Source: Fidelibacterota bacterium
GTDB lineage: Bacteria > Fidelibacterota > UBA8477 > JABMPR01
Assembly (NCBI GenBank): GCA_018650795.1
Contig: JABIFG010000003.1
Location: 22,232-86,231 of the forward strand
Direction of reading: 5' to 3'
Length of the DNA: 64,000 bases
The notes beneath the pieces were generated by a model. It was not told where the DNA came from, searched no databases, and saw only the letters and a list, made by a program, of their open reading frames with translations. Of the stretch, positions 1 through 64,000 are shown piece by piece. Both the position numbers and the translations under genes were made by a program. Position 1 is the first letter of the stretch. Each line of letters opens with the position of its first letter.

Positions 1-2
1 TC

Positions 3-437
3 CTACAACACATGACTGGTATTCTCCATGGACATTTTATACGGGTTCTAGCTCAAAACGTCAACCCTCTGGATAAGTTCATTCGTGTTATGGATAAGGT
101 TGCCACCAGCATTAGCCGTGTACCTATCTCAAGATTGAGCGAGCTCAAAGCTCGATTCCCTGCAATTTGGGAAGAGCTGGAAGCCTTTCGTATGGCTCGT
201 CGAGATGATTTTTTTGCTATTTTGAAAGAAGGGGAATCTCAGGGGTTAATTCGATCAAACCTTGATTTGGAGAAGGTAGCCACCCTCTTCATGAACATTA
301 TTAATCAGGTTTTTCAACCTGAATTTTTTCTCCAGAACCAGCTAGTACCCAAAGATATTATCAAACTGTTTAGAGATATTTTCTTAAGGGGAATTGTCAC
401 TGAAAAAGGTCTAAAACACATAGAGGAAAAAATATGA
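3..437 (+). CDS. TetR/AcrR-type transcriptional regulator, C-terminal part (5' truncated by window edge)
   Basis: Frame is open to the window start; helical C-terminal domain-like sequence without the HTH; overlaps the start of an MMPL/RND gene, a common TetR context. Confidence 0.5.
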   Translation, partial: LQHMTGILHGHFIRVLAQNVNPLDKFIRVMDKVATSISRVPISRLSELKARFPAIWEELEAFRMARRDDFFAILKEGESQGLIRSNLDLEKVATLFMNIINQVFQPEFFLQNQLVPKDIIKLFRDIFLRGIVTEKGLKHIEEKI

Positions 438-2734
438 AACAGTGGTTTATCAATCAGTCAGTGGATCACCCGAAACGCAGTATTATTGTCACCATGCTCA
501 TTACCATAATCATGGGATCAGGGATCCAACATTTTGTTGTTGAAGATGACTTTATGAAAATGCTGCCCCAGGATATTCAATCCATGGTAACAATGAATGA
601 ACTGAAGGATGAGTTTGGCAACACTGACCTCATGTTCCTGGGCTTTGGCAAGCGCGGCGTTGATGCCCTGAATGCCAAGAGCCTGGCAACCCTTTGGGAT
701 TTGTCCCATGAGCTGGAAGAAATTGACCAGGTTGATGAGATCATGTGTATCTCCACCTCCGACAAGATGGAGAGTATTGAAGGATTTCTGGAAATTTCAG
801 CTTTACAGGAATATCGCGATCTCGATGCAGAGGAGATTGAAGTTCTACGTAACTACCTGGATGATAATTCCAAAATTAGAACCAGAAATCTGGGAGAACG
901 TGGTGATTACTTTAATATTATTATCCGCCCCGTTGTAGACGCAAAAAATGATGTCTTGGTTAGCGATTTGGAAAGAGTAGTGGCCGCACATCTGTCCGAC
1001 TACGATGTACATTGGGGGGGCCAGGCCTATCTTACTGGTGCTTTACCGGTGATGATCCGAAATGATGTGATGGGACTCATGCGAGCTGGATTAATCGGTA
1101 TGCTGCTCATACTGCTTTTCAGCTTGAGAAACGTTCCTGCAGTAGGTACGATTCTGGCAACTATTATCCTCTCCCTGATCTTTATGTTTGGTTTTAATGG
1201 ATGGATGCTCTACCTGACGAAATCAGACAAATTTATGTTTGGCGTCCTGAACACATCCATGCCCATCATTCTGCTAACCATTGCCAATTCTTATGGTGTG
1301 CATGTCATTACTAAATTTTTCAGGAAAATGCGAACCAACAAGGACCCGAGGGCTGCAGTTGAGGCGAGTCTTAATTCCCTTATTTTACCCATTTTCCTAA
1401 CTGCAATTACGACCGTTGCTGCATTTTTATGTATGGTTTTCGCTCCACTGGAGCCCCTCATTGGATATGGCTTTTCAATCTCATCAGGAATCCTGTGGGC
1501 CTGGATCTTATCAACTGTCTTTCTGCCTTCTATCCTCGTTTTGAAGAAATGGAATCCTGACGCATCAGCTGTTTCTCATGCCAGTCATTTTGAAAGATTT
1601 GTCATCGCATTTGGTGAGCAGGTCATCAAGCGACCAAAAACAGTCCTAATTGGCGCGGCAGTGGTAATTATTGTCGGTATTGCCGGGATCTTCAAACTAA
1701 ATATTGAAGTGAATATGAAAGCTTTCTTCAAACCCGATAATCCCATTCGAGAGAGCCTTGAGTTCATGGATAGTGAGATGACAGGAACCATGGATCTTCA
1801 ATTGTTGATCAATGCGGATCTCCGCTCCCCTGAGGTATTAACCCGGATAGAGAGTATCCAGGAATTCATGGAGGAACATGAATCCGTAACTCTATCCATT
1901 TCAATTGCCGATATCATCAAACAAATGCATCGCATGGTAAATGATGATGATCCGGCTTTTGAAACCATCCCTGATTCTCGAGATAAAGTGAACAATTTGT
2001 TCACTATGTATTCCATGTCTGGAGATCCAGATGATTTTAGTTCAATGGTTGATTATGAATATAAGAAGGGTTTAGCGACTTCGATGATGCGGTCAATTTC
2101 CACATCAGAAATCGTTGAACTTGTTGATGAAATTGAAGTTTTTCTCCAGCAGGATGAATACAGTGATCTGAACATTACCATCACGGGTCTGCTCATTGTG
2201 TTTAGAGATCTTGTGGCTTTGATTATACGTAGCTCTTTCATCAGCATTTTCGCCTCAATCCTCATCATAGCCCTCATCGCTGCCTACTCCTTCAAACACT
2301 GGTTATGGGGTTTACTGGCGGTGATCCCCCTGAGCTCAGCTGTAATTTTGAATTTCGGGCTCATGGGAATATTTGGCGTAGATCTTAATCACGTTACCGC
2401 ACTGCTCTCAGCCATTATTATTGGTGTAGGAGTAGATTTTGCCATCCATTATATCAGTCAATTTCGGACTCATCTACACAATCATGGTTTAGACGGAAAG
2501 CTGAGTCGAGAAACCATGCAGGATGTGGGGTTTCCTGTTATCCTGGATGCGGCCTCAAACATGGCATTTGGTGCTCTATTGTTTTCGGTGTTCATTCCAA
2601 TGATTCACATGGGCGGGCTGATGGTTTTTGCCATGGTTTCCACCTCCACCGCTACGCTGACTTTGTTAGCGATATTGCTAGAGATTAATAAAAAACGTCT
2701 GGCCCGCATTGAAGGCATTAACGTTCCAGAATAA
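434..2734 (+). CDS. MMPL/RND-family (HAE3-like) transporter
   Basis: 766 aa, duplicated large periplasmic loops with TM bundles, GVGVDFAIHYISQFR motif; ATGA overlap with upstream gene. Confidence 0.85.
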   Translation: MKQWFINQSVDHPKRSIIVTMLITIIMGSGIQHFVVEDDFMKMLPQDIQSMVTMNELKDEFGNTDLMFLGFGKRGVDALNAKSLATLWDLSHELEEIDQVDEIMCISTSDKMESIEGFLEISALQEYRDLDAEEIEVLRNYLDDNSKIRTRNLGERGDYFNIIIRPVVDAKNDVLVSDLERVVAAHLSDYDVHWGGQAYLTGALPVMIRNDVMGLMRAGLIGMLLILLFSLRNVPAVGTILATIILSLIFMFGFNGWMLYLTKSDKFMFGVLNTSMPIILLTIANSYGVHVITKFFRKMRTNKDPRAAVEASLNSLILPIFLTAITTVAAFLCMVFAPLEPLIGYGFSISSGILWAWILSTVFLPSILVLKKWNPDASAVSHASHFERFVIAFGEQVIKRPKTVLIGAAVVIIVGIAGIFKLNIEVNMKAFFKPDNPIRESLEFMDSEMTGTMDLQLLINADLRSPEVLTRIESIQEFMEEHESVTLSISIADIIKQMHRMVNDDDPAFETIPDSRDKVNNLFTMYSMSGDPDDFSSMVDYEYKKGLATSMMRSISTSEIVELVDEIEVFLQQDEYSDLNITITGLLIVFRDLVALIIRSSFISIFASILIIALIAAYSFKHWLWGLLAVIPLSSAVILNFGLMGIFGVDLNHVTALLSAIIIGVGVDFAIHYISQFRTHLHNHGLDGKLSRETMQDVGFPVILDAASNMAFGALLFSVFIPMIHMGGLMVFAMVSTSTATLTLLAILLEINKKRLARIEGINVPE

Positions 2735-2761
2735 TATTTTTTTAAACAGAAGGATTTTGAA

Positions 2762-3526
2762 ATGAAGACCATTACTCAACACTTGTTTACAGCAATGCTC
2801 CTGATGCTTCCGATGATTTTAGTCGCTGAAACTGGTTATGAATTGGCCAAGGCCATGGAAGACAAGACCGCACCAGCAGATATGAAATCTAACATGACTA
2901 TGGTCCTGACTAATAAACAGGGCAAGACCAGAGAATCAACTATCCGCTCTATTACTGCTGATGACAATCGGAAACAAATCATCTGGTTTCTTGCTCCAGC
3001 CGATGACAAGGGTGTTGCATTCTTAAAGATTGAGCATGCAAAAAAAGATGATGAAATGCGACTATGGCTACCTGCATTCAAAAAGGTACGTCGCATCAGC
3101 TCAAAGAAAAAGGCTGATTCATTTATGGGTTCTGATCTGAGTTACGAAGATATGACCTCACGCGAGCTGGATGAGTACACTTATGAAATCTTAGGCGAAA
3201 AAGTTATTGATGGAGTTGATTGCCATATTCTGGAGAGTACTCCAAAAGCGGGGGTTACGCGCACATATAAAAGATTCGTTACTTATGTGAGTAAAGCTGA
3301 TTTAGTATCCATCCTGGATGAGGCCTTTGACACAAGAGACAAGCTATTAAAGCGACGCGTGATGAAATTTCGTAAGGACAAAGGCTATGACCTACCCGTT
3401 GAAATCTTTGTAGAGAATGTTCAAAAAAACACCAATACACGTCTCATCTTCAGTGATCAAGAAGTGGATACTGGTGTCAAAGAAGATCTCTTTCAAGAAA
3501 AGAATTTAAAACGGATGCCTAAATAG
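2762..3526 (+). CDS. outer membrane lipoprotein-sorting (LolA-like fold) periplasmic protein
   Basis: Signal peptide; 'RLWLPAFKKVRRISSKKKADSFMGSDLSYEDM' motif typical of this family; next to MMPL gene. Confidence 0.75.
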   Translation: MKTITQHLFTAMLLMLPMILVAETGYELAKAMEDKTAPADMKSNMTMVLTNKQGKTRESTIRSITADDNRKQIIWFLAPADDKGVAFLKIEHAKKDDEMRLWLPAFKKVRRISSKKKADSFMGSDLSYEDMTSRELDEYTYEILGEKVIDGVDCHILESTPKAGVTRTYKRFVTYVSKADLVSILDEAFDTRDKLLKRRVMKFRKDKGYDLPVEIFVENVQKNTNTRLIFSDQEVDTGVKEDLFQEKNLKRMPK

Positions 3527-3535
3527 GTTTAAGCA

Positions 3536-4894
3536 ATGAAGAAACTAATTCCTGTCATTCTTATCCTGGTGCTAGCACCTCTAGCCAGCTTTGCTCAATT
3601 CAATATCTCAGGTAATTTGACACCATCTGGTATGTTAAGAATAAGTGATGCCTCCCTCATCGATCTCCCCTTCCGTCTTGGAAATATCTCAGTCGATTAC
3701 GCGTATGGAGATTTTGAGTTAAAGACCAGCACTGCACTGGAGACCCGTTGGAATAATCCTGAAATTAACGAAGATATGCTTCAGTTGAGAGAAGCCTATC
3801 TGATGTGGTATCCTGCTTTTGGTGAAGTAAAGCTGGGCAAAATGATCCATGCCTGGGGTGCTGCTGATGCCAACAATCCTACTGATAATCTGAGCCCATA
3901 TGACTACTATTATATGTTTCTCACAGGCACAGATCGGAAACTGGGTTCCCTGAGTCTGGCTGGGAAAACATATTTCGGAGATGCCCAGCTTGAACTCGTT
4001 GTTCTGCCAGGATTTGAAGCAAACCGCTTCCCGCTTAATGAGCCTGATTTTCCCATTAACCTGCCTGTGCCAGAGGATGCTCAGTATTTCATGCCTGAGA
4101 ACGAACTGGAGTTCGGTGCCAGATTTCAATATGCCCTTGGAATCGGGGATATTTCGGCTTCATACTTCAAGGGGAATGATCGTTCATTCTCCCCGGCGGG
4201 CTTAGAAATCGATCTTGCCGCATTAATGAGTGGTGCTCTTCCTTTTACCAATCATCTTACCTATAGGGAAACCGATGTCATCGGTTTGGATGCAGTCCTC
4301 TTCCCTGGGAATTGGACCCTGCGAGGTGAGTTCGGATATTTTCGTACCCAGACTCCGGATATTGATTATACCATGTCGAAATTCACCTATGATGCTGATT
4401 ATTTACAAACGGTTCTTCAGGTTGAATATTCATTTGCCAACACGGTTCAGCTAATGGCCCAATACATCAATAATAACACCCTCTCCGAGGATATAGCTTT
4501 AGAAAAGGATGCAACTTTTCTGACACTTGAAGCCATGCTGCAGGATACCAGTAATCACATGCTAGATCCAATGCGGGCGCAATTTAGTAGTTTTGGTATA
4601 CCGCCATTTTCTGCAGGCATGGGGACACCATTTGCAATGATTTCAGATCAGGTCGTGATGCTTTCCTCCATGGTTACCATCATGGATAATGACCTTGAAC
4701 TGGGCGGGATGATTATGATTAATCTGGCTGAGACAGGCTATATGGCCAACCTCAATTCAAGTTATACACTCTGGGAAGGATTGAGCCTGGATGCCTCCCT
4801 TGCATACTTTATAGGGGGTGATGAGCTGGATAATAAGTTCAAACAACTTGAGGATTTTTCAAATCTAAATCTGGGGTTCAACGCTAGCTTTTAA
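3536..4894 (+). CDS. outer membrane beta-barrel protein (DUF1302/porin-like)
   Basis: Signal peptide, alternating aromatic/polar strands, C-terminal 'LNLGFNASF' ending in Phe. Confidence 0.6.
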   Translation: MKKLIPVILILVLAPLASFAQFNISGNLTPSGMLRISDASLIDLPFRLGNISVDYAYGDFELKTSTALETRWNNPEINEDMLQLREAYLMWYPAFGEVKLGKMIHAWGAADANNPTDNLSPYDYYYMFLTGTDRKLGSLSLAGKTYFGDAQLELVVLPGFEANRFPLNEPDFPINLPVPEDAQYFMPENELEFGARFQYALGIGDISASYFKGNDRSFSPAGLEIDLAALMSGALPFTNHLTYRETDVIGLDAVLFPGNWTLRGEFGYFRTQTPDIDYTMSKFTYDADYLQTVLQVEYSFANTVQLMAQYINNNTLSEDIALEKDATFLTLEAMLQDTSNHMLDPMRAQFSSFGIPPFSAGMGTPFAMISDQVVMLSSMVTIMDNDLELGGMIMINLAETGYMANLNSSYTLWEGLSLDASLAYFIGGDELDNKFKQLEDFSNLNLGFNASF

Positions 4895-4909
4895 CTATAT
4901 TAGGTCACG

Positions 4910-5824
4910 ATGAATCGATTTGACCGAAAATATAAGAAATTAGCCCGAAGTATATCACCCCTGGATCTCACCAGCAACTTCTCTCAGGAAGACTTGAGTT
5001 GGGATGATTTTTTTACAGATAGATCCAACACGAACTCAAGCTCACTCTTCCTGGGGAAATATTCTGAAGATGGCATCAAATTCGTCATGGAACGCTTTGG
5101 TCTGGATCGGCAGGCTCGTCACCTTGGTATCAGGCACCTCGCAGTTGGGGTGGATACCAGAGACCCATACCGCCATCGATTGACTATCTACAATGGACGC
5201 CATCGGGACAGGGATCACATCGTCATGGATTTTGTGGCGAGATACCAGCACCTGGTACCCAAAGATATTGACGCAGATATTGAATATACCCACCAGTTAA
5301 AAGTATTAATGATTGAGTGGCTCCAGTTGCAGAACCCCACCGCTGTTTTTACTCACCGAAGACCTGCCCTCCCTGGTCAACTCTATCCAGGACTCGGATT
5401 GGGAGATCAACTGATGGCCTTGTTTACACTCATGGGGCGACATCTTCAGGTTGATGGGATCATTAACGTTCCCGAGCACTTCCATACCGGCCTCATCTTT
5501 AGCAGGCGCTTCGTATTTTTAAGCCCCCATGTCCAGGCGCTGGTACAACAAATAGGTCAGGATCTCTGGAAGAAATACCGACTAGGGGTAATCGCCTGGG
5601 CAAGTGCCACTGAAAGTATCATTAATATTGAGACGGGACAGCCACAAATCTGGGAACCACGTCGACAAATTATTCCCATCCAGAGCCAGCTAAGGCAGTA
5701 TTTTAAATCCAATGATTATATCGGAATCGCCCAAAACTTAGAAGAAGACAAGGTCTTCAGTTTGGACGAAGAAAAACTACGGGAAGCTTTCTCCAAGATG
5801 GAACAGCCTCCATTTCAGTTTTAA
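4910..5824 (+). CDS. conserved-looking protein of unknown function
   Basis: 304 aa, co-directional with the preceding genes, contains 'ALPGQLYPGLGLGDQLMALF'; no family recognised. Confidence 0.6.
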   Translation: MNRFDRKYKKLARSISPLDLTSNFSQEDLSWDDFFTDRSNTNSSSLFLGKYSEDGIKFVMERFGLDRQARHLGIRHLAVGVDTRDPYRHRLTIYNGRHRDRDHIVMDFVARYQHLVPKDIDADIEYTHQLKVLMIEWLQLQNPTAVFTHRRPALPGQLYPGLGLGDQLMALFTLMGRHLQVDGIINVPEHFHTGLIFSRRFVFLSPHVQALVQQIGQDLWKKYRLGVIAWASATESIINIETGQPQIWEPRRQIIPIQSQLRQYFKSNDYIGIAQNLEEDKVFSLDEEKLREAFSKMEQPPFQF

Positions 5825-5861
5825 ATCTTATTAAACGGTAGTTAGGGTATTTTTACTACAG

Positions 5862-5897
5862 AAGATTCCCATGTGGTTTTCTGTAATTGGGAATCTT
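5862..5897 (+). terminator. stem-loop at the end of the transport operon
   Basis: AAGATTCCCA-15 nt-TGGGAATCTT, perfect 10 bp arms, 38 nt after the stop codon; only a short T run. Confidence 0.45.
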
Positions 5898-6014
5898 TGC
5901 CCTTCATGTCAGTCGGTAAATATTTTACCAGCAAAATGGATGTTAAAAGCACCAGGACAGTCAAAATGACTTGAACTGAGGCTGTTTTTTTTTGTCTTTC
6001 CCCACGGAATGATT

Positions 6015-6869
6015 TCATAGATTAAACCAATTTTCCTTTTCTGCTTTGATCATCAGCCTTTCAGCCAGAGCCTTTTCATGGATATTTTCTGGATAATATG
6101 GCAGGTCTGGATTTTGTGTCGCTGTCACCACCTTTGTCAAGAGTTGGTAAAAGAGGTTTTTATCTTTGGCAAGAGGGCAGTAGTATTGAGCCATCAATGT
6201 ATAATTTCCAAAATAGTCTGGTGCGATGCGGATTGATTCCTCAAAGGCTTTTTTAATGCGAGACGTGTCAACTTGAGTTTCTGGATCGCTTCCCAGCAAG
6301 GCACCCTTAAAACGGTAATATGCACCAAAATAAAATGTTGAATCCAAGTCATTAATATGTTCCAGTGTAGCCCAGATAAGCTCACGCTGTCCTTTACGGA
6401 CCAGACTGCTTTTAGTTGTCAGCCACTGCCCATAATTAGCCATGCCCCAATACAATGCTTCGATCGAATTGTCATCAAGACCACGGACTGCCATACCTTC
6501 ATCTCCAGTTGAAAATAGCAGGTTTCGATAGTTGCTGTTTTGTTTGAGAACAGTCTGGCTGGCTTCATAACCTCGCATAAATAGACTATCCTGAGTCTGG
6601 GGAACATGAGTCAAATACTGACCACAATAATAGTAGGCTCTGGAAAGTTTAGCCCAGAGTTCGATGGATGTTGAATCAGATTCTGCAAGTTGCTGAAAGA
6701 CCGCCAGAGCTGCCTGCGCATTTGCTGTATCAGCTCTTAATGACCAGAGGCTATCTGCATATTCAAGGTTGAGTTTTACCGGTTTGTGTCTGTCTGGAGT
6801 GCCTGGAACGTCTGTCGCTGTGCAAGTGAATAAAAGAGTGGTTATATAAATGAAAACAAAAATTCGCAA
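6015..6869 (-). CDS. TPR-like lipoprotein resembling TRAP transporter TatT component family
   Basis: Sequence 'LWAKLSRAYYYCGQYL...YWGMANYGQWL...' resembles the TatT family; ORF track runs to 7007 but a TTG start at 6869 gives a signal-like N-terminus MRIFVFIYITTLLFTC. Confidence 0.5.
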   Translation of the reverse strand: MRIFVFIYITTLLFTCTATDVPGTPDRHKPVKLNLEYADSLWSLRADTANAQAALAVFQQLAESDSTSIELWAKLSRAYYYCGQYLTHVPQTQDSLFMRGYEASQTVLKQNSNYRNLLFSTGDEGMAVRGLDDNSIEALYWGMANYGQWLTTKSSLVRKGQRELIWATLEHINDLDSTFYFGAYYRFKGALLGSDPETQVDTSRIKKAFEESIRIAPDYFGNYTLMAQYYCPLAKDKNLFYQLLTKVVTATQNPDLPYYPENIHEKALAERLMIKAEKENWFNL

Positions 6870-7100
6870 AGCTGCAGAACCTTCCCCATTCGAGTTAACC
6901 CCCCCTCCTGAAAATCGGCCAAATATAAAGCCTAAGGCTTCGCTATTACAACATGTGTTTGAAGCATATATTAGAAAATATTTAGCCCGGTTCAGACAAC
7001 TTAACAAATAATCAAGAAACTTATATGGACAGCAATCCGCACTCCGAAATCACATCGTTGCCGATTGAAGGCAAGCTGGATTATCTCTACTAGATGAATC

Positions 7101-9359
7101 TTAAAGTGTGATGACGGCCTCAATCAACAACACCAGATCGACAACATCGACAGACGAATCCAGATTCAGATCAGATAATTCTTGAGCCTCCCCCTCCAGA
7201 TTATTACCCTCGATGATCCAATCCGCTAATAGAATTGCATCGGAAATATCAATTTGGCCATCCCGACTGAGATCACCCAGGTGGAAACCAATCCCCCACC
7301 CTTGAATAAGCAGATTGTCCACGGTGAATCCATCACCCTCATAGTAGGTGTCGCTCAATATCCGGAAGCCCAGAATGAGCGATGGAGCGCCAGCGAATGG
7401 AGTCAGATCCAATTCGTCATACACCCAATTTTGCAATCCACTGTAGCCGGGCTCACCTAGTGGTTGAACAGTAGCCCCGTTACCAATGACTGTATAATTA
7501 CCAGCCAGCGCTGTCCAGGTGGCTCCTTCATCGGCTGACGCAACGACCTGACAAAAATCATAATCCAACTCAATATCCCATTTGGCGTTAAAGCTGAGGA
7601 TTAAATTACCATAACCCCTTTGGTCAACAGGGTTAATAAGGGTTACTTCCATAGTGGATAAAGGCGGATAATCACCAAATGGGGAGTCTGTCATCGCCAG
7701 ATCACTTTCATAGGCATCCCCGTTTACATCCCAATCATCTGTAGTGAACCAATTCCCGAAGCCTTCTTCCAGGTCATCGCTAAATAGCGTATCCGGTCCA
7801 CCTAAACTCCAGGAAAAAGTATCAGCCACGGAATATTGGCCATCGATATCGATACTGATTATGAGCTCAGCCGTAGTCCCAGCTCCTGCCTGAACTTCGA
7901 AAACAAGACCTTCCATACCCAGATCAATACTCTCCTGAGGATTCAGGTTGGAAAGATCATAACTTCCGCTTGAGGGGAGAAGACTATTGTCTGGAGACAT
8001 TAGATTAAGGGTTACCATACTATTTTCTGTCGTAAGCCCCTTGTTCTTAACTAATAATTCGCAGGATACTATCTCTCCATTTTCCAGGGGTCCAGTGAGC
8101 AGCAATTCAAAATTTTCAAGCCGGACCCAACTCCCTGCTACACCTGCTAGATGGATATTCATGCTGAGATTATCTTCAGCAATTGGATAAATCATTTCCG
8201 TCGGAGGCCAGAAACCTCCCTGAGCACTAGTACCCACTTCGGGAATAAAGTTTATTATGCCTAACTCTCCATACATATAGTCAATCACATCCCCATTCAT
8301 CAAGTAATTGAGAGTTTCCCAGCCAGTGCCGAAGTGATATGAATTATCGGCGATCAAATCCTGGCCCAATTCCATGTAAATGTCAGCATCCGGAGCAGGT
8401 ATTTCAAGATTGGGATCATAGCTAAATGGTCTCAATAGAAGATTACCATAGCTATGATAATTAAAAACCGTTTGGAATTCATATCCCAAAACAAAATCCC
8501 TAATTGCCTGGGTTTCCGGCTCTGAAAAGGGACTTGTCCCACGATAAGTGTTTGAGCAGTTATCTCCGCTGGATCCGATATTATCATATCCCCATTGATA
8601 ACCCCAGTTTCTATTCAGGTCTACACCGGGTGAATTGGTGCAACCAGGACGACGATTTTTGCGATGCATTCCTCCACCATTGGGATTTGTAGATTCATTG
8701 AAAACATAACCATCCGGGTTAACTACTGGCACAAACCAAATTTCCCGCTCATTCACCAAATAACTCAAGATTTGATCGGTGTTATAGTTTTCAACCAGCT
8801 GCCAGGCGAAATACATCAGGGTCATCATAGCTGCTGGTTCACGGGCATGCGTAAGTGAATTGAGGAATACTTCAGCTTCATCTTCATCGATTTCAGGATT
8901 ATCAGAAATTTTGAAGGCCCATATGGTTCGTCCTTCAAGACTGGTTCCAATACTATCCTTTATAGAAACTAGCCCGGGGTATTGGGTATGCATCAAATCC
9001 ATGTTTTCAATAATTTCAGAATAGGTGTAATACCCACCCATGCTCCCATACCCAAATTCGCGATTGAAATTTTGATTTAGTCTGGATTCATAAAAAGCAC
9101 TCATATCCGAGATGAGCGTTTCCAGCGCTATCCCACTCCTCAGTAGAAGTTGATGCTCTCTTTGGTTCACGATCACATCTACATATACATTCTGGCGAAT
9201 ATCCAGCCCTTCCGGGTCGATACCAAATGCTAGTATTTCAGGAATAATGGCTGAAGTATTCTCACTCCAGATTCTGACCTGGTCATAACGTTCAGTCGCT
9301 AGGGCAAGCTGAGTAATAAAAATGAGTAGCAGGGTATTTGCAAGCAACCGAATTAACAT
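7101..9359 (-). CDS. secreted M14 zinc carboxypeptidase with C-terminal dockerin-like domain
   Basis: HAREPAAMMT, NPDGYVFN, RNWGYQWG, FIPEVG catalytic motifs; C-terminal 'GDLSRDGQIDISDAILLAD...DLNLDSSVDVVDLVLLIE'. Confidence 0.88.
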   Translation of the reverse strand: MLIRLLANTLLLIFITQLALATERYDQVRIWSENTSAIIPEILAFGIDPEGLDIRQNVYVDVIVNQREHQLLLRSGIALETLISDMSAFYESRLNQNFNREFGYGSMGGYYTYSEIIENMDLMHTQYPGLVSIKDSIGTSLEGRTIWAFKISDNPEIDEDEAEVFLNSLTHAREPAAMMTLMYFAWQLVENYNTDQILSYLVNEREIWFVPVVNPDGYVFNESTNPNGGGMHRKNRRPGCTNSPGVDLNRNWGYQWGYDNIGSSGDNCSNTYRGTSPFSEPETQAIRDFVLGYEFQTVFNYHSYGNLLLRPFSYDPNLEIPAPDADIYMELGQDLIADNSYHFGTGWETLNYLMNGDVIDYMYGELGIINFIPEVGTSAQGGFWPPTEMIYPIAEDNLSMNIHLAGVAGSWVRLENFELLLTGPLENGEIVSCELLVKNKGLTTENSMVTLNLMSPDNSLLPSSGSYDLSNLNPQESIDLGMEGLVFEVQAGAGTTAELIISIDIDGQYSVADTFSWSLGGPDTLFSDDLEEGFGNWFTTDDWDVNGDAYESDLAMTDSPFGDYPPLSTMEVTLINPVDQRGYGNLILSFNAKWDIELDYDFCQVVASADEGATWTALAGNYTVIGNGATVQPLGEPGYSGLQNWVYDELDLTPFAGAPSLILGFRILSDTYYEGDGFTVDNLLIQGWGIGFHLGDLSRDGQIDISDAILLADWIIEGNNLEGEAQELSDLNLDSSVDVVDLVLLIEAVITL

Positions 9360-9433
9360 GGATTCCCTATAATGAGATTATAAATATTTGTTAAATAAAT
9401 GTTTCGATTGATAGTTGAATCTACTGTGAAATC

Positions 9434-11695
9434 CTAACTTGAAGATTCTGTTAGAATCATTTCAATAAGGAGCACCAGGTCCTGAATATTTACTGACGAA
9501 TCCTGATTAAGATCGGCTAATTCAGCTAACTCAGCATCCAGATCTACATTTGTGATGATTGATTCAAGTAGAAAAACAGCATCAGATATGTTTAACAAAC
9601 CGTCCCTGGTAACATCGCCAGGGAGAAATCTAGGACCCCACCCCAGTACTGAAAAATTGTCAAGTTTAAATCCATCATCTTGAAAAAAGGTATCGCTTTT
9701 CAACTGAAAACTTACCAGGAGATCGGAAGTACCTGCGAATTGGGTTAATGCGATCTGTTCATTTATCCAGCTCTGTGTTCCATGGTAGCCAGGCTCTCCC
9801 AGAGGCTGAACCATACTTCCATTTCCTGATTCTGTATACTGACCACTCAGGGGCGTCCAGCTCATGCCACCATCAATTGAAGCCAGCACCTGACAAAAAT
9901 CATAATTGAATTCAATATCCCAACTGGCATCAAAGCGCAGAACTGGATTGGTATATCCGAGTAGATTAAGAGATTCGGTCAGGATCACGCTAGAATTTGA
10001 AAATGCTGGGTAATTGCCAGCAGGTGAGTCTGTCATGTACTGCTGCACTCCATCTGCCCCAGTTTCGATTCCCCAGGTCTCAGATGTCCACAATGCTGCG
10101 CCTGATTCAAAATCATCAAAAAAGATGGTGTCGGGAACTCCAACAATCCAGGAGAAGGTTTGTACCTGGGTCTCGTACCCAGACATCTCAACTGAGAGGG
10201 TGAGCTGTGCCAATTCGCCATGTGGAGCAATAATTTCAAAACTCAACCCTTCTGATCCATAGTCTTGTAAGGCTTGAGAAGCAAGGCCTGAAACATCAAT
10301 CGAACTTTGAGATGGGATTATGCTACTGTCAGGTGAGTTTAGATACAGCATGGCTGGTGAATTGTCAGCGCCCAAACCTTTGTTCATTACGCTGAGTTCA
10401 CATGTCACCACATCACCTGACTCCAAATTACTATCTGCAATCAGTTCAAAGTTATCCACTTCAATCCACTTGCCAGCGCAGCCGGCAAGATGAATATTCA
10501 TTGTGATATTATCTTCAGCCAAATCAAATATTAATTCCGTTGGTGGCCAAAAGCCTCCATCCATGCCAGCACCGACTTCTGGTGTGAAATTAATTATTCC
10601 CAATTCACCATACATGTAATCCACGGCGTCACCGTTCACTATATAGCCAACAGTTTCAGTTCCAGTTCCAAAGAGATAGTCGTTATCTTCTGTAAGATCC
10701 TGACCCATTTGATTGTAGATATCACCATCGGGTAGTGGTAATTCTACAGATTCATCATATCCAAAAGGCTTTATGAGTAAGTTTCCATAACTATGATAGT
10801 TAAATACAGTTTGAAAATCATGCTCAAGGACAAAATCCCTCACCACCTGAGTTTCAGGCTCAGAGAATGCCTGACTACCACGATAGGTAGTTCCGCAGGA
10901 ATCAGGATTGGAGCCCACATCATTATAACCCCATTGAAAGCCCCAATTTCTATTTAAATCTACACCAGGTAAACTGCTACAGCCCGGCCTTCGATTTTTG
11001 CGGTGCATACCTCCACCACCTGGATTAATCAATTGGTTGTAAACATAACCATCTGGATTAATGACAGGTATAAACCACATTGCTCTTTCATCAACCAGAT
11101 AGGTCATAGTAGCATCCAGATTGTAATTTTCTGCCAGGGACCAGGCAAAATGCATCAAAGTCATCATGGCTGCAGGCTCACGAGCATGGGTGAGCGAATT
11201 ATAAAGGACTTCGGGGTCCCCATCCACAATATTCGGATTGTCTGAAATTTTGAAAGCCCAGATATTGCGCCCTTCGTAACTCAATCCGAGGCTTTGTTTG
11301 GCTGAGACAATCTCTGGGTAGCTGGCATGAAGAGAATCCATACTGGAGACGATTTCATCAAAGGTTAAATAGCCACCCATACTCCCGTAGCCCAACTCTC
11401 TAGCTGCTCCTTGACTCAATCGGGATGCATAGTGAGAACTGAGATCATGAATTAAGTCCTCAGAAATGATGCCCCGGTTTTGAATCTCTTGTTTTTCATT
11501 CTGATTTACAATAGCATCCACATAGACTCCGGGTCGAATATCCAGCCCTTCAGGGTCAATCCCCAGTTCAAGCAAATCAGAAATGATTTCATTTGGGCTG
11601 TCAGACCAAATTCTGATTTTATCATAGGTATCTTGAGCCATCCCGGTATTGAATGCGGATAGTAGGATGAGAGTGCATGTGATTTTATTAATCAT
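9434..11695 (-). CDS. secreted M14 zinc carboxypeptidase with C-terminal dockerin-like domain (tandem paralogue)
   Basis: Same architecture and motifs as 7101..9359. Confidence 0.88.
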   Translation of the reverse strand: MINKITCTLILLSAFNTGMAQDTYDKIRIWSDSPNEIISDLLELGIDPEGLDIRPGVYVDAIVNQNEKQEIQNRGIISEDLIHDLSSHYASRLSQGAARELGYGSMGGYLTFDEIVSSMDSLHASYPEIVSAKQSLGLSYEGRNIWAFKISDNPNIVDGDPEVLYNSLTHAREPAAMMTLMHFAWSLAENYNLDATMTYLVDERAMWFIPVINPDGYVYNQLINPGGGGMHRKNRRPGCSSLPGVDLNRNWGFQWGYNDVGSNPDSCGTTYRGSQAFSEPETQVVRDFVLEHDFQTVFNYHSYGNLLIKPFGYDESVELPLPDGDIYNQMGQDLTEDNDYLFGTGTETVGYIVNGDAVDYMYGELGIINFTPEVGAGMDGGFWPPTELIFDLAEDNITMNIHLAGCAGKWIEVDNFELIADSNLESGDVVTCELSVMNKGLGADNSPAMLYLNSPDSSIIPSQSSIDVSGLASQALQDYGSEGLSFEIIAPHGELAQLTLSVEMSGYETQVQTFSWIVGVPDTIFFDDFESGAALWTSETWGIETGADGVQQYMTDSPAGNYPAFSNSSVILTESLNLLGYTNPVLRFDASWDIEFNYDFCQVLASIDGGMSWTPLSGQYTESGNGSMVQPLGEPGYHGTQSWINEQIALTQFAGTSDLLVSFQLKSDTFFQDDGFKLDNFSVLGWGPRFLPGDVTRDGLLNISDAVFLLESIITNVDLDAELAELADLNQDSSVNIQDLVLLIEMILTESSS

Positions 11696-11713
11696 TCAAT
11701 ACTCCGTCGGCTG

Positions 11714-14641
11714 CTAATAAGAGATGCTAAATACCCAGGGGTTTGAGGCCAGATTATTGACCCACTCAGAATTTTCATAGCGCAATATACTCAGTTCAAG
11801 CTTAAGCTGAAAAGGACGAATCAATGTCGAAATCCAACTATTACGATCCCAATCTGGCTTATAGTTGAGGGTAAAGCCTAAGTCACCCATTCTGGTCCAG
11901 TCCTGAGCATTATCAGATTTTTGTCCCACATCGAAGAAGATTCCAAAATCCAGCAAATCAGGCATATAGGGTAGGCTTCGGAAGGTCAGGTCCAGGTTAT
12001 TTGACCAGATATAATTCATGGGTTGATCGAGAGAATCAGAATAAGCTCTCATGCGACCGCCACCCTTCAAATAATAGCGCGAACCAATCATATCTATATC
12101 TTCCATAGCATGGAGACTGCTGGCACCACGGTTCAAATACACGGATTGTAAATCCTGTGAGGCAACCCGGCTTTTGACAAGATTTGGGGTTGCGCTTGAA
12201 TTGGTCAAAATATTCGAGCGATTGTTAATACTGAAATAGGGCAAGCTCCTTGTCCAACTACTCATGAGGGCTAATTGGCTAAATCCCGATCCATAAGTGC
12301 CCAGATTTCCTGGAGAGGCATAGTAACGCATACTAAAACCATACATTCCAGAAAATAAATTATTCTGTAGATCATACTGAATACCCAGACGGGTCCATCC
12401 AGATTGGTCCTGTGGATCAACCGCGGCATATTTTGCATCCGTTGTCTCAATTCTCAGGGTCAGAAAGTGGAGAGGGTTTTTCCAGAAAAGCCTGGCCCAA
12501 TTCATTTCATAGGCCAACGACCCGAAGACCATTGAACGCCAGGTTTTTGCAGTTCCTGACCATGTTGCCTTAAAGGGTAATCCCACCTGAACTTGATTAA
12601 ATGAAACAGATGCATCTGGATTGCCAGATCCAAAATTCTCATCCAGCCCAAATTGTATGAAATTTCCAGTATTTCGATAGACGCGCTTTACATTTACACC
12701 CAGACCCAAACCAGCTAAGTCACTATAACCAAAATTTGGCTTCCAAAGGTAGAGATTTCTATCATCCGGATAAGCATCCCAACCCTTATAATCATACCGC
12801 CAGGCGTTTTTTCTTTGGCTATCATTGTCACGCCGATCCACGTCGAAGAACACGTTCTCAGCATCTAGATAAACTCGCTCTGGTTGAAAATTTGACTCAA
12901 TTTCGATCACACCATCGTTTCGATATCGAAACTCCTTTAGAGAGGCCGAAGCAGTTTCACCTGTTTTACTAAAGATCGTTGCTGAAATGGGAACAAACAT
13001 ACCGCCCTTATTATCGACATCTATCCGGGTTGTGAAATGACCCTGATCAGGTGATTCCACAGACCAATCAACCAACTTATAGTCCACGAAATGGGTAGTA
13101 CGCAGCCATTGATCAAAGAACCAATCCAGTTCTTCTCCGCAACCGTCTTCCATGGCCTTGACAAATCTAGCTTCATTCACATGCTTAAGAGCCCAGCGTG
13201 AGAAGTAGAGCTGCATGCCAACCAGGAAGCGTTCTTCCCCCAGATAATTTTTCAACATCGCCAGCATAATGGAACCTTTATCATAAGAGTTACTGCTGTA
13301 GGATGCATAATATGAAAAATCGAAACTAGAGGTCGCCATGGGTTCATTCGCTACAGATTGCATATACCGAATTGCCGGTTTCAGCTCAGCTTCTTCATAC
13401 ATTTGACGCGGTAAATGGTCCGACTCAAATTGTGTTATATAATCGCGTGAAAGTTCGTATCCATTTTCTGGATAGTAATGTTCCATATACCAGCGTGTTT
13501 GAAACGTGGTGAGTCCCTCATCTAGCCAGGGATCATCCAATTCATCATTTCCAAATATTCCATAAAACCAATTATGACCGACTTCATGGACGGCCAACCC
13601 TTCACTATCTGTGTAATCCAGAACGATCATGGGATATTCCATACCACCCGTCCCCAATGACTTTACCAGGGATATTTGTGGCCAGGTATACATACCGAAT
13701 TTTCCAGAAAGCCACTCCAGAGATCTTTCCCCCCATTTAACCATATCTTTTGTCCAGTGTGCTCCAACTTGAGTGGTGAATAATGTATGCACATGAATCC
13801 CATTCCACTGACCATGTTCATAGACAAAATCCGGGGAGCACACCCAGGCAAAATCATGGACATTTTCAGCCAGAAAGCTAACTTCACGTCGATCCGAGCT
13901 ATCCAGATCAGTAAGGTACTCACCCCGCTCTGTTCTAAATTCCTTTACCCATTCCTGCCATATTCTTGAAGTATCTACAGTAACTGCATCCCAACCTGGG
14001 TCGCCATCAATGACGACACCTGTCGCCGCAACAACTTGACCGGCAGGGACATCAAGGTGTACGGTAAACTTCCCAAATTCGCCATAAAACTCACCCCAGT
14101 CACCAAAGGGGTCATCGTGCCAGCCATTTTCGTCATATACGACAAATTTCGGATACCATTGGGTAAAATCAAATTGTTGTGCCTTCCACCCAGCCCTACC
14201 GATAAGGGGATGAATGATGGATACCCAGTCCAGTTGTAATGTGAGTGTATCACCTGGAAAAAGATTCTGATTGAGAGTGATATCTAAAATGGTATCATCA
14301 CGGATATCAAACGCCAACGCAAGAGAATCACTGACTGCTTTTTGAACACGGATTCCCGACCAGTCTTTTTCAACTTCGAAAGTCTGACCATAATCAGCCC
14401 AAACTTGCTCTGCAATGGTACCCTCATTAAAAGCATTGTTGTAGAGATGCATGAGAATTTGATTGAGGGTGTCTGGAGAGTGATTAACGTAGAGCAATTC
14501 AGAAGCAGCAGTGAGTGTTTTTTGATCTGAGTCTAAATACACGTCCATATCATACTCAACCCATTGCTGCCAGTATTGACTCATCAACGGAACTGCGAAC
14601 ATTATGAAAAAGAGAATCAGTTGTGTAGATTTGCGTCTCAT
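11714..14641 (-). CDS. M1-family metallopeptidase with C-terminal beta-barrel-like region
   Basis: HEVGHNWFYGIFGNDELDDPWLDEG (HExxH-18-E); last ~340 aa have barrel-like strands ending 'WVFSISY'. Confidence 0.8.
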   Translation of the reverse strand: MRRKSTQLILFFIMFAVPLMSQYWQQWVEYDMDVYLDSDQKTLTAASELLYVNHSPDTLNQILMHLYNNAFNEGTIAEQVWADYGQTFEVEKDWSGIRVQKAVSDSLALAFDIRDDTILDITLNQNLFPGDTLTLQLDWVSIIHPLIGRAGWKAQQFDFTQWYPKFVVYDENGWHDDPFGDWGEFYGEFGKFTVHLDVPAGQVVAATGVVIDGDPGWDAVTVDTSRIWQEWVKEFRTERGEYLTDLDSSDRREVSFLAENVHDFAWVCSPDFVYEHGQWNGIHVHTLFTTQVGAHWTKDMVKWGERSLEWLSGKFGMYTWPQISLVKSLGTGGMEYPMIVLDYTDSEGLAVHEVGHNWFYGIFGNDELDDPWLDEGLTTFQTRWYMEHYYPENGYELSRDYITQFESDHLPRQMYEEAELKPAIRYMQSVANEPMATSSFDFSYYASYSSNSYDKGSIMLAMLKNYLGEERFLVGMQLYFSRWALKHVNEARFVKAMEDGCGEELDWFFDQWLRTTHFVDYKLVDWSVESPDQGHFTTRIDVDNKGGMFVPISATIFSKTGETASASLKEFRYRNDGVIEIESNFQPERVYLDAENVFFDVDRRDNDSQRKNAWRYDYKGWDAYPDDRNLYLWKPNFGYSDLAGLGLGVNVKRVYRNTGNFIQFGLDENFGSGNPDASVSFNQVQVGLPFKATWSGTAKTWRSMVFGSLAYEMNWARLFWKNPLHFLTLRIETTDAKYAAVDPQDQSGWTRLGIQYDLQNNLFSGMYGFSMRYYASPGNLGTYGSGFSQLALMSSWTRSLPYFSINNRSNILTNSSATPNLVKSRVASQDLQSVYLNRGASSLHAMEDIDMIGSRYYLKGGGRMRAYSDSLDQPMNYIWSNNLDLTFRSLPYMPDLLDFGIFFDVGQKSDNAQDWTRMGDLGFTLNYKPDWDRNSWISTLIRPFQLKLELSILRYENSEWVNNLASNPWVFSISY

Positions 14642-14784
14642 GGAATAATCCCCTCAATATCAATTATTGAATACTGTGGTATGAAGTTTCATCGATTGTC
14701 GAATCTATTCCAGACCTGCCAGAAATGTTATACCTAATCAAATGATTTTACAGAGCTATCCGGAGTGAACTATGGCTAGTTGAA

Positions 14785-16554
14785 TTACTCAACCAATTTG
14801 ATGTGAAGTTCCTTGAGTTGCTGGGTATCCACATTTGAGGGCGCCTCATCCATCAATGAAGATGCTGATGTCGTCTTGGGAAAGGCAATGACATCGCGGA
14901 TATTATCTGTACCAGCCAGCAACATAACCAGGCGATCAAATCCAAAGGCGATACCACCATGAGGTGGTGCGCCATAATTGAAGGCTTTGAGTAGGAATCC
15001 AAATCTGGCTTGAGCTTCTGCTTCATCCATACCGATTAATTCAAACATGCGGCTCTGCATTTCGCGGGTATGAATCCTGATGGATCCTCCAGCCACTTCA
15101 TAGCCATTGATCACTAAATCATACGCCTGAGCTCTTACATCTCCTGGGGCCGTATCCATCAACTCAACATCTTCTGGATTTGGAGCAGTGAAGGGGTGGT
15201 GCATGGCGATATAGCGTTTGCTATCCTCATCCCAGTCCAACAGTGGGAAATCTAGCACGAAAAGTGGCTTAATAACACCGCTAGGAATCAAATCCTCACG
15301 TTTCGCCAGCTCAAGACGGAGAGCACCCAGGGATTGGAGTGTCCGGGCTTCAGTATCGGAGACAAAAAATAAAATATCATTGTGCTCTAATTTGAGGTCA
15401 GCAATAACTTCAGTTTGTAATGCTTCAGGGAAAAATTTACTAATACCTGCATTGAAATTATTCTGATCCAGTTTTACAAATGCCAGACCCTTGAGACCAT
15501 AGTAGGTACGCAACCATTCTGTGAGACCGTCGGTGGCTTTCCGTGAATATTTATCAGCAGCATTTTTCAAGACCAGAGTCTTTACTCTGCCGCCAGCTTC
15601 CAGATTATTTTTAAAAACACCAAATTCAGTTTTTTCAGCGTAATGGGCAAACTCCACCAGGGGCATATCAAATCGAACATCTGGCTTGTCACTGCCATAA
15701 GTTTCCATAGCATCTTTGTACTTCATGGTGGGAAAGATTTCTGGCAGGTCATAGTCAAGAATATCTTTAAAAATACCGCGGGCAATCCGGGTTGCGACAC
15801 CTAGGACATCATCCTGATCGACGAACGACATTTCAATATCAATCTGGGTGAATTCAGGCTGTCGATCAGCCCGCAAGTCTTCATCCCTGAAACATTTTAC
15901 GATTTGGAAGTATTTATCAAATCCTGAAATCATCAATAATTGTTTATAGGTTTGTGGGGATTGAGGAAGTGCATAAAACTTACCCTTATGGATTCGACTC
16001 GGTACAAGGTAGTCTCTGGCTCCCTCGGGGGTGGATTTCATAAGTACAGGGGTTTCAAACTCCATAAAACCCTCAGCATTTAATCTACTACGGGCACTTT
16101 GATAAGATTTGGATCTGAGGGCCATGATATTCTGCAACTCGGTAGTTCGTAACTCCAGATAGCGATATTCAAGACGGAGATCCTCATTACCACTTTCACG
16201 ATCCGAAACCATAAACGGTAGGGGTTGTGCCTCATTCAGCACTTCAAGTTCCGTTGCAATAACTTCAACACTACCGGTAGGCATGTTGGGATTTACATTT
16301 CCATCTGGTCTGAGTTGAACGGTTCCTCTGACAGCAACAACATCTTCCATTCCCAGTCTTTTGGCTTCAGCTGCAATGTCGGCATCAAGATCTGGATTAA
16401 AAGTTACCTGCGTTTTACCATAGCGATCGCGGAGATCCAGAAAGATCACACCACCATGATCTCTATTTTTGGCAATCCACCCGTTGAGGATGACTTCCTC
16501 GTTTACATTTTCTGCTGTGAGTTGACCGCAAGTTGTTGTTCGTTTTAGTCGCAT
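14785..16554 (-). CDS. aspS: aspartyl-tRNA synthetase (bacterial type, GAD domain)
   Basis: Class II motifs, 'FRDEDLRADRQPEFTQIDIEMSF', 'GGIAFGFDRLVMLLAG'; likely start MRLKRTTTCG at 16554 rather than 16608. Confidence 0.95.
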   Translation of the reverse strand: MRLKRTTTCGQLTAENVNEEVILNGWIAKNRDHGGVIFLDLRDRYGKTQVTFNPDLDADIAAEAKRLGMEDVVAVRGTVQLRPDGNVNPNMPTGSVEVIATELEVLNEAQPLPFMVSDRESGNEDLRLEYRYLELRTTELQNIMALRSKSYQSARSRLNAEGFMEFETPVLMKSTPEGARDYLVPSRIHKGKFYALPQSPQTYKQLLMISGFDKYFQIVKCFRDEDLRADRQPEFTQIDIEMSFVDQDDVLGVATRIARGIFKDILDYDLPEIFPTMKYKDAMETYGSDKPDVRFDMPLVEFAHYAEKTEFGVFKNNLEAGGRVKTLVLKNAADKYSRKATDGLTEWLRTYYGLKGLAFVKLDQNNFNAGISKFFPEALQTEVIADLKLEHNDILFFVSDTEARTLQSLGALRLELAKREDLIPSGVIKPLFVLDFPLLDWDEDSKRYIAMHHPFTAPNPEDVELMDTAPGDVRAQAYDLVINGYEVAGGSIRIHTREMQSRMFELIGMDEAEAQARFGFLLKAFNYGAPPHGGIAFGFDRLVMLLAGTDNIRDVIAFPKTTSASSLMDEAPSNVDTQQLKELHIKLVE

Positions 16555-16664
16555 ACTGGCTCCGTTATTAAAATCGAGGCAATGTAAACCCCGAGGGGTG
16601 CACATCAATAACGGACATTCGAGTAAGGGGAAATTCTTGGAAAAATTTAATGAGTTCTATATAG

Positions 16665-17048
16665 TTACTTTTTGCGTAGCCGTTGGATCAGCGGGAGAAC
16701 ATCCTCCTGCTCCTTTTGGAAGGGTTGGGAGGTATCCACCCATTGCTGTTCAACTGGTTCAATTATTTGATCATCAACTTCTTCAATCTCTTCATCTGGC
16801 TCTTTAGGCTCAACAACTGCTGGGTCTGCCATTTCGTTGAACATGCTGCCTTTACCAAGAATCAACCAATTGAAATCGAGGTCGTACTCTTCAGATAGGG
16901 GGACAAGTTTGGTACACTTGATTTCCCTCTCACCCATTTCCCAATAGATAATGGTTCGTTTCCCTAGCCCACACAGGCTAGCCACTTCGCGTTGTGTAAG
17001 ACCAACGGCTGCCCGAAATTCCCTTAATCGTTGTGCAACAGGTGACAT
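16665..17048 (-). CDS. XRE-family helix-turn-helix regulator with acidic C-terminal tail
   Basis: 'RLREFRAAVGLTQREVASLCGLGKRTIIYWEMGER'; likely ATG at 17048 with GAGGAAA upstream. Confidence 0.75.
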   Translation of the reverse strand: MSPVAQRLREFRAAVGLTQREVASLCGLGKRTIIYWEMGEREIKCTKLVPLSEEYDLDFNWLILGKGSMFNEMADPAVVEPKEPDEEIEEVDDQIIEPVEQQWVDTSQPFQKEQEDVLPLIQRLRKK

Positions 17049-17092
17049 GTTTCCTCGATTTTTGAACTGCAATAATATGCACCTTGAAAAGA

Positions 17093-17134
17093 CAAAAGTC
17101 AAAAGTCAAAAGTCAGTAGTTAGAAGACAGAAGT
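17093..17134. repeat. degenerate heptanucleotide tandem repeat
   Basis: CAAAAGT x3 then CAGTAGT TAGAAGA CAGAAGT. Confidence 0.7.
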
Positions 17135-17143
17135 TAGTGAGGG

Positions 17144-17725
17144 TCAAACTGAGCGTAGGAAAAGGATCAGCATGGTGTAAAAGGCGCCGCTGATTAAAAC
17201 TTCTGAAATTGAATGCTTTAAATTAATCGGTCCTGATATTTCTTCATCACCCTCATGAGTACCAGGTAGGTGGAAGTCCAGATCAAATGTGACTTCCGTG
17301 GCTACCGGTTGCCCATCGATTCGACCGGGAATCCAATGACTTAATTCAGCGGCCTCAATAGCGGCAGAAAAGAGCAATCCGGGTCCCAGAATTGGACGAA
17401 TCTCTTCAGCATAGCCATCGATATTTATGATGCATTTTATGGTGACACTTCCGTCAAGCCCGATTACCAGGGCAGTGTCAGGATAACTAATATTCGCCTG
17501 GATAGCTTGATAACCCCCCCATGGTATTGGAGGTTTCAAATCAACAAGTGGAGAAGAGTGGCGATAATTATAGGACCCTGGACTTGGTCCGTCGAGTCCG
17601 GGACCCTGGCTTTTTCCGAAAGTAAAGCTAATGAAAACTGCTAAAATGATGGTTACAATTCCCCGCAAGCTACCCTCTCCTGTTAAGTGTTCATTCAATC
17701 TGTTACTGACCTGAATAATTGGCAA
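17144..17725 (-). CDS. TonB C-terminal-domain-like protein
   Basis: 'GLDGSVTIKCIINIDGYAEEIRPILGPGLLFSAAIEAAELSHWIPGRIDGQPVATEVTFDLDF' resembles the TonB C-terminal domain; next to a TBDR. Confidence 0.6.
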   Translation of the reverse strand: MPIIQVSNRLNEHLTGEGSLRGIVTIILAVFISFTFGKSQGPGLDGPSPGSYNYRHSSPLVDLKPPIPWGGYQAIQANISYPDTALVIGLDGSVTIKCIINIDGYAEEIRPILGPGLLFSAAIEAAELSHWIPGRIDGQPVATEVTFDLDFHLPGTHEGDEEISGPINLKHSISEVLISGAFYTMLILFLRSV

Positions 17726-17856
17726 GCAACATCTTAAAGCAACTCAATATTCATTCGTCTTTCACTCCATACCAGCCGGCTGCATTTATTTCATACAAAT
17801 CCATTACCCATTAACTTGCTCTATGAATCGATCTCAGGATTTTTCATATTCGTCGG

Positions 17857-20376
17857 ATGAAAATTTCACGCTCACTTATTCAATGGCTACTCCTCTTATT
17901 GTTTGCAATAAGCAGCTCAGCTCAACAAAGTATTCATGGATTTATTCGCGAAAATGAAACGGGTGAACCTCTGCCCTATGCTAATGTAATTTTGCCGGAG
18001 TTGAATCGAGGAGCTACCTCCAATGTAGAGGGATATTTTGTCGTTAGCGATCTTCCCGTTGGAGCGCACCAACTCGTAGTGTCCATTATTGGATATTCCA
18101 GATATGAACAAACCATAGAGCTACCAGCAGATCTCAATCTGCGTTTAGATGTACGCTTGGATCAAGCGATAATTGAAGGTCAGTCAATCGAAGTGAGTGC
18201 TGAGCGGGAAAAATTCAAGGAATTGGTCAGCACCAGCACGGTGACCCTTGACCGGCGAGCCATCGAGGTTGCCCCCTCTTTTGTTGAGGCTGATGTATTC
18301 CGAGCTCTACAACTATTGCCTGGAGTCCAATCTCTCAATGATTTTTCATCAGCACTTTATGTGCGAGGTTCTACTCCTGATCAAAATTTAATCATGCTTG
18401 ATGGCATCACCGTCTATAACCCCATGCATCTTGGTGGAATCTTCTCAACTTTTAACACTGATGCAATCAAGGAAGCAGACTTCCATGCAGGCGGTTTTCC
18501 TGCTCAATATGGTGGACGTCTTGGGTCTATTCTTAATATTGTGAACCGGGAAGGCAATACAGAAGAATTGACCGGCAGTGCGAATATCTCTCTAATATCC
18601 AGCAAAGCCTTAATTGAGGGTCCACTGCCCACTGGGAACTCAGAGTTTTTGAAGGGATCATGGATGCTGGCAGGGCGACGTACATATTTTGATGTCGTTG
18701 CAAATACCCTCTATAAACAATTTGTTTTACCGAGACTTGATGCAACAGATCGTGAAGACTCTCCTGAAAATATTTTCCCATATTATTTTTATGACTTCCA
18801 GGGTAAAGTCAATCTGGATGTGGGCAGCAATCATCGCTTGACCTGGAGCTCTTTTCATGGGGATGATGTCCTCAAATGGGATTACCAGGCTGATTATTCT
18901 TCAGATGATTGGGAGGATGAAGGCTATATTCCCGATGGAGGGTATTATTACGAAGGTAGTGATAGCAGTGTGTTTGATTGGCGCTGGGGAAATTTCACCA
19001 ACAGTCTGAGCTGGCGCTGGATTGTCTCACCTAAATTGATTGCTCGAACCTTCATCGCAAATAGTAGATTTCGATTTGCAGTCGATTTTGATTATGCCGA
19101 AGAAAGCTATTCGCATAGTGATTTTGATACTTCCAGCAGCAGATCTTCATTTGGTTTTGATCTCTTTGACCGCATCAACGATAATAGTGTAGAATCCAAT
19201 TTAACCTGGTTGGCAAACGATGCTCACAATGTGCTGACAGGCTTCCAGCACAAGGAGGTCCATTTCAAGTTGGGAATGATTCTTAGAGCCAGGGATACAT
19301 ATAACGGTGTGACTGAAACTTTCAGGGACACGATTATGTGGATGGAATCAAAACCAGTTGAATCAGCCTGGTACATTCAGGACCAATGGAAAATGAGCCC
19401 CCTCCTGTCCTTGCAAACAGGCTTACGGGTTGCCAGCTATTCTCTGCATGATACGACTTACTTTGAACCACGTCTGGGTCTGAAATATTTTCTTTCAGAG
19501 AAGGTCTCCCTGAAGGCTTCGGTGGGTCGTTATCATCAATTTCTGACTGTGGCTAACCCACCTGATGAAAACTTGAGATTTCTGGATATCTGGTTCGGTA
19601 TTCCTGAGGATCGTCCTGCCCCCCGGTCAGATCATTATATCCTGGGAATAGAATATTTGAGCGATTCAGATATTCTTATTCGTACCGAGGCATATCATAA
19701 ATCATTTGACAATCTGTTGACCCTCAAACCGACTGATCTCATCGCTGTAGATGCTGAAGGTCACCTCAAGATAGATCCATTTAACGAATTTTGGGAAACG
19801 GACGCTTATGCCCAGGGGCTGGAGATTCTGGTTAAGAAACTATCTGGGAAAGTTCGTGGATGGGCTGGATATACTTATGCCCAAACCAAGCGTAAATACG
19901 AGGGACAAGATTGGTATTTCCCCAAATATGACAGAACCCATACACTCAATGTTGTGGCAGATTGGTCTCTGAATGAAGCCCTGCATTTCAGTACTGCCAT
20001 TACTTATTCCAGTGGGAACCCCTATACTGCAGTTATCGGTAGAACAGAAACCTGGACGGATAATTCATGGGATTTGAATGACTCCTGGTACAATCGCGAA
20101 AGTTTTCTCTATGGTGAAAGGCATGGCCAGCGCTATCCCGGATATTTCCGCTGGGATGTAAGTTTTAAGAAACGAAAGCCTTTTTTAAATGGACATCGTG
20201 AGTGGTATTTCCAAATTTTAAATGTCACAAACCACCTGAATGTATTTAGTTATCTCTACCGCAATCACGGTGAGTATAATTATAAGACTTATGAATATGA
20301 GAATAAGGGTGTGCAAAGATTTGGTATCCCCATGTTTCCATTTTTTCCAACCTTTGGGGTGAAATTTGAATTCTGA
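17857..20376 (+). CDS. TonB-dependent receptor with N-terminal carboxypeptidase-regulatory-like domain
   Basis: Signal peptide, 'GFIRENETGEPLPYANVILPELNRGATSNVEGYF', plug 'LYVRGSTPDQNLIMLDGITVYNPMHLGGIFSTF', C-terminal F. Confidence 0.9.
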   Translation: MKISRSLIQWLLLLLFAISSSAQQSIHGFIRENETGEPLPYANVILPELNRGATSNVEGYFVVSDLPVGAHQLVVSIIGYSRYEQTIELPADLNLRLDVRLDQAIIEGQSIEVSAEREKFKELVSTSTVTLDRRAIEVAPSFVEADVFRALQLLPGVQSLNDFSSALYVRGSTPDQNLIMLDGITVYNPMHLGGIFSTFNTDAIKEADFHAGGFPAQYGGRLGSILNIVNREGNTEELTGSANISLISSKALIEGPLPTGNSEFLKGSWMLAGRRTYFDVVANTLYKQFVLPRLDATDREDSPENIFPYYFYDFQGKVNLDVGSNHRLTWSSFHGDDVLKWDYQADYSSDDWEDEGYIPDGGYYYEGSDSSVFDWRWGNFTNSLSWRWIVSPKLIARTFIANSRFRFAVDFDYAEESYSHSDFDTSSSRSSFGFDLFDRINDNSVESNLTWLANDAHNVLTGFQHKEVHFKLGMILRARDTYNGVTETFRDTIMWMESKPVESAWYIQDQWKMSPLLSLQTGLRVASYSLHDTTYFEPRLGLKYFLSEKVSLKASVGRYHQFLTVANPPDENLRFLDIWFGIPEDRPAPRSDHYILGIEYLSDSDILIRTEAYHKSFDNLLTLKPTDLIAVDAEGHLKIDPFNEFWETDAYAQGLEILVKKLSGKVRGWAGYTYAQTKRKYEGQDWYFPKYDRTHTLNVVADWSLNEALHFSTAITYSSGNPYTAVIGRTETWTDNSWDLNDSWYNRESFLYGERHGQRYPGYFRWDVSFKKRKPFLNGHREWYFQILNVTNHLNVFSYLYRNHGEYNYKTYEYENKGVQRFGIPMFPFFPTFGVKFEF

Positions 20377-20380
20377 TAAC

Positions 20381-21478
20381 ATGCATACACAAACTCTGGA
20401 CATTGAGCTAGTCGAAAAGTCCGGTGATGATGAGAGAGGGCTTCGACAAGCTCAGCCGTCGAAGCATGTTCAAATTAAATATCTTGTTAGATTGGCATTT
20501 TGCATGCTTAGTCTCATCGTAATCATATCCTGTGGAAACTGGGGTTGGGAAGCCATTGACACGGATAACAAAGAAAAGCTGAACATATTTGGTCTTATCA
20601 GTCTGGATGATTCACTATCAAGTTTCGTCATTGTTCATAAAACTCTGGACACCGCCGGACCAGACCAGGAGATCGTTGGCTATGATACCATTTATTTTGA
20701 TTCCTGGGAGTGGTTTAATGATGACACTGGGATGTTTGTGAGAGACACTTTTTGGTATGAGACTCCTTACATTAGACCTATCCGAGAGTCTCTCTATGTT
20801 GTTAAGGATGCGACGGTCATCATTTCAGATGGCTCGCAGGACTACACTTTTGTCCGTAGTCCAAATTTTGGTACTGAAGGGGAGGGTCGAGAAGATTACT
20901 GGTATGATGACGTTTTTAGTGATCATGGGGTTTATGTAAATACTGATGGCAGTTTTTCACCGACACCAAATACAGAATATTCACTTTCTGTCACTACACC
21001 TGGGGGTCATAATATTTCTGGTTCAACGATTACACCAGTAATTCCCAGAATCAAGGTCGATCAGTTGGAAGATACGCTCTCACTCAACAGTCTTTTCGAG
21101 TTGAATTGGCACTATGATGGAGAGTTTAACACAACCATCACATCTGGATTCGCATCACAAGACTGGGAGAAATATGTTTGCGGGATGCGTCAGTTTGGGT
21201 TGACAGAGCCGGGAGATACAACCTGGACATCCACTATAGATTCATGGTGTCTGGAAAGCGTTCCTAATGAGGAGGTTTTCGCTCCTATGGATATTCGGCT
21301 ACGATACTTGGATGAAAACTACTATCGTTACTTTATAGCCACTGATGATGAGGTGGAGAATATTTCAAATTTCCTCATCGGCGAGGGGAGTATCGGTACA
21401 GCTTATGGGGTCGATGGTGGATTTGGTGTATTTGGATCTTTTAGCGCTGATTGGGTCAATCGCTATGCCACGCCATAA
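20381..21478 (+). CDS. DUF4249-like lipoprotein
   Basis: Follows TBDR; 'SLIVIISCGNW' lipobox-like; 'VVKDATVIISDGSQDYTFVRS'; exact start uncertain. Confidence 0.6.
   Translation: MHTQTLDIELVEKSGDDERGLRQAQPSKHVQIKYLVRLAFCMLSLIVIISCGNWGWEAIDTDNKEKLNIFGLISLDDSLSSFVIVHKTLDTAGPDQEIVGYDTIYFDSWEWFNDDTGMFVRDTFWYETPYIRPIRESLYVVKDATVIISDGSQDYTFVRSPNFGTEGEGREDYWYDDVFSDHGVYVNTDGSFSPTPNTEYSLSVTTPGGHNISGSTITPVIPRIKVDQLEDTLSLNSLFELNWHYDGEFNTTITSGFASQDWEKYVCGMRQFGLTEPGDTTWTSTIDSWCLESVPNEEVFAPMDIRLRYLDENYYRYFIATDDEVENISNFLIGEGSIGTAYGVDGGFGVFGSFSADWVNRYATP
20440..20465. repeat. REP-like palindromic element
   Basis: GCTTCGAC-AAGCTCAGCC-GTCGAAGC, perfect 8 bp arms; resembles dispersed 'CTTCGACAAGCTCAG' repeats seen in other genomes. 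Confidence 0.6.
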
Positions 21479-21479
21479 A

Positions 21480-23408
21480 CTACTTGAGGTAGACCAATTT
21501 AGAATCAGCACGTAGAACCCGCGGTGAGCCTGTCTCCTTGAATTCCACTTTCACCAAATAAATCCCAGCTTCAAGATATTTTCCGTCTACTTCTCTAGCA
21601 TTCCAGCTGTACTCAAGCAAACCCCTGACTTGATTGGGAATTTGTACTTCAAGCTTCCTCTTCCCATGTAAATCAAAGATGCTTAGATTAACATTCCCAC
21701 TGCCTGGAAGGAGGATCTTGATATTAGTTTCTGGATTAAATGGATTTGGAAAAGATTGTACCAGCAGGTGAGACTCAGGATTTTGGGTGTCAACTCTGTT
21801 TGTAGAATGTGTCTGTTGAATAGAAGCAATGGGGATGGGTGACAAATCCATTTGCTCGTAATATGATTGGAATTCATCAACTTCTGGCAAATCGTATTCA
21901 AATAAATCCTGGGCAAAACGTGGAGCGATGGTCTGGTAGTTCATAATTGCAGTTACTTCGTAGGTAGCATCCGGATTCAGCCCACCTACACGATAATGCA
22001 CTCTATCGACCCCAGTACCCTCTTCAAGGCCATTCCTATTGAAATCGGGGTCTATGGTCGCTAAACCTATAATGGCGGTAGAATCTACTGCTACACCATC
22101 AGAGAGATAACCCGAGGGCGGAATCCTGTTATCCTTCAAATATCCAGCGATTCTGAGCAGTGTATAGGTTTTTTCTCCGTTCACATCAGCCGGCATATTT
22201 TGGTAAACCTGTACCTGATCCGCATGGTTAATATTCTGGTGGTGAGGTTCATAGCCTGGTTCTAAACCGATAATTTCACCTTCTGCATTCCAGGCACCAG
22301 AGTGGAAAATATTTTCCCCAGAATGATTCTCAATTTTTAGTTCTATCCAGGCTCTTCTGCTGGGATAAGCCGTGGGAAATTTATGACCAGAAAGGTTTAG
22401 AATAGCTACTTCAATATCTAATGAATCTCCGGTATTATTCCAATCTAGCGCCAGATCGAGTTCCACGGTTTGATTTTGTAATAGTCTCATTGTTCTGGCA
22501 ATGCTTGAATCAAACTGAGCCTCGGTAGCACTAACATTTAACTCAGCACCAAAATTCCTCAACATGGTTAACATAAAAACATTTCCACCCACAAATTCAT
22601 GGGTATGCAGCGGGTTACGAGCCCCTAGCCATTGTGGACGGTTTGATAAAATGATGTTCTCATTGATGGCTGGCATGTGACAAGTCTGGCATTCTATACC
22701 TGCCTCAGGATAATCGCTATTGAGCCATTCAAGATAGGGCACCTGTTCGGGTGCTTCACCAGCGACTTCGCCAGCATCATTTACATAGGGTGTGAATAAC
22801 GTGTGGCAAGTAGCACATAGCTCCGAACTAGAGATATGCGGGCTCATCACAGGGGTGTAATTGGACATGTTCATCATCGGACCAGTTACTGGATTGCTGA
22901 ATGGACCATAAATGAGTCGATCATTCTCGATAGTGAAATGACCTGAGAAGCTCTCAGCCTGACCCAGATTCTGATCTTTGATTTGATGACAAACTGCACA
23001 ACTTACTCCATCCATAGCCAGGGGATCTGACAACATTTCCGAAATCGAGTAATCCGATTGTCCATCATATTCAGCTTGAGTATTTCCCATAGTGGCGTGA
23101 CAGCTTGTGCATTTATCCTCTATGACTGATTGCAGGTGAGGATGGGCGGATATTTCCGCCTGTACTTTGGCTTGCCATAACGGATCTTTAGCTGCATTTG
23201 CCATCATTGTGGAGCGCCAAAAAGTTGTTTGGGACACATCATTCCCCTGATTGTCACTTAGTGCTCCAGTATTGGGCGCGCCCTGAGTGTGGCAGGCAGC
23301 ACAAGTACCAGAGCCAGAAAATAGCGTGTTCGTCTCCAGCGGAAGTGATTGGGGGATCACAACAGAAACAAAGATTGACAGTGTGATGATTCTCTTGAAT
23401 AAGTTCAT
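21480..23408 (-). CDS. secreted multiheme c-type cytochrome with T9SS type A C-terminal domain
   Basis: Five CxxCH motifs (CAACH, CTSCH, CAVCH, CATCH, CQTCH); C-terminus 'QSFPNPFNPETNIKI...GIYLVKVEF'. Confidence 0.88.
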   Translation of the reverse strand: MNLFKRIITLSIFVSVVIPQSLPLETNTLFSGSGTCAACHTQGAPNTGALSDNQGNDVSQTTFWRSTMMANAAKDPLWQAKVQAEISAHPHLQSVIEDKCTSCHATMGNTQAEYDGQSDYSISEMLSDPLAMDGVSCAVCHQIKDQNLGQAESFSGHFTIENDRLIYGPFSNPVTGPMMNMSNYTPVMSPHISSSELCATCHTLFTPYVNDAGEVAGEAPEQVPYLEWLNSDYPEAGIECQTCHMPAINENIILSNRPQWLGARNPLHTHEFVGGNVFMLTMLRNFGAELNVSATEAQFDSSIARTMRLLQNQTVELDLALDWNNTGDSLDIEVAILNLSGHKFPTAYPSRRAWIELKIENHSGENIFHSGAWNAEGEIIGLEPGYEPHHQNINHADQVQVYQNMPADVNGEKTYTLLRIAGYLKDNRIPPSGYLSDGVAVDSTAIIGLATIDPDFNRNGLEEGTGVDRVHYRVGGLNPDATYEVTAIMNYQTIAPRFAQDLFEYDLPEVDEFQSYYEQMDLSPIPIASIQQTHSTNRVDTQNPESHLLVQSFPNPFNPETNIKILLPGSGNVNLSIFDLHGKRKLEVQIPNQVRGLLEYSWNAREVDGKYLEAGIYLVKVEFKETGSPRVLRADSKLVYLK

Positions 23409-23474
23409 GTATCCTCAGATTGTAATGTTGCAATCATATATAAATTATAACGTCAAATGGCAATACAAAGCACA

Positions 23475-23497
23475 AGCCCCGGGAAAAACCCAGGGCT
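23475..23497 (-). terminator. hairpin downstream of the 25848-23545 gene group
   Basis: AGCCCcGGG-AAAAA-CCCaGGGCT (one mismatch); a second perfect hairpin GTCCTC-ATAA-GAGGAC lies at 23513-23528. Confidence 0.5.
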
Positions 23498-23544
23498 GTG
23501 TACAGGGAGGAAGTCCTCATAAGAGGACAACACGATATGGATGG

Positions 23545-24012
23545 TTATCTACCGGGCCTGCCTGAACGGCTACCACGACGGCCACCCATATTGTCATCAC
23601 CACGAGATCCTCTGGGACCTCTGCGTCCTTCACGAGGTCCAAATTCATGCTGATCATAGATAAGTTGCTGATCTGGCGTGAGCAAAGATCTGATCTGATC
23701 TCGATGAGCACCCATTAAGGCATCCATGGCTGTTCCATTAGCTTCAATGGCAGCCTCTAGCTCTGCAATCCGGCCTGCATCGGGATTTTCACTGTTATTG
23801 AGCAGTCTGAGCTCTTGTTCCAGTGAACGAGTAGTTTGCCGAATTTCCTGCATGGCAGGTTGCATACTTTCACGTAGAGTTGTGATTTGTTGCATTTGTT
23901 CTGTGGTTAAATTCAAGCTTTCATCCCAGGTCATCATTCGATCCCCGCGTCTCCCCTGACCTATCAACATGGCAACGGTAAGCATGAACAATAAAATTCT
24001 TTTGTAGTTCAT
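23545..24012 (-). CDS. Spy/CpxP/ZraP-like periplasmic protein with Arg/Gly-rich tail
   Basis: Signal peptide; two LTxxQ motifs (LTTEQMQQI, LTPDQQLIYDQ) flanking helices; tail GPREGRRGPRGSRGDDNMGGRRGSRSGRPGR. Confidence 0.7.
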   Translation of the reverse strand: MNYKRILLFMLTVAMLIGQGRRGDRMMTWDESLNLTTEQMQQITTLRESMQPAMQEIRQTTRSLEQELRLLNNSENPDAGRIAELEAAIEANGTAMDALMGAHRDQIRSLLTPDQQLIYDQHEFGPREGRRGPRGSRGDDNMGGRRGSRSGRPGR

Positions 24013-24024
24013 ATCTGCTCCTTT

Positions 24025-25179
24025 TTAATTATTTAAATTGATACTTATACTATAGCTCATGCTCTCATAATCATAGAGCATGTCATTCGATTTGTTCTGG
24101 GTCAAACCAGTTGTTAGCACTAATTCAACCTCAGACATCCAATCAAGGTTATTGATTGCCCAGTACTTATTCCAGCGAAACTGAAAATGGTTACGCTCAT
24201 CCTGACGATCATAACCCAGATGCACCAATTCCTCATCTTCAATTACATAATCCATGGCATCAAAATCGAATTGATAAACAGGCACATCGATATAGCTTTT
24301 TTTCAAATATGAATGTGATACCTGAAAACTGCTCTGGGGACTATGACGATACATTAAACGCATCGCGCTTGAAGAACCTTCCCAGCGAAACCGATCCGTG
24401 AATGGGTTTTCTATTCCATCCTGCAGGACCAGAGAATCAGCATCATCATTCAAAAGGGTTTGATTTTCCAGCCACAAAGTGAACCCAAATTTACTGCCCA
24501 GTGATTGACTTAATCGTAATTCTGTTGTAGTCAGGTAATTGCTGGGAATATCGTTCACAGTTGTAAAAAGATTGCGACCTTGTCCAGAGATGCTGGTTTG
24601 TGGTAAGAAATCCTGTAGGGAGATGGACGATCGTAATTGAAGCGAGCTCTTTGTCTGGAATGACTGATTATACGCTGCGAAAACTTCATGAACAGAATTT
24701 GAAGCTTCTTCAACTTCCGCAAATCTTTTCGATTCGAAATCATACCCAAAGGTGGTGAGGTGGCCTGCCTGGAAGTAGTGTTTCCATTTCCCATAAAAAC
24801 CGAGGCCAGAATTATTGTAATAGCTATAGCTATCCTGATAACGGTTTGCAAATCCGTGAAAGCCATAGAAAAGCTGATTATCATCAATTTCTAAATACCG
24901 AAATTGTAGGCCAAGCTCAATCTGGCTCGATGAATATTCAGCTTGTGGGTAAATCTGTGTATGTGAGAGATCTAAATATCCTCTGGCATTGTCGGAAATG
25001 ATCGAGCTAAGCCCCAGAGTTGAACTTCCATAAGATGCATTTTCGACCAATTTGCTTCCTAACAGATAGTCTGCCATACCAGTTGTGGTATTTAGTTCAA
25101 CAAACAAATCCTCAGCCAGTCCAATATTCAAACTAATAGACAATAGACCCAAGAGTTTTATAATTTTATTAAGAATCAT
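24025..25179 (-). CDS. predicted outer membrane beta-barrel-like protein, unknown function
   Basis: Signal peptide and repeated amphipathic strands; overlaps start/stop with the upstream ORF. Confidence 0.55.
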   Translation of the reverse strand: MILNKIIKLLGLLSISLNIGLAEDLFVELNTTTGMADYLLGSKLVENASYGSSTLGLSSIISDNARGYLDLSHTQIYPQAEYSSSQIELGLQFRYLEIDDNQLFYGFHGFANRYQDSYSYYNNSGLGFYGKWKHYFQAGHLTTFGYDFESKRFAEVEEASNSVHEVFAAYNQSFQTKSSLQLRSSISLQDFLPQTSISGQGRNLFTTVNDIPSNYLTTTELRLSQSLGSKFGFTLWLENQTLLNDDADSLVLQDGIENPFTDRFRWEGSSSAMRLMYRHSPQSSFQVSHSYLKKSYIDVPVYQFDFDAMDYVIEDEELVHLGYDRQDERNHFQFRWNKYWAINNLDWMSEVELVLTTGLTQNKSNDMLYDYESMSYSISINLNN

Positions 25180-25382
25180 TATGAAGAAAGTTTCTGCTGG
25201 GAGTTAGAATTATTTGAGTAACGGATATGTGGAAACATCATCTCATCTGCTTGTTGCCATAAATATACTTCGCTCATAATGCGAGAGTATATTTTTAATT
25301 CCTCGGTAATATCATCTGAACGAAAACTGGATTTAAACTTTGCAGCCAGTGCCTCTCTACGTGTTTCTCTATCCATTTTCAT
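25179..25382 (-). CDS. small protein of unknown function (67 aa)
   Basis: TCAGGAG ribosome-binding site just upstream; shares position 25179 with the next gene. Confidence 0.55.
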   Translation of the reverse strand: MKMDRETRREALAAKFKSSFRSDDITEELKIYSRIMSEVYLWQQADEMMFPHIRYSNNSNSQQKLSS

Positions 25383-25397
25383 TCTCCTGATAAGATA

Positions 25398-25426
25398 ACC
25401 TGGGGAGGAATATTTCCTCCCCAGGT
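25398..25426 (-). other. intercistronic perfect stem-loop
   Basis: ACCTGGGGAGGAA-TAT-TTCCTCCCCAGGT (13 bp perfect arms) between the Gly-rich gene and the 67-aa gene. Confidence 0.75.
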
Positions 25427-25437
25427 GAATCTAATAT

Positions 25438-25848
25438 TTAGCGTGTAACTCTTGAACTGAAACGTGTCTTGGGCATTACTGGATCTACGATACAGTCACC
25501 ATCGCCAGGACCTACGCCGGTTCCATTACCAGGGCCATTGCCACCGGAGGATCCGCGTCCATTACCAGTTCCGTCAGCAGGACCATTTCCGCTTCCGTTA
25601 CCTTCGCCACCGCCATATCCAGCACCACTACCATCTTGTGGCTGAACATAGTCTTCATCCATTGAATTTGGGATGCCATCTCCATCAGCATCAGGAGCTA
25701 AATCGTTAAATCCATCTCCATTCTCATCAATGAATTCGCCAGGACCATTGCCCCACTGGCCACCGGCCTGTGCGTATACTGGATTTGCAGTTGAGATCAG
25801 GCTAATTGCCGCCAACATCACCATTGCTGTTAAAATTTGCTTTTTCAT
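25438..25848 (-). CDS. secreted Gly-rich protein with Ca-binding-type Asp repeats
   Basis: Signal peptide; 'FIDENGDGFNDLAPDADGDGIPNSMDEDY'; Gly/Asn/Ser-rich region; AGGAGAG ribosome-binding site. Confidence 0.75.
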   Translation of the reverse strand: MKKQILTAMVMLAAISLISTANPVYAQAGGQWGNGPGEFIDENGDGFNDLAPDADGDGIPNSMDEDYVQPQDGSGAGYGGGEGNGSGNGPADGTGNGRGSSGGNGPGNGTGVGPGDGDCIVDPVMPKTRFSSRVTR

Positions 25849-25911
25849 CTTTTCTCTCCTTTTACTTGTTCTCTATTTGTCTTGTTATTTCAATAAATCT
25901 GCTTCTTATAG

Positions 25912-25927
25912 TCCAACCTCTGTGCCA
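25912..25927 (-). promoter_or_regulatory. sigma-54-like -24/-12 promoter for the Gly-rich gene operon
   Basis: Minus strand TGGCACAGAGGTTGGA vs TGGCACGN4TTGCA; spacing correct, -12 has GG instead of GC; 64 bp upstream of ATG. Confidence 0.55.
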
Positions 25928-26015
25928 ATGAAGCTGGCATGGCATAATTCCTTGCCTTACATATTGTTATATATGGATTTATAGATTTTACTTAGATAGG
26001 ATTATACGAATACTA

Positions 26016-26054
26016 TCTCGACATATCACGTCGATTTCGACGTATTTGTCGAGA
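26016..26054. promoter_or_regulatory. large inverted repeat, candidate enhancer (UAS) for an NtrC-family activator
   Basis: TCTCGACA-TATC-ACGTCGA-TT-TCGACGT-ATT-TGTCGAGA; both 8 bp outer and 7 bp inner arms are perfect; ~130 bp upstream of the predicted start site. Confidence 0.55.
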
Positions 26055-26245
26055 ATTAACCTGTTGATTTACGCATCAAGGTGCTTGAATTGTCCCGGAT
26101 GGAGTTGAAGGGTTCAGCTATTTTGTGGTGAGCTCAGTTGGGATTCGAATCCCAACCTGGATAATTTCCTCATTTTCCATAATCGTCCTATCTCTCAACT
26201 GCGCTCGAGATGACAAAGGGTGATGCTATTGGGGAAGATGAATTA

Positions 26246-27577
26246 TTATTTTAGGTGGTATTTCTGAAGCTTGTAGCGGAGTACGCGTTCACTGATACCC
26301 AGACGTCTGGCACATTCGCTCTGATTTCCACCTGCTGCTTCAAGCGTGGTTTTTATCAGATCAACTTCGAGACCGCCCACAGAATCTTTTAATTTTCCCG
26401 AAACAGCCTTTTCGCCAGGTTTACTTTGCAGATTAAGTCCCTGAGCTTGAATCTCGACTTCCTGACAAAGCAGAACAGCTCGCTCGAGTAGGTTACCTAA
26501 TTCACGGACATTACCTGGGAAGTGATATGCTTCAAGAGCCACGAGAGCTTTGTTGGAGAGGGACAATTCAGCTCTACCCTCTCGGTTGGAAAATTTTTCG
26601 AGAAAATATTTTGATAATACCGCTATATCATCAGGCCTGCTTCTTAGAGGTGGAATCTCCAGATTGATCACATTTAATCGATAGTAGAGATCTTCCCGAA
26701 ATTCTCCGATCTCAATGGCATGCAGTAAATTTACGTTGGTAGCCGCGATCACTCTCACATCTGACTTGAGGACTTTATTCTCCCCAATCCTTTGAAACTC
26801 TCCGCTCTGTAGAAATCTCAACAGCTTGGTCTGCATCTCCAGCGGTAGATCACCGATCTCGTCTAGAAAAAGGGTTCCTTCGTGGGCTTCCTCAAAGCGA
26901 CCAGTCCTTGTAGCGGTGGCACCGGTAAAGGCACCTTTCTCATGGCCAAATAGCTCACTCTCGATAAGATGACTTGGTAAGGCTGCACAATTCACAGCCA
27001 CCATGGGGTGTTCACTCCGGGGTGAATGCTGATGTATGTAATCTGCCAGGACTTCTTTACCCACACCAGTTTCACCGGTGATCAGCACCGTTACCTGGCT
27101 ACCAGCTACACGCTTTGCCTGTTGTAGCAACCCTAACATCACTGGATCTTTTGCAAGGAAACCAATCTCCTCTGAATCCTGGTCTATAGAGCTGTTATTC
27201 AGCTTCTGTGTGGTCTGGATATGATCCACAATACCCTTGAGCAGCGTTTCCAACTGGTCAAGATCGACGGGTTTGGTCAAGAAATCCCAGGCTCCAGATT
27301 TCATGGCATCAACGGCAATATCCACCGTCCCGAAAGCGGTAATTAAAACAAGAATTACATTGGGGTGGCGTGATTTTACTTCCTTTAAAAGATCAGCACC
27401 AGTCATATAAGGCATCTTGTAATCTGATAAGACTATATCAACGGGATGCTTATGCATATGTGCGAGGGCAGTCTGAGCAGAATCAGCAGTGCTTACCTCG
27501 TATCCAATCTTCTTGAGAAAGCCTGCTAGAGAATCCCGTTGGAGCTTTTCATCATCAACAATTAGTAGTCTGGTCAT
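26246..27577 (-). CDS. NtrC-family sigma-54-dependent response regulator
   Basis: REC domain, AAA+ with [15 protein letters not shown], Fis-type HTH '[23 protein letters not shown]'. Confidence 0.95.
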
Positions 27578-29286
27578 TGTTTCACCGCTATTTCTATTTC
27601 AAATATGCTTCCTTCACCAGGTTGACTGGACACTTCAATTGTGCCCTGGTGATCCGCAATAATTTTATGTGTCAGCGCCAACCCCACTCCAGTGCCCATA
27701 TCCTTAGTTGTATAATACAAATCAAATACACGACTGAGTTGATCCTCAGGAATACCTGCTCCGGTATCCTTGACCTTAATTTTAATCAACTTTCCGTATT
27801 TCTTTCCTTCTAAATCAACTGCGTCTCCTGCTTCACAAGCATCCAGGGCGTTTCTCACCAAATTTGATATGGCTTGCCTCAGATATTCTCCATCAGCTTC
27901 AAATTCCAGGGTTTTGGCATCGATAGTCAGAGATATCTTTTTCTCCAATGCTTCTGATTTATATAAATCCTGAATGCTACCCAAAAAACTTTTCATATCG
28001 AGGCTGGAAAATTTCAGGGGTGTAGGTCTGGTATATTCTAGAAAATCCTGGAGGGAAGTGTTAATTCTAGAAATCTCAGAGACCATGGTGCCCGTTAGCG
28101 ATTCATATTCCTGTTGATCTTCACCAGTCGAGAATTCACGTTTCAGTCTCTGGGCTACAATACCAATGGCATTGAGTGGGTTGCGAATTTCGTGAGCAAC
28201 GCCTGCAGCAAGTTCACCGACCGCTGCCTGTTTTTCTCTGAGACGATTCAATTTCTCCAAACGATAGACTTCTGCTTCAATGCGTATCTTTTCTTCCTCA
28301 AGCAAGGCTGCATTCTGTCGGACAAGTAGAAATATGAGTAATACAAAGGCAAGCAAGGTAAGGAGTGTGGTGCGAATGAGGATTTGATAAAGGATTTGAC
28401 CTTTTAGGCTAAGTAGGGTATCAGCTTTAAATCCAATACGGACTTCACCCAGGCTTGAGCTAAAAAATACGGGCCGAACCACTTCCAGCAGACTGCTATC
28501 CCCTTTGGAAACCTTAAAGAGAATATCAGCTAGGGGCTCACGATTCCAGGAATCATCAACCACTTCACCAGATTTTGATACATAATATGGGTCATGGTCA
28601 TCCAGAGCCAGCTTCAGATACTGCAATCCTTTGACATACAAGAGGTCTTCCAGAGCGGACTCCATGGCGGTGAGATATTTGAAATCTTGCTCTGCATCCA
28701 GAGACAATCGGCAAACAAGAGCACCACCACGATCTCTGGGGATGGCTACCATAAATTGATCATCAAGATTGTCATCCTGAGCAAGGGTGTAATTACTTTG
28801 GTCAACTCCCAAAATGATCAGGTCTGTTTTTCTTGATAAAATTGGTTGAAGTTGATTCTTGATCAAAGTCTTGTCTTGATCCACTTCACTCTGGATGTGC
28901 TTTCCTGCAGTCTTGCGGGTGCCATCCATATCCCCAGCACTATCATAGGTAGTGATATCCATGATGGTTTCATCATTCACCCATTTATCCAGATCACTGC
29001 GAGATAGTTTCTGTTGTGCATCTATTTGATTCAAGATACTGAGCATATCAATGGCTCTATCGATATAGGATTGTTTCAACTCTTCTGTGAGATAGGCCTG
29101 ACCACTGCCACTCTGCGCAATCACAGCGGCGGTCATGGCAGCCTGGTCCTGGATGAGCTGCAGAACGTCACGATATCTGGATTTGTATTCGAGGTAGCTC
29201 GATAAAATCAGAAGGGCCAGAACAACAAGATACAGACCGACATACCATGGGTTCAGTTTTAAGATATTTTTAACAGCTCTCAGCAA
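27574..29286 (-). CDS. membrane sensor histidine kinase
   Basis: Two TMs around a ~260 aa extracytoplasmic domain; 'GVAHEIRNPLNAIG' H-box; HATPase; overlaps regulator (ATGA). Confidence 0.93.
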   Translation of the reverse strand: MLRAVKNILKLNPWYVGLYLVVLALLILSSYLEYKSRYRDVLQLIQDQAAMTAAVIAQSGSGQAYLTEELKQSYIDRAIDMLSILNQIDAQQKLSRSDLDKWVNDETIMDITTYDSAGDMDGTRKTAGKHIQSEVDQDKTLIKNQLQPILSRKTDLIILGVDQSNYTLAQDDNLDDQFMVAIPRDRGGALVCRLSLDAEQDFKYLTAMESALEDLLYVKGLQYLKLALDDHDPYYVSKSGEVVDDSWNREPLADILFKVSKGDSSLLEVVRPVFFSSSLGEVRIGFKADTLLSLKGQILYQILIRTTLLTLLAFVLLIFLLVRQNAALLEEEKIRIEAEVYRLEKLNRLREKQAAVGELAAGVAHEIRNPLNAIGIVAQRLKREFSTGEDQQEYESLTGTMVSEISRINTSLQDFLEYTRPTPLKFSSLDMKSFLGSIQDLYKSEALEKKISLTIDAKTLEFEADGEYLRQAISNLVRNALDACEAGDAVDLEGKKYGKLIKIKVKDTGAGIPEDQLSRVFDLYYTTKDMGTGVGLALTHKIIADHQGTIEVSSQPGEGSIFEIEIAVKQ

Positions 29287-29394
29287 GAAATCACCCCGTT
29301 TATTTGATTCAACTGGAATGAAAAATAAATGGAGTTGGATAAAGACCTAAATAAATCTGATAGGTTGAATCTCGCTTTCAGTCGTGATGAAACG

Positions 29395-29437
29395 AAAAAT
29401 GCCCCGGATCCTTTGATTAACTCAGGGGCCGAGGCAT
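29395..29437 (-). terminator. rho-independent terminator after atpC
   Basis: Minus strand ATGCCTCGG...CCGGGGCAT followed by TTTT. Confidence 0.65.
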
Positions 29438-29460
29438 TTAATTGTTGACACAAGACAGGT

Positions 29461-29868
29461 TTATTTTTTTTCGGCAACCTTGAGTCGATTCATGGAACGT
29501 TCAAGAGCTCTCAGTGCTCTTAGTTCATCCTCCATCTCATCCTGTTTCTGGTTAAGATGTGCTTTAGCACGATCAAATGCTTCCTGGGCACGATTCAGAT
29601 CGATATCACCCTGTGGTTCAGCAGATTCCACCAAAAGTTGGACACCATTCCTGGTGATTTCTGCAAATCCTTTTGTGGAGGCATACGATTTCTCTACAGA
29701 GCCTTTGACTACTTTGATCTCACCAATAGCCAGAGCCATAATTGACTCAGTATGCCCGGCAAGAACACCGAAGGCACCATCCACACCCGGAGCGCGGAGG
29801 TAATCTACCTCACCCTCATCATACACTTTAGTGGGTGTAATGATTTCTAGATGAAATTGTGCTGCCAT
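29461..29868 (-). CDS. atpC: F1Fo ATP synthase epsilon subunit
   Basis: 'FHLEIITPTKVYDEGEVDYLRAPGVDGAFGVLAGH'. Confidence 0.95.
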   Translation of the reverse strand: MAAQFHLEIITPTKVYDEGEVDYLRAPGVDGAFGVLAGHTESIMALAIGEIKVVKGSVEKSYASTKGFAEITRNGVQLLVESAEPQGDIDLNRAQEAFDRAKAHLNQKQDEMEDELRALRALERSMNRLKVAEKK

Positions 29869-29874
29869 TATTAA

Positions 29875-32137
<2,263 letters not shown>

Positions 32138-32144
32138 AGCGATC

Positions 32145-33680
32145 CTAGGCTACGAACCCTTTAACAAAGTCCGAAACTGTCTTGTTCAAAGCAGCATCAA
32201 TCTCATCAGTTAATTTGCCTTCAGCAGCGATTTGCTTGAGAAGATCCGAATTCGTTGCTTCCATATTTTCCAAGAATTCGCGTTCAAAACGACGAATCTC
32301 TACAGGAGCGATGTCATCCAGAAAACCTTTTGAAGCAGCATAGAAAATGGCAATCTGCTTTTCCACAATCATGGGCACAAATTGATTCTGCTTCAATACT
32401 TCGTAGAGGATTTTTCCACGGGTCAGCTGTTTTTGTGTCTCAGCATCCAGGTCAGATCCAAATTGGGCAAAAGCTGCCAATTCACGATACTGTGCCAGAT
32501 CAAGTCTCATTCCACCAGCGACTTTTTTCATAGCACCAATCTGAGCATTCCCACCTACACGAGATACTGAAATACCTACGTTCAAGGCTGGACGCTGACC
32601 ACTATTGAAAAGATCGGTTTCCAAAAAGATTTGACCATCCGTAATAGAAATCACGTTGGTGGGGATATAGGCAGAGACATCACCCATCTGGGTTTCAATA
32701 ATGGGAAGCGCAGTCAGTGAGCCACCACCTAAATCTTTATTCAATTTGGATGAACGCTCCAATAGGCGGCTGTGCAAATAAAACACATCACCTGGATACG
32801 CTTCACGGCCTGGGGGTCTTCTCAGGAGCAGCGACATCTGGCGATAAGCCACAGCATGTTTCGACAGATCATCATAGATAATTAGAGCGTGCTTGCCGTT
32901 ATCGCGAAAATATTCACCTATAGAAGCACCGGTGTAGGGTGCTAAAAATTGTAGTGGAGCCGGATCAGAGGCATTAGCGGCAACTACAGTAGTGTATTCC
33001 ATAGCGCCTTGTGCTTCAAGTTCAGCAACTACACGGGCAACCGTTGAGGCTTTCTGCCCAATAGCAACATAGATACAGTAAACTGGATCATCTGGTGTAT
33101 CTGCACGGTGCGTATATTTCTGATTTACAATAGTATCCAGAGCAACAGCTGTCTTACCCGTCTGACGGTCACCAATAATTAATTCACGCTGGCCTCGACC
33201 AATCGGAATCATACTGTCAATTGCCTTAATACCTGTCTGAAGAGGTTCATTTACAGGACTTCTGGCCAACACACCCAGAGCTTTGCGCTCAACAGGTAAT
33301 GTTGATTCTGGTTTGATATCACCCTTACCATCCATTGCTGCACCGATAGGGCTCACAACACGACCAATCACCGCTTCACCAACACCTACGGAAACAACTT
33401 TTCCAGTACGTTTAGCCTGATCACCCTCTTTAACGAGGGAGGTGTTTCCAAATAGAACCAGTCCGACTTCATCTTCTTCAAGATTCATAGCCATACCAAC
33501 AACACCGTTGGGGAGCTCAATCAATTCAGAAGCCATAACATTTTCCAGTCCACTGACTCTGGCAATACCGTCACCAACCATGATGACTTCACCGATTTCA
33601 GCTACATCAATGGAGAGATCTAATTTGCCCAGCTCTTCCTGGAGTAATTTTGTGATTTCGTCTGTTCGAATATCTGTCAT
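32145..33680 (-). CDS. atpA: ATP synthase alpha subunit
   Basis: '[15 protein letters not shown]', '[25 protein letters not shown]'. Confidence 0.98.
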
Positions 33681-33695
33681 ATTCTTGTCTTTCCT

Positions 33696-34232
33696 TTAGG
33701 ACTGAATCAGTGTCTGTCTGATACGTGCTAGTTTACTGGAGAGAGAGGCATCCAAAATGGTATTGCCTACTCGTAATGTTAAACCACCCAGAATATCCTG
33801 ATTTACTTCAGTAGTAAAATCAGCTTTCGAGGATGTGACTGATTGAACAGCCTGGCGAATGCGTTCTATCGTTTCGCCTGACAATTTACTGGTACTGACT
33901 GCATGCACCTTGACCTGATCACTTCTCGTATAAAAAGCGTTTTCGAGGCTATGCATTATCATTCCCATCAATTTCATATCCCGTTCATCGCCTAATTGGG
34001 CAAGAAAGGCCTGATTGATAGGGTGAAGATCAGTATAAACTTTTGCAAGCAGCTCAATTTTGTCGGTAGCTTCAACTTTGGTTGAGGCTAAAAATGCCTT
34101 CAGCGCTGGTTCCCGCCGATAAGTACTGTAGAATGATATCATCGAGCGGTAGACTGGCTCGAGAGCATCTTTAGTCTCAGCAATGTTTAAGAGCAGGTTG
34201 GCATACTGGCGACTTTTTGCTGATGTGCGCAT
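33696..34232 (-). CDS. atpH: ATP synthase delta subunit
   Basis: Position and 'TTEVNQDILGGLTLRVGNTILDASLSSKLARIRQTL'. Confidence 0.95.
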   Translation of the reverse strand: MRTSAKSRQYANLLLNIAETKDALEPVYRSMISFYSTYRREPALKAFLASTKVEATDKIELLAKVYTDLHPINQAFLAQLGDERDMKLMGMIMHSLENAFYTRSDQVKVHAVSTSKLSGETIERIRQAVQSVTSSKADFTTEVNQDILGGLTLRVGNTILDASLSSKLARIRQTLIQS

Positions 34233-34726
34233 TAATTTTTTCCGTAATCCTTTAAGGCATCCTCAATAAGACGTTCGTTGTCTTCGGGAGTAAGGGATTT
34301 TGCAATAATTTTTTCAGCAGCAGCCATTGAGATATCCACAATCTGGGTACGGATTTCGGCAATCGCTTTTTCACGTTCAGCGACAATCTGGATTTCGGCC
34401 TGTTTTAGAATCCCTGCAGATTTATCCTGAGCTTCATTGAGAATGTCAGCTTTCATCCGCTCCGCAGTTTCTTTGCCAGCAGCCACAATATTCTGGGCTT
34501 CTTGTCTGGCTTTGGCTACCATCGCTTCATATTCAAGAGCAACTTTATCAGCTTCCTGGCGAGCTGCTTCCGCTTCCTCAAGTGATTCACGAATAAAATT
34601 TTCGCGGTTTTCCAGCGCTTTGATCATCGGTTTCCATGCTTTTGATCCTAGAATCACCAACACAACAATGAAGGTGATCCAAGTCCAATACATTAAACCG
34701 CTATCAAAATTAAGTAGGTTTTCCAT
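34232..34726 (-). CDS. atpF: ATP synthase b subunit
   Basis: N-terminal TM and long charged coiled coil; operon position. Confidence 0.95.
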   Translation of the reverse strand: MENLLNFDSGLMYWTWITFIVVLVILGSKAWKPMIKALENRENFIRESLEEAEAARQEADKVALEYEAMVAKARQEAQNIVAAGKETAERMKADILNEAQDKSAGILKQAEIQIVAEREKAIAEIRTQIVDISMAAAEKIIAKSLTPEDNERLIEDALKDYGKN

Positions 34727-34757
34727 AATTCCTCCGGAGGAGTATTCTTAAACCTTA

Positions 34758-34976
34758 TTACTTAATTGCAACAAGTAGCGTTACTACTAAACCGATAATG
34801 GCAACACCTTCCAGGAGGAAGAGAGGTAAGTTTACTGCGCCAGTAATACTGGAAGCAGCTTCAGGCTGACGAGCAATGCCAGCAGCGGCGGCTGCAGCTA
34901 ATTTTCCAATTCCAAGACCAGCACCAATTACGATCATTCCTGCACCAATAGCGGCACCTAGATATGCGAATTCCAT
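34758..34976 (-). CDS. atpE: ATP synthase c subunit
   Basis: 72 aa hairpin with ARQPEA loop and LLEGVAI carboxylate. Confidence 0.97.
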   Translation of the reverse strand: MEFAYLGAAIGAGMIVIGAGLGIGKLAAAAAAGIARQPEAASSITGAVNLPLFLLEGVAIIGLVVTLLVAIK

Positions 34977-35114
34977 TTTAAAACTCCTTCTTGTGTGTTT
35001 CTATCATTGCTATCTCATAGCTACAAACATGTCTCATATCCCTGAACTGAGTAAGAGCTTTCCGAGCATAGTTGATAGAGTGTTTATATTTTGTGTTGTA
35101 AAAGTTCAATATAA

Positions 35115-35933
35115 TTAATGATTCGGGTGAATAGATTGGCCAATAAAGACGGAGGAGAGTAGGGTGAATACGTAGGCCTGCACAATACTTACTATAATTT
35201 CTAAAAATGTAATACCTACGTTCAAGGCTACTGAACCAATGCCGATATAAATATTATGTAAAATAAAGATGGGGGCAAAGATAGCTAACATGGCGATATG
35301 CCCGGCAGTCATGTTCGCAGCAAGTCTCATGGTCAATGCAAACGGGCGAACAAACATGCTCATTATTTCAATGGGGATGAGTATAATCAATACAGCCTTT
35401 GGTACATCTCCTGGCACCATATTCTTCCAGTGCTTGAAGAAGCCATGCTCCATAATTCCTGCAATGATGATGGCGAAAAAAGTGATTACAGCCAGTGCCG
35501 CAGTCATATTGAAATTACCAGTTGCCGTAGTGCCACCATGACCATGATTGATATAGTTGAACATGGGCATGAGGCCTAGAAAGTTCATAGTCAGGATTAA
35601 AAAGAAAAAGGACATCACAAGCGGTCCCCATTTTAAAACATGATCCTTCCCAACAGTAGGGATGAGAATGCTCGTTCTGACAAAATCTACTACAAATTCG
35701 AAGGCATTGGTAAAACCACTGGGGATGGGTCTTTCTTCACTGCGATATTTGCGGGATGCATAAAGAGCAACTGTAACTAATAATCCGGCAGCAATCCAGA
35801 GCATGATAACGTGCTTGGTAATAGAAAGGTCAATACCGAAAAGTTCAAAATGAATCATCACGTCACTATTTGCTACGTGCGCAATAATCTTATCCCCGAT
35901 GTTGGTACTGGTTCCTTGGCCGTGGTCAGCCAT
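35115..35933 (-). CDS. atpB: ATP synthase a subunit
   Basis: Conserved 'RPFALTMRLAANMTAGH'. Confidence 0.96.
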   Translation of the reverse strand: MADHGQGTSTNIGDKIIAHVANSDVMIHFELFGIDLSITKHVIMLWIAAGLLVTVALYASRKYRSEERPIPSGFTNAFEFVVDFVRTSILIPTVGKDHVLKWGPLVMSFFFLILTMNFLGLMPMFNYINHGHGGTTATGNFNMTAALAVITFFAIIIAGIMEHGFFKHWKNMVPGDVPKAVLIILIPIEIMSMFVRPFALTMRLAANMTAGHIAMLAIFAPIFILHNIYIGIGSVALNVGITFLEIIVSIVQAYVFTLLSSVFIGQSIHPNH

Positions 35934-36325
35934 TAAGAATTCTCCCCTTTTGCATGTCCGTTACCTGCCATAAAAAGCGGCCAATAATAAGCTTCGACCC
36001 CATGCCACGCAAGAAAGTTTATGAGTAATATTACAATAAATGTCACGTTGTCGATTGTGCCTGATTTTATTAGAATTACGATCCATAATCCAAGCAATAA
36101 AACCTTCGCCAGGAAGCCAATAATGTTGATTTTTTGAAGTTGCTGAGCTTCATGAATTTTATTTTTCTCAACCCAAAAAAGGATCACTCCACTAATAATT
36201 ATCGGTAAAAAGGCTCCAGCCAATGCGGACTTGATTAAAACAAACTGATTTGTGAAGGCAAATGCGGCTATTATTACACTATTCAGTACGAGGGCAGCAA
36301 GTCCCATTACCTGCCAGGGCTTCAC
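35933..36325 (-). CDS. ATP synthase subunit I-like membrane protein
   Basis: Four TM helices directly upstream of atpB. Confidence 0.6.
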   Translation of the reverse strand: MKPWQVMGLAALVLNSVIIAAFAFTNQFVLIKSALAGAFLPIIISGVILFWVEKNKIHEAQQLQKINIIGFLAKVLLLGLWIVILIKSGTIDNVTFIVILLINFLAWHGVEAYYWPLFMAGNGHAKGENS

Positions 36326-36525
36326 TTGTCGTCGTTCTTTATATAGATGCTTTTATACAATTCATACATACCGATGACCACTCCCAAAAGGGCACCGATC
36401 AGTACCCCGTATTGGGGCCATCCAAATTTTTGATCGAGAAAATATCCGATTGCGCCCAGACCCAGGACACTCCCAGTCATTGTGGAGGCTGCTGCCATAT
36501 ACTTGCCGGAGCCGTCGGATTTCAA
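36322..36525 (-). CDS. AtpZ/AtpI-like small membrane protein
   Basis: 67 aa, two TMs, 'LGAIGYFLDQKFGWPQYGVLIGALLGVVIGMYELYKS'. Confidence 0.75.
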   Translation of the reverse strand: MKSDGSGKYMAAASTMTGSVLGLGAIGYFLDQKFGWPQYGVLIGALLGVVIGMYELYKSIYIKNDDK

Positions 36526-36528
36526 ATG

Positions 36529-36909
36529 TTATAGTACCTCTTCACCCAGGGCTTCAAAATCGTCTGAGTTGGAGGTTTCAGGGACCATGGAACTCCGGCC
36601 ATGAAAAACTGCCCCATCTTCTATGATGAGTCTCGTCGCAATCACATCCCCTTTTAAGCGTCCTGCTTTTCCAAGAGCGACTTTGCCTTTTACTTCGATG
36701 TTGCCACCCACGATTCCGCCGATAATGGCATACTCCCCTTTGATACCACCTTTGACAACACCCGATTCAGAAACAGTCACAAAGCCTGTCGCCTCGATGC
36801 TGCCATCAACCGTGCCATTTATGTGGGCACTTCCATTGATATTCATATCACCAGAAATATGGGTGCCGCGACCGACAATAGTTTCTATGCGATGAATTCG
36901 ATTGGCCAT
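36529..36909 (-). CDS. bactofilin (polymer-forming cytoskeletal protein)
   Basis: 'ETIVGRGTHISGDMNINGSAHINGTVDGSIEATGFVTVSESG...' beta-helix repeats. Confidence 0.92.
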   Translation of the reverse strand: MANRIHRIETIVGRGTHISGDMNINGSAHINGTVDGSIEATGFVTVSESGVVKGGIKGEYAIIGGIVGGNIEVKGKVALGKAGRLKGDVIATRLIIEDGAVFHGRSSMVPETSNSDDFEALGEEVL

Positions 36910-36910
36910 T

Positions 36911-37708
36911 TTAGTCTTCCTTCTGATCAGTGGGATTGCTTGTTTCGGCTAGTTCAGTGATAAATGTAGCAGGATCCAGAGGAACCCCTTCATACCAAAT
37001 TTCGAAATGAAGGTGTGCCCCTTCTGAGATGCCTGTGTTCCCCATAATGGCAATCGGCTCAGCTCGGTCCACAACTTGTCGCTGGGTTACCAAGTTTTGT
37101 TCATTGTGTCCGTATACTGTGAGATAGCCATTTCCATGATCGATAATAATGGTGTTTCCGAAGCGATATGTCCAATCGGAAAATATGACATACCCACGAC
37201 CCGCAGCTTTCACGACCCTATCTTCAATGGACGACAAGTCTATGCCGAGATGGTCCTGGCTAAATAGTCCCTCGCGAACCTTGAAACCTGCGTTTACAAA
37301 GCCCTTGATAGGTAGATAGGTGGGTAAATCTTCCAGCAACCCCATGGTTTCAAATGGAGACAGTTCCCAATTGTCCTCAAAAGCAGCACTATCTCCTGCA
37401 TCAGCTCGCAAATTATAGTGGCTACCCAGAGTACTTTCAATAAAATGATTTATTTCTTCAATGCGTTTGGCATTTTTCAACAGACTGGCAACTTCTTGTC
37501 TTTCGCTAAGCAGATAGACGTTCTCTTTCTTTAAAGAGCGGTACTCCAAAGCTTTAGGCAGATAATAAGTTGAAAATAAAACAATGATCCCCAGCAGACC
37601 AAGGATGAGTAGTTTCAAAAGATTGACAGCGGTGGCTGTAATTGAATAGGACCTACCGTTAGTTTCGTTGTCCGGCAGTATAAGGATGGTATATTTTTCG
37701 TGCTTCAT
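36911..37708 (-). CDS. M23 family peptidase
   Basis: 'HLGIDLSS...GNTIIIDHGNGYLTVYGHNEQ...GNTGISEGAHLHFEIWYEG'. Confidence 0.92.
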   Translation of the reverse strand: MKHEKYTILILPDNETNGRSYSITATAVNLLKLLILGLLGIIVLFSTYYLPKALEYRSLKKENVYLLSERQEVASLLKNAKRIEEINHFIESTLGSHYNLRADAGDSAAFEDNWELSPFETMGLLEDLPTYLPIKGFVNAGFKVREGLFSQDHLGIDLSSIEDRVVKAAGRGYVIFSDWTYRFGNTIIIDHGNGYLTVYGHNEQNLVTQRQVVDRAEPIAIMGNTGISEGAHLHFEIWYEGVPLDPATFITELAETSNPTDQKED

Positions 37709-37837
37709 GAATTCCTGTTTCTATCTATATCTAGTAGTAAAATTTTCGAAAAATGGAACAGTTGGATTTCATTGATTTATTAAGACTTTTTACATTTCGC
37801 TTGTCATCATTGCTGTCAATATTTGCAGAATCTAGCT

Positions 37838-38722
37838 TTATTTTTTCATTGATCCGAAGAGTTCCAGCAGCCGGTCCAAATCCTCATCACCAAAATATTC
37901 AACTTCAATAACTCCCTTCTTCGGGCCAGCTTTAATCTTCACCCGAGTCCCTAGTACTGTCATAAGGGCTTCTTCGCTACGAGTTATGAATACTGATTTT
38001 TTGGGAGGAGTTTTCTTCTTTTTCTCTGTAGGTGTCTTTACCTTCAGCTGCTTGACATAATTTTCGGTCTCACGTACGCTCATATTATTTCTACGAACTT
38101 TTTGAAAGACATTGATCATTTCTTTTTTGGAAACAAGACCCAGAAGTGCCCTGCCATGACCTGCTGAAATCACCAGATTTTTCAGTGCAACTTTTATTTC
38201 TGCAGGCAACTTGAGTAAGCGCATCGCATTAGTAATTGCTGCTCTACTTTTACCAATATTTTCTGCGATTTCCTCATGTGAAAGACTGTACTTGTCAGAC
38301 AGAAGCGAGTATGCCTCAGCCTCTTCAAGGGGATTCAGGTTGTCCCTTTGCAAATTCTCAATCAAAGCCAGTTCCATCATATCAACATCTTTTTCAACGG
38401 TCAGGATGTATATGGGAACTGTCTCTATGCCCAACTCCTGGCAAGCCCTCAGTCGTCTTTCACCGGCAATTAGTTCATATTCGCCATTCACTTCGCGAAC
38501 CGTGATAGGTTGTATCAGACCCTTGGACTTGATTGATGCCTTAAGATCCTCAAAAGCCTGTACCGCTTTTTCCGAATCAAAATCTTTTCTGGGTTGAAAT
38601 GGATTGGGACGAATATCGTTTGGAGAAATGGAAAGGGATGAAAGAGTGGATTCTTCAGGCGCTCCCAATGAATCCAGAATTGCATCCAGACCGCGTCCCA
38701 GTCTTTTGGGAGCATCAGGCAT
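37838..38722 (-). CDS. parB: ParB family chromosome partitioning protein
   Basis: '[13 protein letters not shown]', '[16 protein letters not shown]', HTH; start [11 protein letters not shown] at 38722 (ORF track 38740). Confidence 0.95.
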
Positions 38723-39476
38723 TTTCAAGCACCTCTTCAACCAGATTCATATAATTAGCAGCGCCTACTGAGTTGGCATCATAAAGCATAATGGGTTTAC
38801 CATAAGATGGTGATTCGCTTAGACGAACATTGCGATTGATGTAGGTCTTGTAGACACGTTCTTTAAAATAGGTTTTTACTTCTTCAACGACCTGTTTGCT
38901 CAAATTCAAACGGCTATCGTACATGGTCATCAAAACACCCTCAATAACCAGTGCCTTATTGATGGTCTTCTGAACCCGACGAACTGTATTCAACAGTTGG
39001 CCTAACCCTTCCAGGGCGTAGTATTCACACTGAATTGGAATCAGAATTGAGTGGGCCGCTGTGAGGGCGTTTAAGGTGAGTAGACCTAGAGAAGGTGGGC
39101 AATCAATGATTATAAAATCATAGTTCTCTTCAACTTCTGCTACGGCATCCTTCAGAATCCGTTCTCTGGCTATTGCAGAGACCAGTTCAACTTCAGCTCC
39201 AACCAGAGATGGGCTGGATGGGACAAGATCAAGAAATGGCAATTCACACTTGTGCATAATATCTTGAATAGTTGCCTGATTGAGCAGCACTTGATAGATG
39301 CTCTGACCGTCAACTCTTACTGGATGTCCGAGTCCGGCAGTGGAATTTGCCTGAGGGTCTAAATCGATGAGCAGGGTCTTTTTCTCAGTCACAGCCAAAC
39401 CTGCAGCCAAGTTGACTGAAGTCGTCGTTTTCCCCACGCCCCCCTTTTGATTCACGATGGCTATAATTTTTGCCAT
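38715..39476 (-). CDS. parA: ParA family ATPase
   Basis: '[26 protein letters not shown]'. Confidence 0.96.
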
Positions 39477-39565
39477 AAGATACTGTTTTTTAAAGACCTA
39501 TGCTAATTATGTTCAGGCTTTGAATATAGTTAACCCTCATCCATAATACAACGTGTAGCTGAAGG

Positions 39566-40468
39566 TTACTCTGCATTGGAATTGAAATACTTCATTCGCA
39601 AGAATTCAGGCAGGGAGACTGACAAGATGATAATCGTCGCACCTACCAATGCTGAGCTAGATAGTTCCTCTCCCAGAAGTAACCAACCCCAAAGACTTGC
39701 CCATATTGGAATCAGGAAGGTTGTATAACTCATTTTTACAATGGTGACACGCTTAACCAGCCAAAAATACATGGTGAATCCAATGGCTGAGCCGATGATA
39801 GCCAGATAAACAGTAGCTCCCAGTGTCACCAGGTTTAGCTCCACCTGCCTCCAGGATTCAAATACCAGTCCTGTTATTAAAAGTAACGTAGCTCCAATCA
39901 ACATTGCAGTCGCATTGGCAGCCACTGGGTCCAGCTTGGCTCCCTCCCTTTTGTAAAGCACATTGGGGTAGGCAGCAGCAAATATAGATACCAGAATGAT
40001 GAACATTCCCATGGCCACTTGTGGATCGAAGGATGAATCCTGGAGATCAAAAATAAACAGGGTGCCAATTATTGATCCTACCAGACTGAAGATGCTTGCG
40101 GCATTAATTTTTTCATTATCCAACATTCGATGAGCAAAGACAGCGATCATGACAGGGAGTGTTGCCCAGAGTATGGAGGTAATGTTACTATTCACAAATT
40201 GCATGCCCCAATAAGTGAGGCCATAGCCAATAAAGAAGTTGCCAAGTCCTAGTGACAAAATGACCTTGCGATGTTCCCGGCGTGGCAGAATGGCTTTTTT
40301 ACGAAATTTTTGAAAGAGAATCAGAACAAACCCCGCAATAAAGAAACGCATAGAGGCCATCAGAAATGGGGTGTCACCGACACTCACTTTGATACTTATC
40401 CAGGTACTGCTCCAAATCAGGATCAAGACAACATATAATATAGGTATTATGTAAGACTTTATTTTCAC
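39566..40468 (-). CDS. EamA/DMT family transporter
   Basis: Ten TM helices, 'LIWSSTWISIKVSVGDTPFLMASMRFFIAG'. Confidence 0.9.
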   Translation of the reverse strand: MKIKSYIIPILYVVLILIWSSTWISIKVSVGDTPFLMASMRFFIAGFVLILFQKFRKKAILPRREHRKVILSLGLGNFFIGYGLTYWGMQFVNSNITSILWATLPVMIAVFAHRMLDNEKINAASIFSLVGSIIGTLFIFDLQDSSFDPQVAMGMFIILVSIFAAAYPNVLYKREGAKLDPVAANATAMLIGATLLLITGLVFESWRQVELNLVTLGATVYLAIIGSAIGFTMYFWLVKRVTIVKMSYTTFLIPIWASLWGWLLLGEELSSSALVGATIIILSVSLPEFLRMKYFNSNAE

Positions 40469-40828
40469 GCGGAGAAATTAGCTTGGTTCTGCCTTTTGAC
40501 TATTCAAATGTTTCATTCACGTTGAATTAAAGTGGATTCTCATTAGGGCTCTTCCATCTTTTCATAATTGAGAAGTGCTTCTATCAGATTGAGGATTCCG
40601 ACGCTATTTTTTTTAGAGGAGTTCTTACTCCATTGCCCCCCTTAAAGAATATTTTTTTAAAGTAATATGAATTACAGACAGGCAAACTAAACGTCTTTGC
40701 CTAAACAATCTGAATCAAACCCCTATATGCAAAAGCCTAAGTGACTTTAGCGCATAATGCATGCTACTATCAATTTCTATCAATAAACACTACTAACACT
40801 ATTTGCTTTTAATAATTCTCATTCATCA

Positions 40829-40844
40829 TGGCATGTATATAGCA
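40829..40844 (+). promoter_or_regulatory. possible sigma-54-like promoter upstream of merR-psrABC cluster
   Basis: TGGCATGTATATAGCA: GG-N10-GC spacing correct, TAGCA instead of TTGCA. Confidence 0.35.
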
Positions 40845-40872
40845 AACTTAGATTTTGAAATATAGATTTGTT

Positions 40873-41337
40873 ATGAAAGCAATAAACATAAAAGAGCGCC
40901 TCTCAGACAAAACCAGACCGGTATTTGCAATTAGCATTGCTGCTGACCTGGTGGGTGTCTCTGTCCACACCTTGAGGATGTATGAGACCGAAGGTCTAAT
41001 AATTCCTCAACGTACAAAATCAAAACGCCGTCTCTATTCCCAGACAGATATCGAACGCCTCCAGTGCATTCGGATCATGATCGAAGATCGTGGGTTCAAC
41101 CTGGCAGGGATTAAAGGAATGATGTCCATGGCTCCCTGTTGGGAGATCAAAGGTTGCAGTGAGACAGATCGTGCTGCATGTGATGCCTACAAATCATCAT
41201 TGGAACCCTGCTGGATGGTTAAGTCGAAGGCCACAGCCTGTCAGGACGAAGAATGTTCTGAATGCCCGGTTTATCGAGATGTAACGACTTGTCAAAACAT
41301 GAAATCATATTTACAACAACATTGGAAGAACGTATGA
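40873..41337 (+). CDS. MerR-family regulator with Cys-rich C-terminal domain
   Basis: 'AISIAADLVGVSVHTLRMYETEGLIIPQRTKSKRRLYSQTDIERL'; C-terminal PCWEIKGC...AACDAY...PCWMVKSKATACQDEECSECPVYRDVTTC; ATG at 40873. Confidence 0.88.
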   Translation: MKAINIKERLSDKTRPVFAISIAADLVGVSVHTLRMYETEGLIIPQRTKSKRRLYSQTDIERLQCIRIMIEDRGFNLAGIKGMMSMAPCWEIKGCSETDRAACDAYKSSLEPCWMVKSKATACQDEECSECPVYRDVTTCQNMKSYLQQHWKNV

Positions 41338-43577
41338 GTACTAGTATGAATCGCCGTGATTTTATTAAAATCGCAGGTGTGGGTGCTGGAAGCCTGGCTT
41401 TCGCAACACCCCTGTTTGATTTCTCAAAAGGGGAAATCTTAGCTCCTGACGCCGTTCCCGGCATGTATGCTAAAAGAACACCTACATACTGTGAAATATG
41501 TTTCTGGAAGTGCGCAGGCTGGGTACATACCAATGAAAAGGGTAAGATCTGGAAGGTCACTGGTCATGAGGATGATCCCCATTCAAATGGTCGACTCTGC
41601 CCCCGTGGTACAGGCGGTGTGGGAATGTACAATGATGAAGATCGCTTAAAAACACCCCTCATCCGAACAGAAGTTGGCGGTGTTCAGACATTTCGCGAAG
41701 CATCCTGGGATGAAGCCTTCACCTATATCGCTGATGGATTGAAAAAAGTTGCCGATGAACACGGACCAGAATGTACTGCACTCTTCACTCACGGTTCGGG
41801 TGGAAAATACTTCGGTGATCTTTTAAAAGCTTTTGGTTCCTCAAATATTGCTGCTCCATCGTACGCCCAATGTCGTGGTCCAAGGGAAGTTGGCTTCATC
41901 GCTACCTACGGAGAAGGAGTTGAATCACCGGAGCGTGTTGATATCAGAGATACCCGTTGTCTAGTCCTAATTGGTTCTCACTTTGGTGAAAATATGCATA
42001 ATGGACCTGTGCAGGAGATTGCACAGGCTACATCTAAAGGTGCGTCAATCATTACGGTTGACCCCCGTTTTTCTACTGTTGCCAGCAAATCAAAATTCTG
42101 GTTACCTATCAAACCAGCAACTGACATGGCCCTCTTATTAGCCTGGATGCACGTCATCATCAATGAAGGCCTTTATGATAAAGATTATATTGAAAAGTAT
42201 GCCTACGGCTTTGAGGACCTGAAAACTCACGTCGCACAAATGACACCTGAGTGGGCTTATGGTATCACTACCATAAAACCAGAGACAATTCGAGAGACTG
42301 CTCGAGAAATGGCCAATGCCAGTCCACGAGTTATTATCCATCCTGGTCGTCATGTCACCTGGTATGGTGATGATACCCAGCGACTGAGAGCTGTAGCCAT
42401 GTTGAATGCTCTCTTGGGATCTTGGGGTCGCCGAGGTGGCTATTATTACCCCGAAAAAGTTAATTTTAAAAAATATCCACATCCTGCCTTCCCAAAACCT
42501 GCCAGAACCTGGAAAGATGCATATCCGGGGAAATTCAAACTGGCTGGGTTGGCCCTAGCCTCTGGAATCTGTGATGCAACTGTGCCCACAACTGAAAGAG
42601 ATTGCTCCTTCAAAGCCTGGATTGTGAACGGAACCAATTTGATTCACACACTTCCGAATCAAGCGAACACGCTAAAAGCCATTCAAGCGCTGGATCTCAT
42701 GGTAGTAATAGATACCATGCCTATGGAAATCACTGGCTATGCTGATGTTATCCTCCCTGAATGTACCTATCTCGAACGTTATGATGACATTCGTGTCAGC
42801 AAACATCGTGAGCCAACCATTGCTCTACGAATGCCAGCAGCACCACCCAAGTACAATACAAAACCAGCCTGGTGGATGGCCAAAGGTTTAGCCGACAAAA
42901 TGGGTCTGGGTCATTTCTTCCCATGGGAAAACATTGAAGAAAAACTAGACTGGGAGCTGAAACAGGTAGGCACCTCTCTGGAGGAAATGCAACGAATTGG
43001 CGTGAAAAAGTATAAACGTGAATACGATGATCTTTATCCCATGCAAGACCTTGAAGATTTCGAATTCAACACCAACACGGGTAAGATCGAACTCTACTCC
43101 ACAGCAATGGAAGATGAAGGTTACGATCCTTTACCAAAATACAAAGCACATGAGGAACCGCCAGAGGGCTATTACAGACTTATATATGGCCGTGCTCCCA
43201 TGCATACTTTTAGCCGAACCGCAAATAACCCAAATCTTACCGATCTCATGGATGAAAATAGTGTCTGGGTAAATCCAAAGGTTGCCAAGGAATGGGATCT
43301 AAAAAATGATCAGTACCTGTGGCTTGAAAACCAGGATGGTGTGGTGAGCAAGACACCTATTAAGGTTAGAGTCACAGAGCGTATCCGTTATGACAGTGTA
43401 TACATGGTTCATGGTTTTGGACATACAAATAAGAAATTGACACGGGCGCATGGTCGTGGTGCCAGTGATGCTGATTTGATTACCCGAGTCCATATTGATC
43501 CCGTCATGGGTGGTACTGGCATGCGAGGAAATTTTGTCACCTTCCGCTTTGAAGCTGGCAAGGAGGTGTCATCATGA
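41334..43577 (+). CDS. Tat-exported molybdopterin oxidoreductase (polysulfide/thiosulfate reductase PsrA/PhsA-like catalytic subunit)
   Basis: Tat motif MNRRDFIKIAGVGAG; CEICFWKCAGW...LCPRG 4Fe-4S; ATGA overlap with merR; ORF track start 41262 is too early. Confidence 0.88.
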   Translation: MSTSMNRRDFIKIAGVGAGSLAFATPLFDFSKGEILAPDAVPGMYAKRTPTYCEICFWKCAGWVHTNEKGKIWKVTGHEDDPHSNGRLCPRGTGGVGMYNDEDRLKTPLIRTEVGGVQTFREASWDEAFTYIADGLKKVADEHGPECTALFTHGSGGKYFGDLLKAFGSSNIAAPSYAQCRGPREVGFIATYGEGVESPERVDIRDTRCLVLIGSHFGENMHNGPVQEIAQATSKGASIITVDPRFSTVASKSKFWLPIKPATDMALLLAWMHVIINEGLYDKDYIEKYAYGFEDLKTHVAQMTPEWAYGITTIKPETIRETAREMANASPRVIIHPGRHVTWYGDDTQRLRAVAMLNALLGSWGRRGGYYYPEKVNFKKYPHPAFPKPARTWKDAYPGKFKLAGLALASGICDATVPTTERDCSFKAWIVNGTNLIHTLPNQANTLKAIQALDLMVVIDTMPMEITGYADVILPECTYLERYDDIRVSKHREPTIALRMPAAPPKYNTKPAWWMAKGLADKMGLGHFFPWENIEEKLDWELKQVGTSLEEMQRIGVKKYKREYDDLYPMQDLEDFEFNTNTGKIELYSTAMEDEGYDPLPKYKAHEEPPEGYYRLIYGRAPMHTFSRTANNPNLTDLMDENSVWVNPKVAKEWDLKNDQYLWLENQDGVVSKTPIKVRVTERIRYDSVYMVHGFGHTNKKLTRAHGRGASDADLITRVHIDPVMGGTGMRGNFVTFRFEAGKEVSS

Positions 43578-44107
43578 GATACGCAATGGCTGTAGACACA
43601 CTTAAATGTGTCGGTTGCAACGACTGTGTTGTAGCCTGTCAGACTGAAAATGATGTCCCCATTGGTCACTGCCGGGATTGGATTATTGAAAAAACTACCG
43701 GCACCTATCCAAATCTACAACTTGAAATTCGCTCAGAGCGCTGTAACCATTGTGCAAATGCTCCCTGTGTAAGGACGTGTCCGACAGAGGCAAGCCATTA
43801 TGCAGAAGGCGGTATTGTACTGGTTGAAGAGAATGAATGCATCGGTTGTAAAGCCTGTATTACATCATGTCCCTACGATGCCCGCTACATTCATCCTGAA
43901 GGCTATATTGATAAATGTACCTTCTGCATCCACCGCGTTGAAAAAGGTCAGAATCCAGCTTGTGTTTCTGTGTGTCCGACCCATGCCATGATCTTTGGCG
44001 ATCTGGATGATCCAAATAGTGACATCTCACGAGCCATGGCTACCAGAAAATGGAAATCGCTCATTCCTGAAGCCGGGACTGACCCCAAAGTATTCTACCT
44101 GATATAG
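43574..44107 (+). CDS. 4Fe-4S electron transfer subunit (PsrB/PhsB-like)
   Basis: 'CVGCNDCVVACQTEN', 'CNHCANAPCVRTCPTEA', 'CIGCKACITSCPYDARY', 'CTFCIHRVEKGQNPACVSVCPT'. Confidence 0.93.
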   Translation: MRYAMAVDTLKCVGCNDCVVACQTENDVPIGHCRDWIIEKTTGTYPNLQLEIRSERCNHCANAPCVRTCPTEASHYAEGGIVLVEENECIGCKACITSCPYDARYIHPEGYIDKCTFCIHRVEKGQNPACVSVCPTHAMIFGDLDDPNSDISRAMATRKWKSLIPEAGTDPKVFYLI

Positions 44108-44115
44108 AGGTTATT

Positions 44116-45057
44116 ATGATTGAAGAAATTATTACCAGTGGACGTATGAACCCCGAAATTGACCCCGTCCTGCATGTCTGGGGTTGGGAAATTCCATTTT
44201 ATCTATTCCTTGGTGGAATCTCTGCGGGAATTTTGATTTTCTCAGCTTATTTCACCCTACGAAACCGACAGGATGAACTTCCAGTTGCTGTTAAATGGAT
44301 GCCCATTGCCGTCCCCTTTCTGATTGGGATTGGATTGATTTCACTCCTCCTTGATCTCTCACATGTCCTCTATGCCTGGCAGCTATTCACTAATATTCGA
44401 TGGGAATCGCCCATGTCCTGGGGTGCCTGGACCTTGATGATCATCACCCCCCTATCTATTGCGTGGGTAGCCATCTGGCTGGAAGATATTTTTCCGAATT
44501 GGGACTGGAAGTTTGATGAAGTAAAAACAATTATTGAATGGCTCAAAGCTCAACGTCGAATCCTGGCTCAGGTACTCATATTGCTTTCAATTATCCTGGG
44601 TATGTATACCGGGATCCTGCTGTCCGCCTTTAACGCGAGACCTTTCTGGAACACCAGTATTCTTGGTCCACTATTCCTGACTTCGGGGCTATCAGCCAGC
44701 GCAGCTTTGATTTCTTACTTTTCAAAGTCTGAGGTGGAGAAACGCCTATTCACCCGTATCGATATCATTTTAATCGGTATCGAATTGTTCATGATCATCC
44801 ATTTATTTATGGGCCACCTCGCTGGAACTCAAGTTCACATTCAGGCAGCTCAGATGTTTCTTGGCGGCGCCTTTACCGTTCAGTTCTGGGTCTTCGTTGT
44901 AGGGCTTGGATTGGTCCTGCCTGTGGTTCTGGAAATACTTGAATTAAAACATAAATATATTCCTGCGATTGTGCCTGTTGTGCTCATCGTTGCAGGGAAT
45001 CTCATGCTGCGCTTTATTGTGGTTAACGCGGGTCAAGCAAGCCGCTGGTTGTATTAA
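44116..45057 (+). CDS. NrfD/PsrC-family membrane anchor
   Basis: Multi-TM, 'WGWEIPFYLFLGGISAGILIFSAY'. Confidence 0.92.
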   Translation: MIEEIITSGRMNPEIDPVLHVWGWEIPFYLFLGGISAGILIFSAYFTLRNRQDELPVAVKWMPIAVPFLIGIGLISLLLDLSHVLYAWQLFTNIRWESPMSWGAWTLMIITPLSIAWVAIWLEDIFPNWDWKFDEVKTIIEWLKAQRRILAQVLILLSIILGMYTGILLSAFNARPFWNTSILGPLFLTSGLSASAALISYFSKSEVEKRLFTRIDIILIGIELFMIIHLFMGHLAGTQVHIQAAQMFLGGAFTVQFWVFVVGLGLVLPVVLEILELKHKYIPAIVPVVLIVAGNLMLRFIVVNAGQASRWLY

Positions 45058-45090
45058 AGAATTTATTATAATTGCATAAGGGTTATTAAA

Positions 45091-45600
45091 ATGAAAACAA
45101 CGTACATGAATCCCTATCTGGCTGGAGTCTTGTTGGGATTGGTGCTCCTCATGGCCTTCTTTTTCTCAGGCCGTGGTCTGGGAGCAAGTGGGGCTGTGAA
45201 ATCAACAGTCGTAACTATGGTCAGCACAATTGCACCTGAGCACGCTGCTAACTCACCTTTCTACAGTAAATATATTGGTGAAGGTAAAAGCCCGATGAAA
45301 TCCTGGTTGGTATTTGAGATTATGGGTGTATTGATAGGTGGTTTTTTATCAGGAGCTCTTGCAGGAAGACTAAAACTCAAGATTGAACATTTTCCTGGAA
45401 TCTCTGCGAATCGACGTCTCATTTTCGCTATGATCGGTGGTATCCTCTTTGGATTCGGTTCACAATTGGGTCGTGGTTGTGCCAGTGGCTCAGCTCTTAC
45501 TGGAATGGCTGTTCTTTCACTCAGTGGATTTATCAGCATGGCAACTATGTTTGGGACAGCTTTTGCCCTGGCATATTTTTTTAGAAAAAATTGGATCTAG
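45091..45600 (+). CDS. YeeE/YedE family sulfur transporter-like protein (first half)
   Basis: 'GFGSQLGRGCASGSALTGMAVLSLSGFISM'. Confidence 0.88.
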   Translation: MKTTYMNPYLAGVLLGLVLLMAFFFSGRGLGASGAVKSTVVTMVSTIAPEHAANSPFYSKYIGEGKSPMKSWLVFEIMGVLIGGFLSGALAGRLKLKIEHFPGISANRRLIFAMIGGILFGFGSQLGRGCASGSALTGMAVLSLSGFISMATMFGTAFALAYFFRKNWI

Positions 45601-45609
45601 GGGGCTATA

Positions 45610-46200
45610 ATGGGACCACTTATACCACAAGAAATTATCGGACAGGACTGGAATCTATTCATCGCTTTCATAGTAGGAATCGGGTTTGGATTTATTCTCG
45701 AACAAGCCGGGTTTTCATCTAGTCGAAAATTAGCAGGTGTCTTTTATGGTTATGACACAGTTGTATTAAAGGTGTTTTTTGGTGCGGCTGTCACAGCAAT
45801 GCTGGGATTACTCTTCTTTAGTCTTTTTGGCTGGATCGATCTCAACCTGGTTTATGTCAATCCTACTTTTCTAGGATCAGCTATAGTTGGAGGAATCGTC
45901 ATGGGTATCGGCTTCATTGCCGGAGGATTTTGTCCAGGTGTCAGTTTCAGTGCAATAGCTATTGGGAAAATCGATGCAATGGTTTTCCTCGGTGGAATTT
46001 TTATCGGCATCTTCATGTTCGCTGAAGCCTACCCTTTACTTGAAAGTTTCTATATGTCAGGTAATCTTGGGGCTTTAAAACTGTCGGATGCACTTGGAAT
46101 ATCCGGGGGTTTATTGGCCTTCCTGGTGATAATTGCTGCTCTAGCCATGTTCTGGATAGGTGATCTGGCTGAAAAAAAATTCCCCAGAGAGGAGTATTGA
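45610..46200 (+). CDS. YeeE/YedE family sulfur transporter-like protein (second half)
   Basis: 'GFGFILEQAGFSSSRKLAGVFYGYD', 'GFIAGGFCPGVSFSAIAIGKIDAMVF'. Confidence 0.88.
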   Translation: MGPLIPQEIIGQDWNLFIAFIVGIGFGFILEQAGFSSSRKLAGVFYGYDTVVLKVFFGAAVTAMLGLLFFSLFGWIDLNLVYVNPTFLGSAIVGGIVMGIGFIAGGFCPGVSFSAIAIGKIDAMVFLGGIFIGIFMFAEAYPLLESFYMSGNLGALKLSDALGISGGLLAFLVIIAALAMFWIGDLAEKKFPREEY

Positions 46201-46201
46201 T

Positions 46202-46825
46202 ATGACCCTTAAAAATATTGTCATGATGGGTCTTTTCATGCTAGGGTTAGTTATAGCCATGGTGCCTGAGAATACAACCAAACCTTATAAACTCACAGCT
46301 GAAGACATGCTGGTGGAAGTTCAGGGTGCCGCTGAAATGGTCACTGCAGATGAAGTTGCTCACTGGTTGATCTCAAATGATCCCAGTCTCCAGCTGATCG
46401 ATGTGCGGACACCCGATGAGTACCAGAAATACCATCTTGAAGGTGCAATCAATATACCGATCTCAGCCATTCTGAAGGATGACTTCCGTGATTATGTGGA
46501 TCAGGGTATCATGATGAATGTACTTTATTCCAACGGAACCTTGGGGTCACACCAGGCTTGGATGATCCTGCGACAGCTCGGATTTGAGAATAACTATGTT
46601 ATGCAAGGTGGCTTAAACTATTGGTTTGATACGATTATGAATCCAGAAAAACCTGCATCCACGTCTCCGGATGAAGAATTTGCAAAATATGATTTCAGAA
46701 AAGCAGCCAGTGGTGTTTTTGGTGGAGGTAGCGGGGTTGCCTTAACAGCGCCAACACAAACCAAGGCTGATAAACCCAAGATAAAACGCAAAAAAAAGAA
46801 AAAGGCACCTGCGGGGGGTTGCTAA
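46202..46825 (+). CDS. membrane-anchored rhodanese-like protein lacking the active-site Cys, with C-terminal GGC tail
   Basis: 'LIDVRTPDEYQKYHLEGAINIPI', active loop 'VLYSNGTLGSHQA', tail 'KRKKKKKAPAGGC*'; ATG at 46202, ORF track 46160. Confidence 0.85.
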   Translation: MTLKNIVMMGLFMLGLVIAMVPENTTKPYKLTAEDMLVEVQGAAEMVTADEVAHWLISNDPSLQLIDVRTPDEYQKYHLEGAINIPISAILKDDFRDYVDQGIMMNVLYSNGTLGSHQAWMILRQLGFENNYVMQGGLNYWFDTIMNPEKPASTSPDEEFAKYDFRKAASGVFGGGSGVALTAPTQTKADKPKIKRKKKKKAPAGGC

Positions 46826-46872
46826 AACATTTAGGACGGGGTGGTAAATCTCAATTTACCAATTACGACCAA

Positions 46873-46899
46873 GGGCTGCAGCAATGCAGCCCTTTTTTT
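46873..46899 (+). terminator. rho-independent terminator of the psr/YeeE/rhodanese operon
   Basis: GGGCTGCA-GCAA-TGCAGCCC-TTTTTTT; a second hairpin GGTAAAT-CTCA-ATTTACC lies at 46843-46860. Confidence 0.9.
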
Positions 46900-47059
46900 A
46901 TCTGCACTAGGATGATGAAGGAATAAGCTCTCAGCTGAAAAATCAAAAAAATTTTACACTTAGCGTGGAGTCACTCCATACAATTACATTACAATAACTG
47001 CTGAAACACATATTGCCTTTCTTCTGTAATTTTTCTACTTATCCCTCAAGGTGTGACTT

Positions 47060-49477
47060 ATGACATTCACTATAAAGGATTTACCCCCTATGCGACTTTC
47101 GCCAGCTAGATACCTTTCAATTTTTCTGATTTTTCTATTTTCTCAATTTGCTTACGGGCAAAATCAAGTTGAGTTGATCAATGATAAATTTTTCTTAAAA
47201 ATACAGGCAAGTTCCTATTCACAGTCTCAACGTAGCAATGCCATGCAAATCATGGATATCGCAGGTGTGGGCGACATACTTTCAACTCAAACCACCAATG
47301 ACATTCTCCCAGCATTCACTTCCTTCTCCCATCAAGACAATGACCCTTATGGCCTCGAACGAATTTTTGTGGTCAATATTTCAGCCAATGAAGACATCCT
47401 CGCTGTTATTGCTGAGTTGAATTCTCTACCTGATGTTGAGTATGCTGAGGCTATGTATATCCGTGAGCTCTACGACACTCAAGTTACACCCAATGATGCC
47501 TATTTCAGTCAATCCTGGCATCATCCTATGGTCAGCACTCCCGATGCCTGGGATATTCAAACAGGTAGCGATACAGTGGTGATTGCCATTATTGACACTG
47601 GAGTGGATACAGATCATCCAGACCTGGTCGGCAATTTGTGGAGTAATCCCGGGGAAATAGTTGGCAATCTCATTGATGATGATCTCAACGGAAAAATTGA
47701 CGACATTTATGGGTGGGATTTCACTGGAGATGATGCAAATGTTAACCATGAGTGGGATTGGCATCCCTATGATGCTGAAGACCACGGAACCCATTGTGCT
47801 GGTATTGCAGCAGGGGTAACAAACAACCTCATTGGTATAGCCGGTGCATCACAAAACTCCAAGATTATGACTTGCAAAATATTCCCATATGTTTCAGATG
47901 TGGCTGCGGCAAATGCCATTATTTATGCAGCCGACAATGGTGCCGATGTGATCAGTAATAGTTGGGGTGGCGGTGGTAGTTCAAACACAATACAAAGTGC
48001 CATCCTGCATGCACGTAATACCATGGGGAGCATCGTCCTCTTCGCAGCTGGTAATGATGGCGTTTCTACACCTCATTATCCTGGTGCAAACACAGGTGTT
48101 GTGTGTGTTGGAGCCACAAATAGTTCTGATGGGCGCGCCAGCTTTTCAAACTACGGTTCCTGGGTTGATATGTGTGCCCCTGGCACCAATATCTGGAGTT
48201 GCACCGATCCAGCTAACCCTGCTCACAACAGCGAATATCAAGCCTGGGATGGCACCTCCATGGCAACTCCCCTAGCAGCGGGTATTGCAGCACTTATCAA
48301 ATCTCAATTCCCCAGCATCAGTGTAGATGCCTTGGAAGCGCGACTCATGGATGGTGATAATGTGGGTATTCTCCAGATGGGTCTCAGAGTGAATGCGCTG
48401 AAAGCTCTGACATCATTCAATGTGAGCCATACTGCCCTGTCAAATGTAATCGATCCAGTTGACCCAATCACTGTCACTGTAGAGACCTTTGCAGAAGCAG
48501 GCTCATCGCTGACTTTGACCCTGAATTATTCAATTTCAGGAAGTGACTATTCAAGCATTGAGATGCTGGAGGAGTCAGATAACAATTGGATCAGTGAAAT
48601 TCCCACTCCAGAAAATGGCTCTATTGTAGAATATTATATTCACGCCACGGATGGTGATGGCAATAGTGTTTTTCATCCTCATAGCGCACCTGAAGTCCCA
48701 CACTTCTTCCTGGTGGGTACCTCCGATTACTTCCCTACTCTGATATATGAGGATGCCGAGACCGAACAAGGTTGGTCACTGGGTATTGCCGGTGATGATG
48801 CATCAACCGGAATATGGATTCGAGACGAACCTATTGGTACCTGGGAAGGGGCAGACCCAGTTCAGCCTGAAGATGACCATTCTCTGGCTGGTTCTATGTG
48901 CTTTGTAACGGGGAACGCTGAATTCACTGGAGACAACTCCGGTGCCGGTGATGTAGATGGAGGGCGCACCACACTTGAGAGCCCTGTTTATGCCACTCCT
49001 CCTGGAATTTCACCTGTCATCAGCTACTGGCGCTGGTATACTAATAACCTTAGTTTTAGTCCTGGGGAGGATCGCTGGATAGTCCAGATACGGGATCAGA
49101 ATAATTCATGGGTTACCCTCGAGCAAACGATACAGTCTGACAATTCCTGGACTCAGCATCAGTTTCTATTGAAGCACTATTTTGAGCAACCCACGCTTGT
49201 ACAATTCAGATTTATCGCAGAAGATGTTCCCGGTGGTTCCCTGGTGGAAGCAGCTGTAGATGATCTCCATATCTTTTACACGGGTGAGGTCAGTTTTACT
49301 CCTGGTGACGTCAATCTGGATGCCCAGATTAACATACAGGATCTTGTACTCATTGTAGCCCATATCCTGGGTAACTCAACCCTCCAGGGCAATGCAGCCT
49401 TGGCCGCTGACTATAATCTTGACGCAGTTGTAAACATTCAAGACCTGGTCTCTTTGGTTTCAGCTATCCTAAATTAG
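47060..49477 (+). CDS. secreted S8 subtilisin-like peptidase with C-terminal dockerin-like domain
   Basis: IIDTGVDTDHPDL, HGTHCAGIAAG, GTSMATPLAAGIAAL; C-terminal 'GDVNLDAQINIQDLVLIV...DYNLDAVVNIQDLVSLV'. Confidence 0.92.
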   Translation: MTFTIKDLPPMRLSPARYLSIFLIFLFSQFAYGQNQVELINDKFFLKIQASSYSQSQRSNAMQIMDIAGVGDILSTQTTNDILPAFTSFSHQDNDPYGLERIFVVNISANEDILAVIAELNSLPDVEYAEAMYIRELYDTQVTPNDAYFSQSWHHPMVSTPDAWDIQTGSDTVVIAIIDTGVDTDHPDLVGNLWSNPGEIVGNLIDDDLNGKIDDIYGWDFTGDDANVNHEWDWHPYDAEDHGTHCAGIAAGVTNNLIGIAGASQNSKIMTCKIFPYVSDVAAANAIIYAADNGADVISNSWGGGGSSNTIQSAILHARNTMGSIVLFAAGNDGVSTPHYPGANTGVVCVGATNSSDGRASFSNYGSWVDMCAPGTNIWSCTDPANPAHNSEYQAWDGTSMATPLAAGIAALIKSQFPSISVDALEARLMDGDNVGILQMGLRVNALKALTSFNVSHTALSNVIDPVDPITVTVETFAEAGSSLTLTLNYSISGSDYSSIEMLEESDNNWISEIPTPENGSIVEYYIHATDGDGNSVFHPHSAPEVPHFFLVGTSDYFPTLIYEDAETEQGWSLGIAGDDASTGIWIRDEPIGTWEGADPVQPEDDHSLAGSMCFVTGNAEFTGDNSGAGDVDGGRTTLESPVYATPPGISPVISYWRWYTNNLSFSPGEDRWIVQIRDQNNSWVTLEQTIQSDNSWTQHQFLLKHYFEQPTLVQFRFIAEDVPGGSLVEAAVDDLHIFYTGEVSFTPGDVNLDAQINIQDLVLIVAHILGNSTLQGNAALAADYNLDAVVNIQDLVSLVSAILN

Positions 49478-49504
49478 TGAATCCTATTCTGCAGAAGTTC
49501 TGCT

Positions 49505-51646
49505 CTACTGCAAGTACACCAATTTGATTGTTTTACTATAAGCTCCTGTCTCCAGACGACAAAAATACACGCCAGTGCTCATTTGATGGCCTAGCCGATT
49601 AACTCCATTCCATTGAATTTCAAAATAACCCGCTGGTTTCGTTCCATCTACCAGAGTGATAACTTCCTGGCCCCGGATATCGTATATGGCCAGCTTAATA
49701 GTTGATTGCTCCGGCAATTCGTATTTAATGGTCGTGATGGGATTAAAGGGATTGGGATAATTTGGTCTCAGAAAGTAATCCAAGGGCACTATCTCATTTG
49801 ATGATACTGAGACAGCACCTACTGCACGTGCAAATTCAGCATTTTGGTTCAGATCATTGAGATCCGTACCACCCAGTACTGCATAGCTCACAACCACATT
49901 CTCATCTGGAGCAATATCAAAGGGTCCACAAGCTACCATAGAACGAAGATCGTCAGGCTCCCCTGGAAGATCCATAAAATTGGTCATGGCCTCGTACATC
50001 TCATAATTATCTCCACCACCACCAGTGTTCAAGGTATGACCCGATACCAGATCACTCAGGGCTACAACCCCATAATAATATGGATTACCTGCAACATCAG
50101 CTTCATAGATATAGCTCAACTGTAGATCATCATCATAGCCACCCAGATTATTGACAGCTTCACCGATATCCCAGTCCATGCTCAAACTTACGTAGACACC
50201 GTTTAGATTTGCATCCGAGCTATTGGTGATCTCGTATTCAACTATCACATAGTCCTCATCCGGACTACTGGACTTGGCATGGGTACGCTGAATAATGCTG
50301 ATCCCTATTGGATTATTTGCCCGGGCATCATCATAGCTGGTACGGTATGCCTGGTCAAAATCCTCGAAATCACTATCGATGAGATCAATACTACCCAGTC
50401 TTCCGAACTCTTCAACATATAAACCACCGGAGACCTGCTCTTCAGATATGGCCACGGCCATGTTACCTGCATAGAGACCATTCACTCCATTGAAGGTGAA
50501 GCCGATGTTGTCTTCCCAAAGATTATAGAAGCCCATGACACCATTGTTGCTAAAAGTAAGGCCAGCATTACTTATGTCATGGGTCACAGTCTCATTAGGA
50601 ACTGCTTCCACCCATATATTTGAAGGACCGGATTCACTACCGGCTGTATTCTCAAGCTCATAAATAAACTCATGATAACCACGCTGGCCATCAACAGGTG
50701 TCCAGCTCAGCAGACTTGTTTCTGAATCAATACTCATACCAGCTGGCCCTGACACAAGACTAACCGTGGGTAAGGGCCATCCACTGGCCACATCAAACGT
50801 ATACTCCAGAGTCTCACCAATGACACCTTCAAGTGAGATGAATGTATGACTGGGGGCGATGTTGACTTCATCACCAACTGCCAGGTCTATAATCTCAGCA
50901 CCTCGTTGAACCCAAAGGTCATTGTGGTTAGCGGTTAGATCTGCTGTAACTGGCGTATAATCCACAATATAAAACGCATCCAGAGGCCAGTAACCCACCA
51001 GACCCGCTTCATCACCATTCAAAGAACTACTCATATCAGCCTGAATATCAGCCTGACTCCGACCCACATTCCATAAACGAACTTCATCAATCAGGCCCTG
51101 GAAAAAGTTATCTGCCAGTCCACCAACATAGAAACCCGTGTCGCCAGCGCCGATGTTATCGGAAAAGGCTGTCTCGTTTACTTCATTACCATCCACATAC
51201 AGTCTCACCATACTACCATCATAGGTTCCGGATAAATGATACCAGTTTCCGGCAAACACCTCGTTGTCATCCCTCACAACAGCAGCATTCACAGGCACTG
51301 TACCATCACTTATGACAAACTGGAAGTGGGGAGTATTACCATCCTCATTGACAATCATCAGTTCATAGGCTTGCCAGGGTTCTGCGTTGTAATAGGGACG
51401 TCTGACTATGGTCATATGACTGTTCGCTTCTCCAGGCAGGCTGGTGGGAAAAACCCAGGCCTCCACTGTGATCGTATTACCGGTGATCGCATAGGCTGAC
51501 GGGTTGGCCTCGGGATGCACTGGATAATTATCGGCTACACGGATACGGCTGATTCCACTCAGATATGCCGAACCAAGGGTTTCTTGTCCCAGCAGTCCAC
51601 TAATTAGTGTGACCAATAGAAGCTCCATTAAGATGATTCTTTTCAT
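49505..51646 (-). CDS. LamG-domain secreted protein with T9SS type A C-terminal domain
   Basis: 'EVRLWNVGRSQADIQADMSSSLNGDEAGLVGYWPLD'; C-terminus 'YPNPFNPITTIKYELPEQSTIKLAIYDIRGQEV'; start MKRIILMELL at 51646. Confidence 0.88.
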   Translation of the reverse strand: MKRIILMELLLVTLISGLLGQETLGSAYLSGISRIRVADNYPVHPEANPSAYAITGNTITVEAWVFPTSLPGEANSHMTIVRRPYYNAEPWQAYELMIVNEDGNTPHFQFVISDGTVPVNAAVVRDDNEVFAGNWYHLSGTYDGSMVRLYVDGNEVNETAFSDNIGAGDTGFYVGGLADNFFQGLIDEVRLWNVGRSQADIQADMSSSLNGDEAGLVGYWPLDAFYIVDYTPVTADLTANHNDLWVQRGAEIIDLAVGDEVNIAPSHTFISLEGVIGETLEYTFDVASGWPLPTVSLVSGPAGMSIDSETSLLSWTPVDGQRGYHEFIYELENTAGSESGPSNIWVEAVPNETVTHDISNAGLTFSNNGVMGFYNLWEDNIGFTFNGVNGLYAGNMAVAISEEQVSGGLYVEEFGRLGSIDLIDSDFEDFDQAYRTSYDDARANNPIGISIIQRTHAKSSSPDEDYVIVEYEITNSSDANLNGVYVSLSMDWDIGEAVNNLGGYDDDLQLSYIYEADVAGNPYYYGVVALSDLVSGHTLNTGGGGDNYEMYEAMTNFMDLPGEPDDLRSMVACGPFDIAPDENVVVSYAVLGGTDLNDLNQNAEFARAVGAVSVSSNEIVPLDYFLRPNYPNPFNPITTIKYELPEQSTIKLAIYDIRGQEVITLVDGTKPAGYFEIQWNGVNRLGHQMSTGVYFCRLETGAYSKTIKLVYLQ

Positions 51647-51870
51647 AATTTGATCCCCTTTACTATTTTGTAATAAATTTATGAATCGTAACACTCCATA
51701 AGCATTGACAAAATTATGACTCAACTGTGAGATTCAATCTGAAATGAGACAGATCGTGTTTGGATGGTGAAGGGTGAAAAGATACAGCATTGGTTGCTTT
51801 AAAGCAACTATTTATGTATGTCATGTATGCAGACCTTGACCTGCTAAAAATTAATTTCATGCCACCTTGG

Positions 51871-51895
51871 CTTGTCAGCAACTACTGCTGACATG
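51871..51895. promoter_or_regulatory. inverted repeat upstream of hypA, candidate activator site
   Basis: CTTGTCAGCA-ACTAC-TGCTGACATG; central 8 bp arms perfect. Confidence 0.5.
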
Positions 51896-51948
51896 TCGAA
51901 CTGGTCATTTTCAGTGGTCATTAAGGTTTTCTATTGGACAAACACCAA

Positions 51949-51966
51949 AAGGCATTATTATTGCAT
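51949..51966 (+). promoter_or_regulatory. sigma-54-like promoter of hyp operon
   Basis: AAGGCATTATTATTGCAT: GG-N10-GC with TTGCAT -12 element, followed by AAGGAG at 51983. Confidence 0.55.
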
Positions 51967-51998
51967 TTGTATCATCTTATTAAAGGAGCCTGAAGTCG

Positions 51999-52340
51999 TT
52001 GCACGAGATGTCCATCGCTATGAATATCATTGATATTGCCTGCAAAGAGGCTAAGAAGGATGGCGCCAGTTCTATATCCAGCATAGAACTTGATGTAGGA
52101 AAATTGTCGGGGGTCATGATCGACTCTCTCAATTTTTGCTACGAATCCGTTTGTAAGGGAACACTGGCAGAGAATTCTACCTTGTCGATTAATGAGGTAC
52201 CTGCCCGGGCAAATTGTAAAAAGTGCAATTGTTCATTTGAAATAGACTCATTTATGGCACTCTGTCCTGAATGTGAAGGCTATGAAATTGAAATACTTCA
52301 GGGACGCGAGCTCAAACTCAGGGCAGTCAGCGTAAATTGA
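51999..52340 (+). CDS. hypA: hydrogenase/urease nickel incorporation protein HypA (TTG start)
   Basis: MHEMSIAMNII N-terminus from TTG; CKKC and CPEC zinc motifs. Confidence 0.93.
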   Translation: MHEMSIAMNIIDIACKEAKKDGASSISSIELDVGKLSGVMIDSLNFCYESVCKGTLAENSTLSINEVPARANCKKCNCSFEIDSFMALCPECEGYEIEILQGRELKLRAVSVN

Positions 52341-52361
52341 TTTTTATGGAAAGGATTTGAT

Positions 52362-53144
52362 ATGTGCGATACCTGTGGATGTGGATCTGATAGTACAACC
52401 TTTAGAAAACATGGTGAGGATCACCACCATCATGGAGATGGACACCACCATACCCATGACCATCACACACACGACCATAGCGATGATCATTCCCATGATC
52501 GAACCATTTCTGTTGAGCAGGATATTCTGGGAGAGAATAATTTACTGGCCCAGCGAAACCGCGGTTATTTCGAAGCAAAAAACGTGTTCGCCATTAATCT
52601 GGTTAGTTCACCAGGATCTGGTAAAACTACCCTGCTTGAGAAGACCCTGACTGCTTTGAAAGAAGAGATTCCCAGTGCGGTCATCGAAGGTGATCAGCAA
52701 ACCATGAATGATGCAGATCGTATTGCAACAACAGGTGTCCCTGTTTTACAGATAAACACTGGAAACGGTTGCCACCTCGATGCTGATATGATTCATACAG
52801 CATATGGAGAATTAAAGCTGCAGGACAATTCAGCACTTTTTATTGAAAATGTTGGTAATCTGGTATGTCCGGCACTTTTTGATTTGGGTGAGAACAAACG
52901 AGTCGTGGTAATCAGTGTGACTGAAGGTGATGATAAACCCCTTAAATATCCCACCATGTTCGACGCAGCCGATATCTGTATCATCAATAAAATTGATTTG
53001 CTACCCTATGTGCAATTTGATGTGGAGAAATGCAAAGAATATGCTCTTCAGGTGAACCATAAGCTTGAATTCTTCGAAGTTTCAGCCACAACTGGTGCAG
53101 GAATGGATTCCTGGTACGAATGGCTGAAGGAAATGTCAAAATAA
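52362..53144 (+). CDS. hypB: hydrogenase nickel incorporation GTPase HypB
   Basis: CDTCGCG N-terminus, His-rich stretch, SSPGSGKTTLLEKTL. Confidence 0.96.
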   Translation: MCDTCGCGSDSTTFRKHGEDHHHHGDGHHHTHDHHTHDHSDDHSHDRTISVEQDILGENNLLAQRNRGYFEAKNVFAINLVSSPGSGKTTLLEKTLTALKEEIPSAVIEGDQQTMNDADRIATTGVPVLQINTGNGCHLDADMIHTAYGELKLQDNSALFIENVGNLVCPALFDLGENKRVVVISVTEGDDKPLKYPTMFDAADICIINKIDLLPYVQFDVEKCKEYALQVNHKLEFFEVSATTGAGMDSWYEWLKEMSK

Positions 53145-53154
53145 CAACCAATTT

Positions 53155-55419
53155 GTGATGAAATTGTTGAGACGTCGACTGACAATCAACGGAATCGTTC
53201 AGGGGGTGGGATTCCGCCCCTTTATTTACGCCCTTGCAAAAGATGTTGGACTGGTTGGATCTGTTTGTAACACGTCGGATGGTGTGAAGGTCGAACTCCA
53301 GGGAAGCACACTGCAACATGAACAATTCAATAAGCGTTTGCATGGGGAAGCACCACCGCTTTCAACCATAATATCAGTGAAATCAGAAGAGATACCCACA
53401 GCGGAGGATTCTGACTTCATCATAATTGCCTCCCACGACAAGGCTGCTGTATCAACGTTGATTTCTCCAGATGTTGCGACGTGTGAAGATTGTAAACTAG
53501 AGCTCTTTGATAGTACGAATCGCCGCTACAAGTATCCCTTTATTAATTGTACAAATTGTGGACCTCGCTATACCATTATTGAGAATATCCCCTACGATCG
53601 TCCTTACACTTCCATGAAACATTTCCCCCTCTGTGAGGTCTGCCATACAGAGTATCAGGACCCGGCGGATCGTCGTTTTCATGCTCAGCCCAATGCCTGC
53701 CCTGAATGTGGTCCAGAAATTTGGTTGACTGATCAAAAGGGTGATAAGATCGAATCAAACGATCCCGTCTCTGATACTATTGAGCTTTTAGCTAGGGGTA
53801 AAATTATCGCCATAAAAGGTCTTGGTGGTTTTCATTTGGCTGTGGATGCAAGTAACGCTGACGCCGTGGCAGCATTGAGAATGGCTAAAGGTCGCGATGA
53901 AAAGCCCCTGGCACTAATGGTAAGCAACCTGGATAGTGCGAAGGAGTTGGTCCAACTCAACCAGGAGGAAAACGATACACTCCTCTCAATTCAGGCACCT
54001 ATTGTACTTTGCACCTCTAGAGCCAGCGCCAAAATTGCCTCCAATATCGCTCCTGGCAACGATCGTCTGGGTATCATGCTCCCGTACACACCCCTTCACC
54101 ACTTACTGCTATCAGAAAAACTGGATACTCTGGTCATGACCTCGGCTAATTTCAGTGAAGAGCCCATCTGTATCGACAATGATGAAGCCCTTGAACGACT
54201 CTCCGACCTGGCTGATTATTTCTTACTACACAACCGGGATATTTATTTACGCAGTGATGATTCTGTGGTCATGGAGATGTCCAACACAATTCGCCCGATT
54301 CGACGCAGCAGAGGCTATGCCCCACGACCCATATTCCTGAAGAAAAGCGGTCCCTCAATCCTGGCAGTTGGTGGTGAGTTAAAAAATGTAGTGGCCTTGT
54401 CCAAAGGTGAAAAAGTTTTCTTGAGTCAACATATAGGCGATCTGGAGAATCTTGAGGCTTATGAATTTTTCCAGATGACAATCGATCATATCCAGAGAAT
54501 TTTTGAAATTGAGCCTGAGCTTATTGTCCACGATCTGCATCCTGAATACCTATCTACCAAATGGGCCAAAGACCAAAGCCTTCCATTATTCGGTGTTCAG
54601 CATCACCATGCCCACCTCGCCTCTTGTATGGCGGAAAATAATTTGGATGAGCCAGTCATTGGAATCATCATGGATGGGACTGGCTATGGTACGGATGGTA
54701 CGATCTGGGGTGGTGAATTTCTTGTTGGGGATGCCAGCGGCTTTGAAAGAATGGCACATTTTGAACCCATGCCCCTACCAGGTGGCGAAGCTGCCATCAA
54801 ATCACCCTGGCGCATTGGTCTCAGCTATTTATATCAAGTGTTTGGTGACAATTTGCCCGCTATACCTGCTCTTGAGAACCATGACATACAGCCAATTGTT
54901 CAGATGTTGGAAGCCAGGATAAACTCGCCACTTACCAGTAGTTGTGGACGCCTGTTTGATGCCGTAGCTGCCCTTTCGGGTGGTCGTCAGGAAATTCGAT
55001 ATGAAGCCCAGGCGGCCATTGAATTCATGCAGGCTGCTCAAAATCAACTTGGTAATGATCTCAGCCTTTTCAAACCATTAAGCATTGATAAGAAACATAT
55101 TATCCCCATAAAGCCAATCATGGAATCATTGGTATCCAGGATACAAGCTGGAAAAACCATTAGGCAACTCAGCCAATGGTTCCATCATAGCTTAATTCAG
55201 ACTTTTGTAGATATCTCTGTTCAGCTTCGAGCAGAAACCGGGATAAATAAAATTGTATTAAGCGGAGGAGTGTTTCAGAACCAATTACTTTTTGAGGGAT
55301 TGTTAAGGGATTTAGACACCAGGAAATTTTCTACCATAACACATCAACAAGTGCCTACTAACGATGGTGGAATAGCATTAGGTCAAGTTGCTCTTGGTCA
55401 AAACTACTTGCGGAAGTAG
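53155..55419 (+). CDS. hypF: carbamoyltransferase HypF
   Basis: Acylphosphatase 'GIVQGVGFRPFIYALA', zinc fingers, 'VQHHHAHLASCMAEN'; GTG 53155 or ATG 53158. Confidence 0.97.
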   Translation: MMKLLRRRLTINGIVQGVGFRPFIYALAKDVGLVGSVCNTSDGVKVELQGSTLQHEQFNKRLHGEAPPLSTIISVKSEEIPTAEDSDFIIIASHDKAAVSTLISPDVATCEDCKLELFDSTNRRYKYPFINCTNCGPRYTIIENIPYDRPYTSMKHFPLCEVCHTEYQDPADRRFHAQPNACPECGPEIWLTDQKGDKIESNDPVSDTIELLARGKIIAIKGLGGFHLAVDASNADAVAALRMAKGRDEKPLALMVSNLDSAKELVQLNQEENDTLLSIQAPIVLCTSRASAKIASNIAPGNDRLGIMLPYTPLHHLLLSEKLDTLVMTSANFSEEPICIDNDEALERLSDLADYFLLHNRDIYLRSDDSVVMEMSNTIRPIRRSRGYAPRPIFLKKSGPSILAVGGELKNVVALSKGEKVFLSQHIGDLENLEAYEFFQMTIDHIQRIFEIEPELIVHDLHPEYLSTKWAKDQSLPLFGVQHHHAHLASCMAENNLDEPVIGIIMDGTGYGTDGTIWGGEFLVGDASGFERMAHFEPMPLPGGEAAIKSPWRIGLSYLYQVFGDNLPAIPALENHDIQPIVQMLEARINSPLTSSCGRLFDAVAALSGGRQEIRYEAQAAIEFMQAAQNQLGNDLSLFKPLSIDKKHIIPIKPIMESLVSRIQAGKTIRQLSQWFHHSLIQTFVDISVQLRAETGINKIVLSGGVFQNQLLFEGLLRDLDTRKFSTITHQQVPTNDGGIALGQVALGQNYLRK

Positions 55420-55466
55420 ATTAATAGATAACCGCGAAACAATGAGAAGTGAATAGGAATTAAATT

Positions 55467-55739
55467 ATGTGTCTTGCGATTCCAGGAAAATTACTTGAAG
55501 TCTTTGAAGAGAATGGTCTCAAGATGGGAAATATTGATTTTGCAGGATCAGTTAGTAAGGCTTGTCTTGAGTACGTACCTGAAATTGAGATTGGACAATA
55601 TACCATAGTTCATGCTGGCTTTGCGCTTTCTGTACTCAATGAAGAGGAGGCTAAAAACTCCTTTGATGCCTGGGATGATTTGATTGATCGAGCAAATGCC
55701 GAAGGTATAGAGATGGATAAGTTGGAGCGTCCAGATTGA
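55467..55739 (+). CDS. hypC: HypC/HybG/HupF family chaperone
   Basis: [12 protein letters not shown]. Confidence 0.96.
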
Positions 55740-56830
55740 AGTATCTCGACGAATTTCGCGATCCAGTTGTAGCAAAAAAGATTTTGGATGAAATCCATGT
55801 GGTAACGACTCAACCCTGGGTCATTATGGAAATCTGCGGTGGTCAGACTCACTCAATAATTCGAAATGGGATCGATCAAGTCCTGCCCAAAGAAATTGAA
55901 CTCGTCCATGGACCAGGATGTCCCGTTTGCGTTACCCCCTTGGAAATAATTGATAGAGCCATTGAAATTGCAGGTCGTCCTGATGTGATCTTTACCAGTT
56001 TTGGTGATATGTTGAGGGTTCCAGGCAGTCACAAGGATCTGTTTATGGTCAGATCTGAAGGTGGCGATGTACGTACCGTATTTTCTCCCCTGGAAAGCTT
56101 GAAGATAGCTCGCGAAAATCCGGATAAAGAGGTCGTCTTCTTTGCTGTCGGTTTTGAAACCACTGCACCTGGTAATGCCATGGCTATAGCTCAGGCTGCA
56201 AAAGAAGGTTTGACTAATTTCAGTGAGCTGGTCAGCCATGTCCTGGTTCCACCTGCCATGGAAGCACTCCTCTCTTCCCCATCCAATCGAGTTCAGGGCT
56301 ATCTGGCTGCAGGACACGTATGTACCGTCATGGGTTGGGATGAATATGATCCCATTGCCAAAAAATATGAAGTCCCCATTGTAATCACCGGATTTGAACC
56401 CATGGATGTTCTGGATGGAATTCTACATACAGTAAAACAATTGGAAGCAGGTACCTACAAAGTCGAAAATAGATATGCCCGGATCGTTGAGCAGGGTGGC
56501 AATCAGGCTGCTCAGGCTCTGATTAAAGATGTCTTCGAAATTGCCAATCGCAAATGGCGAGGGATTGGAGAAATTCCTGCAAGTGGATTCAAAATTCGTA
56601 AAAAATATGCATCATATGACGCCGAACTAAAATTTTCGGTAGGTGACATTCGAACTGAAGAACCCGAAGCCTGCATCAGTGGTGTTATCCTTCAAGGTTT
56701 GAAAAAACCCCATGACTGTCCAGCTTTTGGCAAAGAGTGCACACCTCAAAACCCACTGGGCGCCACCATGGTCTCCAGTGAAGGTGCTTGTGCTGCCTAT
56801 TACAAGTATCAGAGGATATTAGACAAATAA
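55736..56830 (+). CDS. hypD: hydrogenase formation protein HypD
   Basis: '[38 protein letters not shown]'. Confidence 0.97.
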
Positions 56831-56881
56831 TTCGTGTCACAATTTATGAACTATAGTGAACACCCTAAATAAAGAAATATT

Positions 56882-57931
56882 ATGGATTTTCCAGATAACC
56901 TATCCTGTCCCGTCCCCATCTTAAGTCATGATACTGTACAACTCGCGCATGGTGCTGGAGGTAAACTTTCCAATGAGATGATTGACAAAATCTTCCTGCC
57001 CAGATTTCTAAACAGTACTCTTGAAAAAATGGAAGACCAGGCTGTTCTGGATAATCCTGGTGGGCGTATCGCTTTCAGCACAGATACTTTTGTAGTTGAT
57101 CCAATTTTTTTCCCTGGTGGAGATATTGGTGATCTCGCCATTAATGGGACAGTAAATGATATCGCTATGAGTGGCGCAATTCCCAGATACTTGAGCGTAG
57201 GATTTATTCTGGAAGAGGGCCTAGCCTTTGAAACACTCCATCGCATTGTCCTATCCATGGAGCAAGCCGCCAAATTCGCTGGTGTACAAATTGTGGCTGG
57301 TGATACCAAAGTTGTTAATCGGGGTAGCTGCGACAAACTGTTTATCAATACCAGTGGATTTGGTTTTGTGCCAGATAATGTCAATATATCGGCTTCAAAT
57401 CTTGAGCTAGGGGATAAAATCATCCTCTCCGGAACCCTGGCAGATCATGGTATGGCTGTTATGACAACACGTGAGGGCTTGTCCTTTCAGTCCACTGTAG
57501 AAAGTGACACGGCCGCCTTAAATCATCTCGTTCAGGATATGCTTGGAGTGAGCTCGAATATTCACGCCTTGAGAGATCCAACGCGAGGAGGATTGGCCAC
57601 ATCACTCAATGAATTTGCGGCATCCTCCAATGTAGGTATCCAACTCTACAGGGATACCCTCCCTGTAAAAGAGAATGTGCGCGGAGCTTGTGAGATTTTA
57701 GGAATTGATCCACTTTATGTGGCCAATGAGGGCAAGCTGGTTGCCATCGTACCCCCAGACGTCGCAGATGAAATGCTGAACACCATGCGAGACAACGATT
57801 ATGGAAAAGCTGCTAGCATAATTGGGGAAGTTACTGATAAACATCCTGGAATTGTGGCCCTGCAGACAGGCCTGGGAGCCAACCGCATTGTGGATATGCC
57901 TGTAGGTGAACAACTCCCTCGAATTTGTTAG
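56882..57931 (+). CDS. hypE: hydrogenase expression/formation protein HypE
   Basis: 'LAHGAGGKLSNEMI', C-terminal PRIC. Confidence 0.97.
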   Translation: MDFPDNLSCPVPILSHDTVQLAHGAGGKLSNEMIDKIFLPRFLNSTLEKMEDQAVLDNPGGRIAFSTDTFVVDPIFFPGGDIGDLAINGTVNDIAMSGAIPRYLSVGFILEEGLAFETLHRIVLSMEQAAKFAGVQIVAGDTKVVNRGSCDKLFINTSGFGFVPDNVNISASNLELGDKIILSGTLADHGMAVMTTREGLSFQSTVESDTAALNHLVQDMLGVSSNIHALRDPTRGGLATSLNEFAASSNVGIQLYRDTLPVKENVRGACEILGIDPLYVANEGKLVAIVPPDVADEMLNTMRDNDYGKAASIIGEVTDKHPGIVALQTGLGANRIVDMPVGEQLPRIC

Positions 57932-57950
57932 TCCTGATCTAGCTCAAGCG

Positions 57951-60047
57951 TCAATCCATCAACATCCGATGTAAATAGGTAAATTCTATAGCTGCCCTGG
58001 TTGCATATTGCTTCAAATTGGCTCCGGCAGCATGTCCACCTTCGATATTCTCATAATACATCACGGGATGTCCCTGTTCCATCATCCGGGCTACCATTTT
58101 ACGAGCATGAGCTGGATGCACCCGATCATCTTTGGTAGAAGTGGTAAACATGGGCATTGGGTATTTTGTATCGGCAGAAAGGCTATGGTAAGGTGAATAT
58201 TTTTTCAAATAGGCACCTTCGATAGGATCATCTGGATCGCCATACTCACCCATCCAGCTTGCGCCTGCCAAAAGCTTATGGTAGCGCAACATGTCTAAAA
58301 GCGGAACCTGTGAAACAACGGCATTAAAAAGGTCAGGCCGCATGGTAAAAACGGCTCCTACCAGGAGACCTCCACCGCTACCACCCATAATTCCTAATTT
58401 TCCCGGACTGGTAATTTTGGTGCTGATTAATTGTTCAGCAATGGCTATAAAATCTTCATAGGACTTATGGCGATTAGTTTTCAGCGCAGCCTGGTGCCAG
58501 GCCGGTCCATATTCTCCACCACCCCGGATATTGGCTAGAGCTAAGACGCCACCTTTTTCCATCCAGAGTTTTCCAGTTTTTGACCAGTACTGCGATTTTT
58601 CTGATACTTCAAAGCCACCATAGCCGTAAAGGAGTGTCGGATTATTACTATCCAAAGCCATATCCTTCGAGCTTACAAGAAAGTAGGGAATTTTTGTACC
58701 GTCTTTACTGGTGGCAAACTTTTGATTCACCTCAAGGTTTTCACTGTCATAGCGTGCTGGAGACTGTCTAATAACTTTTAGATCAGCCATTGCATCCTCA
58801 AAGTATCCCAGCGTCGTAGGTGTTATCAGGTCGTTGTAAGTATAAAAGAAATTGTCGTTCAATGGATTTGCCCCGTTGATATAAATGGTTCCTCCCTGAG
58901 GAAGGTTAAGATCCTCAAGCACCCAGAGGTTATCTTTGAGGACTCCTCGCAACACCTTATCCACAACATCTTCTTGAATTGTTAGCAGAAGGTACGAGGA
59001 AGAAAAATCTACACTTAAAATTGAACTCTTCGTATTGGGGACGAAAACATTCGTTTTCTGATTGCTTGCTAAATCGAGGGCGATGAGTGATCCTTTGCTG
59101 CTTCCCATCCAATCTGACCGTAGGATGGCGAAAGCTTGATCTTTCCAAACGCCTTTTAAATCAGCATCAATGGGTAGTTCTATTTTTGTTGTGCCCATAT
59201 TTTCATCAAGAAGTAAAATCTCATGGGTCCAGAAATCCTTGGATTTACTAATCAAGGAGTAATTCCTCTCAGCGGTAAATACTGTCCATCCCCAGGTACC
59301 CACATCTTTGGTGTCAACTCTGGCGAGCTCAGGACTTTCAGCTAAATCCTCACCCCGTATCCAAACTTTTACACTCGCTGCATAGCCACTCTCAGTCATG
59401 CTCCCTGGTCCAAAGTCCGTGGCTACAAACACCTGATCTTCATTGATCCAGGACACGGTAGATTTTTCCTCAGCGACGTAAAACCCATCCTCAATAAACG
59501 ATCGCGTAGAGATATCAAATTCTCGGACAACAACTGCATCTTTTCCGCCTCGGGATAACTCAATGAGGAATCGATTGTATGTGGGAGGTAAGCCTGATAC
59601 CCCTTTATAAACCCAATTCTCGTTCTCTGCCTCTGCCAGCGCATCAATATCAATTATGACATCCCACACCGGCTTGCCATCCAGATATTGTTGGAGAGGT
59701 GACCTGCGCCAGATGCCCCTGATATGCACTTCGTCTCGCCAGAAATTGTATATGAAATCTCCGCGAATTTTGCCGTAGACCAGCCTATCTTTTGCTTCAT
59801 AGATAGCCAACGCCTCACTCTCAAATTGATCAAATCGTGGGTCGGCGTGGAGTTCTGCGAGGGTAATGGCATTCTGTTCCCTCACCCAGCTCAGAGCACG
59901 TTCACCCTCTACCTCTTCCAGCCAGAGATAGGGATCAATTTTAGTGTCTTCTATTGTCTTTGAGTCTTCCTGTGTTGGCGTCACCGTGACACAGCCAGCC
60001 AATACAAAACTTATCATCAGTCCGGTTAAATAGAATTTGATCTGCAT
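57951..60047 (-). CDS. S9 prolyl oligopeptidase family lipoprotein
   Basis: Lipobox LAGC; 'GIMGGSGGGLLVGAVF', 'DDRVHPAHARKM', 'EGGHAAG'. Confidence 0.93.
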   Translation of the reverse strand: MQIKFYLTGLMISFVLAGCVTVTPTQEDSKTIEDTKIDPYLWLEEVEGERALSWVREQNAITLAELHADPRFDQFESEALAIYEAKDRLVYGKIRGDFIYNFWRDEVHIRGIWRRSPLQQYLDGKPVWDVIIDIDALAEAENENWVYKGVSGLPPTYNRFLIELSRGGKDAVVVREFDISTRSFIEDGFYVAEEKSTVSWINEDQVFVATDFGPGSMTESGYAASVKVWIRGEDLAESPELARVDTKDVGTWGWTVFTAERNYSLISKSKDFWTHEILLLDENMGTTKIELPIDADLKGVWKDQAFAILRSDWMGSSKGSLIALDLASNQKTNVFVPNTKSSILSVDFSSSYLLLTIQEDVVDKVLRGVLKDNLWVLEDLNLPQGGTIYINGANPLNDNFFYTYNDLITPTTLGYFEDAMADLKVIRQSPARYDSENLEVNQKFATSKDGTKIPYFLVSSKDMALDSNNPTLLYGYGGFEVSEKSQYWSKTGKLWMEKGGVLALANIRGGGEYGPAWHQAALKTNRHKSYEDFIAIAEQLISTKITSPGKLGIMGGSGGGLLVGAVFTMRPDLFNAVVSQVPLLDMLRYHKLLAGASWMGEYGDPDDPIEGAYLKKYSPYHSLSADTKYPMPMFTTSTKDDRVHPAHARKMVARMMEQGHPVMYYENIEGGHAAGANLKQYATRAAIEFTYLHRMLMD

Positions 60048-60180
60048 GGGTTTTCCTTCTTATAAGCTTATTCTTAAGAGTTTCTTTGGTTGTTACTCTC
60101 TTATTCTAGGTGATGAAATGAATGTTACAGCCAGGAGCCTTAAGCGGATTGTTCGATCCATTGTCCCCATTATGACTTAT

Positions 60181-60510
60181 CTAGGCACAGTCAACGCACT
60201 TATCTGATTCAGGCAACATCATGAGACGTCCCAGGGGGATGGGTTTTTTACAGACACGACAAAGACCATAGTCATCCCTATCGATAAAGGCCAGGGAGCT
60301 TTCAAGTTTTTGGAGTTTGGCTTTCGTTTTTGACAAAAGCAGTTCATTGACACTTTTATTGTTAATGGCGTCCATGCGAGATATGCGCCCAATGGCTGCA
60401 TCAGGAGCGATAGGTTGGGTCAACTCCTTGAGTTCAATGACTTGTTCGGTGGCGCTTTCAATTTCTAAATTGATGCGTTCTCGCAATTGCTGTTTTTCTT
60501 CGTGATTCAT
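60181..60510 (-). CDS. TraR/DksA-family zinc finger protein
   Basis: 'YGLCRVCKKPIPLGRLMMLPESDKCVDC'. Confidence 0.88.
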   Translation of the reverse strand: MNHEEKQQLRERINLEIESATEQVIELKELTQPIAPDAAIGRISRMDAINNKSVNELLLSKTKAKLQKLESSLAFIDRDDYGLCRVCKKPIPLGRLMMLPESDKCVDCA

Positions 60511-60611
60511 GTATTAATCCAAATAGTAAAATATCAATAAATTCAATTTTAGTGAAATGTAGTGAAGTGATTGTGGACTTAAGATAATTATTAAAACAAT
60601 TTTTTAAACAG

Positions 60612-60640
60612 AAAAGGCGACGATAAAATCGTCGCCTTTT
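60612..60640. terminator. bidirectional rho-independent terminator
   Basis: AAAAGGCGACGAT-AAA-ATCGTCGCCTTTT, perfect 13 bp arms. Confidence 0.92.
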
Positions 60641-60688
60641 CTTGATTAATGTATCCTTAGGAGGAAAACGGAAAACCTGGGATACACT

Positions 60689-63037
60689 TTAGTTTCGAAG
60701 AGGTCGCCCTCGTTTCAACATATATTCTATGCGCGCACGGGTTTTTGGTTCCCCGCCAAGTGAAACAAAAGCCTCTCTTTCAAGATCGAGAATGTATTGT
60801 TCATCCAGCGGTCTCATGATTCCACCTTTATCACCACCGGTGAGTACAAAGGCTAGTTTCTCGGCAATAAAGGCGTCATGCTCGGAGATTTTCCCTGATT
60901 TCAGGAAACCCTTCACACTGCTCTTCACAGCCAGTCGACCACCCTTTCCAGGCAGAAATAAATCGGTTCGCATTTCTGGGGTCACATATCCTTCACTCAT
61001 AGACAGAACTTCTGCCTTGGCTCTTGACACCCGATGGTCCTGATTGACCACTATGATATCGTCTTTTGTGAGATACCCGATGGAAACCGCGTGTTTGGCT
61101 GACATGGAGACTTTAGCAAAACCAATGGCCTCAAACGCCTTCTGGGCAACCTGGAAGGCTCCAGCACGCCCCTTGGAGAGACGATCCTGGGCTTTCATGA
61201 TCATTCTAAGATTACCACCAGCTCCTGGTATAAGACCAACACCAACCTCCACAAGACCTGTATATAGCTCTGCTGCAGCTACAATTCGGTCACAGGCACC
61301 GATAGTTTCATAGCCACCACCCAAAGCCATCCAATGTGGTGCTGCCACTACGGGAAATGGAGCAAAGCGTACTTTTTGAAGTGTATCCTGCATGGCTTTA
61401 CTCATGGCATCCAGACCATCCCAGTCCTTCTCATCAATAGCTCGCAGCATCAAGGCCAGGTTGGCTCCTGCCGAGAAATGAGTCGCTTCCGAGGCGATAA
61501 CCAAACCCTTATAGTTATTTTCAATTACCCAATCCACTGCCTGATCAAGCATGCTGATCACAGAACCATCAATTGGATTGAAGGTCGGTTGCAACACAGA
61601 ATGCATGGTCACAGCAGCAACCCCATCACCAAGATCAATCAGGGAAGCTGACCAATCCTTTTTGATGAGTCCACCGGTTTTCTTGACAACATTAAAATCA
61701 ACAGCCAAAGGATGAGTGGGGACGGGCTGCATGGATTCGCTTGACGGATCATAATAGGTCTTGACCTTTCCATCAAATCCATAGAAGGAAGTGAATCCCT
61801 TATTGAGCATAGTCTGCACCCAGGCAGGAATCTTGCGACCATCACTCTTCATCCGTTCAGCAGATTCAATTAATCCGAATGCATCCCAGACTTCAAAGGG
61901 TCCAAAATCCCAACCAAAGCCCCATTTCATGGCATTATCAATATTCACAATGTCATCTGATATTTCAGGAAGTCTATTGGCTGAGTAAATCAAAATTCCA
62001 GCATTCAACTCCCATAGAAATTTTCCAGCAACATCATCAATACTCACCAGACTTTTTAATTTCCCTGGGAGATAGGTCTCATTTTTAGAAACCCTAATCG
62101 CATCGTATTTCTTTTTAACAGAAGGTTCATATTCCAGAGTATCAAGATTAAGAGAAAAGATGACTTTTTTCTCCATCTTCTTGTAAAAACCACCCCCAGA
62201 TTTCTGGCCTAACCAACCTTTGTCCAGCATGGATTGCAAATAGTCAGGGATTTTGAAGATGTCACGTTCTTCATCATCCTCACCCTTATCGTAGGCATTC
62301 TCAGCAACATGCACTAGAGTATCCAGACCAACCACATCGGCAGTTCTAAAAGTGGCCGATTTCATGTGCCCAATCAGTGTACCGGTAAGCGCATCGACAT
62401 CTGGAATATTCAATCGTTTTTCCCTGGCTAATTTCAGGGTCAGCATCATGCCATAGACACCAATTCGGTTGGCAATAAAGTTGGCTGTATCTTTAGCCCA
62501 CACGATGCCTTTTCCAAGATCATCTTCCAGGAATGTGGCAATGTCTTGCATGGCTTCCATATCTGTTTCAGGTCCACCAACCAACTCCACTAACTTCATA
62601 TAACGAGGTGGGTTGAAAAAGTGAGTGATAAAGAAACGTTTTTTCATATCCGCTGGTAACGAGGCAGCCATATCAGTCAGGGAAAGACCCGAAGTATTAC
62701 TGGTCAGGATGGCTGTGGCATTCATTTTGGGAACTATTTTCTCGAAAAGTCCCTGCTTCCAGTCGAGACGTTCGGCAATGACTTCGATAACCCAATCCAC
62801 CTCACCAATCTTATCGAGATGGTCATCATAATTACATGGTGTGATCAGCTCCAGAGTTTTTGGGTTATATACAGGACTGGGTTTCAGCTTTTTCATGCCC
62901 TCCAAACCCTGTACCGCCAGCTCCTGATTCATATCGAAGAGGTAACTGGGAATCCCGGCGTTTGATAGGTGAGTCGCAATCTGCGCGCCCATGACTCCAG
63001 CGCCCAGAACGGCTACCTTTTCTACCTTTAATGCCAT
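60689..63037 (-). CDS. fadN: 3-hydroxyacyl-CoA dehydrogenase/enoyl-CoA hydratase (FadN-type domain order)
   Basis: N-terminal Rossmann 'KVAVLGAGVMGAQIATHLSNAG'; C-terminal enoyl-CoA hydratase region 'ALGGGYETIGACDRIVAAAELYTGLVEVGVGLIPGAGG'. Confidence 0.9.
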   Translation of the reverse strand: MALKVEKVAVLGAGVMGAQIATHLSNAGIPSYLFDMNQELAVQGLEGMKKLKPSPVYNPKTLELITPCNYDDHLDKIGEVDWVIEVIAERLDWKQGLFEKIVPKMNATAILTSNTSGLSLTDMAASLPADMKKRFFITHFFNPPRYMKLVELVGGPETDMEAMQDIATFLEDDLGKGIVWAKDTANFIANRIGVYGMMLTLKLAREKRLNIPDVDALTGTLIGHMKSATFRTADVVGLDTLVHVAENAYDKGEDDEERDIFKIPDYLQSMLDKGWLGQKSGGGFYKKMEKKVIFSLNLDTLEYEPSVKKKYDAIRVSKNETYLPGKLKSLVSIDDVAGKFLWELNAGILIYSANRLPEISDDIVNIDNAMKWGFGWDFGPFEVWDAFGLIESAERMKSDGRKIPAWVQTMLNKGFTSFYGFDGKVKTYYDPSSESMQPVPTHPLAVDFNVVKKTGGLIKKDWSASLIDLGDGVAAVTMHSVLQPTFNPIDGSVISMLDQAVDWVIENNYKGLVIASEATHFSAGANLALMLRAIDEKDWDGLDAMSKAMQDTLQKVRFAPFPVVAAPHWMALGGGYETIGACDRIVAAAELYTGLVEVGVGLIPGAGGNLRMIMKAQDRLSKGRAGAFQVAQKAFEAIGFAKVSMSAKHAVSIGYLTKDDIIVVNQDHRVSRAKAEVLSMSEGYVTPEMRTDLFLPGKGGRLAVKSSVKGFLKSGKISEHDAFIAEKLAFVLTGGDKGGIMRPLDEQYILDLEREAFVSLGGEPKTRARIEYMLKRGRPLRN

Positions 63038-63039
63038 GA

Positions 63040-64000
63040 TTAAATCCTCTCAATAATTGTTGCGATACCTTGTCCGGTTCCAATACACATGGTTGCCAGA
63101 CCGTATTTCGTATCGTTTTGTTCCATCACATTGAGCAATGTAGTTATGATTCTAGCTCCTGAACATCCCAAGGGGTGCCCAAGTGCTATGGCTCCACCAT
63201 TCAGGTTGATCTTTTCAGTCGGCCAATCTCCCTTGCGAATGACATAAAGTGATTGAGCACCGAAAGCCTCGTTCAACTCAATGGTGTCTATCTGATCCAG
63301 TGTCATCCCAGCATTTTTCAGTGCCTTTTCAGTAGCAGGAAGTGGACCTGAACCCATCAGGGTTGGATCTACACCAGCTACAGCACGAGAAATAATCTTG
63401 GCTCTTACTTTTAGACCCAATTCCTCTGCTTTTGTATTGCTCATGACAAGCACTGCCGCTGCGCCCACACTAATGGGACTGGATGTGGCTGCTGTGATAC
63501 TGCCATCCTCCAGAAAGGCAGGTGAAAGCGATTTGATCTTGGTTTCGTCTGGTTCTCTGGGGCCTTCATCTTTGGAAACACGAATTCCTTCAATTTCAAT
63601 AGGAACCACTTCGTTATCGAATCTTCCCGCAGCTTGTGCAGCAAGAGCCTTTTTGTGAGAAGCCATGGCGAAAGCTTCCTGATCTTCTCTGTTGATGTCC
63701 AATTCTTGAGCCAGATTTTCAGCAGTTTCACCCATACCCATGTAGTAGTCTATTTCATACAGATCTGGATTAAAATCAGGGTTATAACCACCCATAGGCA
63801 CACCAAACATATCTTCAACACCAGCAGCGATACCAATTTCCTTATCACCGGCCATTATAGCGGTGCTCAGCTGATGAAGTGCATCCATGGAAGAGCCGCA
63901 AAAACGGTTTACTGTGCTACCGGTAGTGGTATTTGGCAAACCAGAAAGAAGGGCAACTCCACGACCCATAAGCATCCCCTGATTTCCCTCTGGGAAGGCA
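63040..64000 (-). CDS. fadA: acetyl-CoA acyltransferase (thiolase), 5' end beyond window
   Basis: 'TVNRFCGSSMDALHQ' nucleophile Cys, 'NGGAIALGHPLGCSGAR', 'GLATMCIGTGQG'; frame open to window end. Confidence 0.93.
   Translation of the reverse strand, partial: AFPEGNQGMLMGRGVALLSGLPNTTTGSTVNRFCGSSMDALHQLSTAIMAGDKEIGIAAGVEDMFGVPMGGYNPDFNPDLYEIDYYMGMGETAENLAQELDINREDQEAFAMASHKKALAAQAAGRFDNEVVPIEIEGIRVSKDEGPREPDETKIKSLSPAFLEDGSITAATSSPISVGAAAVLVMSNTKAEELGLKVRAKIISRAVAGVDPTLMGSGPLPATEKALKNAGMTLDQIDTIELNEAFGAQSLYVIRKGDWPTEKINLNGGAIALGHPLGCSGARIITTLLNVMEQNDTKYGLATMCIGTGQGIATIIERI

Follow-up and report, generated by a model that had tools for sequence, protein, structure and literature searches.

A sigma-54-type promoter and tandem upstream dyads predicted to tie an NtrC-family regulator to an envelope operon in a Candidatus Neomarinimicrobiota genome

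The locus described here raises a simple question: does a response regulator gene that lies directly before an operon of exported proteins control that operon and, if so, through which DNA sites? The window (the whole 64,000-nucleotide stretch analysed, G000:C126:22232-86231) is part of a 4.4-Mb assembly in 355 contigs. Its source is an uncultured, marine Candidatus Neomarinimicrobiota MAG, and the close relatives identified by protein search are MAGs of the same phylum. ATP synthase genes lie upstream of the locus, which is entirely on the minus strand. The gene order is kinase, regulator, intergenic region and then genes for a TSP3-like protein, a beta-barrel, an LTXXQ/Spy-like protein and a multihaem cytochrome. 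The 3' end of the kinase gene shares 4 bases with the start of the regulator gene. The genes are as follows.

27574-29286, minus strand: sensor histidine kinase, 570 aa (Pfam HisKA/HATPase_c)
26246-27577, minus strand: NtrC-family response regulator, 443 aa, presumed enhancer-binding protein (Pfam Response_reg, Sigma54_activat, HTH_8)
25438-25848, minus strand: operon gene 1, small exported protein rich in Asp, Gly and Asn (ORF; homologues at the equivalent position in relatives)
24025-25179, minus strand: operon gene 2, 384-aa protein, probably an outer-membrane beta-barrel (ORF; homologues in relatives)
23545-24012, minus strand: operon gene 3, LTXXQ/Spy/ZraP-like periplasmic protein, 155 aa (Pfam LTXXQ 9.4e-10, Metal_resist 7.9e-06)
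21480-23408, minus strand: probable operon gene 4, encoding a 642-aa multihaem cytochrome c that bears a T9SS sorting tail (presumably co-transcribed)

The product of operon gene 1 resembles thrombospondin type 3 repeats by eye; neither this protein nor the predicted beta-barrel matches a family in Pfam or NCBIfam. That of gene 3 matches NCBIfam Spy weakly, below the cut-off. The cytochrome gene occupies the same place in several relatives, while others gave no tblastn match. Between operon genes 1 and 2 the minus-strand transcript includes a 13-bp perfect inverted repeat (25398-25426, ACCTGGGGAGGAA/TTCCTCCCCAGGT). A similar GGGAGGA...TCCTCCC stem occurs in the equivalent stretch of six related loci (L033, L036, L039, L040, L043 and L044), with no T-run. 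This is possibly an mRNA hairpin that would give the first gene a different expression level.

The regulator itself is of the expected type. It carries a receiver domain, an AAA+ domain with Walker A, the motif GETGVGKE and a GAFTGA loop, and a Fis-type HTH, which together place it among the NtrC-family (group I) enhancer-binding proteins and bear out an earlier identification made from the sequence (hereafter the preliminary description). Orthologues in three relatives have GSFTGA instead.

A candidate target for such a protein lies immediately before operon gene 1.

25912-25927, minus strand: predicted sigma-54 promoter, with -24 TGGCAC (25922-25927), N5 and -12 TTGGA (25912-25916)

The minus strand from 25927 to 25912 reads TGGCACAGAGGTTGGA, which would place the transcription start (+1) near 25901. 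Compared with the canonical sigma-54 promoter, TGGCAC-N5-TTGCW, the -24 element and the spacing are identical. The difference is at -12, where each of the 26 promoters that we have aligned (20 at the operon and six elsewhere) has TTGG or TTGA in place of the canonical TTGC. At the operon, in 20 genomes from two families, the form is TGGCA[CT]-N5-TTG; the base that comes next is G in 19 genomes, A in one (G019) and C in none. These 20 are orthologues and thus do not represent 20 independent events. Over the full set TGGCA (including the -24 GG in its TGGCAY context), the N5 spacing and TTG are invariant, with a G after TTG in 20 promoters and an A in six; the G of the -12 GC dinucleotide is therefore always kept and the C always replaced. 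The preliminary description had reported a good -24 match with correct spacing, and its letters and coordinates are right. It had also treated GG at -12 as a departure from GC. The letters are again correct, but the departure is not a defect: GG is what the relatives conserve at this promoter. Departures from TTGC are likewise found in some validated sigma-54 promoters of E. coli (PMC12316311). The genome encodes rpoN, and intergenic matches are more numerous at N5 than at adjacent spacings. By itself the motif is weak evidence (for TGGCACN5TTGV, 0.55 matches are expected per window and one is observed); the promoter is shown to be real by its recurrence at the same position in 20 genomes. We file it as a probable sigma-54-type promoter with a variant -12 element.

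The putative enhancer lies between this promoter and the regulator gene.

26016-26054, no strand assigned: 39-bp 'nested palindrome' of the preliminary description, consisting of dyads A and B plus flanking bases
26037-26052, minus strand: predicted enhancer dyad A, promoter-distal, TCGACAAATACGTCGA, of the TCGACA-N4-TGTCGA type with one mismatch
26018-26034, minus strand: predicted enhancer dyad B, promoter-proximal, 17 bp, TCGACGTGATATGTCGA, with an N5 spacer
25961-25970, minus strand: conserved ATAACARTA-like element in the stretch from enhancer to promoter (visible by eye in most operon promoters when their upstream regions are aligned)

The plus strand at 26016-26054 reads TCTCGACATATCACGTCGATTTCGACGTATTTGTCGAGA. 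This had been described as two nested perfect inverted repeats about 130 bp upstream. The distance holds (the centre is at about -134 relative to the presumed +1) and both repeats exist. Their centres, however, are at 26035.0 and 26035.5, half a base pair apart, so that they lack a common axis and are not strictly nested. We have consequently abandoned the 39-bp nested palindrome as the functional unit: it is not concentric, and the relatives keep the dyads and not the nesting. The unit is better read as a pair of tandem TCGACA-N4-TGTCGA dyads, whose letters are TCGACA-N5-CGTCGA at 26018-26034 and TCGACG-N4-TGTCGA at 26037-26052. Among Markov-simulated 64-kb windows the 8+7 nested repeat was found in none of 20 and the tandem dyad pair in none of 100. 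All 26 aligned sites share the dyad core, CGACA/GTCG. Changes in the arms are one-sided in six cases and compensatory in none, and this fits a protein site rather than an RNA stem. The ATAACARTA-like element is a possible DNA-bending site; by eye it matches the IHF consensus poorly.

The remainder of the intergenic region contains other repeats. A perfect 20-bp palindrome (GTTGGGATTCGAATCCCAAC, 26137-26156) lies between the regulator gene and the enhancer, with similar palindromes in the equivalent gap of two related loci (L039 and L041). The pattern GGGATTC[GT]AATCCC has three strand-counted matches in 733 kb of G012, and a tRNA-like reading of the palindrome was considered by eye and dropped. 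At about 26190-26215, TCTCAACTGCGCTCGAGATGAC resembles a short dispersed repeat; related CTCGAGCGGAGTCGAGAGATA strings occur in the equivalent gap of L033 and L034.

To follow these elements in relatives, orthologous kinase-regulator-operon loci were gathered by protein search. Seventeen genomes, including that of the window, were reached by synteny and not by motif. The operon contigs of G004, G007 and G008 were reached only through the motif, and these three are therefore not independent evidence. In all 16 synteny-located relatives, which span two families, a dyad is present upstream of the operon (with one mismatch in G003). Wherever the region is present, the promoter precedes the small-protein gene with one or two dyads upstream, and the dyad keeps its distance from the promoter but not from the regulator stop codon. 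In family f2 (G020, G021 and G022) promoter and dyads are kept, with two clear dyads 21 bp (two helical turns) apart, and operon and kinase gene are transcribed divergently (as seen in G020 and G022). In family f1 the second dyad is often degenerate; in the window it has a 5-bp spacer. Dyad B is partly degenerate in relatives, which retain mainly its promoter-side TGTCGA half-site. Conservation in relatives, which had been proposed as a check, is thus observed for the promoter and dyads across two families and not for the nesting. The enhancer arrangement is itself ordinary for bacteria; its conservation among relatives is unusually good.

Distances from the dyad start to TGGC are 103, 114, 124-127 and 135-138 bp, in steps of about 10.5 bp, as would be expected for looping. 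With seven distances or groups treated as independent, and dyads located by a motif scan confined to about 55-175 bp upstream, the mean resultant length is 0.88 at 10.5 bp (P ~0.001, or ~0.002 allowing periods of 10-11). The dyads thus occupy a preferred helical face upstream of the promoter, in the manner of NtrC-type upstream activating sequences. In addition, the recognition helix of the regulator, NQSECAR[RQ]LG[IV]SERV, hardly varies among genomes that carry the dyad, and no dyad was found in the loci read for L051 and L052, two remoter homologues whose helix differs. From this co-conservation we infer that the dyads are binding sites of the neighbouring regulator.

The preliminary description had suggested a genome scan with the 39-bp palindrome to define the regulon. 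The 39-mer proved to be unique in the 4.4-Mb assembly (allowing up to three mismatches), and a small candidate regulon was instead outlined with the dyad. The perfect dyad occurs zero to two times per genome, mostly at the kinase-regulator-operon locus. Elsewhere, a dyad and a sigma-54-like promoter precede a second LTXXQ-DUF2202 operon (G000 C221), an LTXXQ gene (G019 C43) and a porin-like gene (G000 C216 and G001 C212). Porin orthologues located by protein search in G014 and G016 have both elements, and porin homologues at 36-51% identity (G015, G011, G021 and G018) have no dyad within one mismatch beside a promoter. These additional sites define a small predicted regulon of functionally related genes. 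An uncultured marine phylum thereby gains a concrete and testable regulon: one regulator, one 16-bp site and three or four envelope operons. Among open-licence papers we found none on regulation that concerned Marinimicrobia and sigma54. In G000 C216 (L060/L105) the dyad has the porin gene on one side and, on the opposite one, a TetR-family gene and a gene resembling, by eye, a UbiA-type prenyltransferase, an order repeated in G001 (L068).

Could the dyads serve some other protein? They might be an operator for a repressor or a one-component regulator, for example, with the NtrC-type regulator acting elsewhere or as a different input. The specificity of a FIS-type HTH is unreadable from sequence, and a TetR-family gene lies beside the porin member of the regulon. 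However, the dyad travels with the regulator and its near-invariant recognition helix even under a different gene order, the other dyads precede sigma-54-like promoters, which require an enhancer-binding protein, and no TetR-like gene was seen by eye among the ORFs beside the main locus. We consider this explanation improbable.

Less probable still is that the palindrome is an RNA element, such as a terminator or mRNA hairpin of the regulator gene, with the promoter string fortuitous or of the sigma-70 type. Inverted repeats downstream of a stop codon can be terminators, this one is about 190 bp past the regulator stop, and an ACTATA next to the -12 element slightly resembles a -10 box. Against this, no T-run follows the palindrome, its distance from the regulator stop varies among relatives (about 25-200 bp) but that from the promoter does not, it is retained in L046 and L047, where operon and regulator are transcribed divergently, and the dyad arms do not covary. 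We have therefore rejected the terminator or hairpin. Chance matching could account for the promoter string by itself, given its expected frequency, but the simulations of the tandem dyads and the conservation in 20 genomes leave it with almost no likelihood. Very probably, therefore, the operon is transcribed from a sigma-54 promoter that the neighbouring NtrC-family regulator activates through a pair of upstream enhancer sites. The tie between regulator and operon that the preliminary description had proposed is supported by the co-conservation of promoter, dyads and recognition helix, by the presence of RpoN and by the helical spacing.

The variant -12 element suggests a further question, concerning sigma-54 itself. 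The rpoN gene (L002:619-1980; further RpoN loci are L127-L156 and L177-L196) encodes the recognition helix MDISTISR, with Ile at the Glu378 position. Glu378 is conserved in E. coli and Klebsiella sigma-54. E378 and R383 of sigma-54 crosslink promoter DNA (PMC5505868). The Ile is nearly phylum-wide in Neomarinimicrobiota, with His in family f3, so that no correlation with promoters is possible within the genus. Some genomes have a second RpoN-like match, much weaker in several. Intergenic TGGCAY-N5-TTG matches in G012 form a small set of seven (next base A in four, C in two and T in one), and whole-genome counts over ten genomes are 120 for TTGC, 385 for TTGA and 324 for TTGG. Spacing controls in 733 kb of G012 gave no clear enrichment of TTGR over background. 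They indicate that the counts are dominated by background, which reduces a lineage-wide TTGR preference to a possibility; as an established claim we have discarded it, the apparent enrichment being chance background. That the sigma-54 of this phylum reads TTGG or TTGA rather than TTGC through the exchange of Glu378 for Ile is a speculative idea and rather unlikely. The conserved TTGR and the altered helix provide a side lead on promoter reading by sigma-54.

The following sequence of events is proposed. On sensing a signal from the envelope or a metal, the kinase (27574-29286) would pass phosphate to the regulator (26246-27577), which would occupy the tandem TCGACA-N4-TGTCGA dyads (26018-26052) as adjacent dimers and oligomerise. 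The DNA between dyads and promoter (about 90 bp) would be looped, and the GAFTGA loop together with ATP hydrolysis would open the closed RNAP-sigma-54 complex at 25912-25927. Operon genes 1 to 3, and probably the cytochrome gene, would then be transcribed. A few other promoters, those of the second LTXXQ-DUF2202 operon and the porin, would be under the same regulator.

As an NtrC-family two-component system whose predicted regulon is local and concerns the envelope, the locus is of a known kind. In E. coli, zraP is divergent from zraSR, and in family f2 the target operon is likewise divergent from the kinase-regulator pair. The E. coli ZraSR/ZraP system (zinc/envelope stress) shares with the present locus an NtrC-family response regulator and its kinase, a sigma-54 promoter with upstream sites, a periplasmic target of the LTXXQ/metal-resistance type and a small number of targets (zraP, zraSR and mgtA are reported for ZraR; PMC7657598). 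Here a Spy/LTXXQ protein is encoded both in the operon and among the second targets, with sigma-54 control read from the DNA alone. The regulator scores 386.8 bits against NCBIfam ZraR (cut-off 760) and the kinase 187.7 bits against ZraS, its nearest model (cut-off 479). As both are far below the cut-offs, we do not file the locus as ZraSR/ZraP. The operon also differs in its first two genes (TSP3-like protein and beta-barrel) and, in several genomes, in the additional gene for a multihaem cytochrome.

The upstream dyads resemble NtrC-type enhancers (for example, that of glnA), which lie about 100-150 bp from a -24/-12 promoter; this range and NtrC-type activation are reviewed in PMC7057263. 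The arrangement presumably works in the same way, with tandem dimers, looping and ATP-driven opening. A regulator gene adjacent to its target is also found in the sigma-54 regulons of Desulfovibrio vulgaris (PMC4641369) and Clostridiales (PMC6615313). The dyad, TCGACA-N4-TGTCGA, is unlike those of these systems, and neither TGTCG nor CGACA occurs in the main text of the Desulfovibrio papers compared. In its envelope proteins, and possibly in a role in envelope stress, the operon resembles in parts the E. coli ZraSR/ZraP stress system.
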